The notes beneath the pieces are model-generated. The model had not been told where the DNA came from and made no database searches. It saw nothing but the letters and a program-made list of their open reading frames with translations. The position numbers were made by a program, and so were the translations under genes. Positions 1 through 64,000 of a stretch of DNA of 64,000 nt are shown here, in pieces. The DNA comes from an uncultured Paracoccaceae bacterium (GTDB taxonomy: Bacteria > Pseudomonadota > Alphaproteobacteria > Rhodobacterales > Rhodobacteraceae): assembly GCA_937895435.1 (NCBI GenBank), contig CALAXT010000042.1:1-64000 (forward strand), in the 5' to 3' direction. Numbering within the stretch: the stretch's first letter is position 1; each line of letters begins with the position of its first letter.

Positions 1-498
1 CCGCATCTTGGCGATCAATGTATAAAGTGCGGCCTCGCCGGGCTGATCGAGCCCTTGGGTGGGTTCATCAAGCATCAGCACATCGGGCCGTGATAAAAAG
101 GCGCGTGCCAGCAACACGCGCTGAAATTGCCCCCCCGACAACGCTGCCATCTGCTGTCCCTCAGTTCCTGATACGCCGACGCGGGTCAGGGCCGCAGTGA
201 TGACATTGGTGGTATGGCGTTCGGGCAGCGACATAAATCGTGCCACCGTCAGGGGCAGCCCGGGGTCAATATGCAGCCGCTGTGGCACATAGCCAATCCG
301 CAGCCCCGCCACCTGCGTGACCCGGCCGCTGCTAGGGCGTGCGATGCCCAGCAAGGCGCGCAACAGGGTGGATTTGCCTGAGCCGTTTGGCCCGATGATG
401 GTGACAATTTCGCCCCGTTCAATCGTCAGATCGATATGCGACAGGATGGATTGGCCATTGCTGGAAAAGCTGAGATCTTTCGCCGAAAGCAGGGTCAT
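1..498 (-). CDS. znuC: Zinc ABC transporter ATP-binding protein ZnuC, 3' end cut by window edge
   Basis: This is the ATPase of the high-affinity ZnuABC zinc importer and acts on the cytoplasmic face of the inner membrane. Reading leftward from an ATG at 498 gives 166 uninterrupted residues before the window ends. Walker A (GPNGSGKST) lies at about residues 36-44, the ABC signature (LSGGQFQRV) at about 121, and Walker B (LMLDEP) at about 145. The ATG overlaps the zur stop codon (ATGA), so the two genes are probably translationally coupled. znuB would be expected to the left, outside the window. The assignment to zinc rather than manganese rests on the zur and znuA neighbours. The C-terminus is missing only because the window stops here. 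Confidence 0.9.
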   Translation of the reverse strand, partial: MTLLSAKDLSFSSNGQSILSHIDLTIERGEIVTIIGPNGSGKSTLLRALLGIARPSSGRVTQVAGLRIGYVPQRLHIDPGLPLTVARFMSLPERHTTNVITAALTRVGVSGTEGQQMAALSGGQFQRVLLARAFLSRPDVLMLDEPTQGLDQPGEAALYTLIAKMR

Positions 499-986
499 GC
501 TGTGATACCTGAGCCGGCTGTATGCTGGCATTTTGGGCAAAGACCAATCGCCTCAACGCTGGCAAACTCGACACGAAACCCGCATTCGGTGGCGGTCGCG
601 TTGATCGCATCCTGCAGGCGGGGTGCCGGAATTTCAGCAATTGAATGACAGGTCTGGCAAATGAGAAATGTTGGGGCATGGGCCTCGCCTGCATGGGCGC
701 AGGCGGCAAAGGCGTTCAAGCGGTTGATGCGATGCACCAGCCCCAGATCAACCAGAAATTCCAAGGCGCGATAGGCGACCGGGGGTTGCTTGCCAAAACC
801 ATCTGCGATCAGACGGTCCAGCACCTCATAGGCGCCCATGGCACGGTGATCCTCAAGCAAAATCTCCAGCGTGCGTTGGCGCACTGGGGTTAGGCGGACA
901 CCCTGTTTGGCGCACAGGCTGGCCGCCTGTGTCAGGGCGTGGGCACTGCATTGGCTGTGATTGTGTGGTTGAAAGGCGTTGGTCAT
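495..986 (-). CDS. zur: Fur-family zinc uptake regulator Zur
   Basis: This 163-residue protein has the size and layout of Fur/Zur repressors: an N-terminal winged helix (about residues 20-95) followed by a metal-binding dimerisation half. Two CxxC pairs are visible, CQTC at about residue 113 and CPKC at about residue 150, the structural zinc site typical of Zur. In this family zinc-loaded Zur represses zinc importer genes. The gene is divergent from znuA and overlaps znuC by four bases, and a palindrome typical of alphaproteobacterial Zur boxes lies in the gap to znuA, so autoregulation is likely. Fur or Mur is less likely because of the neighbours. Confidence 0.9.
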   Translation of the reverse strand: MTNAFQPHNHSQCSAHALTQAASLCAKQGVRLTPVRQRTLEILLEDHRAMGAYEVLDRLIADGFGKQPPVAYRALEFLVDLGLVHRINRLNAFAACAHAGEAHAPTFLICQTCHSIAEIPAPRLQDAINATATECGFRVEFASVEAIGLCPKCQHTAGSGITA

Positions 987-1001
987 TTCCGGCTCTTGAC
1001 T

Positions 1002-1016
1002 TGTTATGATATAACA
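1002..1016. promoter_or_regulatory. Putative Zur operator between zur and znuA
   Basis: The 15-bp element TGTTATGATATAACA has perfect arms TGTTAT and ATAACA around a three-base centre. It lies 15 bp upstream of the zur start and 41 bp upstream of the znuA start, in the divergent promoter. It resembles the AT-rich palindromes bound by Zur in alphaproteobacteria. A TTGAC hexamer directly to its left (996-1000) could be a -35 element for znuA. The role is inferred from symmetry and position. Confidence 0.75.
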
Positions 1017-1057
1017 TACGATACCAGGGGGGTCTTAGCAATGTGAAAGGTAACACC

Positions 1058-2035
1058 ATGCGGCTTTTCAAGGTGGGTGTTTTGGCAGCCGCCGTTTTGG
1101 GTGCCTGTTGTGCGGCGGCAGCCGCCAAAGTGCCACGGGTTGTGACCGATATGCCGGTGGTGCACGCTTTGGTGACGCAGGTGATGGGTGATTTGGGGCC
1201 GGTGGATTTGTTGTTGGACCGTGGCGGTGACGTCCATTCCTATCAGATGCGCCCATCTCAGGCGCAGGCTTTGGCGGCGGCTGATGTGGTTTTTTGGGTC
1301 GGTCCTGAACTGACGCCATGGCTGGTGCGGGTCCGGGAAACGCTTGCGCCGCAGGCGCTGTCAGTGCCGCTGCTAGAGGTGCCGGGGCTGGCACTGATCG
1401 CCGCTGATGAGGATCATGATCATGATCATGGGCACGATCACGATCACGATCACGATCACGCTCATGGTGCTGCGCACGATGATACCCCAAGTGATGTCCA
1501 GCCCGATGCGGCGGAAAGCCACGACCCGCATGCCTGGCTTGACCCACAGATTGCCCAGCAATGGCTGAAAGAAATCGCCCGTGTTCTGTCTGAGCGCGAC
1601 AGCGCCCATGCGGCCCAGTTTCACAAAAACGCCGATCTTGCGATGGCCCGGATTGCAACGCTGTCAGACAGGTTGCAGGCCCGTTTGGCCCCTGTAAAGG
1701 TGCTGCCGTTTTTGGTTTACCATGATGCCTATGGCTATTTCGCGCGGGCGTTTGATTTGCGGTTGATGGGGGCGTTGGCGCTGAGTGATGCACAAGCCCC
1801 CAGTGCTGAACGGCTGACGGCGTTGCGTGCCGATATGCAGTCAGATGGGGTGGTATGCCTGTTTCCTGAGGCCCAACATGATCCACAATTGGCGGTCAGC
1901 GTGATTGAGGGCACCACGGTGCGGGTGGGTGGCATGCTTGATCCCAGCGGATCAACACTTACACCGGGTGCGGGTCTTTATGAGATGATGATGCAGGCTT
2001 TGGCTGCGCAGCTGTTGGCCTGTTTGGCCCCCTGA
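1058..2035 (+). CDS. znuA: Zinc ABC transporter substrate-binding protein ZnuA
   Basis: This periplasmic zinc-binding protein of about 325 residues delivers Zn2+ to ZnuBC. The ATG at 1058 is preferred over the in-frame GTG at 1043 because AAAGG lies seven bases before it and the sequence then starts directly with a Sec-type signal peptide (MRLFKVGVLAAAVLG). Cluster A-1 features include the His-containing DVHSYQMRPSQ, HDPHAWLDP, and a YHDAYGYF segment; these carry the usual zinc ligands. A strongly His/Asp-rich loop at about residues 115-138 is a hallmark of zinc-specific members, thought to act as a zinc-collecting loop. Expression is probably controlled by Zur through the palindrome upstream. 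Confidence 0.93.
   Translation: MRLFKVGVLAAAVLGACCAAAAAKVPRVVTDMPVVHALVTQVMGDLGPVDLLLDRGGDVHSYQMRPSQAQALAAADVVFWVGPELTPWLVRVRETLAPQALSVPLLEVPGLALIAADEDHDHDHGHDHDHDHDHAHGAAHDDTPSDVQPDAAESHDPHAWLDPQIAQQWLKEIARVLSERDSAHAAQFHKNADLAMARIATLSDRLQARLAPVKVLPFLVYHDAYGYFARAFDLRLMGALALSDAQAPSAERLTALRADMQSDGVVCLFPEAQHDPQLAVSVIEGTTVRVGGMLDPSGSTLTPGAGLYEMMMQALAAQLLACLAP
1412..1466 (+). repeat. His/Asp-coding hexamer repeat inside znuA
   Basis: Tandem GATCAT and GATCAC hexamers encode the alternating Asp-His run of the ZnuA zinc loop. The low-complexity tract may vary in copy number by slippage, always in frame because the unit is six bases. Confidence 0.8.
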
Positions 2036-2059
2036 CCCTTTTGAATTGATGGTGCGGCG

Positions 2060-4042
2060 CTACAGCGTAAGCGCCAGTTTGCGGCCTTCGTGAAAGGCAT
2101 AGGCTGCAAGCCGTGGGGCGATGCAGTCGCCGATCCTGTGGGTTTCTTTACCTGAAATGGTTTGCGAAAACGGATCAAAGGCCATGTTCGTGGTTGCCAT
2201 GACCAGTGCTGAGGCTGGCAGGGTTTCTTCGGCCCCGGTCAGAAAACTGCGCACAGTCACGCCATTGCCATGCCAGCGTGTGATGCAATGTTCGGTGATC
2301 ATGCGCGTGCCTGCGCGGGCCAGACGTTGGCGCAATGGCATATCGGCCGAGGTGCGGGTGATTTCTTTACCAACATAGGCGTCTGGTGTGACCACTATCA
2401 CCGATTTTCCCTGTTCGGCCAGATGCCATGCGGTGCCCGCGCCGCGCCAATTGCCGCCCTCATCATAGACAACAATCACATCGCCCATCCGGGCTTCGCG
2501 GCGCATCACCTCTTCGGGGGACCAAACACCACCCAATTCCATCCCCGGCAAGCTGGGTTCTGAGGGCAGCCAACGCTGGCGTCTTGAGGGGTCGGGCAAT
2601 GACCCTGTCGCCAGCACGACAACCTCGGCTGAGAGGGATGTGATATCTGTTTCTTCCAGAAAACTGTGCAGATGCACCTCTACGCCCAGTCTTGAAAATT
2701 CTCGTTCATACCAGCCCATCAGATCAAGGATCTGGCCGCGGCGCGGTTGCAAGCCGGCCAGCCGGAATTGCCCACCGATATCGCCGCTTGCCTCGTAAAG
2801 GGTGACGCTGTGGCCCCGTTCAGCCGCAACGCGCGCGGCCTCTAACCCGGCCGGGCCCGCACCGACCACCAACACGGTGCGGGGTGTGGGCGTCTGTGTA
2901 AAGCGATCGCCGCCCCACTCAAACTCGCGCCCGACCGATGGGTTCACCAAACAAGAAATCCAGTAATCGCGCGACCGCCGCCCCCAGCACATTTGGTTGC
3001 ATGAAATACAACCGCGTATTTGATCGGCGCGCCCGGTGTGGGCTTTGTTGGCCAAATGGGGGTCGGCAATTTGGCCGCGCACGATCGACACCAGATCGGC
3101 CTGACCCGACGCAATCACGGTCTCGGCATTTTCAGGGGTGCGGATATGTGCCTCTGAGGTGATAACGGCGTGTTTTACGACCCCCTTCAAAATCTCGGCC
3201 ACTGGCGCTGTAAGCTTTTCAGGAAAGAGAAAAGTGGGCATCAGCCGCTCAAAATCCAGATAGCCACCATGCCCGCAGGTGACATAATCGACATGCCCTG
3301 TGGCATCATGCAGTGCTACGATTTCGGCCAAGCTTTCCACTGACAGCAGGATGTCCTGACTGTCAGATGTGCTGACTGCCAGCCCGATGATGAAGCCCTC
3401 ACCGCAGGCGCGGCGGATGCGTTCAATGATGGTGCGCGACAGTCTGGTGCGGTTTTCAAGGCTGCCACCCCAGGCATCATCACGGGTATTTGACCAAGGT
3501 GTCCAGAATTGGTCAAGCAACGAATGATAGGCGGCCCAGACCTCAACCCCTTGGAATCCGGCAGCTTGGCAGCGCAACGCGGCTGCTACATGCGCCTCTA
3601 TGATTTCTTCAATTTCTGAGACACGCATGGCGTGGCTGCCATCGCTGTCATGATAACTTGGATGCCCCGAAGGCGACCAGTGTGGCGCAAAAGACAGATC
3701 AGAGTCACCATGCGCGCCAATGTGATAAAGCTGCTGTAAAATCACCGCACCCGCCTCTTTTATGGGTTCGGTGATTTTGCGAAAGGCCGGGATCACGCTG
3801 TCATCATTGGCGCGGAAATTACCGCGTGTCAAAACACCCGTGCGGTGAACGGGCACGGGTTCAGCCACAATCATCGCCGCACCACCCAACGCGCGTTCAA
3901 GCAGATAGGCCCCAAACTGCGCGCCGGGCAAACCGTCATCTGACATATTGGCGGTATGGGCGCCAAAAACGATGCGATTGCGCAGCGTTTGATCGCGCAG
4001 GCGCAGCGGTTGCATCAGACGTGGGTGAAGCTTGGGTGTCAT
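2060..4042 (-). CDS. FMN/FAD iron-sulfur oxidoreductase, trimethylamine dehydrogenase / dienoyl-CoA reductase type
   Basis: This 660-residue protein is an Old Yellow Enzyme fusion: an FMN TIM barrel (about 1-340), a [4Fe-4S] motif with cysteines at 345, 348, 352 and 364, and a C-terminal FAD/NAD(P) domain with GAGPAG at 394-399. The family includes trimethylamine and dimethylamine dehydrogenase, histamine dehydrogenase, N-methylproline demethylase and 2,4-dienoyl-CoA reductase. The C-x2-C-x3-C-x11-C spacing is that of the dienoyl-CoA reductase branch. The neighbours (an MttB-type methyltransferase upstream, Rieske and amine-oxidase genes nearby) favour demethylation of an N-methylated amine, but this is inference. 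It is the last gene of a minus-strand run and is separated from the FAH gene by 286 bases. Confidence 0.85.
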   Translation of the reverse strand: MTPKLHPRLMQPLRLRDQTLRNRIVFGAHTANMSDDGLPGAQFGAYLLERALGGAAMIVAEPVPVHRTGVLTRGNFRANDDSVIPAFRKITEPIKEAGAVILQQLYHIGAHGDSDLSFAPHWSPSGHPSYHDSDGSHAMRVSEIEEIIEAHVAAALRCQAAGFQGVEVWAAYHSLLDQFWTPWSNTRDDAWGGSLENRTRLSRTIIERIRRACGEGFIIGLAVSTSDSQDILLSVESLAEIVALHDATGHVDYVTCGHGGYLDFERLMPTFLFPEKLTAPVAEILKGVVKHAVITSEAHIRTPENAETVIASGQADLVSIVRGQIADPHLANKAHTGRADQIRGCISCNQMCWGRRSRDYWISCLVNPSVGREFEWGGDRFTQTPTPRTVLVVGAGPAGLEAARVAAERGHSVTLYEASGDIGGQFRLAGLQPRRGQILDLMGWYEREFSRLGVEVHLHSFLEETDITSLSAEVVVLATGSLPDPSRRQRWLPSEPSLPGMELGGVWSPEEVMRREARMGDVIVVYDEGGNWRGAGTAWHLAEQGKSVIVVTPDAYVGKEITRTSADMPLRQRLARAGTRMITEHCITRWHGNGVTVRSFLTGAEETLPASALVMATTNMAFDPFSQTISGKETHRIGDCIAPRLAAYAFHEGRKLALTL

Positions 4043-4291
4043 GCTGGGCCTCCTGTCTTGCGAAATGTTAGGGGGCCCAAGCGATCAAAGACAGACATGC
4101 GCACGACATTCTGGGGGACAAAATGTCGTAATCGGATGGATGTGAGCTGGATTGTGGCGGGGGTTGCTGCACATTGGGCGTGCCATCACGGGGGCAGGTA
4201 TCTGGACAAAAATGCTTAAAACCCGACGGTGATGTCAGGTTCAGATCTGTTTGGCGTGGCGCACGCTGCAGATTTGCAACGCTTTCATTTC

Positions 4292-4336
4292 TGACCCATT
4301 AAACGCTGACCCATTGGCCACGGACCCATTAGTCAC
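4292..4336. repeat. Three 15-bp tandem repeats around GACCCATT
   Basis: Three consecutive 15-base units share the core GACCCATT (4292-4306, 4307-4321, 4322-4336) and diverge in the other seven bases. The last unit runs into the stop codon of the FAH-family gene. The rest of the 4043-4328 gap holds no gene that I can support; no clear promoter or terminator was recognised there. Confidence 0.7.
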
Positions 4337-5174
4337 CGACCGGATTGCGCAGGGTGCCGATACCGCTGACAAAAACCTCAACCACATCACCTTGGCGCAA
4401 GAACCGCGGCGGGGTGCGCGACCCTCCGGTACCATCAGGTGAGCCGGTCGCGATGATATCACCAGGCGAAAGTGGCATCAGATGCGATATGTAAGAGATG
4501 ATTTCGGCCACCGAAAAGATCATCTGATCTGCGGTGGTGTCTTGCATCAGCACGCCATTCAGGCGCGTTTGCAAGATCATCGTGGCAGGGTTGGCAATGT
4601 CATCAGCGGTGGTAATCCAAGGGCCCCAACTGCCTGAGCCTGCGAAATTCTTGCCCGCGTGGATGGAATGTTTTTGCCAGCCACGCACCGAGCCTTCATT
4701 CATCACTGAATAGCCCATAACATGGTCCATGGCATCGGTTTGGGCAATATGGCGCCCCCCTTTGCCGATGACGACGACAATCTCGCCTTCGTAATCAAAT
4801 GTCTCGGCCGCTTCGCCGTGTGGGATTTCCAGCGGGGCGCCGTGGCCCAGCAGCGTTTCGGCATGGCGGGCAAACAGCACGACATTGCCGGGCAGGGGGG
4901 GGGCTACGCCCGCCACGGGATAGGGTTTGTGGTAATTCAGACCTGCACATAAAATCTTGCCCGCATCGGGCAGAGGCGGCAGCAGATCAACACTGTCCAA
5001 CGCCAGCGCATTCCCATGACAAGAGGCCGCCATCGCGCTCAGATCTTGGGCCGCAATCACCGACCGCAAATTTGGATAGCGTGCTGCATAATCGCCCGAA
5101 ACCCGATGCACCCCCGCGTCGGATAGGGTGCCATAGCTGGCTGAGCCGTTTTGCACAAAAGAAACCAGACGCAT
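4329..5174 (-). CDS. Fumarylacetoacetate hydrolase (FAH) family protein
   Basis: The protein has 281 residues, the usual size for single-domain FAH-family enzymes. A short N-terminal region is followed by the catalytic core from about residue 75 (LCAGLNYHKP), with metal-binding acidic residues in the FDYEGEIVVVIGKGGR and AETFDYEGE segments and the C-terminal TGSPDGTGGSRTPPRFL motif. The family hydrolyses or decarboxylates acylpyruvate-type and catechol meta-cleavage products, or acts as oxaloacetate decarboxylase; the substrate here is unknown. It follows the ketopantoate-reductase-like gene by six bases, so both are in one transcript with the oxidoreductase and methyltransferase upstream. 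Confidence 0.85.
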   Translation of the reverse strand: MRLVSFVQNGSASYGTLSDAGVHRVSGDYAARYPNLRSVIAAQDLSAMAASCHGNALALDSVDLLPPLPDAGKILCAGLNYHKPYPVAGVAPPLPGNVVLFARHAETLLGHGAPLEIPHGEAAETFDYEGEIVVVIGKGGRHIAQTDAMDHVMGYSVMNEGSVRGWQKHSIHAGKNFAGSGSWGPWITTADDIANPATMILQTRLNGVLMQDTTADQMIFSVAEIISYISHLMPLSPGDIIATGSPDGTGGSRTPPRFLRQGDVVEVFVSGIGTLRNPVGD

Positions 5175-5180
5175 GGCAGC

Positions 5181-6113
5181 TTATCCTTGGGTAAATCGTG
5201 CCTCTTGTGCGCGCACAAGAGCCGAGATTGTTTCGTTATAGGGTGCGGCCAAGCCATGGCGCGCGGCAACCACGGGCACCATGCCATTGATTGCATCAAT
5301 TTCCGAGGGTCTGCGGGCCTGATGATCTTGGCGCATCGATGGGCTGGCCAGCGGCATCATCCCCACAAAGGCGTCGAGATAGGCCACAGGGTCATCAAAG
5401 GAAAAGGCAATGCCCTCGGCCCGGCCTGCCGCATAGGCCTCATGCAAGCATCCCAGCGCGATGGTGCGGCGGTCATCTGTTGCCATCAATTCGCCGACAG
5501 CGCAGTCAAACAAAGTGCAAGGTCCGCTGAGTGCGACGTTGCACAGAAATTTTTCCCAGATCAGCTGATGAATATCGGCAAACGCACGGGCGTTGAAACC
5601 AGCACTTTGCCACAGCGCTTCCAGTTTTTGCAAACGTTGCGACAAGCCACCGACCATTTCGCCCAGCCGGATCAGCTTCATCGCGGAATGATGCGCGTGT
5701 CCGGGCCCGCGCATAGATGCGCCAAAACCATCGGCCACGCCCAGCAGGACGTTCTGCGTGGGCATGTGTTGGGCAATGCGCTCACCGGCTCCCAGCCCAT
5801 TTTGAATGGTCAAAACCAAAGAGGTGGGCTTCATCACCGCCGCAATCTGTGCGGCTGCAGCCCCGACGCCTGCGCCTTTGGTGGCGATGACATAAAGATC
5901 ACATGCCCCCGCCTGTGCCACATCGGATACGGCTTTTAGGTTGTGCACCCGACGATCGGCACCATTTGGCCCTTCAAGACGCAAACCATCGGCATTGATT
6001 GCATCGATATGCGCGCGCCATGTGTCGATCGCCCAGATCTCGTGCCCGGCTTGGGCAAAATGCGCCGCATAAACCGACCCCATGGCCCCGGCGCCCACGA
6101 TGGCAATTTTCAT
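5181..6113 (-). CDS. 2-dehydropantoate 2-reductase family protein
   Basis: This 310-residue protein has the PanE/ApbA layout: an N-terminal Rossmann domain with GAGAMG at residues 7-12 and a helical C-terminal domain containing the catalytic-lysine region (LIWEKFLCN, about residue 195) and the SMRQDH...SEIDAINGMV substrate region. Classical members reduce 2-dehydropantoate to pantoate with NADPH. A location inside a catabolic operon, not beside panB/panC, suggests reduction of another 2-oxo acid, so no gene symbol is given. Its start overlaps the stop of the preceding oxidoreductase gene (ATGA), a sign of translational coupling. Confidence 0.85.
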   Translation of the reverse strand: MKIAIVGAGAMGSVYAAHFAQAGHEIWAIDTWRAHIDAINADGLRLEGPNGADRRVHNLKAVSDVAQAGACDLYVIATKGAGVGAAAAQIAAVMKPTSLVLTIQNGLGAGERIAQHMPTQNVLLGVADGFGASMRGPGHAHHSAMKLIRLGEMVGGLSQRLQKLEALWQSAGFNARAFADIHQLIWEKFLCNVALSGPCTLFDCAVGELMATDDRRTIALGCLHEAYAAGRAEGIAFSFDDPVAYLDAFVGMMPLASPSMRQDHQARRPSEIDAINGMVPVVAARHGLAAPYNETISALVRAQEARFTQG

Positions 6114-9100
6114 GCGATGCTCTCCTGTGGTTGTAGCGTTTGTGGATCAATGGGTCTGCGTTCGTTCAGCTGTGCCAAAATGGCGCGTTGGCGTTTGGTA
6201 GCGGTCGCAATTGCAGCCTCTTTCACCGGACCAAAGCCGCGGATTTGTTCGGGCAGTTGGGCAAGTTCCAATACCAGATCATAGCGCACATGGCCCAAAT
6301 CTTGGCAAAGCTGCCCCATCAGCGTGCTATAGGCACCCGGCAAAGCACGTTCAAGCCGCCGCTCAGCGCTATACCCAAACGGGTCGGCCCAACTGCCACG
6401 CAGGCCACGGCACTTGGCCAGCAGCCGTAAGGCGGGCCAAATCCACGGGCCAAAGCTGCGCTTTTTTGGCCGACCGGTCGCAGGATCGATGGGCGAGAGG
6501 CCCGGGGGGGCCAGATGTGCCCGCAGGGTCAACCGGCCCTCAAACTGTGTGGCAAGGGCTGCGCGAAACGCGGGGGCGCTGTAGAGCCGTGCCACCTCAT
6601 ATTCATCCTTGTAGGCCATCAATTTGTAAAGATTTCGCGCGAACGCCAACGCCAGCGGTTGCCCTGCGCGGTGATCGCATGCGGCAATCTGGGTGACTTG
6701 CTGGCGATACTGCGCGGCAAGACCTGCGTTTTGATACTGTGTCAACCGTTCTGCCCGATCGGCCAATACCCCATCAAGGCTTGCCACAGTGGCCACTTTC
6801 TCAGCATTGGTGCCAAAGGCGTGGTTGCGCACGCGCACAGGGTCGTGGCCATAGGCGCGGCCCCAATCAAAAGCCCCCAGATTTTGTGTGACAGCCACAT
6901 TGTTTAGCACAATCGCCTGCCGGATCGCCGCCGCAGACAATGGGATAAGCCCAAGCTGATAGGCCAGCCCCAAAAGAAAAGGATTGGCCGCGATCGTATC
7001 GCCAAAAAGTGCCAGTGCCACCCGTGTTGCATCAACCAAATGTGCCTGATTTGGCGGCACAGCCGTGCGCAGGCGCTGGGCAATACTGTTAGAGGGCAGC
7101 TGAAAATCTGCATCGCGGACAAAGGCACCTGTCATCACTTCATGGGTGTTGGCGACAACATGCGCGGTCTCTGACAACAACGATAACATTGTGGCACCGG
7201 CGCTGACCACGCCATCGCACCCCAGCAAAAGATCAGCCCCACCCGGGGCAATCCGCAGGGCTGAAATATCATTGGGGTGGGCGGCCAGCCGGATATGGGT
7301 TGTGACCGCCCCCCCCTTTTGCGCCAGCCCCGCCATGTCTATCAGCCCACATCCTTTGCCCTCAAGATGTGCGGCCATACCCAACAGCGCCCCAATCGTC
7401 ACAACGCCAGTTCCGCCCACCCCTGTCAGCAAAATTCCCACGGGTCGGTCCAATGTGATTTTTGCCTGCGGCTCTGGCAGGGCGCCCGGGCCGCCAGCCA
7501 CGGGGCTGGGTCTGTGCAGGCGCCCCCCCTCAACCGTGACAAAGCTGGGGCAAAACCCTTTGAGACAAGACAGATCTGTGTTGCAGGCTGATTGATCAAT
7601 CTGACGCTTGCGGCCCAGTTCAGTGTCCAGCGGCACAATTGCGACACAGTTCGACTGCACACCACAATCACCGCAACCCTCACAAACAGCGGCATTTATA
7701 AAGGCGCGTGCAGGTGGATCTGGCAGTTTTGCACGTTTGCGTCGGCGGCGCTTTTCGGTGGCGCAGGTCTGTTCATAAATCAGCACCGTAACGCCGGGAA
7801 TTTCGGCCAATTTTGTTTGAACCGATTGCAGATCAGCACGATCAGACACGGTGACACCGTTTGGAAAGCCCACCCCCCGCAGCGCCTTGGGATTGTCAGA
7901 CACCACCGTCAGCCGCACCACACCGGCGGCCAGAACCTCGGCTGCGATTTGGGTTGGGTGCAGCGCGCCCTCATGCGCTTGACCGCCCGTCATCGCAACC
8001 GCATCATTATAAAGGATTTTATATGTGATATTCACCCCGGCCGCCACAGCGGCGCGGATCGCCATCAGACCTGAGTGGTTATAGGTGCCGTCGCCCAGAT
8101 TTTGAAATACATGGCGGCGGGTTGAAAATGGGGCCTCGCCGATCCAATTTGCGCCCTCACCCCCCATATGGGTGTGGCCTTCTGTTGCGCGGCCCATGAA
8201 TTGCGACATCCAATGACAGCCAATGCCGGCATAGCCACGTGCGCCCTGTGGCAACACTGTTGAGCTGTTATGTGGGCACCCTGCGCAGAAATAGGGTGCG
8301 CGCGCCACGCCCAGCGGCGTTGCGACACGCGTGCGCAATGCCGACAGGCGTGCGAGTGCCTGCTCTAACCCTGCGTCCCGAATGCCGCTGCGCTGCAAGA
8401 CCGCATGGCCAATCGTCTGTGCAATCAGGTTCTGATCCAGTGCGCCCTCTTCGACAAAAAGCCGTGCACCGGTTTCATCGCGTTTACCAATAACAGTGGG
8501 GGCGCCCTTGGTGCCGTAAAGAATTTCGCGCAGCTGCCCCTCTATCAGGCCCCGTTTTTCCTCGACCACGATCAACAGGTCCAACCCATCGGCAAAGTCG
8601 CGCAGGCCATCTGGCTCCAACGGCCAGACCATGCCCACCTTGTAAAGCGATAGACCAAAGCGTTTGGCCGCTGCCTGATCCATGCCCAAATCGTGCAAAG
8701 CTTGCAGCACATCCATATGGGATTTTCCGGTGCTTACGATGCCAATACGCGCTGGTCCCCCCCGACCTTGTGGCCAAATCACCCGGTCCAACCCATTGGC
8801 GCGGGCATAGGCGCGGGCGGCATCCAGTTTAAAGCGGTGCAGACGGCGTTCTTGATCGTGGCGGTCATCTTTGGGGCGGATGTTCAACCCACCGGCGGGC
8901 ATATCCAACAGATCTGGCAAAACGGGCAAGTGTTGGGCCAGTGCCAGCGGCAGATCAACCGATCCGCTGGATTCGACCGTGTCTTTGACACATTTCAACC
9001 CCACCCAAAGTCCCGAATATCGCGACAGTGCCCAACCATGCAGGCCAAATGTGACCAATTCAGCCAAATTGGCGGGGTTAAGCACTGGCATCATCGCATC

Positions 9101-9619
9101 CACCAACGCGTATTCGCTTTGGTGGCAGGTGGTTGAGCTTTCACAGGTGTGATCATCGCCCAGCAGCGCCAAAACCCCCCCCTGTGCGGCGCTGCCCGCC
9201 AGATTGCCATGGCGTAACACATCGCCGCTGCGATCAACCCCTGGCCCCTTGCCATACCAAAGACCAAACACACCCGCATGTGTGCCCTCGCCACGCATCG
9301 CAACCTGTTGCGTGCCCCAGATTGCGGTGGCGGCAAGGTCTTCGTTCAGGGCGGGATGAAAACGAACGTCGGCTGCCTGCAAGACCCCGGCCGCCGCCTG
9401 AAATTGCTGATCAAGCGCACCCAAGGGCGAACCGCGATAGCCTGTCACATAGCCCGCGGTCTGCAGACCTTGCATGCGGTCACGTGCGGCCTGCATCAGG
9501 CACATCCGCACCAAGGCTTGTGTGCCTGTCAGATAGACCTGCCCCACAGAAAGGTCGAATTTTTGTGCCAAATCAACGGGTCGCAAACCATCCCCCCGGT
9601 TGGGCAAAAGATCTGCCAT
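6110..9619 (-). CDS. Indolepyruvate ferredoxin oxidoreductase, fused alpha and beta subunits
   Basis: This is a 1169-residue fused 2-oxoacid:ferredoxin oxidoreductase, the size usual for the alphaproteobacterial fusion. Such enzymes convert arylpyruvates to aryl-acetyl-CoA with thiamine pyrophosphate and pass electrons to ferredoxin. Visible parts are the N-terminal TPP-dependent half (GYRGSPLGALDQQ near residue 60; FCAGCPHNSS; NDAVAMTGGQ), one ferredoxin-like cysteine motif (CEGCGDCGVQSNC), and the C-terminal gamma-type domain (GVGGTGVVTIG). The ATG at 9619 is preferred to the upstream extension because it overlaps the methyltransferase stop codon (ATGA) and starts at the conserved N-terminus. 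It sits in an operon with MttB-, PanE- and FAH-family genes, an unusual association. Confidence 0.9.
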   Translation of the reverse strand: MADLLPNRGDGLRPVDLAQKFDLSVGQVYLTGTQALVRMCLMQAARDRMQGLQTAGYVTGYRGSPLGALDQQFQAAAGVLQAADVRFHPALNEDLAATAIWGTQQVAMRGEGTHAGVFGLWYGKGPGVDRSGDVLRHGNLAGSAAQGGVLALLGDDHTCESSTTCHQSEYALVDAMMPVLNPANLAELVTFGLHGWALSRYSGLWVGLKCVKDTVESSGSVDLPLALAQHLPVLPDLLDMPAGGLNIRPKDDRHDQERRLHRFKLDAARAYARANGLDRVIWPQGRGGPARIGIVSTGKSHMDVLQALHDLGMDQAAAKRFGLSLYKVGMVWPLEPDGLRDFADGLDLLIVVEEKRGLIEGQLREILYGTKGAPTVIGKRDETGARLFVEEGALDQNLIAQTIGHAVLQRSGIRDAGLEQALARLSALRTRVATPLGVARAPYFCAGCPHNSSTVLPQGARGYAGIGCHWMSQFMGRATEGHTHMGGEGANWIGEAPFSTRRHVFQNLGDGTYNHSGLMAIRAAVAAGVNITYKILYNDAVAMTGGQAHEGALHPTQIAAEVLAAGVVRLTVVSDNPKALRGVGFPNGVTVSDRADLQSVQTKLAEIPGVTVLIYEQTCATEKRRRRKRAKLPDPPARAFINAAVCEGCGDCGVQSNCVAIVPLDTELGRKRQIDQSACNTDLSCLKGFCPSFVTVEGGRLHRPSPVAGGPGALPEPQAKITLDRPVGILLTGVGGTGVVTIGALLGMAAHLEGKGCGLIDMAGLAQKGGAVTTHIRLAAHPNDISALRIAPGGADLLLGCDGVVSAGATMLSLLSETAHVVANTHEVMTGAFVRDADFQLPSNSIAQRLRTAVPPNQAHLVDATRVALALFGDTIAANPFLLGLAYQLGLIPLSAAAIRQAIVLNNVAVTQNLGAFDWGRAYGHDPVRVRNHAFGTNAEKVATVASLDGVLADRAERLTQYQNAGLAAQYRQQVTQIAACDHRAGQPLALAFARNLYKLMAYKDEYEVARLYSAPAFRAALATQFEGRLTLRAHLAPPGLSPIDPATGRPKKRSFGPWIWPALRLLAKCRGLRGSWADPFGYSAERRLERALPGAYSTLMGQLCQDLGHVRYDLVLELAQLPEQIRGFGPVKEAAIATATKRQRAILAQLNERRPIDPQTLQPQESIA

Positions 9620-11211
9620 CACAGGCCCTCGGTTTGGGGGTGCATGGCGCAGGCGGGCAGATGAATTTCGAACTGCGCGCGCAGCCGTTCCAGCATGTCC
9701 GGTGATAGGTGGCTGGGGAAATGCTGGTCTAAAATTTCGTGCGCGCGCGCCCGGGCTGCGGTACGAATATGTGGGCTGCCCGCCGCCTGCCAAGGTTCAA
9801 ACCCGCGTCGGTCAGCAATCTCGGGGTAAAGAAAATCGCTTTGCATCCGGGCCAACGTATCAGGATGGCCCAAATAATGACCCTCGCCCCGGACCACCTC
9901 GGCGATCATCAAAGGTGACAGTGTGGCCTCTGATACTTCAACCGGTGCTAAGGCCCGCAGCACGGCGCCCAGCATTTCGTTATCAATCACATAGCTTTCA
10001 AACGAACAGCCCATCAGGCCAGCCTGCATGCCGCAGGCCTGCGTGATCAGATTGGCCCCCGATTGCGCCGCCATGCTGACCGTCAGGCATTTTTCATACC
10101 CGCTTTGGGCATCACTGATTTTGCTGTCGCTGGCGCCCGCGATGGTGGAATTGGGCAGATCTAAAAAGCCCGTCATTTGAACCGCTATTGCTGTCAGCAT
10201 CGCCTGTTCGCCTGCCCCCCCGGCCATCCCGCCGGTGCGCAGGTCGGTGATCATAGGGCGGGGGCCGCAAATCGCGGTGACGGCCGGGTCGATCAACCAG
10301 GCCACCACCAAACCCGCCAGGGTTTCGGCCATGGTTTGCGCCACGCAGCCCGCGATCGTGACCGGGCTTGAGGCCCCCAACTGGCCAAAGGTATTGACAT
10401 GAACTGGCAGGCCTTGGCGCACCGCCTCGGCCAAAACGGCGCAGGCCTCGGATGAAAATCGCAGTGGTGGCACGGCGTGGTTGATGTTCAGTGACAAAAA
10501 TGGTCGGGCACGAAAAGCTGCGGCAGATCCGGCGATTTCATGGCACATCTGCGCGATTTCAACCACATGTTCGGGTTCGGACGCGGCAACCATCACATGT
10601 TTGGATGTGCCCGCCAGTGCGGCAAAGGCTGTGTTGATATCAAGAGACCGGGTGTCGAGCATATCGCGTGCGACCACGGATCGGCTGAAAAAATGCACAT
10701 TTTCCAGTGCATCAACCAGCCGCGCGGCCTGATACAGATCCGCCAATGTCGCGGGGCGATAGGTGTCTGTATCCAGATCAACCACCATCGGTGCAGCGCC
10801 GCCTGATCCAGCGTATACACGCTTGTCGCCCAAAACCATATCATGCGCTGGATCTTGGCCACAAAGCGTGACATCCCGGCGCAGGCCCGCCAGTGCGCGT
10901 GCCACAAGATCTGCTGGAAAAAGCAGTCTGTTGTGGCTGTCAATGCTGCCCCCTGCCGCACAGACAAGCGCCTGAATATCTTCTGGGGCTTCAGCCATGC
11001 CAATGGTCGCTAAAATTTCGACCGAGGCTGCATGGATGCGCGCCAAATCGGCAACAGACAGCGGGGCAAGTTGGCCGCCACTTACTTTTGTCGATGCTCT
11101 CAGACGGGCAGGGGCTGAACGGGGTGATCCGTTCTCGCGCCCAGTGCGCCGCCCGCGCCGGTTCGCCGTCTGCGCTGCAGCCTCTGCCGGTTTTTCAACA
11201 TCATCGCCCAT
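9619..11211 (-). CDS. Trimethylamine methyltransferase (MttB/MtgB) family protein, no pyrrolysine
   Basis: The 530-residue protein belongs to the MttB superfamily, whose members move a methyl group from a quaternary or tertiary amine to a corrinoid protein. The reading frame has no internal amber codon, so it is a non-pyrrolysine member like the glycine-betaine methyltransferase MtgB. Glycine-rich segments (GGMAGGAGEQA, about 330) and the C-terminal ESYVIDNEMLG region fit the family. The first 45 residues are low-complexity and a later start is possible. No MtgC-type corrinoid protein gene is next to it, which is unusual. It opens the minus-strand operon and is divergent from a LysR gene 115 bp away; the substrate is not predictable. 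Confidence 0.85.
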   Translation of the reverse strand: MGDDVEKPAEAAAQTANRRGRRTGRENGSPRSAPARLRASTKVSGGQLAPLSVADLARIHAASVEILATIGMAEAPEDIQALVCAAGGSIDSHNRLLFPADLVARALAGLRRDVTLCGQDPAHDMVLGDKRVYAGSGGAAPMVVDLDTDTYRPATLADLYQAARLVDALENVHFFSRSVVARDMLDTRSLDINTAFAALAGTSKHVMVAASEPEHVVEIAQMCHEIAGSAAAFRARPFLSLNINHAVPPLRFSSEACAVLAEAVRQGLPVHVNTFGQLGASSPVTIAGCVAQTMAETLAGLVVAWLIDPAVTAICGPRPMITDLRTGGMAGGAGEQAMLTAIAVQMTGFLDLPNSTIAGASDSKISDAQSGYEKCLTVSMAAQSGANLITQACGMQAGLMGCSFESYVIDNEMLGAVLRALAPVEVSEATLSPLMIAEVVRGEGHYLGHPDTLARMQSDFLYPEIADRRGFEPWQAAGSPHIRTAARARAHEILDQHFPSHLSPDMLERLRAQFEIHLPACAMHPQTEGL

Positions 11212-11326
11212 TGTTCAAACCACCCCCCCGAACATGGGTGTCAGTTTTTCGCGGCAAAAAGGGATCGACAAGTGACTTCTGCATGCTCTACGCATGAAGA
11301 GAAATTGCATCATCACGGGCCCACAC

Positions 11327-12220
11327 ATGGCACTTGTCAAACAACGTTTGCCGCTGACCGCATTGCGCACCTTTGAAGCTGCGGCCCGCAGGCTGAGTTT
11401 TAAAGATGCAGCAGATGAGCTGTGCGTCAGTGCAACAACTGTTTCCAATCAGATCCGTCAGTTGGAAAAAGACTGGGGCTGTCAGTTGTTCGTGCGCAAG
11501 ACCAGATCGGTTGTGCTGACAGATGCGGGCCGCTCGATGGCGCTTGTTTTGGCCCGTGCCTTTTCCGACATCCGCGCTGAGATTGAGGCCCATGTGGCCA
11601 GTCGGTCAAAAAGTGTGACGCTGGCGGTGGGCCCAATTTTTGGCGCGCGCTGGCTTGCACCACGTTTGGCCCAGTTTCGCGCAGCCCATCCCAAAATTGA
11701 TCTGATCATTGAACATGCTCCCCGGATCACCGGACTGGAAACCATGCCAACATCTGTGGCGGTCGATTGGGGGGTTGGCCCGTGGAATGGGTTGGAAACG
11801 CGTATGCTGTTTCGCATTGTTTATGCGCCGGTTGCCAGCCCTGCGCTGATTGCCGCCCATGGTGGGTTGCGCACGCCCGAAGATCTGGTGCGCTTTCCAA
11901 TCATTCATCAGCAAAACCGTGGTGAATGGCAGGCATGGTTGAAACACGCGGGTGTGCCGGGCCTGAGTTTTCGTGACGAAGTGATTGCAACGGATTCCAA
12001 CATGGTCACCCAAGCCGCTATTGATGGTCAGGGCGTGGCCTTGGGGATTTTTCCGTTTTTGCAGCCCGAGGTCGATATGGGGCGGCTAATACGCCCGTTT
12101 GAAATCGATTTGCATCCAGATCGGGCCTATCACCTGCTGACCCGCCCAGGTGCGCGGGCCACGTCGGAAATTAACGCGGTCTGTCGCTGGATCGAACACG
12201 AAGCGGCGTTACTGCGCTGA
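11327..12220 (+). CDS. LysR-family regulator, GcvA-like
   Basis: This is a LysR-type activator/repressor of about 297 residues: an N-terminal winged helix-turn-helix (LRTFEAAARRLSFKDAADEL, then SATTVSNQIRQLEKDWG) and a C-terminal effector-binding domain. The RLPLTALRTFEAAAR opening is characteristic of the GcvA subgroup. The ATG at 11327 is chosen because GcvA proteins start a few residues before this motif; an in-frame ATG at 11294 would add 11 residues, and neither has a clear Shine-Dalgarno sequence. It is divergent from the MttB-led operon and probably controls it from the shared intergenic region. Its 3' end overlaps the convergent peptidase gene by 12 bases. Confidence 0.85.
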   Translation: MALVKQRLPLTALRTFEAAARRLSFKDAADELCVSATTVSNQIRQLEKDWGCQLFVRKTRSVVLTDAGRSMALVLARAFSDIRAEIEAHVASRSKSVTLAVGPIFGARWLAPRLAQFRAAHPKIDLIIEHAPRITGLETMPTSVAVDWGVGPWNGLETRMLFRIVYAPVASPALIAAHGGLRTPEDLVRFPIIHQQNRGEWQAWLKHAGVPGLSFRDEVIATDSNMVTQAAIDGQGVALGIFPFLQPEVDMGRLIRPFEIDLHPDRAYHLLTRPGARATSEINAVCRWIEHEAALLR

Positions 12221-12907
12221 GTTGATCGGGGTTTCTTGCCAACCATCAGGGGCTTTTGCTGATTGGCGCAGGGCATAGGCCCCCGCCCCAGGCCGTGCTG
12301 AAAAAACCTCTTGCACGCCGTTTGCCCCCAAGCGCACGGCGGCCCCGTCATCAATGGCAAGGCCAGCTGGGATCAATCTGCCCGCCACATGGTCGCGAAA
12401 GGCTGGGCGGCGTGCGGGCTCGCTGGAATAATGGGGGCAACAACTGCCCGCAATCAGCCCAAGCCCCTCAAGGGGGCGAAACCCGGTGCCATTGCCATCC
12501 CACATTGCATATTCAAACCAACAGACTGCGCCCGCGCTTACCCCGGCCATCACAACGCCTGCGCGGGCAGCCGCCAGCAACACCGCATCAATGCCTGTGG
12601 CCCGCCAGCCGGCCAGCATCTGCGCCGTGTTGCCACCTCCGACATATACCATATCCAACCCTTGCACCCAGTCTGTGGCTTGCTGGGCATCTGCGGTCAT
12701 CGGCAAATGGCGCAGCCCGGTGGCGCTGTCACGAAACCGTTCATAAAACCGGGCAATTCGATCTGGGTTGTCCTGCGATGCGGCCCCGATAAAGCCAATC
12801 TGGGGCTGATCGGGCAGCTGGCGCAAGCAATAACTTTCCAAAGCGGGGTCTTCGCCATGGGTGAACCCGCCGCCGCCCATCGCGATCACGCAAACGCCAT
12901 TTGTCAT
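12209..12907 (-). CDS. Peptidase E-like serine peptidase (family S51)
   Basis: The 232-residue product matches the peptidase E/cyanophycinase fold. GVSAGAVCWF carries the expected nucleophilic serine (the GxSAGA elbow), and the N-terminus MTNGVCVIAMGGGG is the typical first strand and glycine loop; YVGGGNTAQML is a further family motif. Peptidase E cleaves Asp-X dipeptides in the cytoplasm; here it may act on peptides or amide compounds imported by the neighbouring dipeptide-type ABC system, which is inference. The ATG at 12907 is chosen because it starts exactly at the conserved strand; upstream residues look non-coding. It is convergent with the LysR gene and divergent from the ABC operon. 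Confidence 0.8.
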   Translation of the reverse strand: MTNGVCVIAMGGGGFTHGEDPALESYCLRQLPDQPQIGFIGAASQDNPDRIARFYERFRDSATGLRHLPMTADAQQATDWVQGLDMVYVGGGNTAQMLAGWRATGIDAVLLAAARAGVVMAGVSAGAVCWFEYAMWDGNGTGFRPLEGLGLIAGSCCPHYSSEPARRPAFRDHVAGRLIPAGLAIDDGAAVRLGANGVQEVFSARPGAGAYALRQSAKAPDGWQETPINSAQ

Positions 12908-13204
12908 CAAATATGCCCTCGTCAATGGTACATTATGCCCATCTTTGCTTAGCTGAGCCTGCTGCGATTGTGCAAAAAAATTCATCTACGATAGTAAAGT
13001 CGACCTGTAAGCCCAAAGTTGCAGCTGAAAATAGCTTTGTTTTGGAAAATTCGACGTGCATATCGATGACAACTTTGTCGGTGACCCTAAAAAATTTAAT
13101 CCATGATGCCGAAAATTATCGCTTGTCAGGCAGCGGTGCGCGCGGCGACGATTGGTCAAGGAAAATCCGTGAAAAGCGGATACCGTTATTCATGGGAGGA
13201 ATGG
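12908..13204. promoter_or_regulatory. Divergent AT-rich intergenic region with a spaced inverted repeat
   Basis: This 297-base gap separates the peptidase E-like gene from the peptide-binding protein gene and must hold both promoters. Its middle is more AT-rich than its surroundings. An inverted repeat, CAAAGTTG at 13014-13021 and CAACTTTG at 13070-13077, is separated by 48 bases and could be a looping operator. A strong Shine-Dalgarno run (GGGAGGA, 13194-13200) ends the region. No gene is supported inside it. Confidence 0.4.
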
Positions 13205-14686
13205 ATGAAGCGTTTTTTGATCAGCAGCTGTGCCATCGCCGCGGTTACCGCGGGCATGGCCTTTGCCGAACCTACCGGGGTGTTCCGTCAGGCACATGAA
13301 CTGGGGTTTGGTGCATTGTCGAGCCTGGACCCAATTTCCAAAGGTCGCGTTTTTCAAATCACTGAAAAACTGATGAGCCGTCTGGTGCGCCCGGACATGG
13401 ATGGGGTGCCAGCCCCTGATCTGGCCCTCAGCTGGACTGCGAATGCTGATGCGACAGAATGGACATTAAACCTGCGTCAGGGCGTAAAGTTTCACGATGG
13501 CAGCAGCTTTGGTTCCGAAGATGTTGTTTACTCATTGAACCGCCTGCTTGATCCCAACAGCGACAGCCCGGCGCGGTCTGCGGTAAAGATGATCACCGGG
13601 GTTGAGGCCGTCGACGCCAATACGGTCAAGCTGACGTTGAACATCCCCTTTGCTGATTTGCCGATGCAGCTGATGGATTATCGTCTGCGGATGATCCCAG
13701 AAGGATCGGGTGACACGATCGCGCAAACCGGCATTGGCACTGGCCCGTTCAAACTGGAAAAGTTTGATGCCGAAGGCACCTCGGTTTTGGTGGCCAATAT
13801 GGATTATTTTGATGGCGCCCCGGGCGTTGCCAAAATGGAAATTATCGGCATTGCTGACGGTCAGGCCCGCCTTCAGGCATTGCTGGGTGGTCAGATTGAC
13901 ATGGAGAGCGGGATTACCGCCCAACAAAAGGCGATGTTTGCCGCATCAGATAAATATGTGCTGCAAGAAATTCCCACCGGGAATTGGCGCGGTATTGTCA
14001 TGCGCAACGATGTCGCCCCGTTTACTGATCCGCGTGTACGCAAAGCTGTGCGGATGGTGGCAGATCGCCAGCAAATGTTGAACCTGGTCGAGGGTGGCAG
14101 CGGCACGCTGGCCTGTGACATCCCTGTCGGCCCGCGTGATCAATACCGCGCAGATTTGAGCTGCCCGCAAGATATCGAAGGTGCCAAGGCACTTTTGGCC
14201 GAAGCTGGATTTCCCAATGGCATCGATATGGATATCTATGTCGCAACGCTTGAGCAAACATGGCCGATGATGGCTGAAGTGTTTCAGCAACAGGCCGCCC
14301 CTGCGGGCATACGGGTCAATATCGTTCAGGTCCCAAGCGATGGGTTCTGGAGCGAGGTCTGGATGAAGAAAGATGTCACGCTGACACGCTGGAACGAACG
14401 CCCAGCTGATCAGGCGATGCATGAAATCTATCTGGGTGGTGCTAAGTGGAACGAAAGTTTCTATAGCGATGCAGATTTTGATGCCATGCTGGCCTCTGCC
14501 CGCCGCGAACTGGATTTTGCAAAGCGCAAGGGGCTGTATGTCAAAGCACAAGAGCATTTGCAGGAAACTGCCGGCACCTTGATCCCTTATCACGTCACCA
14601 AACTGGTGGGGACCACTGCGCGGGTGCGCAATTTGGATGCGGTTGAAAATATGTCGATCCGCTGGCATCTTGTCACGGTCGATTGA
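13205..14686 (+). CDS. ABC transporter substrate-binding protein, dipeptide/oligopeptide family 5
   Basis: A periplasmic solute-binding protein of the SBP_bac_5 (DppA/OppA) family, about 493 residues. The ATG at 13205 follows GGGAGGA by four bases and begins a Sec signal peptide (MKRFLISSCAIAAVTAG...AFA). Family hallmarks are WTLNLRQGVKFHDGSSFGSEDVVYS at about residue 90 (read in two halves), and FNPRVRKAV-like DPRVRKAVRMV near 285. It heads an operon with two permeases and a fused ATPase. Members import peptides, but also opines, nickel chelates or other amino-acid-like solutes, so the cargo is open. A hairpin with a T-run follows the gene and may reduce transcription of the permease genes relative to the binding protein. 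Confidence 0.88.
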   Translation: MKRFLISSCAIAAVTAGMAFAEPTGVFRQAHELGFGALSSLDPISKGRVFQITEKLMSRLVRPDMDGVPAPDLALSWTANADATEWTLNLRQGVKFHDGSSFGSEDVVYSLNRLLDPNSDSPARSAVKMITGVEAVDANTVKLTLNIPFADLPMQLMDYRLRMIPEGSGDTIAQTGIGTGPFKLEKFDAEGTSVLVANMDYFDGAPGVAKMEIIGIADGQARLQALLGGQIDMESGITAQQKAMFAASDKYVLQEIPTGNWRGIVMRNDVAPFTDPRVRKAVRMVADRQQMLNLVEGGSGTLACDIPVGPRDQYRADLSCPQDIEGAKALLAEAGFPNGIDMDIYVATLEQTWPMMAEVFQQQAAPAGIRVNIVQVPSDGFWSEVWMKKDVTLTRWNERPADQAMHEIYLGGAKWNESFYSDADFDAMLASARRELDFAKRKGLYVKAQEHLQETAGTLIPYHVTKLVGTTARVRNLDAVENMSIRWHLVTVD

Positions 14687-14708
14687 TCTGCACTCTGACA
14701 AAGAACGG

Positions 14709-14738
14709 GCGCGCGCTTGATCTGGCGTGCGCCTTTTC
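14709..14738 (+). terminator. Hairpin with T-run after the binding-protein gene
   Basis: GGCGCGCGC (14709-14717) pairs with GCGTGCGCC (14726-14734) with one G-T wobble, followed by TTTT. It lies between the binding-protein and permease genes of the same operon, so it is more likely a partial terminator or mRNA-stabilising hairpin than a full stop. Confidence 0.6.
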
Positions 14739-14767
14739 CCTGATATCCTGACGGAAAAGGCCCGCTG

Positions 14768-15727
14768 ATGCTTGCCATGTTGTTGCGCCGAGTTTTGCTG
14801 GGGCTGATCACGGTGGTGTTGGTCTCTTTGATCATCTTTGCGGGTGTTGAGATGCTGCCCGGTGATGCCTGCACCGCGTTTTTGGAACGTGAAGCGCAGG
14901 GACAGTTGTTGGAAAACTGCCGGATTGATCTGGGGCTGAACCAGCCCGCCTTTTTACGCTATTTGGATTGGGCGTCCGGGGCGCTGACGGGTGATTTTGG
15001 CCTGTCGGCCAATGGTCACAAAACGATTTCTGAAATGGTGGGCTATCGGCTGCGCAACACGCTGTTGCTGGCGTCTTGCGCCATGCTGACCGGGGTGCCG
15101 CTTGCGCTTTTCTTGGGCATTGTGGCTGGGCTGTGGCGGGATCGTTCGCCTGATCTGGTTGTCTCAACCTTGGCGATCATGGCGATGACAATTCCGGAAT
15201 TCGTTTCCGCCACCCTGCTGATCTTGATCTTTTCCGTTTGGCTGGGCTGGGTGCCGGGCATTGTGTTAACCTCTGCCAGCGCACCGGTGTCTGAATTTTT
15301 CCCAGCGATCTTCCTGCCGATCATGGTGTTGGCCATGGTGATGACGGCGCATATCCTGCGCACGGTGCGGTCTTCTGTGATTGAGGTCATGGCCTCTGAT
15401 TATGCGCAGATGGCAACGTTAAAGGGCGTTCCCTATTGGCGGGTGGTCTTTGGCCATGTTTTGCCCAATGCGCTGTTGCCCACGATCAACGTGGTGGCCC
15501 TGACGATCGCCTGGCTGTTGGGTGGGGTGGTGGTGATTGAAACTGTGTTTAACTATCCTGGCCTTGGCCGGATGATGATTGATTCCATCTCAGATCGTGA
15601 TCTGCCCGTCACCCAAGCCATCGCGCTGATCATCGCGACTGTTTACGTCGGCGTGAACCTGACTGCTGATATGGCAACGATGCTGGCAAACCCTCGCCTG
15701 CGCACCCTTCATACGAGAAAACGCTGA
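14768..15727 (+). CDS. Dipeptide-type ABC transporter permease (DppB-like)
   Basis: This 319-residue inner-membrane permease is of the DppB/OppB type. It has the short cytoplasmic N-terminus, a first membrane segment (LLGLITVVLVSLIIFAG), a periplasmic loop with GLNQPAFLRYLDW, then about five more segments. The EAA motif that contacts the ATPase is visible around residues 210-240 (MATLKGVPYWRVVFGHVLPNAL, in two parts). Its stop codon overlaps the start of the second permease by one base (TGATG), so the pair is co-translated. It forms a heterodimeric channel with that permease for the solute captured by the upstream binding protein. Confidence 0.9.
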   Translation: MLAMLLRRVLLGLITVVLVSLIIFAGVEMLPGDACTAFLEREAQGQLLENCRIDLGLNQPAFLRYLDWASGALTGDFGLSANGHKTISEMVGYRLRNTLLLASCAMLTGVPLALFLGIVAGLWRDRSPDLVVSTLAIMAMTIPEFVSATLLILIFSVWLGWVPGIVLTSASAPVSEFFPAIFLPIMVLAMVMTAHILRTVRSSVIEVMASDYAQMATLKGVPYWRVVFGHVLPNALLPTINVVALTIAWLLGGVVVIETVFNYPGLGRMMIDSISDRDLPVTQAIALIIATVYVGVNLTADMATMLANPRLRTLHTRKR

Positions 15728-16638
15728 TGCGTGATGCCGCTCCTACATCCCCCGTCGCGCGCGCTGTGGTGCTGCGTAAAAATCCGTTCGCTGGCTTTTT
15801 GGGTGTTTTGCGCGACATCATCCGGCGCCCGTCTGGGGCGGTTGGCGTGGCGCTGGTGACAACGCATGTCGTTTTGGCACTGATCTCACCAATGATTGCG
15901 CCCTTTGATTATCGGGCGATCAATTCCTTTTCCATGCTGAACGGCCCTGGCCCCGAGCATTGGTTGGGCACCGACCATTTGGGGCGGGACACGCTGTCGC
16001 GGACGCTTTTGGGGGGACGTGAGGCGCTGTTGGTTACCGGCATCGCCACGCCCCTGGCGGTGCTTTGGGGTGGGTTTGTTGGCATTTTCTTTGGGCTGGT
16101 CGGGGGGCGTCTTGATGAGGTTTTGATGCGGTTGGTCGATGCCTTTTTGTCGCTGCCGTGGATCTTAAAAATGCTGGTGCTGATTGTAACTTTTGGCACC
16201 GGGCTGGGTGTGTTGATCCCGACATTGGCGTTTTTCTACGGCATCCCGGTGATCCGGATCGCGCGCGCGGCCACCCATGATGTCGTTGCACGGGATTTTG
16301 TGCAGGCGGCCCGGGCGCGGGGGCATGGCCGCATGACGATCATTGTCAGGGAATTGTTGCCCAATGTGCGTGACGCGCTGTTGGTTGAGGGTGCGATGCG
16401 GTGGTCTTGGATGTTGCTGGCGTTTTCGTCGTTGTCGTTTCTGGGGTTTGGGGTTTCACCACCGACACCCGACTGGGGGCTGATGATCGCGGATGCGCGT
16501 GGCTTTATGTCATTTGCCCCTTGGGGCGTTTTGGCACCCGTGATTGCCCTGTCATCGCTGATCATCGGCATCAACCTGACGGCAGATGCGCTGGCCAAGG
16601 CGCTTGGAATTGACCGGGCACAAAAAGCCCCTGTCTGA
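15727..16638 (+). CDS. Dipeptide-type ABC transporter permease (DppC-like)
   Basis: The second permease of the importer has 303 residues. It begins with the OppC/DppC N-terminal segment (membrane helix at about residues 33-55), followed by the GTDHLGRDTLSR motif near residue 80, which is diagnostic of the family. The C-terminal BPD_transp_1 domain carries an EAA loop (ARGHGRMTIIVRELLPNV). It starts inside the stop codon of the first permease and is followed after 13 bases by the ATPase gene. It acts with its partner in the inner membrane; the substrate depends on the binding protein and is unknown. Confidence 0.9.
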   Translation: MRDAAPTSPVARAVVLRKNPFAGFLGVLRDIIRRPSGAVGVALVTTHVVLALISPMIAPFDYRAINSFSMLNGPGPEHWLGTDHLGRDTLSRTLLGGREALLVTGIATPLAVLWGGFVGIFFGLVGGRLDEVLMRLVDAFLSLPWILKMLVLIVTFGTGLGVLIPTLAFFYGIPVIRIARAATHDVVARDFVQAARARGHGRMTIIVRELLPNVRDALLVEGAMRWSWMLLAFSSLSFLGFGVSPPTPDWGLMIADARGFMSFAPWGVLAPVIALSSLIIGINLTADALAKALGIDRAQKAPV

Positions 16639-16651
16639 CGGGGACGAATTC

Positions 16652-18697
16652 ATGGAAAAACCGCTTATGTCCTCTGCAAGTTTAAGTGCTGCGTTGATTG
16701 ATATTCGGGATTTGTCGATTGGCTTTACGGGGCGCAATGGTCAGACGTTGCCGGTGCTACGCAATATTAATTTGCAGGTTCGTGCTGGCGAAAGCCTGGG
16801 GCTTGTGGGGGAAAGTGGGTCAGGCAAAAGCACGCTGGCATTGGCCGCGATGGGGTATCTCAAACGTGGGTTGCGGGTGTTGGGCGGGCACGTGCAATTT
16901 GATGGCACCGAATTGTTTGGCCTGCCACGCCAAAAATTGGAAAAGATCCGAGGCGGACGTCTGGCACTTATCCCCCAGAATTCTGGGCAATCGCTAACCC
17001 CCAGTCTGCGGATTGGCGCACAACTGGCCGAGGCGCTGCGCCTGCATTCCAATCTTCCCGCTGCGGCCCACCCGGCCCGTATTCAGGCCCTGCTGACCCA
17101 CGTGCGCCTGCCTGACCCGCAAACCATTGTGCTGCGCTACCCGCATGAGCTGTCAGGCGGCCAGCAACAGCGCGTGGCCATTGCGATGGCTTTGGCCGGC
17201 GAGCCTGAGGCCTTGCTGCTTGATGAGCCGACAACCGGTCTGGATGTTACCACCCAAGCCCATATTTTAGAATTGTTGCGCGATCTGGCGCGTGAAACGG
17301 GCATGGCGATGGTTTATGTCAGCCATGATCTTGGGGCGATTGCGCGGGTCTGTGACCGTGTTGTGGTGATGTATGCGGGTGAAATTGCAATGGTTGGCAG
17401 CACGCGCCAGGTTTTGCGTGACCCCGGCCATCCCTATGCCCGTGGGTTGCTGGCCTCGATTCCAAAATTGGCCGATGCGCGATTGCCTGTGGCCTTAGAT
17501 GGCAGACCACCTGCGCCCGGTGGGGCAGGTGAGGGATGCGCCTTTGTGCCGCGCTGTGTGATTGCCCAAGAGATCTGCCAGACCAACCGGCCTATGCTGG
17601 AAGAAACCCCCAATGGTGATCTGGTGCGCTGTCATCGCCCAAGTCTGGCGCGCACGCTGCCCATACGCGCCGAAAGTGATGCCGCCCCTCGGGGTGAGAT
17701 TGGTGATGCGGATGCGCTGGTGTTGGACCGTATGGCCATTTCCTATGCGCGGCCGGGGCTGTTTGACGGTCTGTTGCGAAAGCGGGCCGGTGGCGCTCTG
17801 CCCGCCACGGTCGACGACATCACCCTTACGCTGCGACAGGGCGAGACGCTGGGGTTGGTGGGCGAAAGCGGATCGGGCAAATCAACCATTTTGAAATCAA
17901 TTGCGGGGTTATTGGCACCTGTGGGTGGGGCAATCCAGTTTGGTGACGGTGCTGCCTTGCCGGGGTTGGTCGATGGCCGCACGCCCGATCAGCTGCGCAA
18001 AATTCAGCTGATTTTTCAAAACCCGGATGAAAGCCTGAACCCACGCCAAACTGTGGCTGAAATTTTGGCGCAACCTTTGGGGCTGTATTTCGGGCTAAAG
18101 GGGCAGGCACTGCTGGAACGCAGCGCTGAGCTGTTGGAACGTGTCAGGCTGGGCGCGCATTATCTTGACCGTTTGCCCAATCAGCTTTCTGGCGGCGAAA
18201 AGCAGCGGGTGGCGATTGCGCGCGCCTTTGCCGCCCAGCCAGATCTGGTGCTTTGTGATGAGGTCACATCGGCGCTAGATGTCTCTGTGCAGGCAGCGGT
18301 GCTGGATTTGCTGGATGCGTTGCGCCGTGATCAGGGCACAACCTATATCTTTGTCAGCCATGATTTGGCTGTGGTGCGTGCGCTGTCAGACCGGGTTGCG
18401 GTGCTCTATCAGGGCCGCCTGTGCGAGGTTGGGCCTGCGGCTGCGGTCTACGGTGCGCCGTCGCATCCTTATACGGAGGTTTTGCTGGGCGCTGTGCTGG
18501 AACCTGACCCTGATACAGCCCCAACCCTAAGCGCGGACGATGTGATTGAACTTGCCCCGCCGGCGCAGGGCTGCGCTTTTCAGCGCCGCTGCCCGCGCAA
18601 ACTTGGGGGCGTCTGTGATACTGACACGCCGCCTTGGCGCGTGGATCGTGCCACTGGCCACGCCATTCGCTGCCACATAGACCGCAGTGCGCTTTGA
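16652..18697 (+). CDS. Fused dipeptide-type ABC ATPase (DppD-DppF in one chain)
   Basis: This 681-residue protein joins two oligopeptide-type ATPase domains, replacing separate DppD and DppF subunits. Each half has a Walker A (GESGSGKST, near residues 55 and 410), an ABC signature (LSGGQQQRVA and LSGGEKQRVA) and a Walker B (LLLDEPTTGLD and VLCDEVTSALD). Each half ends with the cysteine-containing C-terminal tail of this family (CAFVPRC and CAFQRRC). The ATG at 16652 is chosen as the first start after the permease stop; ATG 16667 is also possible. It powers import by the two upstream permeases. Confidence 0.9.
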   Translation: MEKPLMSSASLSAALIDIRDLSIGFTGRNGQTLPVLRNINLQVRAGESLGLVGESGSGKSTLALAAMGYLKRGLRVLGGHVQFDGTELFGLPRQKLEKIRGGRLALIPQNSGQSLTPSLRIGAQLAEALRLHSNLPAAAHPARIQALLTHVRLPDPQTIVLRYPHELSGGQQQRVAIAMALAGEPEALLLDEPTTGLDVTTQAHILELLRDLARETGMAMVYVSHDLGAIARVCDRVVVMYAGEIAMVGSTRQVLRDPGHPYARGLLASIPKLADARLPVALDGRPPAPGGAGEGCAFVPRCVIAQEICQTNRPMLEETPNGDLVRCHRPSLARTLPIRAESDAAPRGEIGDADALVLDRMAISYARPGLFDGLLRKRAGGALPATVDDITLTLRQGETLGLVGESGSGKSTILKSIAGLLAPVGGAIQFGDGAALPGLVDGRTPDQLRKIQLIFQNPDESLNPRQTVAEILAQPLGLYFGLKGQALLERSAELLERVRLGAHYLDRLPNQLSGGEKQRVAIARAFAAQPDLVLCDEVTSALDVSVQAAVLDLLDALRRDQGTTYIFVSHDLAVVRALSDRVAVLYQGRLCEVGPAAAVYGAPSHPYTEVLLGAVLEPDPDTAPTLSADDVIELAPPAQGCAFQRRCPRKLGGVCDTDTPPWRVDRATGHAIRCHIDRSAL

Positions 18698-18850
18698 AAC
18701 TTGGTCGTGGTTTGAACAGGGCCGCTTTCTAAGCGCTGATCATCGCGTGCCGGTTGTCAAATTCTGTGCTGCACAGATCCTGCGCCCTTGCCGAAGCCTG
18801 TGATGACGTGTCTATCGTTTGTCGGAGCATAACCAGAAAGCGGACCGTTC

Positions 18851-19894
18851 ATGACTGATTTCATCGCCCCAGATAAGCTGCGCCTTTTTGTTTCTGATTG
18901 CTATCAAGCAATGGGTGTTGACGCACTTGCAGCCGCGCGTGTCGCGGATACTTTGGTTCAGGCAGACCTGTGGGGGCACCAGTCGCATGGTGTCATGCGG
19001 CTCTTTTGGTATGCTGCGCGCATAAAGAGTGGCGCGATGAACGCAAATGCCCAACCAGAAATCGATGGTGGCTTTGGCGCGATCGCCACGATGAACGGGC
19101 ATGCGGGTATGGGCCAAGTGATTGCCCACGCTGCCATGACCCAAGCAATCGCCAGCGCAAAGGAACATGGCTTGGGGGCGGTGGCCGTGCGCAATTCTGG
19201 CCATTTCGGCACGGCGATGTATTTTACGCGCATGGCGGCACAGGCTGGGTGTCTGGGCTTTATATCCACCAATGCCAGTCCTGCGATGGCGCCTTGGGGC
19301 GGGATCAAAAAGCGGGTGGGAAACAATCCGTGGTCATGGGCGGCGCCGGCGGGGCGCTATGCCCCCATGATGTTGGATATTGCGAATACTGCCGTTGCAC
19401 GTGGCAAGCTTTATCTGGCCAAGCAACGTGGTCAGACTGTTCCCGACACTTGGGCGATTGATCAAGATGGCAATGCAACCACCGACCCTGCCACCGGTAT
19501 TGCCGGCACGCTTTTGCCAATTGCGGGGCACAAAGGATATGCGATTTCAACGATGATGGACGTTTTGTCGGGTATTTTGTCAGGCAGCCGATTTGGCAGC
19601 ACGATCACCGGGCCATATGTGCCCGAGGGGTCAAGCGGCGTTGGCCATCTGGTGATGGCGGTTGATATTAAGGCCTGTCGACCCTTGGATGCGTTTAATG
19701 CGGATATGGAGACGTTGATCGCCGATCTAAAGGCGACGCCCCGCAAGCCCGGTGTCGATGAAATTTTTTATCCCGGTGAATTGGAAGCCCGCGCGGATAT
19801 TGAACAAAATAAGACCGGAATTTCCTTGCCCCAAGATACAAAAGCGACACTGCGGGCGCAGGCAAAAGAGATTGGTGTTCTGGCGCCCTTCTGA
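18851..19894 (+). CDS. Malate/L-lactate/ureidoglycolate dehydrogenase family (Ldh_2) oxidoreductase
   Basis: This 347-residue protein belongs to the Ldh_2 family of NAD(P)-dependent dehydrogenases, which do not use a Rossmann fold. Members act on malate, sulfolactate, ureidoglycolate, 2,3-diketogulonate or, as imine reductases, on cyclic imino acids such as delta-1-piperideine/pyrroline-2-carboxylate. Visible hallmarks are the N-terminal ADLWGHQSHGVMRL motif with its conserved histidine (about residue 45), VRNSGHFGTA near 115, TNASPAMAPWGG near 140, and GHKGYAISTMMDVLSG near 225. It lies 153 bp after the ABC operon on the same strand and may process the imported solute. The 3' end faces the convergent Pot-type permease gene. 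Confidence 0.88.
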   Translation: MTDFIAPDKLRLFVSDCYQAMGVDALAAARVADTLVQADLWGHQSHGVMRLFWYAARIKSGAMNANAQPEIDGGFGAIATMNGHAGMGQVIAHAAMTQAIASAKEHGLGAVAVRNSGHFGTAMYFTRMAAQAGCLGFISTNASPAMAPWGGIKKRVGNNPWSWAAPAGRYAPMMLDIANTAVARGKLYLAKQRGQTVPDTWAIDQDGNATTDPATGIAGTLLPIAGHKGYAISTMMDVLSGILSGSRFGSTITGPYVPEGSSGVGHLVMAVDIKACRPLDAFNADMETLIADLKATPRKPGVDEIFYPGELEARADIEQNKTGISLPQDTKATLRAQAKEIGVLAPF

Positions 19895-19918
19895 GATGTC
19901 GACAGAATTTTGGGCGTG

Positions 19919-20743
19919 TTATTTTCCGCCAGCGCCACGGCCAAACACCTGCGCCAAAACCATCATCAATGATGTCACAACAATCATGATGGTGGAAATG
20001 GCCGCAATCGTAGGGTCAATCTGATCGCGCAGAGCGTTGAACATATTGCGTGTCAGCGTCGGATTGTCCCCACCCGAGACAAACATCGCAATCACCACCT
20101 CATCAAACGAGGTCAGAAATGACAGCAGTGCAGATGTTACCACCGCAAAGCGGATCTGCGGCAATGTCACGGTTAAAAACGCACGCCAGCGCGCGGCCCC
20201 CAAGCTGCGCGCGGCCAGTTCTTGGTTCATATCATAGCTTTTCAACGCAGATCCGGTGACGATCAACACCAACGGCAACGCTAAGATCGTATGCGCCATC
20301 ACCAGACCCGTTATCGAATACAACAGCCCCAGTTTGACATAGGCATAAAACGCCCCGATCGCGATCAAGACCACTGGCACCATCATCGGGGTGATCAGCA
20401 GCACAAAGGCAAAACGCACGCTGCGCAGGCTTGAGGCGTGCATACCATACGCCGCCACCACCCCGATGGGGGTTGCCACGATCATCGTCAGAAAACCTGC
20501 CTTAAGCGAGGTCCACGTGGCCTCCATCCATTCCTCAGACCCGAAATAGTGTTGATACCAGCGGGTTGACCATGTGCGGGGCGGAAATTCTAAATATTGG
20601 GAATCGGAAAAGGACATGGGAATGACGATCAGCGTTGGCAGCACCAGCAACGCCATCGTCACCCCTGCAAACACATAAAGCCATAGCCGCTGTAAATGCG
20701 TGATCTGTGTTTCTGATGCGGGTTTTTGCAGCCAGCCAAACAT
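19919..20743 (-). CDS. Polyamine-type ABC transporter permease (PotC-like)
   Basis: The product is a 274-residue inner-membrane permease of the spermidine/putrescine branch. The ATG at 20743 overlaps the stop of the upstream permease (ATGA), which fixes the start. The family signature near the N-terminus (PTLIVIPMSFSDSQYLEFPP) and the EAA loop (LAARSLGAARWRAFLTVTLPQ, about residue 170, in two parts) are clear, with six predicted membrane segments. It is the last gene of an operon encoding an FAD oxidase, binding protein, ATPase and two permeases. Related systems import polyamines, betaines or opine-like amines, so the cargo is uncertain. Confidence 0.88.
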   Translation of the reverse strand: MFGWLQKPASETQITHLQRLWLYVFAGVTMALLVLPTLIVIPMSFSDSQYLEFPPRTWSTRWYQHYFGSEEWMEATWTSLKAGFLTMIVATPIGVVAAYGMHASSLRSVRFAFVLLITPMMVPVVLIAIGAFYAYVKLGLLYSITGLVMAHTILALPLVLIVTGSALKSYDMNQELAARSLGAARWRAFLTVTLPQIRFAVVTSALLSFLTSFDEVVIAMFVSGGDNPTLTRNMFNALRDQIDPTIAAISTIMIVVTSLMMVLAQVFGRGAGGK

Positions 20744-21621
20744 CAGTGCCCCCCCCCCGTCATCTGTTCCAACCGTAAAAAGCGTGATGCCAGCCACAAA
20801 ATCCCCACTGTCAGCGCAAGCAACATCACCCCCAAGGCGCTGGCCGCCCCCCAATTTACGAACAGCTCAATGTTAGAAACGATTTTCATGGATACAAGGA
20901 TCACACGACCCCCGCCCAAGACCGCAGGGGTTACGAAAAAGCCCAAACAAAGCACAAAAACCATCAGCGCCCCAGCAAATAGGCCAGGCGTCGATAGTGG
21001 AAAAAATACGGTCCAAAACGCCCGCGCAGGGGGGGCGCCAAGGTTGGATGCGGCTTTCAGATAATCACGGTCAATCGCACGCATCGCGCTGTAAACTGGT
21101 AAAATCAGGAAGGGCAGCATGATATGCACCATGCCAATCAACGTGCCCGTCATGTTGTGAACGATCTTGATTGGTTCATCCCAGAGCCCCAGCGATATCG
21201 CCCAACTATTTACCAACCCCTTTTTTTGCAGCAGCACCAGCCACGCATAGGTGCGCACCAAAAGCGATGTCCAAAACGGCAGCAGCACCGTAATGAGGCA
21301 AAGATTTGCAATGTGCCTTGGCAGGCCAGCCATGAAATAGGCCAAGGGATAGCCAATCAAGATGCAAAGCCCTGTGGTCAGCAGGCTGACCTGAAACGTC
21401 TTGGCAAAAATTCGGGCATAGGATTTCTGGGTGATCATCCGCTCATAATTTTCAAATGAGAAATGACCATCAGCGCCAATGAAAGACACATAAAAAAGCC
21501 ATCCCACCGGGATGACCATGATCACCAGAACCAAAAGCAGCGCGGGCGATGCCAGGCCAAACAGCGCCAGCCTTTCTAGCTTTTCGTCGCGGCGCAAACC
21601 GTCGGCGTTTGTCTCAACCAT
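20743..21621 (-). CDS. Polyamine-type ABC transporter permease (PotB-like)
   Basis: The partner permease has about 292 residues and six membrane segments, with an N-terminal cytoplasmic stretch and the MIVIPVGWLFYVSFIG opening helix. The EAA-type loop is around residues 195-215 (YLKAASNLGAPPARAFWTVFFPL, split here by the loop centre). The ATG at 21621 is preferred to the GTG one codon upstream. The 3' end includes a run of ten G residues on the coding strand just before the stop, which overlaps the next start codon. It pairs with the downstream permease to form the channel. Confidence 0.88.
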   Translation of the reverse strand: MVETNADGLRRDEKLERLALFGLASPALLLVLVIMVIPVGWLFYVSFIGADGHFSFENYERMITQKSYARIFAKTFQVSLLTTGLCILIGYPLAYFMAGLPRHIANLCLITVLLPFWTSLLVRTYAWLVLLQKKGLVNSWAISLGLWDEPIKIVHNMTGTLIGMVHIMLPFLILPVYSAMRAIDRDYLKAASNLGAPPARAFWTVFFPLSTPGLFAGALMVFVLCLGFFVTPAVLGGGRVILVSMKIVSNIELFVNWGAASALGVMLLALTVGILWLASRFLRLEQMTGGGH

Positions 21622-21628
21622 CACGCGC

Positions 21629-22717
21629 TCAGACCCCCGTGCCGTCGATTAAAACGGTATCGGCAGGATCCAACCCCAATGTGACCCAATCACCCAGCTT
21701 TGGCAGCGCGCTGACAGTGCCATCGCGCACCGCACCGCGCATGGCGATTTCCGCGCCCTGCCCGGTTTTGCCATAAAGCAGAAAACTATCACCCTGATAG
21801 ACCAGTTCGGTGACGCAGACCTTAAAGCAGTTAATGTGGGGGGGGGGCGTATCGCGCAGCAGACGGATGCGTTCGGGGCGGATCATCAACAGCAACTCGG
21901 CGGTTTCGGGGATTGGGTGCGCCAGCATCAAGGTTTGGCCTGCATGGGCAACGGTGCCTGCGTGGCGTTCCACGGGCAAAAACGATGAATCGCCAATAAA
22001 ATCAGCTACAAAGCGGTTTGCTGGGCTTTCATAAAGCGCCTGCGGTGTGGCCAACTGCATGATGCGGCCGTGGTTCACAACTGCAATTCGATCTGACATG
22101 GTCAGCGCCTCGCGCTGGTCATGGGTGACGTAAACCGTTGTCATGCCCAATTTGTCGTGCAGATGGCGCAGTTCAATCTGCATCCGATCCCGCAGTTTTT
22201 TATCCAATGCCGAAAGGGGCTCATCCATCAGCAAAATACGCGGCTCAAACACGATTGAACGGGCCAGCGCCACCCGTTGTCTTTGCCCGCCTGACAGCTG
22301 ATCAATGCTGCGCGCGCCATAGCCGCCCAGTTGCACCGTTTCCAAGGCGCGCTCGATCCGTTCGGCCCTTTCGGCCTTGGGCACATTGCGCAAGCGCAAC
22401 GGATAGCCCACATTTCCGGCAACGCTCATATGTGGAAACAGCGCATAGTTTTGAAAGACCATGCCGACATCGCGCAGATGGGGCGCTGTGCGGATCATTT
22501 CATGCGCGCCAAATTTCAGACTGCCGCAATCGGGTCGGGTGAAGCCTGCCAACACCATCAAAAGCGTCGTTTTGCCAGACCCAGATGGCCCGAGCAGCGT
22601 CAGAAATTCACCACTTTTGATCTCAAGCGAGACATCATTAAGGGCAAAGACCTTGCCATAGGTTTTGGTCACATTGCGCACCGATATGGGCAGCGCATCA
22701 TTTTTGGTCTGGGTCAC
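21629..22717 (-). CDS. Polyamine-type ABC transporter ATP-binding protein (PotA-like)
   Basis: This 362-residue ATPase has Walker A (GPSGSGKTT, about residue 43), Q-loop, signature LSGGQRQRVALARS (about 140), Walker B with LLMDEPLSALDKKLR, and a C-terminal TOBE domain, as in PotA/FbpC-type importers. The start is GTG at 22717. The gene is separated from the binding-protein gene by a strong hairpin and followed by the permease genes within seven bases. Fe3+ importers share the fold, but the spermidine/putrescine-like permeases favour an organic amine. Confidence 0.88.
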   Translation of the reverse strand: MTQTKNDALPISVRNVTKTYGKVFALNDVSLEIKSGEFLTLLGPSGSGKTTLLMVLAGFTRPDCGSLKFGAHEMIRTAPHLRDVGMVFQNYALFPHMSVAGNVGYPLRLRNVPKAERAERIERALETVQLGGYGARSIDQLSGGQRQRVALARSIVFEPRILLMDEPLSALDKKLRDRMQIELRHLHDKLGMTTVYVTHDQREALTMSDRIAVVNHGRIMQLATPQALYESPANRFVADFIGDSSFLPVERHAGTVAHAGQTLMLAHPIPETAELLLMIRPERIRLLRDTPPPHINCFKVCVTELVYQGDSFLLYGKTGQGAEIAMRGAVRDGTVSALPKLGDWVTLGLDPADTVLIDGTGV

Positions 22718-22739
22718 GCAATCAGCCTTTGGTCAACGT

Positions 22740-22767
22740 GGCGGCAGGCCATTCATGGTCTGCCGCC
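22740..22767 (-). other. Intercistronic hairpin between binding-protein and ATPase genes
   Basis: GGCGGCAGGCC and GGTCTGCCGCC form an 11-bp stem (with G-T pairing) around ATTCAT. There is no T-run after it on the minus strand, so it is not a classical terminator. In ABC operons such hairpins protect the 3' end of the abundant binding-protein mRNA. Confidence 0.6.
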
Positions 22768-22785
22768 CTTAAAAGGAATAAAAAG

Positions 22786-23826
22786 TTACTCAGTCAGCAT
22801 CGACTGATACATTTCATCGGCGATTGTTTCCCATTTGGCATACCATTCCAGCGATACGGGCAACTGCAGTGCCGCATTGGCCGGCGACGAGGGCAACATG
22901 GCTGCGGTGGCGGCATCAATTACGCCTGTGTCAAACGCGGCTTTGTTCGTGGGGCCATAGGTGATGTATTTGGGCAAATCATCCTGGTACTCAGCCTTTG
23001 AGATTTCGGCAAGAAACGCCATCGCGGTGTCTTTGTTGGGCGCCCCTTTGGGAATGGCAAAGCAATCATAATCGAGCAGGGCTTGATTAAAGCTGTATGC
23101 CACTTTGGCGCCATCCTTCTTGGCGACATCAAACCGGCCGTTCCAACCGGTGGTCATGTCAACCTCGCCATCTTTCATCAACTGCGCATGTTGCGCACCC
23201 GAGCCCCAGAAGACATCAATATTGGGCTTAAGTTCCCGGATTTTGTTAAGCGCGCGCTCAATCCCGGCCTCAGAATCTAGAACGGTATAGACATCTTCAG
23301 GGGCGACACCATCGGCCATCAATGCGGGTTCAAGCGCACCTGCAACTTTTGAGCGATAGGCGCGTTTGCCGGGGAATTTTTCAACATTCCAGAAATCTGC
23401 CCAGCTTTGTGGCCCAGCATCGCCATAGGTGGCTGTGTTCCACGCATAAACTGTCGAAAATACATCACCACCAACGCAAAATTCGGATTTCAGCGTGGGA
23501 TAAAATGTCGAGACGTCGATCACGTTATAATCCAGCGGCTCTAACAGGCCTTCAGCGCCGGCGCGTGCCGCAGAACCTGATCCGCTGGCCACGATATCCA
23601 GCGTCACTGCGCCTGTGGATACTTGCAGCCGCACATCTGACATGCCGCCATAGGTCTCTTCTTTGACCGCAATACCGGTCGCCGCCGATGCAGGCACAAA
23701 CAGTGCTTTGCTTTGGGCCTCTTGGTAAGACCCGCCCCAAGACGCGATCGTCACGCTTTTGTCTTGGGCAAAGGCTGTGGTGGCCAAAAGCGTGGCGGCC
23801 ACGGTAAGGCTGGTTGAAATCTTCAT
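22786..23826 (-). CDS. Extracellular solute-binding protein of a polyamine-type ABC importer
   Basis: This 346-residue periplasmic protein belongs to the SBP_bac_6/8 (PotD/opine-binding) group. The ATG at 23826 starts a Sec signal peptide (MKISTSLTVAATLLATTAFA) and is preferred to an upstream extension. After the signal comes TIASWGGSYQEAQSKALFVP, the opening strand of the mature domain, and later VDMTTGWNGRFDVAKKDG in the hinge region. It captures the solute for the ATPase and permeases encoded downstream. The oxidase gene upstream in the same direction suggests that its ligand is an amine or amino acid that is then oxidised; this is inference. Confidence 0.88.
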   Translation of the reverse strand: MKISTSLTVAATLLATTAFAQDKSVTIASWGGSYQEAQSKALFVPASAATGIAVKEETYGGMSDVRLQVSTGAVTLDIVASGSGSAARAGAEGLLEPLDYNVIDVSTFYPTLKSEFCVGGDVFSTVYAWNTATYGDAGPQSWADFWNVEKFPGKRAYRSKVAGALEPALMADGVAPEDVYTVLDSEAGIERALNKIRELKPNIDVFWGSGAQHAQLMKDGEVDMTTGWNGRFDVAKKDGAKVAYSFNQALLDYDCFAIPKGAPNKDTAMAFLAEISKAEYQDDLPKYITYGPTNKAAFDTGVIDAATAAMLPSSPANAALQLPVSLEWYAKWETIADEMYQSMLTE

Positions 23827-23931
23827 ATCTTCTCTCCTCTGTTGTTGTTCCCCGCGGATCGCGCCATGCGCCGTGGGGCTCGCCTGTTTTTTTGGTTCGG
23901 TTGCAGTGGCGAACATGCAGCCGAAAGCGTA

Positions 23932-25278
23932 TCAGCCAGCCGCCGCAAGCGCGCGCCTGTGCTGGTGTTGATCGTGCCAACGATACCAAGCGACCGTGGC
24001 GGGTAAGAACCAGGGTGCGCCGGTATAAAGTGGGCGGGTTGGAAAGGGCAGGTTGTCAAAGGCGGTCTTGCCTTCTGGTTTTCCCAGCACTTTTTGGCCC
24101 AGCCGCATTCCCAAATAAGACGCCATAGAGACGCCCGAACCGCAGTATCCCATTGCGTAATGCACACCATCATGCACGCCAGTATGGGCCAGTTCATCAA
24201 AGGTGTATGCAACGGTGCCAGTCCATGAATGGGTGGCCTGATATCCGGCAAGATCTGGAAAGATCCTGCACATTTCTGCATGCAGCCGTGGCCCACTGGC
24301 AGCTGGGTCTGATTCTGACGCGGATACGCGGCCACCAAACAAAATGCGCTGCCGGTCAGGCGAGGCGCGGTAGTAATAGACGACCTTGCATGTGTCGCTG
24401 GCAATTCGGTTTGTGGGGAAAAGGCGATCAACCAATGAGCGGGGCAGAGGTTCTGTGGCAATAATATAGCTGCCAATCGGAATCACCCTGCGGCGCAACC
24501 ACGGTGTCAACTTGGTTGTATAGCCATTGGTGGCAACAATAACATCGCGTGCGCGCAGCTGTCCCTTTTGCGTGTGCAACAAAAAGCCGCCCGCCACCCG
24601 TTCAATTGTTAAAACAGCGCAATGGCCGGTGACATGCACGCCGGCTGCCAGCGCACGTTCAAGCAGACCGCGGTGATACTTTGCTGGGTTGACCGAGGCA
24701 TGGCGGGTAAAAACGGCCCCACCAAAATAGGCATCTGTGCCAAGTTCACGGTGTTGCTCGGCGCGTGGCACGATGAATGAGTCAATTCCTTCTTCTTTTT
24801 GCATCCGCTCTGCATCACGGGCCAGTGTTTCATAGTGGCCCGTGGTATGTGCGGCATGAAACCGGCCTGATTGGTGAAAGTCACACGTGATCTGTTCGTC
24901 TGTGATCCGTTGCCCGATCCAATCAAGGGCTGCTTGGCCTTCGCTGCGAATGGCGCGGGCGCGATCTGGGCCAAACCGCGCGGTGAGCTTTGACAACGAT
25001 GGCTTTACGCTTGTGCTGATCTGCCCACCATTGCGTGTGCTGCACCCCCAGCCTGGGTCGCCTGCGTCAAGCACCAGCGTGGTGCGGCCACCGCGTGCGG
25101 TTTCAAGCGCAGCGTTCAGCCCGGTAAACCCGGACCCGACAATTATAACGTCTGCAGACGCTACAGGTAGATCTGGCAAAACAGGCGACGGGGGCAGGCC
25201 ATCCAACCAATAAGACTTATCTGAAAAGCCGTCTATCAGCGGCGCTTTCGCAGCCAGTGTCGCATGATTGTTGTGCAA
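23932..25278 (-). CDS. FAD-dependent amine/amino acid oxidase (DAO family, PuuB-like)
   Basis: This 448-residue flavoprotein has the FAD-binding dinucleotide motif VGSGFTGLNAALETARGG at about residues 47-64 and the WGCSTRNGGQIS segment typical of gamma-glutamylputrescine oxidase (PuuB)-like enzymes. HSWTGTVAYTFDELAHTG near residue 355 is the conserved C-terminal flavin contact region. It probably oxidises an amine or N-alkyl amino acid to an aldehyde or imine. The start is uncertain: the best frame begins with TTG at 25278, preceded four bases earlier by an 11-base G-run that would serve as ribosome-binding site. It leads the Pot-type transporter operon and is divergent from a LysR gene. Confidence 0.85.
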   Translation of the reverse strand: MHNNHATLAAKAPLIDGFSDKSYWLDGLPPSPVLPDLPVASADVIIVGSGFTGLNAALETARGGRTTLVLDAGDPGWGCSTRNGGQISTSVKPSLSKLTARFGPDRARAIRSEGQAALDWIGQRITDEQITCDFHQSGRFHAAHTTGHYETLARDAERMQKEEGIDSFIVPRAEQHRELGTDAYFGGAVFTRHASVNPAKYHRGLLERALAAGVHVTGHCAVLTIERVAGGFLLHTQKGQLRARDVIVATNGYTTKLTPWLRRRVIPIGSYIIATEPLPRSLVDRLFPTNRIASDTCKVVYYYRASPDRQRILFGGRVSASESDPAASGPRLHAEMCRIFPDLAGYQATHSWTGTVAYTFDELAHTGVHDGVHYAMGYCGSGVSMASYLGMRLGQKVLGKPEGKTAFDNLPFPTRPLYTGAPWFLPATVAWYRWHDQHQHRRALAAAG

Positions 25279-25364
25279 GATGCCCCCCCCCCCAAGTAAT
25301 CCGTGTCAGGTCGGTCAATGCAGGCGTCTGACCTGATCCTCACCATTGACGCTAGAACTGAGTT

Positions 25365-25410
25365 TTGATTAAATCAATTTAAAATCGATTATTGATTTAT
25401 TCGATTTATT
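25365..25410. promoter_or_regulatory. AT-rich operator-like cluster upstream of the LysR/cupin pair
   Basis: The divergent region between the FAD oxidase and LysR genes holds the perfect 13-bp palindrome TTGATTAAATCAA (25365-25377), the palindrome AATCGATT (25383-25390), and two direct GATTTATT copies (25394-25401, 25403-25410). It is far more AT-rich than its surroundings. The LysR protein is the obvious candidate binder; the role is inferred. Confidence 0.55.
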
Positions 25411-25431
25411 TATGAAATTGGTGGTGCAGAC

Positions 25432-26367
25432 ATGCAGATCAAACTGCGGCATCTTGAGGTGTTCCATGCGTTGATTGAGGCGGGATCGGTCTCGCGTGCG
25501 GCGCAACGGTTAAACCTGACCCAGCCCGCTGTCAGCATTGCCTTGGGTAATCTTGAATCGGATCTTGGGTTTCGCCTGTTTCATCGGGACCGGGGATTTT
25601 TTGCCCCCACGCGCGAGGCATCATTGCTGCATGCTGAGGTGGCGCAAAGCTTGCTGGCACTGTCGCGTATCACGCAGCGCGCCCATGACATCCGAACCGG
25701 GTCGGCAGGCGGCACGTCTATTGCCACAAACGGTGTTCTGGCCATGAATTTTCTGCCGCATCTGATTGCGAATTTTCACACCGAAATTCCAAACACGCGG
25801 GTCGAGTTGCGGGTGCACTCGTCACGCCAGATTGCAACGTGGGTCAGTGGGCATCAAATCGATATTGGGTTGATCGACACGCCGGTGCCTGTTGCAGGCA
25901 TGAATGCCGAGTTGTTTCGGATGGAATGTGTCTGCATCATGCAGGAGGATGACCCCCTGGCTCAGCATCAGGTGATTTTCCCTAAAATGCTTAAAGATCG
26001 GCCGATGGTGGCCATTTTGGGTGATCATTTGGTGGATCGCCAGCTGGATCAACTGCTGTATGAGGCCGATACCGAGGTGGTGCGCACAACATCAAGCTAT
26101 TACTTCGCCATAGCGCGAAATTTGGTGGCGGCGGGTGCAGGGCTGGCGATCATTGACCCGATCAATGGTATGGCAAACCTAAAGGATGGTGTGATTTGGC
26201 GGCGGTTTGCCCCGCGCATTACGGCGGAATTGGCGCTGATTACAGCCAAAGATCAGCCCAAAAGTGCTGCTACTGAAATGTTGATTGCCCGTATCCGTGA
26301 CGCGTTGCAAACGCATCTGTCCGTCTTTGATCAGGGTCGCCCGCAAGATCATACAGGGGGCGTTTGA
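25432..26367 (+). CDS. LysR-family transcriptional regulator
   Basis: This is a 311-residue LysR regulator. The helix-turn-helix is LRHLEVFHALIEAGSVSRAA followed by LNLTQPAVSIALGNLESDLGF, and the effector domain runs from about residue 90. It resembles regulators of opine and amino-acid catabolism. It is divergent from the FAD oxidase/transporter operon and its stop codon overlaps the start of the DMSP-lyase-like gene by one base (TGATG), so it is co-transcribed with that gene and may control both directions from the AT-rich palindromes upstream. Confidence 0.88.
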   Translation: MQIKLRHLEVFHALIEAGSVSRAAQRLNLTQPAVSIALGNLESDLGFRLFHRDRGFFAPTREASLLHAEVAQSLLALSRITQRAHDIRTGSAGGTSIATNGVLAMNFLPHLIANFHTEIPNTRVELRVHSSRQIATWVSGHQIDIGLIDTPVPVAGMNAELFRMECVCIMQEDDPLAQHQVIFPKMLKDRPMVAILGDHLVDRQLDQLLYEADTEVVRTTSSYYFAIARNLVAAGAGLAIIDPINGMANLKDGVIWRRFAPRITAELALITAKDQPKSAATEMLIARIRDALQTHLSVFDQGRPQDHTGGV

Positions 26368-26981
26368 TGCCTGTTCTCTCTCAGCCCAGATGCCGTTTTG
26401 AGCGGCTGCATGACCTGATCGAGGCGGCTGGGCTGCGCTTTTCTCAGCACAACAGCCCGATCGCCCATAACCTGAGCCGCGCAATTGGAACTTTGGATAG
26501 CATTGCAACGCCTGCCACACTGCCTGCGCCGACCAGCGTGCCCGCTTGCGCGGCCTTGCCCAGGCTTTGTGCCAACCCCAATGACCCGCTGATTGCCGCG
26601 TTGCGCCCGGCCTTGGCCGATCTGTGCTGGCGGCCCCCGGGCTATGGCAAGCTTGCGGCCACGATTTCCAGCCAGATGGCGGTGGTTGAAATTGTTGGGC
26701 CAAATGGAATGCTGCCCCATGCGGATATCCGGTTTGGTTTTTTGGCCCAACAAAAGGGCGTCGATTATCCAACCCACTGCCACGCTGCCGAAGAACTTTA
26801 TGTGGTCTTGGATGGGTCTGCCAAATGGGCGGTGGATCATGGGCCCTATGTCACAAAGGGGGTGGGGGATTTTATTTACCACGCGCCAAACCAACCCCAC
26901 GCAATTCGAACGGAAAGAACGGCCTTGCTGACGCTGTGGGGCTGGAGCGGTGATATCAGTGCGGCCAGCTATTCGGTGTGA
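26367..26981 (+). CDS. DMSP lyase-like cupin (DddQ/DddL type)
   Basis: The 204-residue protein matches the cupin DMSP lyases, which split dimethylsulfoniopropionate into dimethyl sulfide and acrylate in the cytoplasm. The metal-binding cupin motif 1 is YPTHCHAAEELYVVLDG (about residues 131-147) with the expected His, Glu and Tyr ligands, and motif 2 is DFIYHAPNQPHAI (about 168-180) with the second histidine. The closing WGWSGDI segment is also a family trait. The length is near DddQ. ATG 26367 is used because it overlaps the LysR stop and follows AGGGGG. Non-DMSP cupins of the same superfamily exist, so the activity needs a test. Surrounding transporters and oxidases are of betaine/amine type. 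Confidence 0.75.
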   Translation: MPVLSQPRCRFERLHDLIEAAGLRFSQHNSPIAHNLSRAIGTLDSIATPATLPAPTSVPACAALPRLCANPNDPLIAALRPALADLCWRPPGYGKLAATISSQMAVVEIVGPNGMLPHADIRFGFLAQQKGVDYPTHCHAAEELYVVLDGSAKWAVDHGPYVTKGVGDFIYHAPNQPHAIRTERTALLTLWGWSGDISAASYSV

Positions 26982-27062
26982 AACCGGCCCGTGCGATGCC
27001 TTGCGGCCATTTCGGTGCCAAGCTGCGCGGGAGGGGCATATTGGCCGCGTCCCTCATTGCAA

Positions 27063-27290
27063 TTAGACCTTTGGAATTTGGGGCAGGCCTGCCGCGCTCA
27101 GCAGTGCACTTGGATCTTGGTGGTCAAGCGGCGAGCAAATACGATAAATCTCTAATGCCTGCGGACAAATTTTGCCTGATTGATACAGCGCCATAGCCGC
27201 CGCATAGCGTTGGCGACCCGAGCCGGGCGCGCCCAAAGGCGTGTTGATGGGGGCCGCGTCGCGGCAAAGGTCGGTGGAGTTTTCAGGCAT
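27063..27290 (-). CDS. Small uncharacterised protein at the end of the second Pot-type operon
   Basis: A 75-residue protein that I do not recognise. Its ATG lies inside the end of the PotC-like permease gene (8-base overlap), as is usual for a coupled last gene of an operon. It has no signal peptide or membrane segment. The middle, GSGRQRYAAAMALYQSGKICPQALEIYRICSPLD, reads as two amphipathic helices and is followed by a short HQDPSALL segment. I cannot assign a function. Confidence 0.55.
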   Translation of the reverse strand: MPENSTDLCRDAAPINTPLGAPGSGRQRYAAAMALYQSGKICPQALEIYRICSPLDHQDPSALLSAAGLPQIPKV

Positions 27291-28122
27291 TGTTTTGGTA
27301 GGCCAGGCGGGCGTCTTTTTGGCGGCGTGCTTCGGCCCGGTTCATCAGCCAGCCAGCAAGTGCCACGCCAACACCCACGATCACGACAGTCAGTGTCGCA
27401 AGGGCATTTATGTCGGGGGTAACGCCTAATTTGACCTTGGACCAAATCAACAGGGGCAGGGTGGTGTTGCCCGGCCCGGTGGTGAAAGATGTGATGACGA
27501 CATCATCGAGCGAAATGGTAAAGGCAAGCAGCCAGCCTGACAGAATGGCCGGCGATATCACCGGCAGTGTGATGTCGCGCATCACCTCCCAAGGGCGCGA
27601 GCCAAGATCCATTGCGGCTTCTTCGATGGCGCGGTCGGCCTCGATCATGCGCGATTGAACCACGGTTGAGACAAACACCATCGAAAAGGTGATATGGGCG
27701 AGCGTGACGGTGGTAAAACCCCGAACTGAGGGCCAGCCAACCCAATCGGCCAGCAAAATAAAAAAGATCAGCGATGATATGCCGGTGATGACTTCGGGCA
27801 TCACAAGTGGGGCTGTGACCAGACCAGAAAACAGCATCCTGCCGCGAAAGACCCGAAACCGTGCCAGCGCGATGCCAGCCATTGTGCCCAGAATGGTGGC
27901 CAGCGTGGCCGAGAGCAGTGCGATTTTCAACGATAAGACTGCCGCTTTTACAATCTGTTGGTTATGAAACAGCGACACATACCATTTTGTTGAAAACCCA
28001 CCCCAGATCGTCACCAGTTTTGAGCCGTTGAAAGAATAAACGATCATCGACAGAATCGGGATATAAAAAAATGCAAAGCCAAAGCAGAGCACACTGATCA
28101 GGAAAATGGGGCGACGGTTCAT
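27283..28122 (-). CDS. Polyamine-type ABC transporter permease (PotC/PotI-like), second system
   Basis: The product has 279 residues and six membrane segments, opening with MNRRPIFLISVLCFGFAFFYIPILS and the SFNGSKLVTIWGGFSTKWY segment typical of PotC/PotI. The EAA loop (EAAMDLGSRPWEVMRDITLP, about residue 165) is clear. The ATG at 28122 overlaps the upstream stop (ATGA). The order permease, permease, ATPase, binding protein and oxygenase is read on the minus strand. It belongs to the putrescine-type subfamily; the real ligand is unknown. Confidence 0.88.
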   Translation of the reverse strand: MNRRPIFLISVLCFGFAFFYIPILSMIVYSFNGSKLVTIWGGFSTKWYVSLFHNQQIVKAAVLSLKIALLSATLATILGTMAGIALARFRVFRGRMLFSGLVTAPLVMPEVITGISSLIFFILLADWVGWPSVRGFTTVTLAHITFSMVFVSTVVQSRMIEADRAIEEAAMDLGSRPWEVMRDITLPVISPAILSGWLLAFTISLDDVVITSFTTGPGNTTLPLLIWSKVKLGVTPDINALATLTVVIVGVGVALAGWLMNRAEARRQKDARLAYQNNA

Positions 28123-29063
28123 GATGTGCCCTTGGCCGTAGGGTCGTGCTGGGCCTTGGCCTGATAATGGCTGTAGGCCATCATGGGAAAGACCATCAAA
28201 ACCAAAAGCGCAACCGCGATGCTTGAGGCCATTGGCCAATCGCGCGCCGCGCTAAACTCATCAGAAATAACGCGCCCAATCATTGGCCGCGCCGCATCTC
28301 CCACCAATGATGGGATCACCAGCTCACCCGCAGCAGGAATAAACACCAAAAGTGCGCCTGCGATGATGCCGGGAATAGATTGCGGCAGTGTGACATCCCA
28401 AAACACCCGCAACGGGCGCGAGCCCAGATCCATCGCGGCCTCATCCAGTGTCAGATCAAGCCGTTCAAGATTGGCGTACAGCGGCAAAATCATAAACGGC
28501 AGATAGGTATAGACGGTGACCAGTACCACCGCGAAATTTGAATGCATCATCGGAATGGCGCGCAGGGCCCAATCTGTTGGCACCACCGCATTATAGGCCC
28601 CGGTGAGCAGTTTGTTAAACCAACTGTTTGACCCCATCAGGCCCATCCACGCATAGACACGCAACAAAAACGATGTCCAGAACGGCAAAATGACCAGCAT
28701 CAACAGCACATTGCGCCAGCCCGCCGACACCCGGATCAGCGCCAGTGCCATCGGATAGCCCAACAACAGGCACAGTATCGTTGCAAGACCCGCATTGAGA
28801 AGCGATGTCACAAAGGCGCGAATATAAAGCGTGTCGTGAAAGAGCCGGGCATAGCCTGTCAGGTTGAGCAGTGGATGCTCACCCCCAAAAGAAAATGGTG
28901 GTGCGGTTGGGGTGCGTGTCGCAAAGCTCATGGCCAAAACGATGAGAAATGGCGCCAAAAAGAACACCAGCAGCCACACATAGGGCGTGGCAATCATAAC
29001 ATCAGACCAGCCGCGGCGGTGAAACCAATGGGCCAAGCCACGCTTTTGCGCCGGTGCTGTCAT
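28119..29063 (-). CDS. Polyamine-type ABC transporter permease (PotB/PotH-like), second system
   Basis: This 314-residue permease has a cytoplasmic N-terminus, a first membrane helix (IATPYVWLLVFFLAPFLIVLAMS), and five more segments. The EAA loop (EAAMDLGSRPLRVFWDVTLP, near residue 215) is almost the same as in its partner. Both ends overlap neighbouring genes by four bases (ATGA), so the operon is tightly coupled. It forms the channel with the PotC/PotI-like protein. Confidence 0.88.
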   Translation of the reverse strand: MTAPAQKRGLAHWFHRRGWSDVMIATPYVWLLVFFLAPFLIVLAMSFATRTPTAPPFSFGGEHPLLNLTGYARLFHDTLYIRAFVTSLLNAGLATILCLLLGYPMALALIRVSAGWRNVLLMLVILPFWTSFLLRVYAWMGLMGSNSWFNKLLTGAYNAVVPTDWALRAIPMMHSNFAVVLVTVYTYLPFMILPLYANLERLDLTLDEAAMDLGSRPLRVFWDVTLPQSIPGIIAGALLVFIPAAGELVIPSLVGDAARPMIGRVISDEFSAARDWPMASSIAVALLVLMVFPMMAYSHYQAKAQHDPTAKGTS

Positions 29064-30244
29064 GGGTGTAAGCCATCCAGCAAAATGGCGGCATCAGGGT
29101 CAAATGACAGCCACACGTCATCTTCCCAATCCGCCACGCGTCCCGACTCGCCAGTGCGCCGGGCATTAACCGCATGCACTAACACCAATGCCCCGGATGG
29201 CAAAACCACACGATAAAGCGAGTCTTTGCCAAAATACCCCAGATCACGCACAACACCCGCCACGCAATTGGCCACATCAGGTTTGCTGCGAGAGATGGTA
29301 ATTTTTTCTGGCCGCAAGGCGAGCGTCAGGGCTTGGCCAGCTGCCAGCCCGTCTTGAAATCGAGCCCGAAGGTTTGGCAAGGTATGGGCTGTGACGCTGC
29401 CGCCCCAATCGGGCAGGGCAATCTGGGCCATATCACCTGTCAGCTGCTCAAGGGTTCCATCAAACAGTGTGATCGCGCCAATGAAACCTGCGACAAAGCG
29501 GTTGTCAGGATATTCATAAATTTCGGTTGGGCTGCCGATTTGGCGCACCACGCCCTTATCCATCACCGCGATACGGTCTGACAAGGTCATGGCCTCATCC
29601 TGATCATGGGTGACGACGATAAAGGTAACCCCAGTGCGGGCCTGAATGTTCATCAATTCAAACTGGGTTTGTTCGCGCAGCTTTTTATCAAGCGCTGCCA
29701 GAGGTTCATCAAGCAGTAGCAATTTTGGCTGGCGGGCCAGCGCGCGGGCCAGCGCAACGCGTTGGCGTTGTCCGCCGGATATCTGATGTGGCTTGCGCCC
29801 GGCAAAGGGGGTCAGTTGCACCAGTTCCAACATTTCGCGAACCCTCGCGTCGCGTTGGGCGTCGGTCAGCGGGTCATGTTTCAGCCCATAACGGATGTTT
29901 TTTTCAACCGTCATGTGCGGAAACAACGCGTAGTTTTGAAACATCATATGGACGGGGCGTTCCCATGGCGGAACGCCTGTCATATCCTCGCCATCGATGA
30001 AAATACGCCCCTCGGACGGGTCTTCAAAGCCTGCCAGCATCCGCAATAGCGTGGTTTTTCCGCAGCCTGACCCGCCAAGCAGTGAAAAGACCTCGCCTTT
30101 TGTCACGGTCAGGCTGACATCTTTTACGGCCTGAAACGTGCCAAACTTCTTTGAAACACCCTCAATCCGAATAAAGGGTTCGGGTGTGGGGGCGGATGGA
30201 GGGGGCGGGGTGTCCCCCCCATGAATTTTGGCCTCGTCACGCAC
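29060..30244 (-). CDS. Polyamine-type ABC transporter ATP-binding protein (PotA/PotG-like), second system
   Basis: This ATPase of 394 residues has a proline-rich N-terminus, Walker A (GGSGCGKTT, about residue 57), signature ISGGQRQRVALARALARQ (about 155), Walker B LLLLDEPLAALDKKLR, and a C-terminal TOBE domain. The frame starts with GTG at 30244, three bases after the binding-protein stop; no better start is visible. It energises the second Pot-type importer. Confidence 0.88.
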   Translation of the reverse strand: MRDEAKIHGGDTPPPPSAPTPEPFIRIEGVSKKFGTFQAVKDVSLTVTKGEVFSLLGGSGCGKTTLLRMLAGFEDPSEGRIFIDGEDMTGVPPWERPVHMMFQNYALFPHMTVEKNIRYGLKHDPLTDAQRDARVREMLELVQLTPFAGRKPHQISGGQRQRVALARALARQPKLLLLDEPLAALDKKLREQTQFELMNIQARTGVTFIVVTHDQDEAMTLSDRIAVMDKGVVRQIGSPTEIYEYPDNRFVAGFIGAITLFDGTLEQLTGDMAQIALPDWGGSVTAHTLPNLRARFQDGLAAGQALTLALRPEKITISRSKPDVANCVAGVVRDLGYFGKDSLYRVVLPSGALVLVHAVNARRTGESGRVADWEDDVWLSFDPDAAILLDGLHP

Positions 30245-30247
30245 GGT

Positions 30248-31348
30248 TTAGCCTGTCTTGATACGCGAATAGGCGCGCGTCATGGCACGTTCCTGATCGG
30301 GGTTCAGGGGTTTTGGCGTCCAAAGGCGCGACAGGGTTTCTTCGTCGGGATAAATCGCCGGGTCTGACAAGATATAGTCATCCACAAAGGCGTTCGCCGC
30401 TTTGTTGGCATTGGCGTAGCCTGTGTAATTCGTGCAGCCCGCGATCACCTCTGGCTTTAACATAAAGTTCAAAAACGCATAAGCCGCGTCGGTGTGTGGC
30501 GCATCTGATGGCATAGCGAGCAGATCAAACCAGGCCGGTGCGCCAGTTTTGGGCACATGATAGGACAGGTTCATATCAATGCCCACTTCTGCGGCACGCG
30601 CCTTGGCCACGCCATAATCGCCTGACCAGCTGTTGATCACGCACAGCTCACCATTTGGAATGGCATTGAGATAGTTCACATTGTCAAACGTTTGAATATA
30701 TTGGCGAATGGGGGCGAAGGCCTCTACCACTTTATCGTAATCAGCCACATTTGTGGTGTCGCCATCCAAGCCCAGATACCGCAGCGTCATCGGCACCATG
30801 TCGGTGGGGCTGTCCAAAAGCGAAATGCCGCAATCGGCCAGTTTGGCCATATTTTCGGGTTGAAAGATCACATCCAAGGTTTCCAGATCAACATCTGGCA
30901 AACGCTCGCGCACCATGTCGACATTATAGGTAAAGCCCACCGAGCCCCAAGTATAAGGCACGCCGTGGCTGTTGCCTGGGTCAAACCCTTCAACAATGCG
31001 CAAAATATTGGGGTCAAGATTGCCCCAATTGGTCAGCCGCGTTCTGTCAATCGGTGCATAGACGCCCGCTTGGACAAATTGCGGCATCAAAAGCCCCGCC
31101 ATCACCACAACGTCATAGCCGGTCGACCCTGCCAACATTTTAGCCTGCATTTCCTCAGATGAGGCGTAAAGATCATAGATCACCCCGATACCGGTCTCGG
31201 CTTCAAAATCGGCCAATGTCGTCTCACCGATATAATCGGCCCAGTTAAAGACATTCACAGTCTGGGCGGCTGCCCACGAGGGGCGCACGTAAGGCAGGGC
31301 AAGTGCGCCCCCAAGGGCGGTCAGGCTTTGGCGTCGGGTCAGTTTCAT
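30248..31348 (-). CDS. Polyamine-type periplasmic binding protein (PotF/PotD-like), Tat signal
   Basis: The 366-residue binding protein starts with a twin-arginine signal (MKLTRRQSLTALGGALALP), unlike the Sec signal of the binding protein in the first Pot-type system. The mature part opens with VNVFNWADYIGETTLADFEAET, characteristic of PotD/PotF proteins, and later has SGDYGVAKARAAEVG. The ATG at 31348 is preferred to the GTG one codon earlier because GGAGAG precedes it. It is encoded just downstream of the Rieske oxygenase gene, so its ligand is likely the oxygenase substrate; this is inference. Confidence 0.88.
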   Translation of the reverse strand: MKLTRRQSLTALGGALALPYVRPSWAAAQTVNVFNWADYIGETTLADFEAETGIGVIYDLYASSEEMQAKMLAGSTGYDVVVMAGLLMPQFVQAGVYAPIDRTRLTNWGNLDPNILRIVEGFDPGNSHGVPYTWGSVGFTYNVDMVRERLPDVDLETLDVIFQPENMAKLADCGISLLDSPTDMVPMTLRYLGLDGDTTNVADYDKVVEAFAPIRQYIQTFDNVNYLNAIPNGELCVINSWSGDYGVAKARAAEVGIDMNLSYHVPKTGAPAWFDLLAMPSDAPHTDAAYAFLNFMLKPEVIAGCTNYTGYANANKAANAFVDDYILSDPAIYPDEETLSRLWTPKPLNPDQERAMTRAYSRIKTG

Positions 31349-31397
31349 CACGGGCTCTCCACTGTTGGTTTTGTTATCCTGTTTTTGGTCGTTGGTG

Positions 31398-32621
31398 TCA
31401 GGTTAGGTTGTTGCTGTGCGCTTGTTCACGCATTTTTGTGTTGATTTGGGCCAATTCAGCCTCGGGTGGGGCGGTTTCGCAGGTCATCACTGGCAAAAGC
31501 CCACGCATTTGATCGTGATGACAGCGGACGCCATATTCAAGATCCGACAGATGAAACCCATCAAACGCTGCAGATTTCATCGATTCGTTTGACCAGATTG
31601 ATAGTTGCTGATCTTCTTGCGAGGTTTCGCGGTCAATCCGATAGGCCAGATAGCGTGACAGCCGCTCGGCACGGGTTTCATTTTGGCGGCTGTAAATGCG
31701 CCCGGTGACCCGGGTCGAAGTATGGGTCAGCGGAATTTCCTGATAAAATTGTGCGCCCTCGGGTGTGAAGGCCAGAACAGCATTTGGAAACAGGCTGTAA
31801 TATGTCCAGGATTTCCGCAGATGTGGCGGCAACCATGGCTGTTCGGGGGAATGTTTTACATAATTGCGCACCGACCAACGGCGACCGGGCTGATCCCCGA
31901 ACTCGCCGATCGAATGCGACAGGCCGTTGGGGTAATTCAAATCGCGATAGCTGCGGCCATAAAGATCTTGCAACGCAGGGTGCGCCATGGCGACGTGATA
32001 GCCCTCATTGTCTACATCACGGACCGATTTCCAGTTGATTGGCAGAACCGTGTCCCATTCGGGTGGGGTGACGGGCGCGATATCCATGCAGTGATAAGCA
32101 GTGAGATCATCATTACAGGGGGCCAGCCATTCAGCCACGGGTGGCTGAGGCCCGTGTTGAAAGCGTAAAAAGAGAAAGCCGTGAAAAATTTCAAGTTCCA
32201 ATGGCTTTAACCCAAAATCTGCCCGGTTGATTGGGTCAAAGCTTTCGGGGCGCGCCACTCCGCGCAGCGTTCCATCAAGATTATAGACCCAGCCGTGAAA
32301 GGGGCAGACAATCGCCCCTTTGCACGACCCGCTGGCCCCATCCACCACCCGTGCGCCCCGGTGTCGGCACAGGTTGTTAAAAGCCCGCACCACACCATCC
32401 GCCCCACGCATCACCACCGCGCGCTCGCCCAAAAGATCAAACCCCAACCAGTCACCGGGGTTGGGGATGTCACATTCGTGCCCCACGATTTGCCAATGGG
32501 TTAGAAACACCATGCTGCGTTCCAGTGCAAACAGGCTTGGCGAATGATATGTCCAACCGGGCAAGCCACTGCGGTTCCAATTGTTCGGAATAGGCGGTGC
32601 GGCATTCATCAGCAGGGTCAT
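31398..32621 (-). CDS. Rieske non-heme iron oxygenase, alpha subunit
   Basis: This 407-residue protein has an N-terminal Rieske domain with CRHRG (about residue 82) and CPFHGW (about 101) as [2Fe-2S] ligands, followed by the catalytic domain with the iron-binding DVDNEGYHVAMAHP segment near residue 205. Related proteins hydroxylate aromatic rings or demethylate betaines such as glycine betaine, stachydrine and carnitine. It lacks a reductase gene nearby. The context, a polyamine/betaine-type importer downstream and a BetI-like regulator divergently upstream, supports quaternary-amine demethylation, but the substrate is not known. The ATG at 32621 with GGAGAC upstream is preferred over an extension of 14 residues. 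Confidence 0.87.
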   Translation of the reverse strand: MTLLMNAAPPIPNNWNRSGLPGWTYHSPSLFALERSMVFLTHWQIVGHECDIPNPGDWLGFDLLGERAVVMRGADGVVRAFNNLCRHRGARVVDGASGSCKGAIVCPFHGWVYNLDGTLRGVARPESFDPINRADFGLKPLELEIFHGFLFLRFQHGPQPPVAEWLAPCNDDLTAYHCMDIAPVTPPEWDTVLPINWKSVRDVDNEGYHVAMAHPALQDLYGRSYRDLNYPNGLSHSIGEFGDQPGRRWSVRNYVKHSPEQPWLPPHLRKSWTYYSLFPNAVLAFTPEGAQFYQEIPLTHTSTRVTGRIYSRQNETRAERLSRYLAYRIDRETSQEDQQLSIWSNESMKSAAFDGFHLSDLEYGVRCHHDQMRGLLPVMTCETAPPEAELAQINTKMREQAHSNNLT

Positions 32622-32791
32622 TGGAGCAGGTCTCCTTGGCGTCGTTGGGCCAACACGCGGCAATCAAAGCGGCGTGCACTGACTGTCTTTGGCCACTGCG
32701 TGCCCCCGTTTGATCTGAGGCCGCGCTGGTTCCAGTGGGCGGTCGTGTTGTCTTGGGTCATCAACATTCATCTATGTTCGTTTTATTTTGA

Positions 32792-32807
32792 CTGATGTGT
32801 CAATCAG
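32792..32807. promoter_or_regulatory. Palindrome in the Rieske/BetI-like divergent promoter
   Basis: CTGAT and ATCAG flank a six-base centre (CTGATGTGTCAATCAG), inside a longer imperfect symmetry TTGACTGA...TCAATCAG. It lies between the divergent Rieske and TetR-type genes and is of the size bound by BetI-type repressors. Inference from position and symmetry. Confidence 0.5.
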
Positions 32808-32888
32808 AATCTATGATCAAACTAAGTGCTTGTTGTGTTGTGGCTTTTGCCCCAGAAACAGGCGCGACTTGGCAAGGAGACACCCGTG

Positions 32889-33539
32889 ATGCTGACAGAT
32901 GCCCCCAAGGCCATTACCCTGCCGCGCAAATTGTCACGCGAAGCGCGTCAGGTGCAACTTATTGAAGCAACGATAGAAACGCTGGCTGCGCGTGGCTTTG
33001 CGCGCATGACGATGGGCGATGTCGCGAAATGTGCGGGCTTGTCGCATGGCTTGGTAAATTTTCACTTTCATACCAAAGAAAACTTGCTGGCAGAAACGCT
33101 GCGTTATTTGTCGAATGAATATTGCGAAAATTGGCAAGCCGCTTTGGCGGGGGCAGGTCCGACTGCACAAGCGCAATTGAACGCACTGATTCTGGCCGAT
33201 TTCAACCTGGCGATTTGCACGCCTGAACGTCTGGCGGCATGGTGTTCTTTTTGGGGCGAGGCGCAGAGCCGGCCGCTTTATCAACAAGAATGTGATGGAA
33301 ATGATCTGGCCTATCGGCTGCAATTACAAAAGATTTGTGCAGTTTTAGTGGCCGAAGGTGGGTATTGTCTGCACATTGAACGCGTGGCGCGGGCGTTGCG
33401 TCTGACGATCGATGGTGTCTGGCTGGATTTGATGATGGCCAACGCCGCCTATGACCGGGCCGAGGCTTTGGCCACGGTTTATACGCTGGCGGCATCGTTT
33501 TTTCCCAAGCATTTCGGGGTGGATGGCCCCCTGCCTTAG
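32889..33539 (+). CDS. TetR-family regulator, BetI-like
   Basis: This protein of 216 residues has a TetR N-terminal helix-turn-helix (RGFARMTMGDVAKCAGLSHG, then VNFHFHTKENLLAETLRYL) and a BetI-type C-terminal domain (WCSFWGEAQSRPLYQQ, about residue 120). BetI represses choline-to-glycine-betaine genes when choline is absent. No betA/betB genes are here; the target is more likely the divergent Rieske/transporter operon. The ATG at 32889 is chosen over an earlier in-frame start at 32826 because the MLTDAPKA opening fits the family length and GGAGA lies before it. Confidence 0.85.
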   Translation: MLTDAPKAITLPRKLSREARQVQLIEATIETLAARGFARMTMGDVAKCAGLSHGLVNFHFHTKENLLAETLRYLSNEYCENWQAALAGAGPTAQAQLNALILADFNLAICTPERLAAWCSFWGEAQSRPLYQQECDGNDLAYRLQLQKICAVLVAEGGYCLHIERVARALRLTIDGVWLDLMMANAAYDRAEALATVYTLAASFFPKHFGVDGPLP

Positions 33540-33614
33540 TGGTCGCATCGGCACGTCTTTGCGTTGCCTTTTAAAGTGGCAAGTATGCTGACATCTTGCT
33601 TGCTTTTGCTGGGG

Positions 33615-33632
33615 TGTCACCCTAGCTTCACA
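33615..33632. promoter_or_regulatory. PpsR/CrtJ-type box (TGT-N12-ACA)
   Basis: TGTCACCCTAGCTTCACA fits TGT-N12-ACA and nearly the fuller form TGTCA-N8-TGACA. It lies about 90 bp upstream of the AerR/PpaA-like gene. A weaker related element, TGGCA-N7-TGACA, lies at 33577-33593. In phototrophic relatives PpsR/CrtJ boxes control photosynthesis genes. A match this short can arise by chance. Confidence 0.5.
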
Positions 33633-33723
33633 AATGGGTGCGCAGGCGCCCGTTGTGCTAAGGCTGCAAAAGACGGCGATGTGCAACGCAGATCGGGGAA
33701 GCTGCATAGGAGGATCTGCCTTG

Positions 33724-34554
33724 GTGAATCTGGACCGGGGACTTTTTGATAAAGCACGCTATCAGCAGGCCAATCTTCGTATGGGCAGCTTGCAAGAAAG
33801 TTTGCCGCAAGCTGCCGTCACCGCTTTGGCGCGTGAGGTTGTTTTGCGTTTGGCGGAAAAGTCCAAAAAAATTCCGCTGGTTGATGCTGATCCCAAAGAA
33901 GATGAAGTTGAATCGCTCAGCCGCGCTTTGATCAGCGATGATCCTGATGCGGGTGCCGATGTGATTGTTGCGCTGCAGCAGCGTGGGGTCAGTGTTGAAA
34001 CGATCTATCTTTCTTATCTGGCCATGGCCGCCCGCCGCTTGGGTGAGTGGTGGGACACCGATCAGGCGAGCTTTTCCCAAGTGACAGCAGGGGCTGGCCG
34101 CATTTATGCGATCATGCGCGGATTACGCCCGCTGATGGTTCCAGGCGATGCTTCGGTTGAAAAATCAGTAGTCTTTGCGCTTGTGCCGGGCGAAACGCAC
34201 ACTTTGGGCATTTCAATGGCCACTGATCTTTTCCGAGAGCGCGGCTGGGAGGTGGACCTGTTGTTGGGCCTTGATCACGATGGTCTTGTCGCCGCGCTTG
34301 GCAAGAGTAAATCACAGTTGATTGGGCTGTCAGCTGGGGGGCAGCGCTCAATTTTGCCATTGATGAAGCTGATTGTGGCGCTGCGGGTAAGCAACCCCGA
34401 GGCGTTGATTATGGTCAGCGGCCAGGTGGCGGCACTTGATGTCGATATTGTTGGTCAATTGGGTGCAGATGCGGCCGCATCGAGTTTTGACCAGGCGGTA
34501 TCGCTGTTGTCGCGTTTGGCGCGGATCGAGCTGCCCTATATCGATGCACGTTAA
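33724..34554 (+). CDS. Cobalamin-binding regulatory protein, AerR/PpaA-like
   Basis: The 276-residue protein has a helical N-terminal half (GVSVETIYLSYLAMAARRLGEWW at about residues 98-120, read in two parts) and a C-terminal B12-binding Rossmann domain (VVFALVPGETHTLGISMATDLF) with the candidate cobalt-ligand histidine in GETHTLG. This arrangement matches AerR/PpaA, light- or redox-responsive cobalamin proteins that antagonise PpsR/CrtJ in phototrophic Rhodobacterales. The start is TTG 33721 or GTG 33724, both just after a perfect AGGAGG (33708-33713); GTG is listed. No pigment genes are in the window. The end overlaps the convergent pssA by four bases. Confidence 0.72.
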   Translation: MNLDRGLFDKARYQQANLRMGSLQESLPQAAVTALAREVVLRLAEKSKKIPLVDADPKEDEVESLSRALISDDPDAGADVIVALQQRGVSVETIYLSYLAMAARRLGEWWDTDQASFSQVTAGAGRIYAIMRGLRPLMVPGDASVEKSVVFALVPGETHTLGISMATDLFRERGWEVDLLLGLDHDGLVAALGKSKSQLIGLSAGGQRSILPLMKLIVALRVSNPEALIMVSGQVAALDVDIVGQLGADAAASSFDQAVSLLSRLARIELPYIDAR

Positions 34555-35300
34555 GCTTGTGGGCGGGTGCGGCGTTTTTTGGCGATAAAGCTAAAGATGT
34601 TCAGGATGATCACACCCATATAAGCCCCTGATACCAAGGTCATCAGCAGCCAAAACCGTGTCAGCAACAGTCCAACGAAGATCGCTGCACCAATCAGTAC
34701 AAGCGATGACTTATCGCGTGGCACCCGCACAGATTTTGAGGAAAGCGTTGGTACGCGGCTGGTCATCAACAGACCAATCACCATCATGTAGATGCCATAG
34801 GCCAAAGGATAGGCGGCCGCATCCAACAGCCCCATGAATGACAAAAACAGCGGAAAGAGCGCCAGTAACGCCCCACCGGGGGCTGGCACGCCAGTAAACG
34901 TTGCCCGGCCTTCGGGTTTTGGAGCATCGCGGTTCACATTAAACCGGGCCAGCCGCAGACACCCGCAGATCGAATAAACCAGCACAAACACCCAACCGGT
35001 CGCATAGCTGTCTGACAGTGCAAATTGATAAACCAGCAGCGCTGGCACAACGCCAAAGTTCAGGAAATCAGACAGGCTGTCCAATTCAGCGCCAAACGGG
35101 CTGGCCGCATCCAAGCGCCGCGCCAACAGCCCGTCCAGCCCATCCAAAGCCGCGGCGACAACGATCAGCATCACGGCATAATCATAGCGCCCCACCATTA
35201 AAAACCGAATGGCGGTCAGCCCCGCACACAGCCCCAAAATGGTAACCACATTGGGCAGCAGTTGAAAGATCGACAGGCTTTCCTGCTTGCGTTCTGACAT
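34551..35300 (-). CDS. pssA: CDP-diacylglycerol-serine O-phosphatidyltransferase
   Basis: This 249-residue inner-membrane enzyme makes phosphatidylserine from CDP-diacylglycerol and serine. The CDP-alcohol phosphatidyltransferase motif D-G-x2-A-R-x8-G-x3-D-x3-D is visible as DGLDGLLARRLDAASPFGAELDSLSD at about residues 48-73 (split here by its centre). Several membrane helices follow. It starts three bases after the phosphatidylserine decarboxylase gene, giving the two-step route to phosphatidylethanolamine in one transcript. A terminal Lys/Arg-rich tail (AKKRRTR) is seen. Confidence 0.93.
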   Translation of the reverse strand: MSERKQESLSIFQLLPNVVTILGLCAGLTAIRFLMVGRYDYAVMLIVVAAALDGLDGLLARRLDAASPFGAELDSLSDFLNFGVVPALLVYQFALSDSYATGWVFVLVYSICGCLRLARFNVNRDAPKPEGRATFTGVPAPGGALLALFPLFLSFMGLLDAAAYPLAYGIYMMVIGLLMTSRVPTLSSKSVRVPRDKSSLVLIGAAIFVGLLLTRFWLLMTLVSGAYMGVIILNIFSFIAKKRRTRPQA

Positions 35301-35303
35301 GGC

Positions 35304-36002
35304 TCAGCGCACCTCGCCCAACCGAGCGGGCTCGGCGCCAGTCAGATCGGCCAAAACGGTTTCGCCTGCGATGGTTGATTGCCCCAAACAGACCAGTGGC
35401 GCCACACCCTCGGGCAAATAAATATCCAGTCGTGATCCAAACCGGATCATACCAAAGCGTTCGCCCGTTCGGATAGCCTGACCCTCGCGGACCTCGCACA
35501 AGATCCGACGTGCCACGAGACCCGCAATTTGCACCACAGCAATCTGGCGGCCATCTGCCATCGTGATCACCAGGGCATTGCGTTCATTATCAACGCTGGC
35601 CTTATCCAAAGACGCATTAAAAAACTTGCCTGGACGATAAGCGATGCGGCTGATCTGTCCACCGATTGGGGCCCGGTTCACATGACAGTTGAACACGTTC
35701 ATAAAAACCGAAATGCGGGTCATCGGTTGGGGGCCAAGCCCCAGTTCTTGTGGGGGCACCGCCGGTTCCAACAGCGAAATCACACCGTCGGCTGGGCTGA
35801 TCATCAGCCCTTCGCGCATTGGGGTGACGCGCTCGGGGTCACGAAAGAAGTAATAGCACCAGACCGTCAGGCCAACACCCACCCAACCCAAGGGATCCCA
35901 CAGCCAAAACAGAACCAAGGTAGCAAGCGCAAAGGCCGATACAAACTTATACCCCTCACGGTGCATTGGTTTGACAAAGGTAGACATCATGCTGATCGAC
36001 AT
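35304..36002 (-). CDS. psd: Phosphatidylserine decarboxylase proenzyme
   Basis: The 232-residue protein converts phosphatidylserine to phosphatidylethanolamine. It is the short form of the family. The self-cleavage site that creates the pyruvoyl group is the GS pair in [11 protein letters not shown] near the C-terminus (about residue 195). [11 protein letters not shown] (about residue 110) and SPADG (about 68) are further conserved motifs. It precedes pssA in a coupled pair. An in-frame ATG a few codons later is a possible alternative start. Confidence 0.93.
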
Positions 36003-36114
36003 AGTGGGTTCCTTGTGCGGCGCATGTTCAGGCTGGCGTGCACCCTAAGCGCAGATTTGAAAGAAAAACAATGGTGCCTGCAGTGTGATGTGCGTGTTTT
36101 GCCAGCGTTGGGTG

Positions 36115-36147
36115 AAAAAAGCCGGGGCAGGGCAGGCCTGCCCCGGC
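36115..36147 (-). terminator. Rho-independent terminator of the TRAP permease gene
   Basis: GCCGGGGCAG (36121-36130) pairs with CTGCCCCGGC (36138-36147); on the minus strand the stem is followed by TTTTTT (36115-36120). It lies 25 bases after the TRAP permease stop codon. Confidence 0.9.
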
Positions 36148-36171
36148 TGGGGATGACGCAGGTGCGCGTGC

Positions 36172-38403
36172 TTAGTCGGCGCCGCGGACTGGGATACTGG
36201 CGTTGGGGTCTGGGCGGAGCACTTTTTGCACCAAATACAGCGCACCAACCCCACTCAGCCCGATCAGATCGGTCAGCCAACCACCCTCAATCATAAAGAG
36301 TGCAGATGCCAGCAAACCCAGCCGTACAAACCATGCTGCGCGCATTTCAACAAACCAGCCCTGCACAGCCGAGCTAAGCACATAAACGCCAAAGGTTGCC
36401 GTCACACCAGCACGGATCACATCGCCCCAATTGCCTTCCATCAGCAAGGCGCTGTTATAAAAGAACATGAACGGCACGATAAAAGCAGCAATCCCGATCT
36501 TAAAGCTGGCCACCGACGTTTCCATTGGGTTTGCCCCGGAAATCCCTGCGGCAGCATAGCTGGCCAGGGCCACAGGTGGCGTAATGGCCGAGACAACCGC
36601 AAAGTAAAACACAAAGAAATGCGCGGTCAGCAGTGGGATGCCCAGATTTACCAACCCGGGCGCCACGACCGAGGCCGCAACCGCATAGGCTGCAGTGGTG
36701 GGCATTCCCATCCCCAGCAAAATCGCAATCAGCATCGCAAAGACCAGTGCCAACAGTTGGCTTACACCGGCCAAGCCTAACAGCAGGTTAGAAAAGCGTG
36801 CACCGACGCCCGTCAGCGAAATCACGCCCACAATGATACCGGCGCAAGCACAGACTGTGATAATTTGAATAGACATCACGCCTGCCAGTTCAAACGCTTT
36901 TAGAACCGATCGCAGCCCCATGCGATACGGGGTCAGCCAGCTGACAACGGCGGCCGCCATCGTGGCCAAAGTGCCTGCGCGGATCACAGAATAGCCCATG
37001 AACAGCGCCGCAATCAAAATGATGATCGGCAAAAATAGAAACGCCTGCCGGGCCATCGTACGAAAGCGCGGCAGCTCATCTTCTTTCATGCCGCGCATTC
37101 CCAGTTTGCCTGCCTCAAAATCAACCATGAAATAGATCGACACGAAGTAGAGAATGGCTGGAATAATGGCTGCAATCGCAATGTCGGAATAGGAAATTCC
37201 GGTCACCTCGGCCATAATAAAGGCACCTGCACCCATGATCGGAGGCATGATTTGCCCACCGGTTGAGGCTGCAGCCTCAACCGCGCCAGCGACGCGTTTG
37301 TCGTAACCCACTTTTTTCATGAGCGGGATGGTCAGCGAGCCTGTCGCCACCACATTGCCCGCCGATGTGCCATTGATCATGCCCATCAAACCAGAGGCAA
37401 AGATTGCCACCTTGGCCGGTCCGCCGCGCATCCGCCCCGCCGCTGCAAAAGCAAAGTTTACAAAATAGTCCCCCACCTTTGAGGCCTGAAGAAACGCGGC
37501 AAAGATGATGAACAAAATGATATAAGTCGAGCTGACCGCCGTGGTTGGCCCCAAAATACCTGCATCGGTGTAAACTTGGCTGAAAAACCGCTGCCATGTG
37601 ATGGCGGGTGAATTCAAAAAGCCTGGCAGATATTGCCCTGTGAAGACATAGGTCAGAAAAATCGCGGCAATCACCACCAGTGCCAAACCTGCCACGCGGC
37701 GTGTCAGCTCTAATATCAAGGCCACACCTGCGACGGCGGCCAACGAAATGCCAATTGGGGCAAAGGGCGTGCCTGTCGCATTGCGCATCAGCGTGCCGTA
37801 GATCGTGATCAAATAAGTGGCCACGGCCAGCGCGCAAATGCCCAACAAAACATCGGGTGCTGCAATGCCTGCACGGGCACGGCGATGCCACCAGCTAAGA
37901 CCGATCCCCCCAAGTGTTGCGACCAACAGTGGCACACCAAACCGCCATATTTCCTTGGCCTTTATGCTGGCGTCAATACCGTTCCACATCGTGCCTGATT
38001 GGATATCTGCGTAAAACGACAGCGCCATAAAACAGGCGTAGATTGCGGGAACCATCAAAACATAAGCGGCATATGCCAACAGGGGTGTTTCGCGACCATC
38101 ATCCGTAAATCGACGCCCCGAAAAAATCAAAAAACCCAATCCAAGGGCGCCAGCCACATGCAAAATCCGGAAATTCCAGGTTTCCATCGGAAAGCTGGGC
38201 AAAAGTGGCAGGCTGATCCCAGTGTAGTCAGAAATCGACACACCATTGAGCGCGGCCATATGAAACGCTGCGTAAAACGTAGCCAGTGCGCTGATCAGGG
38301 CCAGTGCCGCACCAGTGAATAGGCGACGATTGGGCTCTACCGGGTCTTCATCGACACCTTCGGCAAGAATGGGGCCGGTCTCTTGGGCATGCAGATCGGT
38401 CAT
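36172..38403 (-). CDS. TRAP transporter permease, fused 4TM-12TM (TAXI type)
   Basis: The product is a fused TRAP membrane protein of 743 residues with about 18 membrane segments. It combines the small DctQ-like and large DctM-like parts, as is usual with TAXI-type binding proteins. GLMGMINGTSAGNVVATGS and STGGQIMPPIMGAGAFIMAE are the conserved ion-coupling loops. ATG 38403 is chosen over an upstream start because it follows AGGAACGCC and gives the MTDLHAQ opening. It drives sodium- or proton-coupled uptake of an organic acid or amino acid. The binding protein is encoded upstream in the same direction, with a terminator between. Confidence 0.92.
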   Translation of the reverse strand: MTDLHAQETGPILAEGVDEDPVEPNRRLFTGAALALISALATFYAAFHMAALNGVSISDYTGISLPLLPSFPMETWNFRILHVAGALGLGFLIFSGRRFTDDGRETPLLAYAAYVLMVPAIYACFMALSFYADIQSGTMWNGIDASIKAKEIWRFGVPLLVATLGGIGLSWWHRRARAGIAAPDVLLGICALAVATYLITIYGTLMRNATGTPFAPIGISLAAVAGVALILELTRRVAGLALVVIAAIFLTYVFTGQYLPGFLNSPAITWQRFFSQVYTDAGILGPTTAVSSTYIILFIIFAAFLQASKVGDYFVNFAFAAAGRMRGGPAKVAIFASGLMGMINGTSAGNVVATGSLTIPLMKKVGYDKRVAGAVEAAASTGGQIMPPIMGAGAFIMAEVTGISYSDIAIAAIIPAILYFVSIYFMVDFEAGKLGMRGMKEDELPRFRTMARQAFLFLPIIILIAALFMGYSVIRAGTLATMAAAVVSWLTPYRMGLRSVLKAFELAGVMSIQIITVCACAGIIVGVISLTGVGARFSNLLLGLAGVSQLLALVFAMLIAILLGMGMPTTAAYAVAASVVAPGLVNLGIPLLTAHFFVFYFAVVSAITPPVALASYAAAGISGANPMETSVASFKIGIAAFIVPFMFFYNSALLMEGNWGDVIRAGVTATFGVYVLSSAVQGWFVEMRAAWFVRLGLLASALFMIEGGWLTDLIGLSGVGALYLVQKVLRPDPNASIPVRGAD

Positions 38404-38533
38404 GGGGCGTTCCTTTGGTGGCGCGATTGGGCGCAAGATGGGCAGCTGTCGCGGATGGTAAAGCCAGTGTGAGGCTTAGCGAAAGCTGAGGCAAGAAAAA
38501 CCGCCCCCAACCCCATAGAACGGTCAGAGGCAT

Positions 38534-38562
38534 AAAAAAGGCCGCCCCAATCAGGGACGGCC
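38534..38562 (-). terminator. Terminator/attenuator between TAXI binding protein and TRAP permease
   Basis: GGCCGCCCC (38540-38548) pairs with GGGACGGCC (38554-38562) around a five-base loop; on the minus strand a run of six T follows. It lies downstream of the binding-protein gene and upstream of the permease gene, so partial read-through would set their ratio. Confidence 0.85.
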
Positions 38563-38584
38563 CCGTGTAACAAAGACGCCTGCC

Positions 38585-39565
38585 TTAGCCGCCGTAGATT
38601 TGGCTGGCGGGGATGGTTGCGCCATTCTCATTGAACCAACGTGCCGCACCCGGGTGCCACATCATCACGCCATTTTTGTCCCAGTTTTCAAACACGGTGG
38701 CTTTAGCAGCCTTGTGAATGCCAACCATACGGGCGTTGTCAGACATGACGACATTGGTGGCTTCATACACAAAGGTTTCTGCCAAATCGCAATTTGCGAT
38801 GGCAAAGTTCCACATTGAAACCGAGGTCATATCTTTTTCCAGCGTCGAATAGGTCGAAGCGGGGATGGTGAAATTGGCAACCGGGAAAGTGGCCATGACT
38901 TTAGCCTGTTCTTCGGCGCTGAACTCAATAAAGTTCACTTGGGTTTGCACTTCCAGCTGGCTCACAGCTGGGGTCGGCACGCCAACGGCAAAGGCCACAA
39001 CGTCCAACAGGCCGTCTTGCAGCTGGCTGCCAAGATCCGACCAGCCGCCGTTGCGACGGTCAAATTTCACACCCAAAGTTTCCAGCATTGCCGGAAAATA
39101 CGTGTCGGATGTCGAACCTGCTGGGCCAAACCCAATCCGCGCACCCTCTGGGATATCAGAGATCGATTTGATGCCCGAACCTGTCAGCGCGGTGATTGCA
39201 AACGGGGTTTGATACATTGGGAACATGGCACAAGCCTTGTCCATTTTCAGACCCGGTGCGATTGGGTTGGTGCCCCCAAGCGATTCGGCGGCAGGGCCCA
39301 TGGTGGTCATGCCAAATGCGGCCTCGCCAGTGTGGACCAGCGCCATGTTCTGCATTGGGCCGCCGGTGACTTCGCCACCACCTGATACGCCCAGCTGTTC
39401 TGCAACCAGGTTAGCCCAGCCCGAGCCGTATACAAAGAAAGTTCCGCCCTGCGAGGCTGTACCAACGGTGAAGCTTTCTGGCCAGCCGGCGCGATCTTGC
39501 GCGCCTGCAATCGTGACCGAGGCAGCAACGGCAAGCGCCGTGCCCAAAATTGACTTGATCATCAT
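38585..39565 (-). CDS. TAXI-family TRAP transporter substrate-binding protein
   Basis: This periplasmic protein of 326 residues has a Sec signal (ILGTALAVAASVTIAGAQ), then FTVGTASQGGTFFVYGSGWANLV, the standard opening of the TAXI family. A second hallmark, ARIGFGPAGSTSDTYFPAMLE, lies near residue 145. The ATG at 39565 is five bases after GGGAGGA; ATG 39562 is one codon later. It captures the solute for the fused TRAP permease downstream. Family ligands include glutamate and other organic acids; this one is not predictable. Confidence 0.92.
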   Translation of the reverse strand: MMIKSILGTALAVAASVTIAGAQDRAGWPESFTVGTASQGGTFFVYGSGWANLVAEQLGVSGGGEVTGGPMQNMALVHTGEAAFGMTTMGPAAESLGGTNPIAPGLKMDKACAMFPMYQTPFAITALTGSGIKSISDIPEGARIGFGPAGSTSDTYFPAMLETLGVKFDRRNGGWSDLGSQLQDGLLDVVAFAVGVPTPAVSQLEVQTQVNFIEFSAEEQAKVMATFPVANFTIPASTYSTLEKDMTSVSMWNFAIANCDLAETFVYEATNVVMSDNARMVGIHKAAKATVFENWDKNGVMMWHPGAARWFNENGATIPASQIYGG

Positions 39566-39653
39566 GATAGTCCTCCCAATGTCGTCCGCTTATAAGAATT
39601 TCGGGGCTGTCTTGCCGCCGACGTGTCGTTACCTAACCACTCCTTGTATAAAA

Positions 39654-39667
39654 GCAAGCCTGCTTGC
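39654..39667. promoter_or_regulatory. Palindrome upstream of the TAXI binding-protein gene
   Basis: GCAAGCCTGCTTGC is a perfect inverted repeat (six-base arms, two-base centre) about 90 bp upstream of the binding-protein start, next to the -10-like TATACA on the minus strand. It may be an operator; no known consensus was matched. Confidence 0.35.
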
Positions 39668-39729
39668 GCTACCTGTATTTTATGCAGCCGGGTTAGGACT
39701 TGGTGTCGCAGGCGCCGCAGCCGGGGGCC

Positions 39730-40296
39730 CTAGCGGGTGGGGGCCTGTGCGCGGTCATGCAGCCCATAGTCGCGATGAACATGAAAGAGATTGCATGAAA
39801 CCACGCCCGGAGCGTGACGCTGTGCGTTCAGGGCAGCCCGCGCAGCGTCTGCCCCCACCAGGTCTTGCATCGTTAAAAAGGCCCCCGTGCGGTTCACACT
39901 TTCGAACCCGTCGCTGGCAGGGGCCTGGTTCAAATGCGACACCAACAAAAAGTTGTCGGTAGCAATATCGGCATAGGTTTCCATCTGTGGTGGCGCGCCA
40001 TGTTCGCTGTGTCCCACCAATGCTGCCACGCGAATGCGATACTGTGCGAAGTGCCGATGGCGTCCGGCTGATTGCGAAACCTTGTGGTTGGGGTCCAACC
40101 TCCAGCCGGCAATCGCGGTTTCATCGCGCCACAGTTGGTGCGACAGCAGCGCATCGTCCCGCCCAATTGGGCGAAAACGGTCGATCCAGACCATGCCATC
40201 ATGCTGGGTTAAAACAGGGCGCAGACGATCGACATGTTCAAAATAATGGCCCATGTGTCCGGGGTAGGGCTGAACCTCAAAGAAAACCGCCTGCAT
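39730..40296 (-). CDS. Antibiotic biosynthesis monooxygenase (ABM) domain protein
   Basis: A 188-residue protein whose N-terminal 100 residues look like the ABM dimeric alpha-beta barrel: FEVQPYPGHMGHYFEHVDRLRPVL, then WIDRFRP and HQLWRDETAIAGWR. This fold includes heme-degrading and quinone-forming monooxygenases but also many uncharacterised proteins. The C-terminal half repeats a similar strand pattern (FLLVSHLNQ...ARAALNAQRH), so it may be a two-domain form. No catalytic residues can be assigned. It is monocistronic, between the TRAP system and the candidate small RNA. Confidence 0.6.
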   Translation of the reverse strand: MQAVFFEVQPYPGHMGHYFEHVDRLRPVLTQHDGMVWIDRFRPIGRDDALLSHQLWRDETAIAGWRLDPNHKVSQSAGRHRHFAQYRIRVAALVGHSEHGAPPQMETYADIATDNFLLVSHLNQAPASDGFESVNRTGAFLTMQDLVGADAARAALNAQRHAPGVVSCNLFHVHRDYGLHDRAQAPTR

Positions 40297-40400
40297 TGTG
40301 GTGCCTTTCTACTGCGTCTGATGCCTAGGGTAAGCGGTGGGAACATGACTGTCGTGTGTCGATTTTATCAACCGGTTGGGCATGATTTAAGTGGTTTTTT

Positions 40401-40430
40401 AAAAAAAGCGCCCGAACAACGTCCGGGCGC
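40401..40430 (-). terminator. Rho-independent terminator (T7 run)
   Basis: The stem GCGCCCG (40408-40414) and CGGGCGC (40424-40430) is followed on the minus strand by seven T residues. It ends either the predicted small RNA or a long rlmB 3' untranslated region. Confidence 0.88.
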
Positions 40431-40482
40431 CAGGAGCGGAACGAGGGACAGAAGATCGGCACAGGGGTTCCGGCCCTGGGCA
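40401..40482 (-). ncRNA. Candidate small RNA with own promoter and terminator
   Basis: On the minus strand a TATAAG -10 (40486-40491) and a weak TTGTGG -35 (40510-40515) precede a predicted start near 40480. The RNA would open with a long hairpin, CCAGG-GC-CGGAAC paired with GTTCCG-CT-CCTGG (40430-40479), with a 24-base pyrimidine-rich loop. It ends with a rho-independent terminator: GCGCCCG and CGGGCGC stems and seven T (40401-40430). I do not recognise an RNA family. The remainder of the 40297-40607 gap contains the triple repeat and the promoter of the ABM gene. Confidence 0.5.
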
Positions 40483-40552
40483 CTTCTTATAGATAGGCAC
40501 CATTAGCGCCCACAAAAGACCCTCGCACGCAGGCGTGAAGAAATTCTTGACG

Positions 40553-40600
40553 TTTGCAAAAGACTGCATTTGCAAAAGACTGCATTTGCAGAAGACTGCG
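40553..40600. repeat. Three tandem 16-bp repeats after rlmB
   Basis: TTTGCAAAAGACTGCA occurs at 40553-40568 and 40569-40584, and a variant with two changes at 40585-40600. The array begins eight bases after the rlmB stop. TGCAAA and TTTGCA are inverted repeats within and across units. The function is unknown. Confidence 0.85.
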
Positions 40601-40607
40601 GCGGGTT

Positions 40608-41405
40608 TCAGGTTTGCCCCCCCAGGTCAAAGTGCCGCCCCGCCGCATAAAGCGCCACCGCTGCGGCGTTTGACACATTCAAAGATCCAAACCCACGCGC
40701 AGGTGTGATCGACACCAAATGGTCACAAGTATCACGCGTTTTTTGCCGCAAACCCGGCCCCTCGGCCCCCATCACCAGCCCGATTGGGCGGCCCGACAGC
40801 GCGCCAAGCTGCGCCTCAAGTGTCGCTGGGGCCTCGCCATCCAAACCCAATAGCGTAAAGCCAATGCCGCGCAGCGTTTCCATGGCATCGGCCAGATTGC
40901 GCAGGCGCAGATAGGGTTGGCGTTCTAATGCGCCACTGGCGCTTTTGGCCAAGGCTCCGGTTTCGGGGGCGCTGTGGCGCAGTGTGCCAACCACGGCGCG
41001 GGCGCCAAACACCTCGGCAGACCGCAGAATCGCACCGACATTATGCGGATCGGTTACCTGATCAAGCAGCACCACCAGCGGCGCCCCCCGCCCAGACACG
41101 CAGCATTCCTCCAGCGTGCCCCAAACCAAGGGCTTGACCTCAAGCGCTGCCCCTTGGTGGACAGATGATGGGTCAATCGGCACATCGAATTTGCGTGGGT
41201 CAACAATTTCAGGGTCAATCCCTGCCGTGGTGATGGCATCTGACAATTTGTCATAGGCGTTGCGTGTGACCACCAGCCGCAGCCGCTGGCGCGCTGGGTT
41301 CAAAAGTGCATCGCGCACCGCATGCAGGCCAAACAGCCAGACTGTTTCCGCAGCCGAGGCGCGGCGCTGGCGTTCTTTGTCAATCACCCAATCCGGCTTT
41401 TTCAT
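40608..41405 (-). CDS. rlmB: 23S rRNA (guanosine-2'-O-)-methyltransferase RlmB
   Basis: This SpoU-family (SPOUT) RNA methyltransferase of 265 residues adds a 2'-O-methyl group to G2251 of 23S rRNA. The N-terminal substrate-binding domain starts with WLFGLHAVRDALLNP, and the three SpoU motifs are clear: LDQVTDPHNVGAILRSAEVF, IGLVMGAEGPGL and GSLNVSNAAAVALY. ATG 41405 with AAGGAAG upstream gives the MKKPDWV start and is preferred over ATG 41432. It is divergent from tRNA-Tyr. Confidence 0.9.
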   Translation of the reverse strand: MKKPDWVIDKERQRRASAAETVWLFGLHAVRDALLNPARQRLRLVVTRNAYDKLSDAITTAGIDPEIVDPRKFDVPIDPSSVHQGAALEVKPLVWGTLEECCVSGRGAPLVVLLDQVTDPHNVGAILRSAEVFGARAVVGTLRHSAPETGALAKSASGALERQPYLRLRNLADAMETLRGIGFTLLGLDGEAPATLEAQLGALSGRPIGLVMGAEGPGLRQKTRDTCDHLVSITPARGFGSLNVSNAAAVALYAAGRHFDLGGQT

Positions 41406-41492
41406 CTTTGACTTCCTTAATTTCGGCGACAATGGCGTTTGCGTGGCAGGGGTGCAAGGGGCAGGGCGCGCGCAGGGGGTAGAAAAACCGCC

Positions 41493-41521
41493 TTGACGCT
41501 GGCGGTGGGCTTGGGTATCCC
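41493..41521 (+). promoter_or_regulatory. Sigma-70-type promoter of tRNA-Tyr
   Basis: TTGACG (41493-41498), a 17-base spacer and TATCCC (41516-41521) lie 10 bases before the tRNA 5' end. The spacing and distance are as expected for a stable RNA promoter. Confidence 0.7.
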
Positions 41522-41531
41522 GCCCATCAGA

Positions 41532-41615
41532 GGGCGACGTGCTGCAAGGTGCGGCAGCGGACTGTAACTCCGCCGAGGAGACTCACGCCTGGTTCGATTC
41601 CAGGGTCGCCCACCA
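41532..41615 (+). tRNA. tRNA-Tyr (anticodon GTA)
   Basis: The acceptor stem GGGCGAC (41532-41538) pairs with GTCGCCC (41605-41611), followed by A and an encoded CCA (41613-41615). The anticodon arm is GCGGA-CTGTAAC-TCCGC with GTA in the loop. A long variable arm with GAG/CTC pairing and a TTCGATT T-loop between CCTGG and CCAGG mark it as a class II tRNA, as expected for bacterial tRNA-Tyr. Confidence 0.95.
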
Positions 41616-41634
41616 CTACCAAAAGATTTCCGCT

Positions 41635-42687
41635 TTACGGGTGCGTGCGCATTTGGGCCAAATAGGCTTCGGCCAGATCGTCGGTCACGCGTGCAAAGCT
41701 GGGTGCAAAGCGTTGTGGTTCGGGGGCGGTAATGTGGCTGCCAATCCAGGCCAACAGGGCCAAGCGGCGTAACATCACAAAGGTGTCAAGCTCAGCCACA
41801 TCGCAATCGCTGAGCGCACGAATGTTGCGATAGCCTGTAACCCAAGCCGCTTTCAGCGCGCCCACCTGTGGGTGATCTTCCATAAAGCTGATCGCAGCGG
41901 CAAAGTCGTATAGAAACCATCCCAATCCACAATCATCAAAATCAATCAGTTGCGGACCCTCGGGCCCTATCAGCAAATTGGCCAGCCGCATATCGGCATG
42001 GATCAAGCCAAACCGCTCGGGGGCGGTGCCAAATGCATCCAGACGCGCGCAGATCAGATCTTGGGTTTGGGACAGCCGCGCAGCGATTGCGGGGGTGACG
42101 CCGGGGGCATCGCGCCAATGGCCCCATGTTGGGGTGCTGCCAAAAACTGCATCCAAGTCCCATCTCAGGCGCTCAAATTGACGTGGCCTGGGCCAGCCGA
42201 TCGCATGCAGATGCGTGCGAGCGGCCATTGCGCCCAAGGCCTGAAAGGCCGGACGCAGATCGTGATCGGGGGTGGGCTCATCACCTTGGATAAAGTGAAA
42301 CAGCACCAAATGGCGTTTGGTTGATTGGCCGGGCAGCACGGCCGTTTGGATGCGCGTACCATCGCGGCCAAGATAGGCGCGTGGCGCGCCCACGCCTCCG
42401 TTCAGGCTAAGATCTTCGGCCCAAAGCAGTTCGCATTCAATCGCGCGGCGGCTGTGATAATTTGGCCTGTGCACCCGCAAAATTGCGCGAAAGCCATCGG
42501 GTGCTTCAACCAAATAGGTCGTGTTTTCTGAAACATTGATCAGTCGCACCTTGGCCCCTGCAGGCAAATCCCACAACGCCAGCGCCCGCTGAACCATTGA
42601 TTCCAGTGCATCAAGGCTTGCGGTTTCAGGTGCAGGGGCTGTGCCAGTCGTGCCTGTGGGGGCGTGGGCGCTGGACTCTGGGGTCAT
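41635..42687 (-). CDS. Aminoglycoside phosphotransferase (APH)-fold kinase
   Basis: This 350-residue protein is a small-molecule kinase of the APH/choline kinase fold, similar to the homoserine kinase II or SrkA-like groups. The catalytic Brenner motif is HADMRLANLL (about residue 228), and the magnesium-binding motif is LIDFDDCGLGWFLYDFA (about 244). The first 25 residues are Thr/Ala/Pro-rich and may not be part of the fold. Its substrate is unknown; it is divergent from the HisD-like gene, which may be chance. Antibiotic resistance is not implied. Confidence 0.8.
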   Translation of the reverse strand: MTPESSAHAPTGTTGTAPAPETASLDALESMVQRALALWDLPAGAKVRLINVSENTTYLVEAPDGFRAILRVHRPNYHSRRAIECELLWAEDLSLNGGVGAPRAYLGRDGTRIQTAVLPGQSTKRHLVLFHFIQGDEPTPDHDLRPAFQALGAMAARTHLHAIGWPRPRQFERLRWDLDAVFGSTPTWGHWRDAPGVTPAIAARLSQTQDLICARLDAFGTAPERFGLIHADMRLANLLIGPEGPQLIDFDDCGLGWFLYDFAAAISFMEDHPQVGALKAAWVTGYRNIRALSDCDVAELDTFVMLRRLALLAWIGSHITAPEPQRFAPSFARVTDDLAEAYLAQMRTHP

Positions 42688-42822
42688 CTTGGGACTTTCT
42701 GCGGCGTTGGACTATGTCTGTGACATGTCTGTGGCGGTATTCGCAAGGGTGTGAACCCTCTCTTGAATGGGCGGGCAATATCGCGCAAAAAGCGACATCA
42801 ATCTTAAGGGTAAGGGCAGATT

Positions 42823-44133
42823 ATGGCGATCACGCATTTGAAATCGGGCAAGCCAGACGCAGATCGCGCCGAAGATGACGCCCGTGTGCGCGCTTCGGTC
42901 GAGGGGATTTTGGCCGATATTGAGGCCCGCGGTGATGTGGCCGTGCGCGAATTGGCGCAAAAGTTTGACGGCTATGCGCCAGAATCATTTCGCTTAAGCG
43001 AATCTGAAATTGCCGCTGCGATGCAAAAGGTCAGCACCCGCGATATGGAAGATATCCGCTTTGCCCAAACCCAAATTCGTCGGTTTGCCGAAGCCCAGCG
43101 TGCCAGCATGACGGATGTCGAGGTTGAGACCCTGCCCGGTGTGATCTTGGGCCATCGCAACATTCCGGTGCAATCGGTGGGCTGTTATGTGCCGGGTGGC
43201 AAGTTTCCGATGGTGGCCAGTGCCCATATGTCGGTGCTGACCGCATCAGTGGCAGGCGTGCCGCGCATTGCGGCCTCGGCCCCGCCGGTAAACGGTGCGC
43301 CGCATCCGGCCATTGTGGCCGCAATGCAGATGGGCGGTGCGCATGAGATTTATGTTTTGGGAGGCATCCAGGCGGTTGGGGCCATGGCTTTGGGCACCGC
43401 CTCAATTGCGCCAGTGCATATGCTGGTTGGGCCGGGCAATGCTTTTGTGGCCGAGGCCAAGCGGCAGTTGTTTGGCCGGGTAGGCATCGATCTTTTCGCG
43501 GGGCCAACCGAAACAATGCTGATTGCAGATGATACCGTTGATGCCGAAATCTGCGCCACGGATTTGTTGGGCCAGGCCGAACATGGCTACAACAGCCCCG
43601 CCTGTTTGATCACCAATTCCCGGCGTTTGGCCGAAGAGACATTGGCCGAAATTGATCGTCTGCTGAAAATTCTGCCCACCGCTGAAACGGCTGCGATCAG
43701 TTGGCGTGACTATGGTGATGTGATTTTGTGCGACAGTTATGATGAAATGTTGGCCGTTGCCAATGACATGGCTTATGAACATGTGCAGGTCATGACCGAT
43801 CGAGATGATTGGTTTTTAGAGCAGATGCACAGCTATGGCGCGCTTTTTTTGGGCCCCCGCACCAATGTTGCCAATGGTGATAAGGTGATCGGCACCAATC
43901 ACACCTTGCCCACGCGTCGCGCGGGGCGTTACACGGGCGGGCTTTGGGTTGGTAAGTTTCTGAAAACCCACAGCTATCAGCGGATCACCACAGATGAGGC
44001 CGCCGCACAGATAGGGGCCTATGGGTCGCGTTTGTGCATGCTTGAGGGTTTTGTGGGCCATGCGGAGCAGTGCAATGTGCGGGTGCGTCGCTATGGTGGC
44101 GGCAATGTGCCCTATGGTGAAGCGGCCAAGTGA
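42823..44133 (+). CDS. HisD-family dehydrogenase, sulfopropanediol dehydrogenase (HpsN)-like
   Basis: This protein of 436 residues is a histidinol dehydrogenase-family, NAD-dependent alcohol oxidoreductase. Zinc and catalytic positions are kept: [11 protein letters not shown] (Gln, His), AYEHVQV (Glu-His pair), GTNHTLPT and EGFVGHAEQ. However, the segment [20 protein letters not shown] is characteristic of non-histidine-pathway paralogues such as HpsN, which oxidises (R)-2,3-dihydroxypropane-1-sulfonate to sulfolactate in roseobacters. The next gene is a short-chain dehydrogenase, and no his genes are near. The HpsN call is inference from remembered family features. No membrane or signal segment is present. 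Confidence 0.72.
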
Positions 44134-44176
44134 GCCCCGCCCTTAACTCTCATTCTTTTTCACAGGAGCCCCGGCC

Positions 44177-44941
44177 ATGACCCTTCCTCGCACACCTTCG
44201 TTTCGTTTAGAGGGTCGGCGCGCGCTTGTTGCGGGTGCCTCATCGGGTATTGGTGCGGCGGCGGCGGTGGCCTTGGCCGAGGCGGGTGCTGATGTGACCT
44301 TGGCTGCGCGCAATCTTGATCGGCTAGAGGATATGGTGGCTGAATTCCACGCCAATGGCTGGCAGGCGCAGGCGCTTCGGTTGGATGTGGCCGACACGGT
44401 GACGACCGAGACCGCTGTGGCGGCCAATGGGCCGTTTGATATTTTGGTCAATTCTGCAGGGTTGGCCCGCCACAGTCCGGCCACAGAAACGACACCTGAG
44501 GATTTCGATGCGGTCGCTGATTTGAACGTTAAAGGGGCCTATTTTCTGACCCGCGCCGTGGCCAAAGGGCTGCTGGCGGCGGGCCTGCCTGGCAGTTTGA
44601 TCAATATCTCCAGCCAAATGGCGCATGTGGGGGGGCTGGATCGGGCGGTTTATTGTGCGACAAAACACGCGGTCGAGGGGTTTAGCAAAGCGATGGCGTT
44701 GGAATTTGGCCCGGCGCAAATTCGGGTGAATACGATCTGCCCCACCTTTATCCGCACCCCGCTGACGGAACCCACCTTTGGCAATCCCGAACGGATGGCG
44801 TGGGTGAAAGAGCGGATCAAACTGGGCCGGGTTGGTCAGGTCGAAGACATCATGGGGGCTGTGGTGTTTTTGGCATCAGATGCAGCTGGGCTGGTGACGG
44901 GCAGCGCACTGATGGTGGATGGCGGCTGGACAGCGGAATAA
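44177..44941 (+). CDS. Short-chain dehydrogenase/reductase (SDR)
   Basis: This classical SDR of 254 residues has the cofactor motif GASSGIG (about 20-26), NSAGLA near 92, the catalytic serine in NISSQMAHVGG, and the YCATK catalytic Tyr-Lys pair at about 158-162. It lies 43 bases after the HisD-family gene on the same strand. HpsO/HpsP in the dihydroxypropanesulfonate pathway are dehydrogenases of this general kind, which suits an epimerising pair, but the substrate is unproven. Carbonyl or sugar-alcohol oxidation is equally possible. Confidence 0.85.
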   Translation: MTLPRTPSFRLEGRRALVAGASSGIGAAAAVALAEAGADVTLAARNLDRLEDMVAEFHANGWQAQALRLDVADTVTTETAVAANGPFDILVNSAGLARHSPATETTPEDFDAVADLNVKGAYFLTRAVAKGLLAAGLPGSLINISSQMAHVGGLDRAVYCATKHAVEGFSKAMALEFGPAQIRVNTICPTFIRTPLTEPTFGNPERMAWVKERIKLGRVGQVEDIMGAVVFLASDAAGLVTGSALMVDGGWTAE

Positions 44942-44944
44942 CGC

Positions 44945-46630
44945 TTATTGCCCGCGGGGGGCGGCCATGGGATGGGCGCGCGCCAGCAGCACCACCGCAC
45001 ACATGCCAACCAGCATCACCAACAGCGCCGCAGGTGCGGCCTGTGTCAGGTTTTCCAAACTGGCTTTTTCATGCACGCGGGTGGCCAGCGTGTCATAGTT
45101 AAACGGACGCAGCAGCAGGGTTGCGGGCAGCTCTTTGGTTGCATCAACAAAGACCAACAGCAGCGCTGTGCCAACTGATCCGCGCATCAACGGCAAATAT
45201 ATCTGCGATAAGGTCGCTGCCCGGTCGCGCCCCAACGAGCGCGCAGCCATTGGCAGGCTTGGAGAAATGCGGCCAAACGCGCTGTCAACCGCGCCTTGTG
45301 CAATGCCAAAAAACCGCACCATATAGGCGAGAACGATTGTGGCTGCGGTGCCCGTCAGCATCAAGCCAGGATCCCAGCCTGTCAGCCCCAGCACCCCGTC
45401 TGCTAACCAATTGTCAAAATGCGCCAACGGGATCAAAAGCCCCACGGCCAGCACTGCACCCGGGGCGGCATAGCCAAGCGTTGTCAGTGGCAAAAGCATT
45501 TGAGGCAACCGCCCCGCTGTCAGCCGCACGCCGTAGACCATCACAAGCGCGGCCGCTACGGTCAAAATTGCCGCGGCGCCAGCAGTGGTGGCTGTATGCA
45601 AAAGGGCCCGCATCAAACCGGCATCCAACCAAGAGGTGGGCGCGGCCAGCGCGTGGCCCAGCATCACCATGACCGGCAACACAAACCCAATCAAGGGTGG
45701 CACCAGACAGATGAACAGCACCAAAAGGGCTCGGCCTCCGTGCAGCTGGGTCGGCAAAACTGGGCGGCTGTTGCGGGCTGGTTGGTAATAGCGCTGACGC
45801 TTGCGGCTGGCACGTTCCACCATCACCAAAACCAAGATCACCGCCAAAAGCACCACTGCCAACTGCGCCGCCCCACCCGCATTGCCCGCTGACAGCCAAA
45901 CGCTGAAAATACCGCTGGTCAGGGTTTGAATGCCAAAATAGGTGACAACGCCGTAGTCATTGACCGTTTCCATCATTGCCAGCGCCGCTCCGGCGGCAAT
46001 AGCCGGGCGCGCCAGCGGCAGGCCCACCCGCCAAAACAGCCCCCACGGCCCACTGCCCAAAGCCCGCGCCACCTCATAGGCCGAGGCGGGTTGCTCGCGC
46101 AGCGCGCTGCGGGTCAGAAGATAGGCATAGGGATAAAGCGCCGCGCTCAGCACCAAAATCGCAAATCCGCGTGCGCGCACAGTCGGAAACCAATAGTCGC
46201 GCGCACTGCTCCAGCCAAATGTGTCGCGCAGGGCGGTTTGCACAGGGCCGGAATATTGCAAAAAATCAACCAGCGCATAGGCCCCGACATAGGCAGGCAT
46301 CGCCAGAGGCGCCAGCAGCAGCACATGCGCCAATCCTGCGCCCGGAAACCGATAGAGCGTGGTCAACCACGCAGCCCCAGCGCCAACGCTGGCTGACAAC
46401 ACGCCAACACCCGTCATCAAAATCAAGGTATTGGCCATGTAGCGTGGCAGCGAAGTTGCCATCAAATGCGGCCAGATGTTTTCTGTGGGCCAAAACGCCA
46501 TAAACAGCACCGACAAGATCGGTGCGAACACCAGCACCGCAATCCCCAGCGCACCCATCGACCACAGATCCACCCGCACCGAGAGGCGCGTTTTGCTGGG
46601 GCCGGTTGCAGCTTGTGGGTTGTTTGGCAT
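44945..46630 (-). CDS. Iron(III)-type ABC transporter permease (FbpB/AfuB-like)
   Basis: The protein has 561 residues and is a duplicated permease: two copies of six membrane segments, each with an EAA-type loop (EVARALGSGPWGLFWRVGLP near residue 190 and MAARSLGRDRAATLSQIYLP near 480). This is the layout of ferric-iron permeases such as FbpB. Binding protein and ATPase genes are not in the window, so it must work with distant subunits or is an orphan. Its 3' end faces the convergent SDR gene. Confidence 0.87.
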   Translation of the reverse strand: MPNNPQAATGPSKTRLSVRVDLWSMGALGIAVLVFAPILSVLFMAFWPTENIWPHLMATSLPRYMANTLILMTGVGVLSASVGAGAAWLTTLYRFPGAGLAHVLLLAPLAMPAYVGAYALVDFLQYSGPVQTALRDTFGWSSARDYWFPTVRARGFAILVLSAALYPYAYLLTRSALREQPASAYEVARALGSGPWGLFWRVGLPLARPAIAAGAALAMMETVNDYGVVTYFGIQTLTSGIFSVWLSAGNAGGAAQLAVVLLAVILVLVMVERASRKRQRYYQPARNSRPVLPTQLHGGRALLVLFICLVPPLIGFVLPVMVMLGHALAAPTSWLDAGLMRALLHTATTAGAAAILTVAAALVMVYGVRLTAGRLPQMLLPLTTLGYAAPGAVLAVGLLIPLAHFDNWLADGVLGLTGWDPGLMLTGTAATIVLAYMVRFFGIAQGAVDSAFGRISPSLPMAARSLGRDRAATLSQIYLPLMRGSVGTALLLVFVDATKELPATLLLRPFNYDTLATRVHEKASLENLTQAAPAALLVMLVGMCAVVLLARAHPMAAPRGQ

Positions 46631-46652
46631 GGGCGCGTGCGCTTTCAGTGGC

Positions 46653-46913
46653 TTAGTTCATGCCAAGGGCGGCTTTGTAAAGTTCAAGGATGGTTTCTTC
46701 TTCGGCCAGATCATCCGCATCGCGTTTGCGCAGGGCAATCAGCTTACGCAGGATCTTGGCGTCATAACCACGGCCTTTGGCCTCGGCCATCACCTCTTTT
46801 TGTTGATCGACGATATCGCGCTTTTCGGCCTCGAGCTGTTCGTAGCGTTCGATGAACTGGCGCAGTTCTTCTGCGGTGACGTTATAGGCGGCATCTGAAA
46901 CGACATCGGTCAT
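46653..46913 (-). CDS. gapR: GapR family DNA-binding protein (DUF2312)
   Basis: This 86-residue protein is a strongly charged coiled-coil (LRQFIERYEQLEAEKRDIVDQQ in the first half, split here; KGRGYDAKILRKLIALRKRD in the second). This is the GapR family of nucleoid-associated proteins, which in Caulobacter bind overtwisted DNA and support replication. The ATG at 46913 (MTDVVSDA) is preferred over the ATG four codons earlier. It stands alone between the iron permease and a small membrane-protein gene. Confidence 0.9.
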   Translation of the reverse strand: MTDVVSDAAYNVTAEELRQFIERYEQLEAEKRDIVDQQKEVMAEAKGRGYDAKILRKLIALRKRDADDLAEEETILELYKAALGMN

Positions 46914-47052
46914 GGGATCTCTCATTTTGTGAAGCTTGTGCGGTGGTATCGTTCTGGGCGGTATGGATCAAGGGGCGGGTTGCCTCGGGCTTGGGTCTGT
47001 TTTAGGGCAGGGGCTGATCTTTCATTCATTCGTGCAGCAAGGAGAGTGCGAG

Positions 47053-47274
47053 ATGGTGGCGACATGGCTTATTTGGGGTGGGGCTGCGCTGACGCTTGCG
47101 GGCATTGGTCTGTTGGTTTGGTGTGTGCTGCGCGTGTTGGCGGCCCGCCGCGCAGGGCTTGAAGATCAAGAGATGCGCGCGCGGATGCAAAAGGCCGTCA
47201 CTTTGAATTTGCTGGCCCTGTTTGTATCCTGCATTGGGCTGATGATGGTTATTCTGGGCATCTTCTTGGGCTGA
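47053..47274 (+). CDS. Small two-helix membrane protein, uncharacterised
   Basis: This 73-residue protein has two membrane helices (WLIWGGAALTLAGIGLLVWCVL and LLALFVSCIGLMMVILGIFL, each read as one segment) joined by a charged linker (RRAGLEDQEMRARMQKA). The ATG at 47053 follows AAGGAGAG and is preferred to the upstream in-frame start. I do not recognise a family. It lies in the gap between divergent gapR and the convergent dehydrogenase gene. Confidence 0.7.
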   Translation: MVATWLIWGGAALTLAGIGLLVWCVLRVLAARRAGLEDQEMRARMQKAVTLNLLALFVSCIGLMMVILGIFLG

Positions 47275-47306
47275 TGCTTGGGGCGGGTTGGCGCAAAATG
47301 CGGCCC

Positions 47307-48293
47307 TTACAGCATGCCGGGTAAAACCTGATCCGGTGGGCGGTGGCCATCGGCGAACGTTTTGATATTGATGATCACCTTCTCACCCATTTCAACGCGC
47401 CCCTCAAGCGTCGCCGACCCCATATGCGGCAACAGCGCCACATTCGGCAGCTCGCGCAGGCGGGGGTTTACCTCAGGGCCGCGTTCAAAAACATCAAGAC
47501 CTGCGCCTGCGATTTCGCCCGCGCGCAGCATGCGTGTCAGCGCATTTTCATCAATCACTTCGCCGCGCGATGTGTTCACAATGACGGCGCTGGGTTTCAT
47601 CAGTTTAAGCCTGCGCGCATTCATCAGGTGAAAGGTCGAGGGCGTGTGTGGGCAGTTCACCGATAAAATATCCATCCTTGCCACCATCTGATCGAGGCTT
47701 TCCCACCACGTCGCTTCCAGCTCGCCCTCAACCTCGGGGCGCAGCCGGCGGCGGTTGTGATAGTGGATCTGCATGCCGAATGCGCGCGCCCGGCGGGCCA
47801 CCGCCTGGCCAATTCGACCCATTCCCAAAATACCCAGACGTCGGCCAGACAGACGCCCCCCCAAAAGCGCCATGGGGGACCATCCGGCCCACTGGCCATC
47901 TTGCATCATTGCAAGGCCCTCGGGGATGCGGCGCGTGACGGCCAAAATAAGCGCCAGCACCATATCTGCTGTGTCATCGGTCACAACACCGGGGGTGTTT
48001 GAGACCAGCACACCACGGCTGCGCGCCGATGCGACATCAATATGATCAACCCCTGCGCCATAATTGGCGATCAGCTTTAGCTTGTCACCCGCTTGCGCCA
48101 ACAACGCAGAATCGATTTGATCGGTGATGGTTGGCACCAGCACATCGGCCCGGCGCATTGCAGCCGCCAGTTCATCCCGGCTCATTGCGGTGTCAGGATC
48201 GCGCAGATCGACGTTGAACAGTTCTTTCATGCGGGTTTCCACAACATCGGGCAACCGCCGTGTAACGACAACTGTCAGTTTTTGCGATGGCAT
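47307..48293 (-). CDS. D-2-hydroxyacid dehydrogenase (glyoxylate/hydroxypyruvate reductase type)
   Basis: The product of 328 residues is an NAD(P)H-dependent 2-hydroxyacid dehydrogenase. The Rossmann motif is GMGRIGQA (about residues 154-161), the catalytic Arg is in NTSRGEV, and the catalytic His in LLPHMGSATLE near the C-terminus. YGAGVDHIDV near residue 79 is the conserved substrate-binding loop. The enzyme most likely reduces glyoxylate or hydroxypyruvate in the cytoplasm; other 2-oxo acids are possible. Confidence 0.9.
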   Translation of the reverse strand: MPSQKLTVVVTRRLPDVVETRMKELFNVDLRDPDTAMSRDELAAAMRRADVLVPTITDQIDSALLAQAGDKLKLIANYGAGVDHIDVASARSRGVLVSNTPGVVTDDTADMVLALILAVTRRIPEGLAMMQDGQWAGWSPMALLGGRLSGRRLGILGMGRIGQAVARRARAFGMQIHYHNRRRLRPEVEGELEATWWESLDQMVARMDILSVNCPHTPSTFHLMNARRLKLMKPSAVIVNTSRGEVIDENALTRMLRAGEIAGAGLDVFERGPEVNPRLRELPNVALLPHMGSATLEGRVEMGEKVIINIKTFADGHRPPDQVLPGML

Positions 48294-48415
48294 CCGTTTT
48301 CTCCCTTGGGTTCAAAAGGCATCACCCCTGAGCACAAATTGCCGGATTGAGGGTGCGGGCACAAGCGCTGGGTGCTAAGATTACGAAAAGCAGCAGATGA
48401 TGGAATGGGCATCAG

Positions 48416-48949
48416 ATGGGATATCGGGCAATTTGCGCCGCATGTATGCTGGGGGTGCTGGTCGGGGGGATGCCTGCCGCACTTGTACATGCAGATGCGG
48501 CGGCCGTTTTGGCCGCGCCGACGCGGGGGGTTGTAACCAACCTGCCGTTGCCGCGGTTTGTGTCGTTAAAAGGCAGTGATGGCAACGCTCGCCGCGGGCC
48601 GGGGCTGTCGCACCGAATTGATTGGGTTTTTACCCGCCGAGGCATGCCGTTGCAGATTGTGGCCGAATTTGAAAATTGGCGCCGGGTGGTTGATAAAGAT
48701 GGCGAGGGTGGCTGGGTGCATTACACGCTTTTGTCAGGCGCGCGCAGTGTTTTGGTACAAGCTGATATGGCCGATTTGCATGTCACCCCAAGCGATGCGG
48801 CCCAAATTATTGCCCGCTTTGAAGCGGGGGTGATTGCCCAGGTTCAGGAATGCACACCAGATTGGTGTCGCATTTCATCGGGCGGATACAAAGGCTGGGT
48901 GAAAAAAACTGCGCTTTGGGGCGTTGGGCCTGCGGAAATTTTGGATTAG
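48416..48949 (+). CDS. Secreted SH3-domain protein
   Basis: This 177-residue protein has a Sec signal peptide (MGYRAICAACMLGVLVGG) and two bacterial SH3-like repeats: SDGNARRGPGLSHRIDWVF...WRRVVDKDGEGGWVHYTLL and a second ending WCRISSGGYKGWVKKTALWG. Bacterial SH3 domains bind cell-wall peptides or serve in envelope stress. It is followed 14 bases later by a cation-efflux gene, but a functional link is not evident. Confidence 0.82.
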   Translation: MGYRAICAACMLGVLVGGMPAALVHADAAAVLAAPTRGVVTNLPLPRFVSLKGSDGNARRGPGLSHRIDWVFTRRGMPLQIVAEFENWRRVVDKDGEGGWVHYTLLSGARSVLVQADMADLHVTPSDAAQIIARFEAGVIAQVQECTPDWCRISSGGYKGWVKKTALWGVGPAEILD

Positions 48950-48963
48950 GGGGCGCGCTGCGC

Positions 48964-49878
48964 GTGGCACAGAAAAATGGTCAGGGCCTCCCAAATGTGG
49001 GAGAGACGTTGCGTCTGAACCTGTCGGCGGGGGCGGCATCGGTTTTGGTGGCAGCGGTGTTGGTTGCGTTGAAACTGTGGGCGTTGGGGCAGACAGGTGC
49101 CCTGTCGGTTGCGGCGTCTTTGGCCGACTCGGGGATGGATGCGATGGTCTCATTAGCGGGGCTTATGGCCATTGTTTATGCCGCCCGCCCGCCTGATGAC
49201 GATCACCATTTTGGCCATACCTCGATCGAAGATCTGACATCGCTTGCCCAAGCGCTGTTTATTTTACTGTCAGGTGGTGTGATTGCTGTTTTGGCGATTG
49301 AGCGGCTGTTGCACCCCCAAATTGGCGCATTGGCCCAAGAGCCGCGTGGCATTGTTGTAATGGTGATTTCCATTGTGCTGACGTTGGGGCTGGTCATTTG
49401 GCAGCGCCGAGTGGCGGCGCGCACGGGCAACAAAGTCGTGCGGGCAGATTCGCTGCATTATATTGGCGATCTTTTGCCCAATTTGGGGGCGATTTTATCG
49501 CTTTGGGCGTCGGCGCGGTTTGGCGTGGGGCAAATTGATTCGGTCGTGGCGCTGGTGGCGGCTTTTGTGTTGGTGTTGGGCGCGCTGCGGATCGGTAAGG
49601 GTGCGTGGGACGCGCTGATGGATCGGCAGGCAGATCCAGCGATTATCACAGCTATTGCCGCTTTGGCCGCAGATTGGCCCGGTGTTCGCGGCTATCACGA
49701 TCTGAAAACGCGCACGGCTGGCAGCCGGGTGTTTGTGGTGCTGCACATCGAATTGGATGGTGGGCAAACCCTGCGTGAGGCCCACGCCACGGGCGCGGCG
49801 CTGCGGGCGGCCATTTTACAAGCCTATCCGCAAACCGATGTGGTCATTCACAAAGATGTTGCCCAAAATCAGGCGTAA
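48964..49878 (+). CDS. Cation diffusion facilitator (CDF) metal exporter
   Basis: The product of about 304 residues is a divalent-metal/proton antiporter in the inner membrane. Membrane helix 2 has SLADSGMDAM with the metal-site aspartates, the loop has PPDDDHHFGHTSIEDL, and a cytoplasmic C-terminal domain follows (GVRGYHDLKTRTAGSRVFVVLHIELDGG, in two parts). FieF/ZitB-type proteins export Zn2+ or Fe2+. The GTG at 48964 is chosen because it starts right after the SH3 gene and begins the conserved helix; no better ATG is seen. Confidence 0.85.
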   Translation: MAQKNGQGLPNVGETLRLNLSAGAASVLVAAVLVALKLWALGQTGALSVAASLADSGMDAMVSLAGLMAIVYAARPPDDDHHFGHTSIEDLTSLAQALFILLSGGVIAVLAIERLLHPQIGALAQEPRGIVVMVISIVLTLGLVIWQRRVAARTGNKVVRADSLHYIGDLLPNLGAILSLWASARFGVGQIDSVVALVAAFVLVLGALRIGKGAWDALMDRQADPAIITAIAALAADWPGVRGYHDLKTRTAGSRVFVVLHIELDGGQTLREAHATGAALRAAILQAYPQTDVVIHKDVAQNQA

Positions 49879-49893
49879 TTGGAACGACGGCGT

Positions 49894-51918
49894 CTATGAC
49901 GCCGCCGCCAAAAGCCCACGACCCTTTAACAGGGCCTCAACTCCGGGCATCCGACCGCGAAACGCGGTGTAAAGAGCCTCGGGTTCATCCGATCCGCCAG
50001 CCGACAAAATGTGGCGCTCTAACAGAGCGGCGGTGGTGGGGTCAAACGGGTTTGCGGTTTCTTCAAACGCGCCAAAGGCATCGGCATCCATCACTTCTGA
50101 CCACATATAACTGTAATAGCCGCTGGAATATCCATCGCCCGAAAACACATGTGCAAAATGCGGTGTGGCGTGGCGCATTGTGATGGCATGCGGCAGGCCA
50201 AGATCTTGCAGAATACGGCTTTGTGCGGCCATCGGATCCGCTGGGGGTGGGCCTTGGTGAAATGCCAGATCAACCAGCGCAGACGCCACATATTCGACCG
50301 TTTGAAACCCCTGATCATAGGTGTTGGCTGCCAAGAGCCGTTCCAAAAGATCCGCAGGCATAGCCGCGCTGGTGTCGATATGTCGGGCATGTTTTTGCAG
50401 CACCTCGGGGACTTCCAGCCAGTGTTCATACAGTTGGCTGGGCAGTTCAACAAAGTCGCGCGCAACCGATGTGCCCGAGATAAAGCCAAAGGTCACATCT
50501 GACAGCATTTGATGCAAGGCATGACCAAATTCGTGAAAGAGCGTGCGCGCATCATCATAGCTGAGCAGGGCAGGGCTGCCCTTGGCGAAATTGCACACGT
50601 TTACCACAATCGGGCGCACTGGATGGCCTGCAATGGCGCTTTGACTGCGCATCGCGGAACACCAAGCCCCAGAGCGCTTTGATGTGCGGGCGAAATAATC
50701 GCCAATAAACACCGCCATATGCCGCCCCTGCCGCGTGACTTCCCAAGCGCGCGCATCAGGATGATAAAGCGGCACGTCCAGCGCATGAAATTGCAATCCA
50801 AACAGGCGCTCGGCACAATCAAACGCCGCGGCAATCATCGCATCAAGCGAGAGATAGGGTTTCAGCACGGCCTCATCGAGATCATGTTCCGCGCGACGGC
50901 GTTTTTCAGAGTAATACCGCCAATCCCACGGCTCTAGCGCACCATTAATTCCGTCGGCATGCAGCATCTTTTCCAGAACGCGCGAATCTGCTTCGGCCCG
51001 TGCTTTGGCAGGATGCCAGACCTGCATCAACAGATCGTGCACGGCCTGTGGCGTGCCCGCCATTTCGGTTTCCAGCTTGTAATCGGCAAAGCAGGCATAG
51101 CCCAAGAGCGCCGCACGTTCGCTGCGCAGGGCCAGCGTTTGTGCCGCAATCGTGCGGTTGTCATGCGCGTTGTTATTGGCCCCGCGCGCCACCCATGCCG
51201 CAAAAGCCCGTGCGCGCAAATCGCGGCGCGGCGAAAACTGCAAAAATGGCACGATCAGCGATCGGTTTAATGTGATGACATGGCCAGTCAGGCCGCGCGC
51301 CTCGGCCGCATCGCGGGCAGTGGCGATCAGAAATGTGGGCAACCCGTCCAGATCATCTTCTTCCAGCGGCATCGACCACGCGCGTTCATCCGCCAGCAGG
51401 TTTTGTGAAAATGTCGTGCCCAGTACCGCCAGTTGCGATTTGACATCCGTCAGGCGTTCGCGGGCGTCGCCCTCAAGTGCGGCCCCGGCGCGCAAAAACA
51501 TGCGGCGATACAGCATCAAAACCCGCAGCTCTTCAGGCGTCAAGTCGAGTGCGTCGCGGCTGTTCCACAGCGTTTCAATCCGGGCGAACAAGGCGCGGTT
51601 GTTGGTGATCTGTGAGGCATGTGCCGACAGTCGTGGCGCCAGATCGCGTTGCAAGGCTTCGCGGGCGGGGGTGCTGTCGGCCCCGGCCAGATTGTAAAAC
51701 ACACCCGCCACCCGATCCAACAATTGGTCTGCCTGTTCCATGGCGACAATTGTGTTGTCAAAGCTGGGCATATCAGGGTTTTGGGCAATGCCTGCGATGG
51801 CTGCGTGGGCCTCAGCCAGGGCCGCATCAAAGGCTGGCGCGAAATCGGCATCGGTAATTTGGTCAAAGGGCGGCAGGGCAAATGGGCCTGTCCATTGTGC
51901 CAAAAGCGGGTTGGTCAT
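49894..51918 (-). CDS. M3-family oligopeptidase (oligopeptidase A / dipeptidyl carboxypeptidase type)
   Basis: The 674-residue zinc peptidase has the catalytic HEFGH motif (LFHEFGHALHQML, about residue 455) and a downstream glutamate in FVELPSQLYEHWL about 30 residues later. The long N-terminal helical part (IAQNPDMPSFDNTIVAME, near 50) is typical. These cytoplasmic enzymes degrade short peptides such as released signal peptides. The ATG at 51918 is preferred because AAGGAGTTTGCC precedes it. The gene ends 15 bases from the convergent CDF gene. Confidence 0.9.
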   Translation of the reverse strand: MTNPLLAQWTGPFALPPFDQITDADFAPAFDAALAEAHAAIAGIAQNPDMPSFDNTIVAMEQADQLLDRVAGVFYNLAGADSTPAREALQRDLAPRLSAHASQITNNRALFARIETLWNSRDALDLTPEELRVLMLYRRMFLRAGAALEGDARERLTDVKSQLAVLGTTFSQNLLADERAWSMPLEEDDLDGLPTFLIATARDAAEARGLTGHVITLNRSLIVPFLQFSPRRDLRARAFAAWVARGANNNAHDNRTIAAQTLALRSERAALLGYACFADYKLETEMAGTPQAVHDLLMQVWHPAKARAEADSRVLEKMLHADGINGALEPWDWRYYSEKRRRAEHDLDEAVLKPYLSLDAMIAAAFDCAERLFGLQFHALDVPLYHPDARAWEVTRQGRHMAVFIGDYFARTSKRSGAWCSAMRSQSAIAGHPVRPIVVNVCNFAKGSPALLSYDDARTLFHEFGHALHQMLSDVTFGFISGTSVARDFVELPSQLYEHWLEVPEVLQKHARHIDTSAAMPADLLERLLAANTYDQGFQTVEYVASALVDLAFHQGPPPADPMAAQSRILQDLGLPHAITMRHATPHFAHVFSGDGYSSGYYSYMWSEVMDADAFGAFEETANPFDPTTAALLERHILSAGGSDEPEALYTAFRGRMPGVEALLKGRGLLAAAS

Positions 51919-51981
51919 GGCAAACTCCTTAGTGCGCAACCGCGGCGCGGTGCGCTTTGGTCAGTGGCAGGTGGTTTGGGT

Positions 51982-52443
51982 TTAAGCTTGCGGTTCCGAG
52001 CCTGTGACGACGGCTGCGAATTTTGTGAAAAAGCTTTCAGATAACTTGCGTGCGGTTCCCATGATCAAGCGGCTCCCCAATTGCGCAATCTTGCCACCAA
52101 CATCGGCTGTGGCGGTATATGAAAGCTGGGTCTGGCCATCTTGTTCTTCCAAAGTGACGCGCGCGCCACCCTTGGCAAAGCCTGCCACCCCACCCGAGCC
52201 TTCGCCCCGCAACGAAAAGCCACCGGGGGCATCGGATTTATCCAATGTGACCTTGCCGTTGAAACGCGCTTTGACCGGCCCAATTTTCAGCACAACCTTA
52301 GCTTCCAGTTCGGTGTCAGAAATCTGCGTCAGTTCTTCACAGCCTGGGATCGCCTGTTTCAAGATCTCTGGATCATTCAGCGCGGCGTAAACTTGGTCAC
52401 GTGGGGCATCAATCAGGATCGAATCGTTTAGTTCCAAGGCCAT
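51982..52443 (-). CDS. CoxG-like SRPBCC-domain protein
   Basis: This 153-residue protein belongs to the CoxG (carbon-monoxide dehydrogenase subunit G) group of the SRPBCC fold. ILIDAPRDQVYAALNDPEILKQAIPGCEEL opens it (split here into two parts) and SYTATADVGGKIAQLGSRLI closes it. CoxG anchors Cox-type molybdenum enzymes to the membrane, but no coxL/M/S genes are here, so it is an orphan. The second ATG (52443) is chosen because GGAG lies seven bases before it; ATG 52449 is possible. The C-terminal anchor is short or absent. Confidence 0.82.
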   Translation of the reverse strand: MALELNDSILIDAPRDQVYAALNDPEILKQAIPGCEELTQISDTELEAKVVLKIGPVKARFNGKVTLDKSDAPGGFSLRGEGSGGVAGFAKGGARVTLEEQDGQTQLSYTATADVGGKIAQLGSRLIMGTARKLSESFFTKFAAVVTGSEPQA

Positions 52444-52551
52444 AGTCATTCTCCAAGCAGGGCGTTTGCAACGTCACTGGGCGGCGCGCAGGTGTTTTGA
52501 TCTTATGACTGTATGACAACAGGAATTGCAGCACAAAGCCAGCCCGAACTG

Positions 52552-53052
52552 TCAGTTTGTTTTGCGCGTTGGGATGAACGGCAGTGGCATCACGGGCACG
52601 CCATCTTCAACCAAAGCGCGGGCTTCATCTGGGCGGGTTTCACCCCAGATGGCGCGGCTTGGGGTCTCACCTTCATGCATGGCGCGGGCTTCGCGCGCAA
52701 AATCGGTACCGACGTAATCGGTGGTTGCTTCCACTTGGCGCTTAAAGGCGGCCAGAGCCTCTTGCATTTGGTCTGATGGGACGGCCAAAGGGCGGGTTGG
52801 TGCCGCGGCGGTTGGGGCCGCTGACGCACTGTGCTGATCAGTGTCTTTGGGCATGGCTGGTGCGGCAGGCTGTGTGGCAAGCTTGCGTGCCGGGCGCACA
52901 TGCGGGGCCATCAGCTCTTTTTCAACGGTGCTGTCGCCACAGATCGCGCAAGACAAGTGGCCTGCCCGTTTCAGCGCATCATAGCTGTCATAAGATTGGA
53001 ACCAGCTTTCAAAGCGGTGGTCTTTGGAACATTTCAATGCGTATTTGATCAT
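52552..53052 (-). CDS. DUF1178 family protein
   Basis: This protein of 166 residues begins MIKYALKCSKDHRFESWFQS and has a C-x2-C pair in LSCAICGDSTVEKELMAP (about residue 30), which are the marks of the DUF1178 family. An alanine- and proline-rich linker runs from about 60 to 95, followed by a helical C-terminus with EGETPSRAIWGETRPDEARAL. The cysteines suggest a zinc ribbon. No function is known. ATG 53052 is preferred to 53079 because it starts at the family motif. Confidence 0.85.
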   Translation of the reverse strand: MIKYALKCSKDHRFESWFQSYDSYDALKRAGHLSCAICGDSTVEKELMAPHVRPARKLATQPAAPAMPKDTDQHSASAAPTAAAPTRPLAVPSDQMQEALAAFKRQVEATTDYVGTDFAREARAMHEGETPSRAIWGETRPDEARALVEDGVPVMPLPFIPTRKTN

Positions 53053-53113
53053 ATCGCCCTCGGGTCTGAGAACAGACATACGCGGTTTTGCGGCGAATTC
53101 AATCGTGCCGGTA

Positions 53114-53599
53114 TCACGTCTTGGGCAGTGGCGGGGTGAAGCCCAGCAACAGCTTTGACAATGCAGGTTCTTGCACCATCTTGGCGGCTTTTTTCGGCGA
53201 TACCCAACGTCTGCGGCGTTGTCCCATTTCTGGAAATTTTTCTTTGATATCTGTCAGATGCATCGCGTGGACGGCGACCTGACAGGGCAGGGCATCGCCA
53301 GATGACAAAATTTTGTCATAGGAAAAATGCCCCAATGGCTGATCAACGGTGCGGCCGACCGCGCCTGCTTCTTCCCATGCTTCTTGTGCGGCAGCATCTG
53401 CCGCTGTCATGCCACCCATCATCCAGCCCTTGGGCAAAACCCACCGCCCGGTATCACGGCTGGTGATCAGCAAAACGCGCACGGCTTTCTTTTCAAACCG
53501 ATAACAGAGCGCTGCCACCTGTTGGCCCTCGGGGGCCTGATTTGGTTTTGATCGCCCTGACTTTAGCGTGAGCGCCTTGGATAATCCCTCAATCGACAT
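53114..53599 (-). CDS. Nudix hydrolase
   Basis: A Nudix-fold phosphohydrolase of 161 residues, resembling the diphosphoinositol-polyphosphate type. The Nudix box is present as LPKGWMMGGMTAADAAAQEAWEEAGA (about residues 63-88, split here), with Met in place of the first Glu and Gln in place of the usual Arg; the EAWEEAG core is kept. Substrates are usually nucleoside- or inositol-diphosphates linked to another group. It is encoded alone upstream of DUF1178 on the minus strand. Confidence 0.85.
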   Translation of the reverse strand: MSIEGLSKALTLKSGRSKPNQAPEGQQVAALCYRFEKKAVRVLLITSRDTGRWVLPKGWMMGGMTAADAAAQEAWEEAGAVGRTVDQPLGHFSYDKILSSGDALPCQVAVHAMHLTDIKEKFPEMGQRRRRWVSPKKAAKMVQEPALSKLLLGFTPPLPKT

Positions 53600-53698
53600 T
53601 TGTTCCCAACCCTCTGCCCTTTTTTATTTTGATGGGCTTTGGGATTAATATAGGGGCCTTTTACCAAAAATGCGAGTGTTGGCACAAAAAAGCACAGT

Positions 53699-53748
53699 TT
53701 TGCACCAACTGCTTATGGTTTGGGCAGCTTTTTACGTTTTGGTGCAAA
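53699..53748. repeat. Long inverted repeat between the GNAT and Nudix genes
   Basis: TTTGCACCAA (53699-53708) and TTGGTGCAAA (53739-53748) flank a 30-base loop that itself contains an ACTGC/GCAGC-type inner pairing. It lies downstream of the GNAT gene and upstream of the Nudix gene, both minus strand. It could be an mRNA structure or terminator-like element, but no T-run follows. Confidence 0.5.
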
Positions 53749-53761
53749 CCTAAGGCAGACG

Positions 53762-54940
53762 TTAGTCGGGGTGTTCTGATTTGCGAAAGGGGCCATAGGC
53801 GGTCAACACTTCAATCTCATGATCGACAGCATCCCGCTCGGCCGTCAGAAACTGCGATACCGCTTGGCGAAATCCTGCATCGCGGATCCAATGCAGTGAA
53901 TGTACTGGTCGGGGCAAATAGCCGCGTGCCAGTTTATGTTCACCTTGGGCGCCCGCCTCGACCCGCGCCAGACCTTGGGCGATGGCAAAATCAATGGCGC
54001 GGTAATAGCACAGTTCAAAATGCAGACAGGGATGATCTTCGATTGCGCCCCAATAGCGGCCAAACAGCGTGTCGCGTCCGATAAAATTCAGCGCACCTGC
54101 AATGGGCTGCCCATCGCGCAGGGCCAGCACCAGCAAGATGTCGTGGCGCATATGGGCTTGTGCCTCATCAAAAAAGTCACGTGTGAGATAGGGCGTGCCC
54201 CATTTGCGCGCGCCCGTATCTTGATAAAACTGCCAAAATGCATCCCAATGCGCGGGCGTGATGGCATCGCCCGTCAGCGCAACAATATCACCGCCAAAGC
54301 TTGCGGCCGTGTCGCGCTCTTTGCGGACAGTTTTGCGTTTGCGCGAGGATAATGCCCCCAAAAAACCGTCAAAATTTGCGTAATTTGCATTTTGCCAATG
54401 AAATTGTTGGGTGATGCGGTGCAGAAAACCCGCCTGCGTGCCGGCCTGTGCCTCATCTTCGGTGCAAAAGGTGATATGGCTGGAAGACAGATTGTTTTGC
54501 TGCGAAATCTCAATCATCGCGGCCAAAAGTGCGGTCTGACCTTGGTTTTCGTAGCCCGGTTTGGTCAGTAACCGCCGCCCCGTGGCGGGCGTAAAGGGCA
54601 CGGCGCATTGCAGTTTGGGGTAATAGCGCCCACCGGCGCGCTGCCAAGCGTCAGCCCAGTTGAAATCAAAGATATATTCGCCCTGACTGTGGCCTTTGGC
54701 ATAAAGTGGGGCCACAGCGATAATCTCTTGGCCCGCCCGTGCGACCAGATGATGTGGGTGCCACCCCGTGCCCGGCCCGACCGAGCCGGATCGTTCCAGT
54801 GCGTGCAAAAAACGATGTGTGGTGAACGGGTCATTGGGCCGGCCCGCGCCCGCCATGCCTTCAGGGCAGGCGCAGGCATCCCAATCGTCAGCGCTGATCT
54901 CATCAAGCGACGCCAACGCCATGACATTGATATCAGACAT
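53762..54940 (-). CDS. GNAT-type acyltransferase, peptidoglycan-biosynthesis-like (FemAB/DUF482)
   Basis: This 392-residue protein is of the DUF482/FemAB-like GNAT group. Features are an N-terminal half with HHLVARAGQEIIAVAPLYAKGHSQGEYIFDF (split here), RKRKTVRKERD, and the C-terminal LALRDGQPIAGALNFIGRDTLFGRYWG acetyl-CoA-type pocket. The natural acceptor is not known. ATG 54940 is used because the upstream part is low-complexity. It overlaps the phosphodiesterase gene by eight bases and is probably co-transcribed with it. Confidence 0.82.
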   Translation of the reverse strand: MSDINVMALASLDEISADDWDACACPEGMAGAGRPNDPFTTHRFLHALERSGSVGPGTGWHPHHLVARAGQEIIAVAPLYAKGHSQGEYIFDFNWADAWQRAGGRYYPKLQCAVPFTPATGRRLLTKPGYENQGQTALLAAMIEISQQNNLSSSHITFCTEDEAQAGTQAGFLHRITQQFHWQNANYANFDGFLGALSSRKRKTVRKERDTAASFGGDIVALTGDAITPAHWDAFWQFYQDTGARKWGTPYLTRDFFDEAQAHMRHDILLVLALRDGQPIAGALNFIGRDTLFGRYWGAIEDHPCLHFELCYYRAIDFAIAQGLARVEAGAQGEHKLARGYLPRPVHSLHWIRDAGFRQAVSQFLTAERDAVDHEIEVLTAYGPFRKSEHPD

Positions 54941-55778
54941 CGCGGCCCCGTGGCGTGTTCGCGGGGGGGGTGGGCAAATAGCCCTCAAAGGTGATGGTGT
55001 CGGCGATTTGACGCGCTTGGGTTTCTTTGGCGGCAGACTTGATTGTCCAGCAGTTGATCACGGCACCGCGGGCTTTCAGGGCGCCCACTCGTGCGTTGCC
55101 CAGATCATTGGCTTGGTGTGAAATGAAACTGGCCCCCAGCCGGTCATAATCTGCGATTTGGCGCAGTTCTTCACAGCGTGCGGGCAAAATATGTGGCCAT
55201 TCCGCGGTGGGATAAGGGCAGGTGACGATGCCGCGTGCAATCTGTGGGCACAGCGCACCAAATGCAGCAACAACATGGGGGTTAAACGACATAACAGCCA
55301 CTGCACCGCTATAGCCTGCGAGATCAGTGGCCACGGCCGACCCTAGGTTTGATGGTGCCGGGCCCAGATCGCCGGATTGATCCTTTATTTCAATCAGCAG
55401 TGGCACCCTTCCTCGCACCAATGTCAGCACATCAGCCAATGTTGGGATGGTTTCTTGCATGCCTGACAACCGGATTTGGCGCAAATAATCGGCTGTTTGC
55501 GCGCGCAACGGTCCTTTGGCATCTGTCAGCCGGGCCAGCGTATAGTCATGAAACACCATGGCGTGGCCATCGCATGACAGTTGGACATCAATTTCAATGC
55601 CAAAGCCCGCGTCTATCGCCGCCGAGATTGCCGCAGGCGAATTTTCCAACCGTCCAGCTGCGCGGTCATGCAATGCGCGATGCGCGATGGGCGCACTGAC
55701 AAATCCGCGATCAAGCGCCACACGTGGCAGAGCAGGCATTAGGTTGGGGGGCAGGGGGGGGCTTTTGCCTGACATCAC
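54933..55778 (-). CDS. Glycerophosphodiester phosphodiesterase family protein
   Basis: The product of 281 residues is a GDPD-fold TIM-barrel enzyme that hydrolyses glycerophosphodiesters to glycerol 3-phosphate and an alcohol. IAHRALHDRAAGRLENSPAAI holds the first catalytic histidine, IEIDVQLSCDG the metal-binding acids and MVFHDYTLARLT the second histidine. No signal peptide is visible, so it acts in the cytoplasm. It follows the RidA gene with an ATGA overlap and overlaps the GNAT gene at its end. Confidence 0.87.
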   Translation of the reverse strand: MMSGKSPPLPPNLMPALPRVALDRGFVSAPIAHRALHDRAAGRLENSPAAISAAIDAGFGIEIDVQLSCDGHAMVFHDYTLARLTDAKGPLRAQTADYLRQIRLSGMQETIPTLADVLTLVRGRVPLLIEIKDQSGDLGPAPSNLGSAVATDLAGYSGAVAVMSFNPHVVAAFGALCPQIARGIVTCPYPTAEWPHILPARCEELRQIADYDRLGASFISHQANDLGNARVGALKARGAVINCWTIKSAAKETQARQIADTITFEGYLPTPPANTPRGRDV

Positions 55779-56239
55779 CGCAACTCAAACACCGCTTCGA
55801 TCTCAACAGCCACCCCCAAGGGCAGGGAATTGGCAGACACAGCGGCGCGCGCGTGCCGCCCCGCAGCGCCAAACACCGCAACCATCAGATCGGAACAGCC
55901 ATTGATCACCTTGGGCTGATCGATGAAATCTGGGGTGGAATTGACAAATCCAGTCAATTTGACCACCCGCATCACCCGGTCCAGATCGCCACCACAGGCT
56001 GCGCGGGCCTGTGCAATCAGGCTGAGCCCACAGGCATGCGCCGCCTGCGCCCCAGCCGCGACATCCATATCGTCGCCCAAGCGCCCTTTGATCAGCCCAT
56101 CCGGCCCCTGTGAAATCTGCCCTGATACAAACACCAAGTTGCCGCTTTGCACAAAGGGCACATAGTTGGCGGCTGGGGCCGGGGCATCGGGCAAGGTAAT
56201 CGACAGTTCGGTCAAACGGGTGTCAATTGTTCCGGTCAT
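55775..56239 (-). CDS. RidA family protein (YjgF/YER057c/UK114)
   Basis: This 154-residue RidA-family member is typical of reactive enamine/imine deaminases. NLVFVSGQISQGPDG in the middle and VMRVVKLTGFVNSTPDF contain the family pattern, and the C-terminal half ends with the PLGVAVEIEAVFEL segment. RidA protects enzymes from 2-aminoacrylate in the cytoplasm. It is the first gene of an operon with the GDPD and GNAT genes. Confidence 0.88.
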   Translation of the reverse strand: MTGTIDTRLTELSITLPDAPAPAANYVPFVQSGNLVFVSGQISQGPDGLIKGRLGDDMDVAAGAQAAHACGLSLIAQARAACGGDLDRVMRVVKLTGFVNSTPDFIDQPKVINGCSDLMVAVFGAAGRHARAAVSANSLPLGVAVEIEAVFELR

Positions 56240-56321
56240 TGCGGGGCTCCTGTGACTGATTTAGGGCGAACCTAGCCGCTTGGCCCCGTTGCGGGAAGCC
56301 CCGTTGCCGGTGCTTTGGGCA

Positions 56322-57752
56322 TTATCTTTCGCGAAAGGCATAATTGAAATAGTCGGTGAACGGCTTTGTCAAATAGGCCATCGGGGTGCGCGGGCTGGTT
56401 TGAATGAACGCCTCAACCGGCATGCCAGGGATGAGCACCAGATCTGCGATTTTTTCCCGATCATCGGGGTTCAAAACAATTTCGGCGCGGTAAAAACTGA
56501 TGCCTGCATTGGCATCGGTAAAGGCATCCGCCGACACTTGTGTGATCGTGCCATGCAATTCGGGTGTGGTGCGCCGGTTAAAGGCGGGGAAGACCAGTGT
56601 CACCTCTTGGCCGACATGCACCTGATCGATGTGCAAAGGATCAACCCGGGCCGCGATTTGCAGTGGGCGATCTTGGGGCACCAAAAACAGCACCGGTTCT
56701 GCTGGGCGGATCACCGCGCGCGGGGTTGTGACCTGCAGGCCATAGACGATGCCTGAAACCGGTGCGCGTATATCAAGCCGCACAATCTGCTCAATCAGTG
56801 CGCGGCGGCGTTCGGCCAGTTCTAATTCGCGGTAACCCAAATCACGCAGTTGGGTCAGCGCCTCTTCGCGGCGCGCACTGCTTAGGCGCAGGATTTCGAT
56901 ATCGGTTTCCGTAATCCGCTGCTCGGCCCCGGCGCGGCTGGCGGCCAATTCCCCCACTGTGCCTGCCAAGCGCGCCGCCTCGCGTTCCAGCGACAGCACG
57001 CGACTGGCCTGGGCCAGACCTTTTTGAAACAGATCGCGCTGGCCGGTCAGCTCTTGGTTGATCAGCTTTAGCTGTTGTTGAAGCGATTGGTCTTGGGCGG
57101 AGAAGCCATCAATCTGGCTGGAAATCTGGTCGCGCCGTTTGCGGAGCTGATCGACCTGCTGCATCATTGTCACGGCGCGGGCGTCAAACAGGCGGCGTTG
57201 CCCCTCGATCAGGGCGCCAATCTGTGGTCGGCCCGCAGCGTTGGCTGTCAGCTCGGGGGGGAAGGTGATTGTGGTGGCCTCATCTTGTTCTGCTTCCAAC
57301 CGACCGCGGCGCGCCAAGATTTCAAAAAACTGGCCCTCAACAATTGTAAGCTCTGAACGCAGCAGCTCACCATCCAGCCGGATCAAAACATCACCGGCCG
57401 CGACCTCTTGGCCTTCTTCAATCACCACTTCCGCGACAACCCCACCATCGGGATGTTGCACAACTTGGCGGTTTTGCTCCACCTCAACCTGGCCGGGTGC
57501 GATCACAGCACCGCTAAGTTCGGTCAAGACAGACCAAAGCCCAAAGCCCCCCACCAAAATTGCCAGCGACACCCACCCCAACATCAGCGGGCCGCGTGCG
57601 GTCCAGCCGGCACCGGCTGTGGTTTTTTGGGGGGCTGCGCCCTGCGGAGCGCCTGATGGCGCGTGCCCTGCCAAAGGTTGCGTGGGTTGGGCGGATGTGT
57701 CGGTTTGTGGCGCTGCTATTTTGGTGGGACGAATCTTGGCTAAATCGCTCAT
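56322..57752 (-). CDS. Type I secretion periplasmic adaptor (HlyD family)
   Basis: The 476-residue adaptor has a proline/alanine-rich cytoplasmic tail, one membrane helix (PLMLGWVSLAILVGGFGLWSVL, about 55-76), a periplasmic lipoyl-type domain (VVEVVIEEGQEVAAGDVL), long coiled-coils (about 140-300) and a beta-barrel region. It links the inner-membrane ABC exporter to a TolC-type outer-membrane channel. Its ATG overlaps the exporter stop (ATGA). No outer-membrane protein or RTX substrate gene is in the window, so the cargo is unknown. Confidence 0.9.
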   Translation of the reverse strand: MSDLAKIRPTKIAAPQTDTSAQPTQPLAGHAPSGAPQGAAPQKTTAGAGWTARGPLMLGWVSLAILVGGFGLWSVLTELSGAVIAPGQVEVEQNRQVVQHPDGGVVAEVVIEEGQEVAAGDVLIRLDGELLRSELTIVEGQFFEILARRGRLEAEQDEATTITFPPELTANAAGRPQIGALIEGQRRLFDARAVTMMQQVDQLRKRRDQISSQIDGFSAQDQSLQQQLKLINQELTGQRDLFQKGLAQASRVLSLEREAARLAGTVGELAASRAGAEQRITETDIEILRLSSARREEALTQLRDLGYRELELAERRRALIEQIVRLDIRAPVSGIVYGLQVTTPRAVIRPAEPVLFLVPQDRPLQIAARVDPLHIDQVHVGQEVTLVFPAFNRRTTPELHGTITQVSADAFTDANAGISFYRAEIVLNPDDREKIADLVLIPGMPVEAFIQTSPRTPMAYLTKPFTDYFNYAFRER

Positions 57753-59485
57753 GATACGCCTCCGGGGCTGCTGGCGCTGATGATATCGGTGTGATTTTTG
57801 ACCATTTCACGCAAAACCTGATCGCGCGGGCCAAAAGCTTTGCGTATACCGTCTTCCAACACCAAAAGCACATCACATTCTTGGATGGCAGCCGGTCTGT
57901 GCGCCATGATCAAAATGGATTTTCCAGCGGCCTTCATCGCCCGGATTGCCGCATTCAGCGCATTTGATCCTTCGTTATCAAGGTTGGAATTGGGTTCATC
58001 CAACACCAAGATCATCGGATCACCATAGAGCGCGCGCGCCAGACCGATACGCTGGATCTGCCCGCCAGACAGACGGCTGCCCACCGCCGAGACGCGGGTG
58101 TTATAGCCATCAGGCAGTTGCAAGATCATGTCATGGGCGGCGGCTTTGCGTGCTGCGGCAATCACCATTTCATCATTTGGGTTGGGTTGCAGGCGGGCAA
58201 TATTATCCGCAATCGTGCCATCAAACAGTGTCACGCGTTGCGGCAGATAGCCGATGTAGCTGCCCAAAACGTCGCTATCATATTGGTCAAGTGTCGCGCC
58301 ATCCAGCCGCACTTTTCCACCAGCCGGGCGCCAAACGCCGGTAAGCGTGCGGGCCAATGTTGATTTGCCTGCACCCGATGGCCCGATCACGCCCATGGCC
58401 TGTCCCGGCTCTAATCGAAAGCTGACCATGCGCAGTGCTGCCTGTTGTTCACCAGGGGGCACCACGGTGATTTGCTGTGCCTCAAGCAGGGCGCGGGGTT
58501 TGGGCAGGGCGGTGCGCGTGGGTTCCGGCGGCACTTGTGACAAAAGTTGTGACAGCCGTCCCCAGCCTTCTTGCGCGCGCTGCACCAAGGCCCATTGGCC
58601 CACAGCCATTTCAATGGGTGCCAAAGCACGGCCCATCAAGATCGAGCCTGCGATCATCGCCCCTGGTGTCAGCGCACCTTGCAACACCAAATAGGCCCCA
58701 AGCCCCAGCATGGCCGATTGCAGAAATTGCCGCAGGGTTTTGGACAAGGTGGTGTAAAGCCCGCCGGTATCCGATACGTCAACCGCCCCGCGCAAGGCCC
58801 GCCCGCGGGCCTGTTGCCAGCGGTCAAAGCTTGCGCCGCGCATGCCAAGGCTTTGGATAAGTTCGGCCTCAGTTTTGATCTGATCGGCATAACGTTCGGC
58901 CATTGTTGCGGTTTGGCTGGACTCACTCATTGGTTTGCGGGTTGAAGATTGATTGAGCAAAGACACCACGATCAAAAGCACGCCGCTGAAAATCGCAAGC
59001 CAGCCCAACCAAGGGTGAAACACAAAAATTGCTGCCAAAAACAACGGTGTCCAAGGAATATCAAACAGCGCCAAAAATACGGGTGAGGCCAGCAGGCGTT
59101 GCACCGATTCCAGATCGCGTTGGGCCGCGGCTGCCAGTGGGTCATTTGGCATCAGGGCCAATTTGCGCATGGCGGCCGTAAAAACCCGACGATCCAGGGT
59201 CTCTTGAAACCGTGCGCCGATCCGGGTCATGACCCGGCCGCGCACGTAATCCAGCACACCCATCATCAAAAACATAAAGGCCATCAGCCCAAACAGCGCG
59301 ACCAGTGTTGCCTCAGACCTGCTGCCCAAAACCCGGTCATAGACTTGCAGCATGAAAATGGGGCCGGTCAGCATAAGGAGGTTGACGAAAACGCTGAACG
59401 CAAACACGGACGCAAACAACCCACGGCTTTGCCGCCGCGCCGCACGCAGTTCGGATTGGCCTGATCTTGTGTCACCCTTGGTCAT
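57749..59485 (-). CDS. Type I secretion ABC transporter/permease (PrtD-like)
   Basis: This 578-residue fused membrane-ATPase protein exports an unfolded protein or RTX polypeptide. The membrane part opens FVNLLMLTGPIFMLQVYDRV, typical of the PrtD/LapB group, and runs to about residue 300. The ATPase half has Walker A GPSGAGKST (about 365), signature LSGGQIQRIGLARAL and Walker B MILVLDEPNSNLD. There is no N-terminal C39 peptidase domain. ATG 59485 is preferred because GGGAGA lies before it and the upstream frame begins only at TTG. It pairs with the adaptor gene downstream. Confidence 0.92.
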   Translation of the reverse strand: MTKGDTRSGQSELRAARRQSRGLFASVFAFSVFVNLLMLTGPIFMLQVYDRVLGSRSEATLVALFGLMAFMFLMMGVLDYVRGRVMTRIGARFQETLDRRVFTAAMRKLALMPNDPLAAAAQRDLESVQRLLASPVFLALFDIPWTPLFLAAIFVFHPWLGWLAIFSGVLLIVVSLLNQSSTRKPMSESSQTATMAERYADQIKTEAELIQSLGMRGASFDRWQQARGRALRGAVDVSDTGGLYTTLSKTLRQFLQSAMLGLGAYLVLQGALTPGAMIAGSILMGRALAPIEMAVGQWALVQRAQEGWGRLSQLLSQVPPEPTRTALPKPRALLEAQQITVVPPGEQQAALRMVSFRLEPGQAMGVIGPSGAGKSTLARTLTGVWRPAGGKVRLDGATLDQYDSDVLGSYIGYLPQRVTLFDGTIADNIARLQPNPNDEMVIAAARKAAAHDMILQLPDGYNTRVSAVGSRLSGGQIQRIGLARALYGDPMILVLDEPNSNLDNEGSNALNAAIRAMKAAGKSILIMAHRPAAIQECDVLLVLEDGIRKAFGPRDQVLREMVKNHTDIISASSPGGVS

Positions 59486-59690
59486 TATCAATTCTCCCGC
59501 TTGGGTAGTGATACAACGGCTGCGGGCGTGCGTATAGATTGTTGGGGCTGCTATTTCTTTAATTTTTGGGTGGGTTTCGAAAGATTGTCGGGTTGTTCCC
59601 AGCCAGCAACAGGCTTAAAGACGGTCTCAGAAAAAGCGCGCGCAGACAAGGGCCGCTTTGCCCTTTAGGGCCCACCCCAGATTGATTGGA

Positions 59691-60458
59691 ATGGCCGTGT
59701 CGATCAAGTCAGTTTCAAAGCCCTGTCGTTTGGCGCAAATTTTTTGCGTGATGGGGCTTGGTGTGCTGAGCGCTTGCGCCAACCCAGAGCCAGGGGCGGA
59801 ATATCTTGATCCCTATGAGGCTGATAACCGTGCCGTACATGAAGCCAACAAACAGCTAGACCGCGAATTTGTACGCCCTGTGGCCGCTGCCTATGGCCGG
59901 GTTGTGCCGGTGCCTGTGCAGCGTGGCGTGTCAAATTTTAGCAACAATCTCGATACGCCGGGGTTGATGGTCAACAATCTGCTGCAGTTTGATATTGCCA
60001 ACTTGGCGCGCAATGGCTTGCGTTTTGCGGTTAACACGACCGTTGGCATTGGGGGTCTGTTTGATCCGGCATCGAGCATGGGGATTTCCCGCAAAGATAC
60101 CGATTTCGGTCAGACCTTGGATGTTTGGGGGCTGGCAAAAGAGGGCAATTATGTTGAATTGCCGTTGCTTGGCCCATCAACAGAACGTGATGCTGTGGGC
60201 AAGATTGTTGATGCCGCAATGAACCCTTTGGGTGCCGTTTTGCCCAAGGCGACTGTGCGGGTGGGGCAGGGCGCATGGGTTGCCACAAAACTGGGTGATC
60301 GCAATCGCTTTGGAAATACGATCGATTCGGTTCTCTATGACAGTGCGGACAGCTATGCCCAATCACGGCTTCTTTACTTACAAAATCGCCGGTTTGAGCT
60401 TGGTCAACGCAATGAGGCCGACTATTTTGACCCTTATGAAGATATAGCGGGGCGGTGA
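59691..60458 (+). CDS. mlaA: Outer-membrane lipid-asymmetry lipoprotein MlaA (VacJ)
   Basis: The MlaA family lipoprotein, about 255 residues, extracts mislocalised phospholipids from the outer leaflet. A lipobox LSAC at about residue 24-27 ends the signal peptide (QIFCVMGLGVLSAC), and DPYEADNRAVHEANK (about 38) opens the MlaA domain. FANTTVG-like FAVNTTVGIGGLFDPAS and a C-terminal DPYEDI follow. The ATG at 59691 is preferred to the ATG at 59658. It is followed after four bases by mlaC. MlaFEDB permease genes are not in the window. Confidence 0.87.
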   Translation: MAVSIKSVSKPCRLAQIFCVMGLGVLSACANPEPGAEYLDPYEADNRAVHEANKQLDREFVRPVAAAYGRVVPVPVQRGVSNFSNNLDTPGLMVNNLLQFDIANLARNGLRFAVNTTVGIGGLFDPASSMGISRKDTDFGQTLDVWGLAKEGNYVELPLLGPSTERDAVGKIVDAAMNPLGAVLPKATVRVGQGAWVATKLGDRNRFGNTIDSVLYDSADSYAQSRLLYLQNRRFELGQRNEADYFDPYEDIAGR

Positions 60459-60462
60459 CACA

Positions 60463-61104
60463 ATGCGCGCGCGTTTTGGTTTTGGCCGCAGGGCCGTGAT
60501 ACAGCCGGTGGAACGGCGTTGGGTTTTGATGGGCGGCGCCGCACTGGGCTTTGGCGCCCTGTTGCCCGCGCGGGCCGTTCAGGCATTGGATGTGAAATCG
60601 GCCAAGGTGCTGATTGGCAATCTGGTGTCAGAGATCAACACCATCATCAATTCAGGCACATCTGAAACGGCAATGTATAGAGAGTTTGAACGCGTTTTCA
60701 TTCGCTATGCCGATGTGCCGATCATTGCGCGCTCAGCGCTTGGAATTGCTGCGCGGGGGGCAAGTGATGCCCAGATGAACGCGTTTACGCTGGCGTTTCA
60801 GGGATATATTTCGCGCAAATACGGCAGCCGTTTCCGGGAATTCATCGGTGGAAACATTGAGGTCGAAGACGCGCGCCAGATCAAAAGCTTTTATGAAGTG
60901 ATCTCAACCGCCTATCTTCGGGGCGAAGCTCCGTTTGAGGTGCGCTGGCACGTATCAAACAAATCGGGGCGTGATCTGTTTTTCAACCTGATTATTGAGG
61001 GCATTAATATGGTCGCCGCTGAACGCACCGAAATTGGTGCGTTGCTGGATGAGCGTGGCGGCAATATCGAACAGCTGACCAAAGATCTGCGCAGCTTGGG
61101 CTGA
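60463..61104 (+). CDS. mlaC: Phospholipid-shuttle protein MlaC (toluene tolerance Ttg2D family)
   Basis: This 213-residue periplasmic protein is of the MlaC (Tol_Tol_Ttg2) family, which carries phospholipids between MlaA and the inner-membrane Mla complex. It has a signal region with twin arginines (ERRWVLMGGAALGFGALLPARA) and then VLIGNLVSEINTIINSG; RYADVPIIARSALG and VRWHVSNKSGRDLFFNLI are in the domain. It directly follows mlaA, which supports the call. A hairpin without a T-run (GGCGGGG/CCCCGCC at 61118-61141) lies after its stop, between it and the convergent ferredoxin gene. Confidence 0.88.
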   Translation: MRARFGFGRRAVIQPVERRWVLMGGAALGFGALLPARAVQALDVKSAKVLIGNLVSEINTIINSGTSETAMYREFERVFIRYADVPIIARSALGIAARGASDAQMNAFTLAFQGYISRKYGSRFREFIGGNIEVEDARQIKSFYEVISTAYLRGEAPFEVRWHVSNKSGRDLFFNLIIEGINMVAAERTEIGALLDERGGNIEQLTKDLRSLG

Positions 61105-61161
61105 CATGTTGACCAAAGGCGGGGACAAAATTGCCCCCGCCTCTATCCTTGGGCGTTTGGC

Positions 61162-61978
<817 letters not shown>

Positions 61979-62062
61979 GCGCAGACAATTTTTAACAGTT
62001 CTATGCGGGCACGCCACCCTGTCTGCGCAATCTCACACGCGGCCATGATGTTTGTCAGAATG

Positions 62063-62091
62063 ACAAAGGCGCCCCAGTGGGGCGCCTTTGT
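62063..62091. terminator. Bidirectional terminator between the OB-fold gene and the protease
   Basis: ACAAAGGCGCCCC and GGGGCGCCTTTGT form a perfect 13-bp stem around AGT. It lies between two genes that converge and has short T tracts on both strands, so it can serve both. Confidence 0.85.
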
Positions 62092-62109
62092 GGTGTTTGG
62101 TGGCGGCTG

Positions 62110-63576
62110 TCAGTCGATTGACAGGGCGACAAAGCGGGGATCGCCCTCGCGGCGGATCAGCAACAAAACCGATTTACGGCCAGCGGCGCGCGCCTCATTC
62201 AAGCTGGTTTCGAGATCTGCCAAAGAGATGACCGGCTTTTGGCTGGCCTCAACAATCAGATCACCATCGCGCAGGCCTTTTGCAAATGCCTCGCTCAATT
62301 CATCCACCTGCATCACAACCAGACCTTGCTGGCCATCGTCCAGACCAAGCTTGTCAGCCAGCTCATCGGTCACAGGGCTAAGCGAAAGCCCCAGCATATC
62401 ACCGACAATCGGGCCAGCATCAGGGTTTTTTGTGGCAGGCGCGCCCTCACCCTCGGCCAATTCGCGCCGACCCAAGGTAATTTCCAAGCTGAGTGATTTG
62501 CCATCGCGGAATACTACGATTTCGACAGCCTTCCCCGATGCGGTGTTGCCCACGCGGCGAACCAATTGCCGAGTGTTTATGATATCTGCGCCATCAAAGC
62601 CCACAATCACATCGCCCGCCCGCACGCCTGCATCAGCGGCAGGGCCTGCTGGGACATCAGTGACCAGCGCCCCTTTGGGCTCAGGCAGCCCCATCGCCTC
62701 GGCCACGTCTTGGGTGACATCTTGAATGCGCACGCCCAGCCAACCGCGCCGGGTTTCGCCATATTGGGACAGTTGATCCACAACTTGGCTCACCACGTTG
62801 GAGGCCATGGAAAACCCAATACCGATTGAGCCACCATTGGGCGACAAAATGGCCGTGTTCACACCGATCACATCACCGTTCAGATTAAACAGTGGCCCGC
62901 CCGAGTTGCCGCGGTTAATCGCAGCATCGGTCTGGATGAAATCATCATAAGCGCCCGATAGGGCACGATTGCGCTGTGACACAATCCCGGCAGAAACCGA
63001 AAAGCCTTGGCCCAGCGGATTCCCAACCGCCATCACCCAATCGCCCACGCGCATTTTGTCACTGTCGCCAAAGGGAACGAAGGGCAGGGGCTTGTCTGAT
63101 TCTACCTTGAGCAGGGCGATATCGGTTTTTGGGTCTGTGCCCACCAGCTTGGCTGGCAGCCGCTCGCCCGAGAAAAATTCCACCTCAATCTCATCGGCAC
63201 CATCGATCACATGGTTGTTGGTCACAATGAAACCTTCGGCTGAAATTACAAAACCAGAACCAAGCGCTTCGCTGCGGCGTGGGCGTGAGGGGGCGCCCTG
63301 ATCGGGGTTCATGAAATCACGAAAGAAATCTTCAAACGGTGAGCCGGGCGGCAACATTGGCCGTGGCCCTGTAGGGGCTGCGACCGTTGTAGCGGTGGTG
63401 ATATTGACGACAGCTGGGCTGACCTTTTCGGCCAGATCTGAAAAGCTGATTGGCATCGTATCTGCGCGCAGGCTGAGTGTTTGACCGATCAGCAGCGCAA
63501 GCCCGATCAAGGTGGCCATCACAAACTGGCGGGCCTTTCCTTGCTGTATCGTCAGCGAAATAGCTTGAGATTGCAC
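62110..63576 (-). CDS. Periplasmic serine endoprotease, Do/DegP family
   Basis: This protein of 488 residues is a trypsin-like protease with two PDZ domains that degrades or refolds periplasmic proteins. A membrane/signal segment (MATLIGLALLIGQTLSLRA, from about residue 20) is followed by the catalytic triad: His in VTNNHVIDGADEI, Asp in KTDIALLKV and Ser in RGNSGGPLF. PDZ1 begins near RGWLGVRIQDV and PDZ2 near LGLSLSPVTDEL. Downstream on the minus strand a convergent hairpin terminates it; upstream are DUF2065 and hflC, a known neighbourhood for Do-family proteases. Confidence 0.93.
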   Translation of the reverse strand: MQSQAISLTIQQGKARQFVMATLIGLALLIGQTLSLRADTMPISFSDLAEKVSPAVVNITTATTVAAPTGPRPMLPPGSPFEDFFRDFMNPDQGAPSRPRRSEALGSGFVISAEGFIVTNNHVIDGADEIEVEFFSGERLPAKLVGTDPKTDIALLKVESDKPLPFVPFGDSDKMRVGDWVMAVGNPLGQGFSVSAGIVSQRNRALSGAYDDFIQTDAAINRGNSGGPLFNLNGDVIGVNTAILSPNGGSIGIGFSMASNVVSQVVDQLSQYGETRRGWLGVRIQDVTQDVAEAMGLPEPKGALVTDVPAGPAADAGVRAGDVIVGFDGADIINTRQLVRRVGNTASGKAVEIVVFRDGKSLSLEITLGRRELAEGEGAPATKNPDAGPIVGDMLGLSLSPVTDELADKLGLDDGQQGLVVMQVDELSEAFAKGLRDGDLIVEASQKPVISLADLETSLNEARAAGRKSVLLLIRREGDPRFVALSID

Positions 63577-63735
63577 CTGATAACTCCTTTGTTTTTCATT
63601 TGTTTGGTTTTATTAGGCGCGGGTTAGGGCGTGCCACAAACCATGGTTGTACACTTGCAGATAGGCGGGCATCGGTGCAATTCAAACCCTGGTGATCTGC
63701 GTCAAGCTCATGTGACAATTGTTTCAAGCCACAGA

Positions 63736-63933
63736 TCAGCCAAAAAAGGCCCGCACCAGCCACAACACCCCCACGCCCAGTGCCAGCGCGCTCAAGCCTA
63801 ACAGGCGGCGGGTTTCAACACTTAGCCGGGCCAACAGGGCCAAGGCCTCTGCCAGACGCAAAGGGGCCAGTGCAAGCACCAGCCCCTCAAAGACTAACAC
63901 AGATCCAACAGCCCACAGCAGATGTTCCATCAT
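63736..63933 (-). CDS. DUF2065 family small membrane protein
   Basis: This 65-residue protein belongs to the YjeT/DUF2065 family: two membrane helices (LLWAVGSVLVFEGLVLALA and LLGLSALALGVGVLWLV) with the short charged link ALLARLSVETRR. In many proteobacteria it lies between hflC and a Do-family protease gene, as it does here. The function is unknown; a link to HflKC membrane quality control has been assumed from context. ATG 63933 and 63930 are consecutive start candidates. Confidence 0.85.
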   Translation of the reverse strand: MMEHLLWAVGSVLVFEGLVLALAPLRLAEALALLARLSVETRRLLGLSALALGVGVLWLVRAFFG

Positions 63934-63947
63934 CTGCTTGGCCCGCC

Positions 63948-64000
63948 TTATTGTGCGCTGGGCACAGCCCGCCCGGTTTCCGAATTCAGATAATCGAAAA
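63948..64000 (-). CDS. hflC: HflC, C-terminal end only (window edge)
   Basis: Only the last 16 codons and the stop are in the window. Translation in the third minus-strand frame gives FDYLNSETGRAVPSAQ and then TAA at 63948-63950, which fits the C-terminus of the SPFH-domain protease modulator HflC. The order hflC, DUF2065, Do-family protease is widely conserved, and that supports the call. The rest of the gene, including the SPFH domain, lies outside. Confidence 0.7.
   Translation of the reverse strand, partial: FDYLNSETGRAVPSAQ

Follow-up and report, generated by a model that had tools for sequence, protein, structure and literature searches.

Results

The locus downstream of rlmB

The window, i.e. 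the whole stretch of 64,000 nucleotides analysed here, comes from an uncultured Paracoccaceae bacterium. On its minus strand, 126 nt after the gene rlmB, lies a small regulatory RNA (sRNA) gene. Its promoter, the structured 80-nt RNA and a terminator ending in seven T are all within positions 40520-40401 (Table 1). Three head-to-tail copies of the 16-bp unit TTTGCAAAAGACTGCA lie between rlmB and the sRNA promoter. A tRNA-Tyr gene stands just upstream of rlmB, and a tRNA-Tyr seems to be near rlmB in Rhodobacter sphaeroides as well. After the sRNA, the usual place of a CoA-binding gene is taken by an ABM-domain (antibiotic biosynthesis monooxygenase) gene.

Table 1. Positions in the window of the sRNA, its elements and the neighbouring genes.
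Feature	Position	Strand	Remarks
ABM-domain gene	39730-40296		
sRNA gene (StsR-type)	40401-40484	-	covariance-model match 40402-40485; predicted 5' end ~40481-40484, the start being placed from the promoter; 3' end within the T run
Intrinsic terminator and T7	40401-40431	-	stem 40431-40408, T7 40407-40401; 99% of cells paired in 98 sequences
Hairpin S1	40459-40481	-	40474-40478/40462-40466 and 40480-40481/40459-40460; read from the sequence
Long-range pairing S2	40437-40472	-	CGGAAC 40472-40467 with GTTCCG 40442-40437; would be pseudoknotted with S1
Unpaired core CTGTCCCTC	40443-40451	-	probable seed; complementary to mraZ leaders
Initially annotated outer stem	40430-40479	-	CCAGG 40479-40475, CCTGG 40434-40430
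Initially annotated -10, TATAAG	40491-40486	-	
RpoH-type -10, CCTATCT	40491-40497	-	part of the two-block motif; 14-bp spacer
RpoH-type -35 block GTCTTTTGT	40512-40520	-	two-block motif, 157 upstream regions
16-bp repeats	40553-40600		three copies
rlmB	40608-41432	-	SpoU-family rRNA methyltransferase; PF00588 (E 2e-32), PF08032
tRNA-Tyr	41532-41615	+	

All the elements described by the initial annotation were read on the minus strand at the places it gave them. Folding of the 82-nt strand gives -33.9 kcal/mol, and shuffled sequences give -24.65 ± 2.58 (z -3.59; none of 200 shuffles as good). Its rho-independent terminator, also initially annotated, is the strongest among five terminator-like sites nearby, and the helix is kept in relatives. 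The initial proposal was right in that an independent, structured sRNA closed by a terminator stands past rlmB. A coding reading was rejected: GGAAC and the core are separated by anything from 19 to 25 nt, which would not fit a shared reading frame.

Distribution of the family

By DNA search alone, matches were found in 27 of 61 genomes, all Rhodobacteraceae, with E-values down to 3e-10; two DNA matches without the core (L025 and L027) look like chance. A covariance model, R1, was built from an alignment of 22 relatives. The window sequence, which scores 73.4 bits (E 5e-15), is itself one of these 22, so that the independent evidence lies in the matches in relatives. R1 gave 98 matches in 100 sources. 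Scanning whole genomes with such a model, as had been suggested with the initial annotation, recovered the family in 104 of 120 Rhodobacteraceae (E down to 2e-18), and no match was found in 75 genomes of other alphaproteobacterial families. Given this conservation, at the DNA level and with the covariance model, a chance origin of the feature is untenable.

The match is single in all but one of the 104 positive Rhodobacteraceae genomes. The exception, G125, has two divergent matches (38.8 and 31.1 bits), the better of which is without GGAAC. The 16-base core pattern occurs in at least 119 stretches, nearly all from Rhodobacterales among the matches listed; three others (L033, L095 and L146), in which the flanking structure is absent, look like chance.

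The sRNA had been said to match no known RNA family. This holds for Rfam, which gave no match in the window at the gathering threshold and chance-level scores only at a relaxed one. The suhB/mmgR family (RF00519), likewise a short, terminator-ended sRNA, reached 13.9 bits for a threshold of 41, and it and the other alphaproteobacterial sRNA families stayed at chance level. The claim does not hold for the published StsR of R. sphaeroides, with which the family is very probably to be identified from locus, promoter and complementarity (see below).

A conserved RpoH-like promoter

A two-block motif, CTTTnAA-N14-CCYAnnT, was fitted to 157 upstream regions of relatives, with the 14-bp spacer present in 132 of them. 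In the -35 block, the core positions are C (150/157), T (156/157) and T (135/157); in the -10 block, the key A is found in all 157 regions and the key T in 156. The window version is CTTTTGT-N14-CCTATCT (40518-40491, minus strand). TATAAG, initially taken as the -10, is thus not the conserved one, and a sigma-70 promoter scan of the region found none.

The conserved promoter resembles RpoH promoters, and on the strength of the motif a dependence on RpoHI/RpoHII is predicted. RpoH promoters of R. sphaeroides have a highly conserved A-12, and RpoHI depends critically on T-9 (PMC3441632); the near-invariant A and T of our motif would be these two positions. The published -35 of these promoters, TTG, is matched partly, TTT being commoner in the family. 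The genome of the window encodes Hfq and a pair of RpoH-like sigma factors, of which one scores under the curated cut-off of the model.

Covarying stem, invariant core and possible pseudoknot

Covariation supports a 5' hairpin, S1, different from the long hairpin proposed initially. Double-sided changes were seen at all 10 consensus pairs of S1 in 98 sequences. The covariation score of S1 plus terminator was 0.546, against 0.205 for shuffled and at most 0.125 for slid alignments; these 98 sequences had been aligned to the structure beforehand, and an independent MAFFT alignment gave the same result. RNAalifold also predicted S1 unprompted. The long hairpin was rejected: relatives do not preserve its outer stem, CCAGG/CCTGG, which shows no excess of covariation. 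As to its inner part, CGGAAC and GTTCCG are conserved, but would form a long-range, pseudoknot-type pairing (S2), with CGGAAC in the loop of S1.

Five pairs of S2 are invariant among 22 sequences and, for that reason, out of reach of covariation; the two sides of the edge pair show a weak association (Fisher p 0.006, with no correction for relatedness). S1 and S2 together would form an H-type pseudoknot, leaving CUGUCCCUC unpaired. S2 is however not indispensable, since the core is retained in three or more divergent members from which GGAAC has disappeared. The pyrimidine-rich CUGUCCCUC segment had been singled out from the start, and rightly so, as it is the most conserved part of the sRNA; within the core, TGTCCCTCGTTCC is invariant in the 22-sequence alignment. 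The window copy has CUUCUGUCCC where most relatives have UUCACUGUCCC.

Relation to StsR of R. sphaeroides

Published StsR is an Hfq-binding, RpoHI/RpoHII-dependent sRNA (PMC8307010, PMC8625941), which base-pairs with both UpsM and the dcw leader and makes rpoE mRNA less stable (PMC8307010, PMC8625941). It is described as a trans-acting orphan RNA and adjusts cell-division genes under stress. StsR was formerly named RSs0827, and UpsM, upstream of mraZ, is RSs0682 (PMC8307010).

Among our genomes, G075 is R. sphaeroides, as its PufL is identical (282/282) to that of solved R. sphaeroides reaction centres. In strain 2.4.1 the homologue of the window sRNA lies directly after rlmB, between this gene and the CoA-binding gene, at 858.1 kb (chromosome I, 858,052-858,137), and mraZ is found 163 kb earlier, at 694.9 kb. 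The 145 serial steps from RSs0682 to RSs0827 over these 163 kb would fit a numbering of successive intergenic regions; apparently it is these, and not the RSP genes, that the RSs numbers follow. A search of the literature on RSP_0826-0828 found no description of the locus. On the basis of map position, RpoH-type promoter and the 11-12-nt complementarity to the UpsM/mraZ leader, this homologue is very probably StsR. The window feature is, with high probability, the local orthologue of this stress-induced base-pairing sRNA: both have an rlmB-adjacent locus, an RpoH-type promoter, a terminator-ended RNA of similar size and the invariant core, which has complements in the UpsM/mraZ leader, 7 bp long in the window's genome. 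The window copy differs in that the downstream CoA-binding gene is absent and a site on rpoE is not evident.

Complementarity to the UpsM/mraZ leader and possible sites in rpoE

The mraZ leader of R. sphaeroides contains GGGACAGTGAA inside UpsM and GGACAGTGAAGG just before mraZ, which are exact 11- and 12-nt complements of the sRNA core. When the whole sRNA was compared with the leader, a 12-nt match was reached in 2 of 2000 shuffles. Among 43 Rhodobacteraceae mraZ leaders, GGGACAG is present in 21 (about 2 expected) and clusters at two places, close to the start of mraZ and immediately ahead of the UpsM terminator; it is also found in 2 of 14 leaders outside the Rhodobacteraceae. Other leaders have, just before the UpsM terminator, GGGACGAGGG, complementary to CCCUCGUUCC with one G-U. 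The enrichment of GGGACAG is not independent evidence, because this heptamer is Shine-Dalgarno-like, the leaders share ancestry and conservation is higher in other elements of theirs, 74 other heptamers being more enriched. TTCATACAGGC, for instance, is found in nearly all 43 leaders (e.g. L149, L188) and is far more conserved than the sRNA sites.

UpsM and the dcw 5' leader are a partner and not a relative of the sRNA, UpsM being an RNA derived from a 5' UTR and encoded separately. In the window's genome too, GGGACAG stands just before the UpsM terminator, and this 7-bp CUGUCCC/GGGACAG match at the conserved site hints faintly that StsR may pair with the leader there. The best complement in this mraZ leader is unremarkable, with a duplex energy no better than that of shuffles.

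StsR is reported to target rpoE mRNA just after the start codon. Two congeners of R. sphaeroides have GGGACGG at about nucleotide 19 of rpoE; the rpoE sequences compared are from congeners, as the search for rpoE-chrR in G075 gave no match although congeners have it. No convincing sRNA site was found in rpoE of the window's genome. A duplex search against rpoE gave long-gapped, uninformative pairings.

In several genomes the sRNA is linked to its putative mraZ target cluster, the two being about 16-21 kb apart on the same contig (G062, G067, G066, G031, G006, G005, G009 and G032).

Discussion

We described a conserved sRNA that is most likely the local StsR, a sound yet unsurprising result. 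A conserved trans-acting family of Rhodobacteraceae could occupy the same locus without being StsR, and have other main targets. The length predicted for the window copy from promoter and terminator (~80 nt, against 72 nt reported for the StsR transcript) and the weak target pairing in its own genome would favour this, but map position, promoter type and the R. sphaeroides leader complements all fit StsR, and we consider it improbable.

Still less credible is a cis-acting leader or attenuator with a conditional terminator. It would act on the downstream gene, mostly that of the CoA-binding protein, which is the immediate same-strand successor of the RNA in 90 of 103 relatives. The RNA is nevertheless kept in the other 13, which lack this gene there, and in the window, where an ABM-domain gene follows. 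Moreover, conservation peaks in an unpaired core and not in a switchable antiterminator, and StsR was published as an orphan working in trans. The trans-acting mode proposed by the initial annotation is very probably right. Finally, that the feature is just the 3' end of the rlmB mRNA, terminator plus fold with no transcript of its own, is suggested by its place shortly past rlmB on the same strand and has almost no chance of being true, since a conserved promoter immediately precedes the first stem, and RNA and promoter are retained in relatives although rlmB is often 700-2000 nt off. Of 85 loci, 46 have rlmB no more than 700 nt upstream, and in many others it is within ~2 kb.

As StsR, the RNA is most likely made under stress, pairs with the UpsM/mraZ leader and restrains division genes. 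In heat, oxidative or stationary-phase stress, an RpoH-type sigma factor would transcribe the ~80 nt, which would fold as S1, its loop GGAAC pairing with the downstream GUUCC, so that CUGUCCCUC stays accessible. Helped by Hfq, this segment would pair with UpsM within the mraZ leader; a second partner, in many relatives, may be the mraZ ribosome-binding region. Such pairing may expose RNase E sites, so that fewer transcripts read through into the dcw genes for division and cell wall. For the window organism, expression, pseudoknot and targets are predictions. More speculatively, and with rather less than even chances, StsR could be a family-wide single-copy device, in which an RpoH promoter drives an H-type pseudoknot RNA and target pairing by CUGUCCCUCGUUCC competes with the GGAAC/GUUCC helix, the pseudoknot thereby gating the circuit from stress to cell division.

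Relative to the literature we found, three things are new: a model that covers the whole family, a corrected account of structure and promoter, and the finding that leaders throughout the family are complementary to the sRNA. StsR, for which Rfam has no entry, thus gains a family model comprising promoter, covarying stem, invariant core, single copy and synteny. The pseudoknot and the mraZ-leader sites become directly testable, and a circuit that we found described only in R. sphaeroides would be extended to most Rhodobacteraceae, marine roseobacters included.
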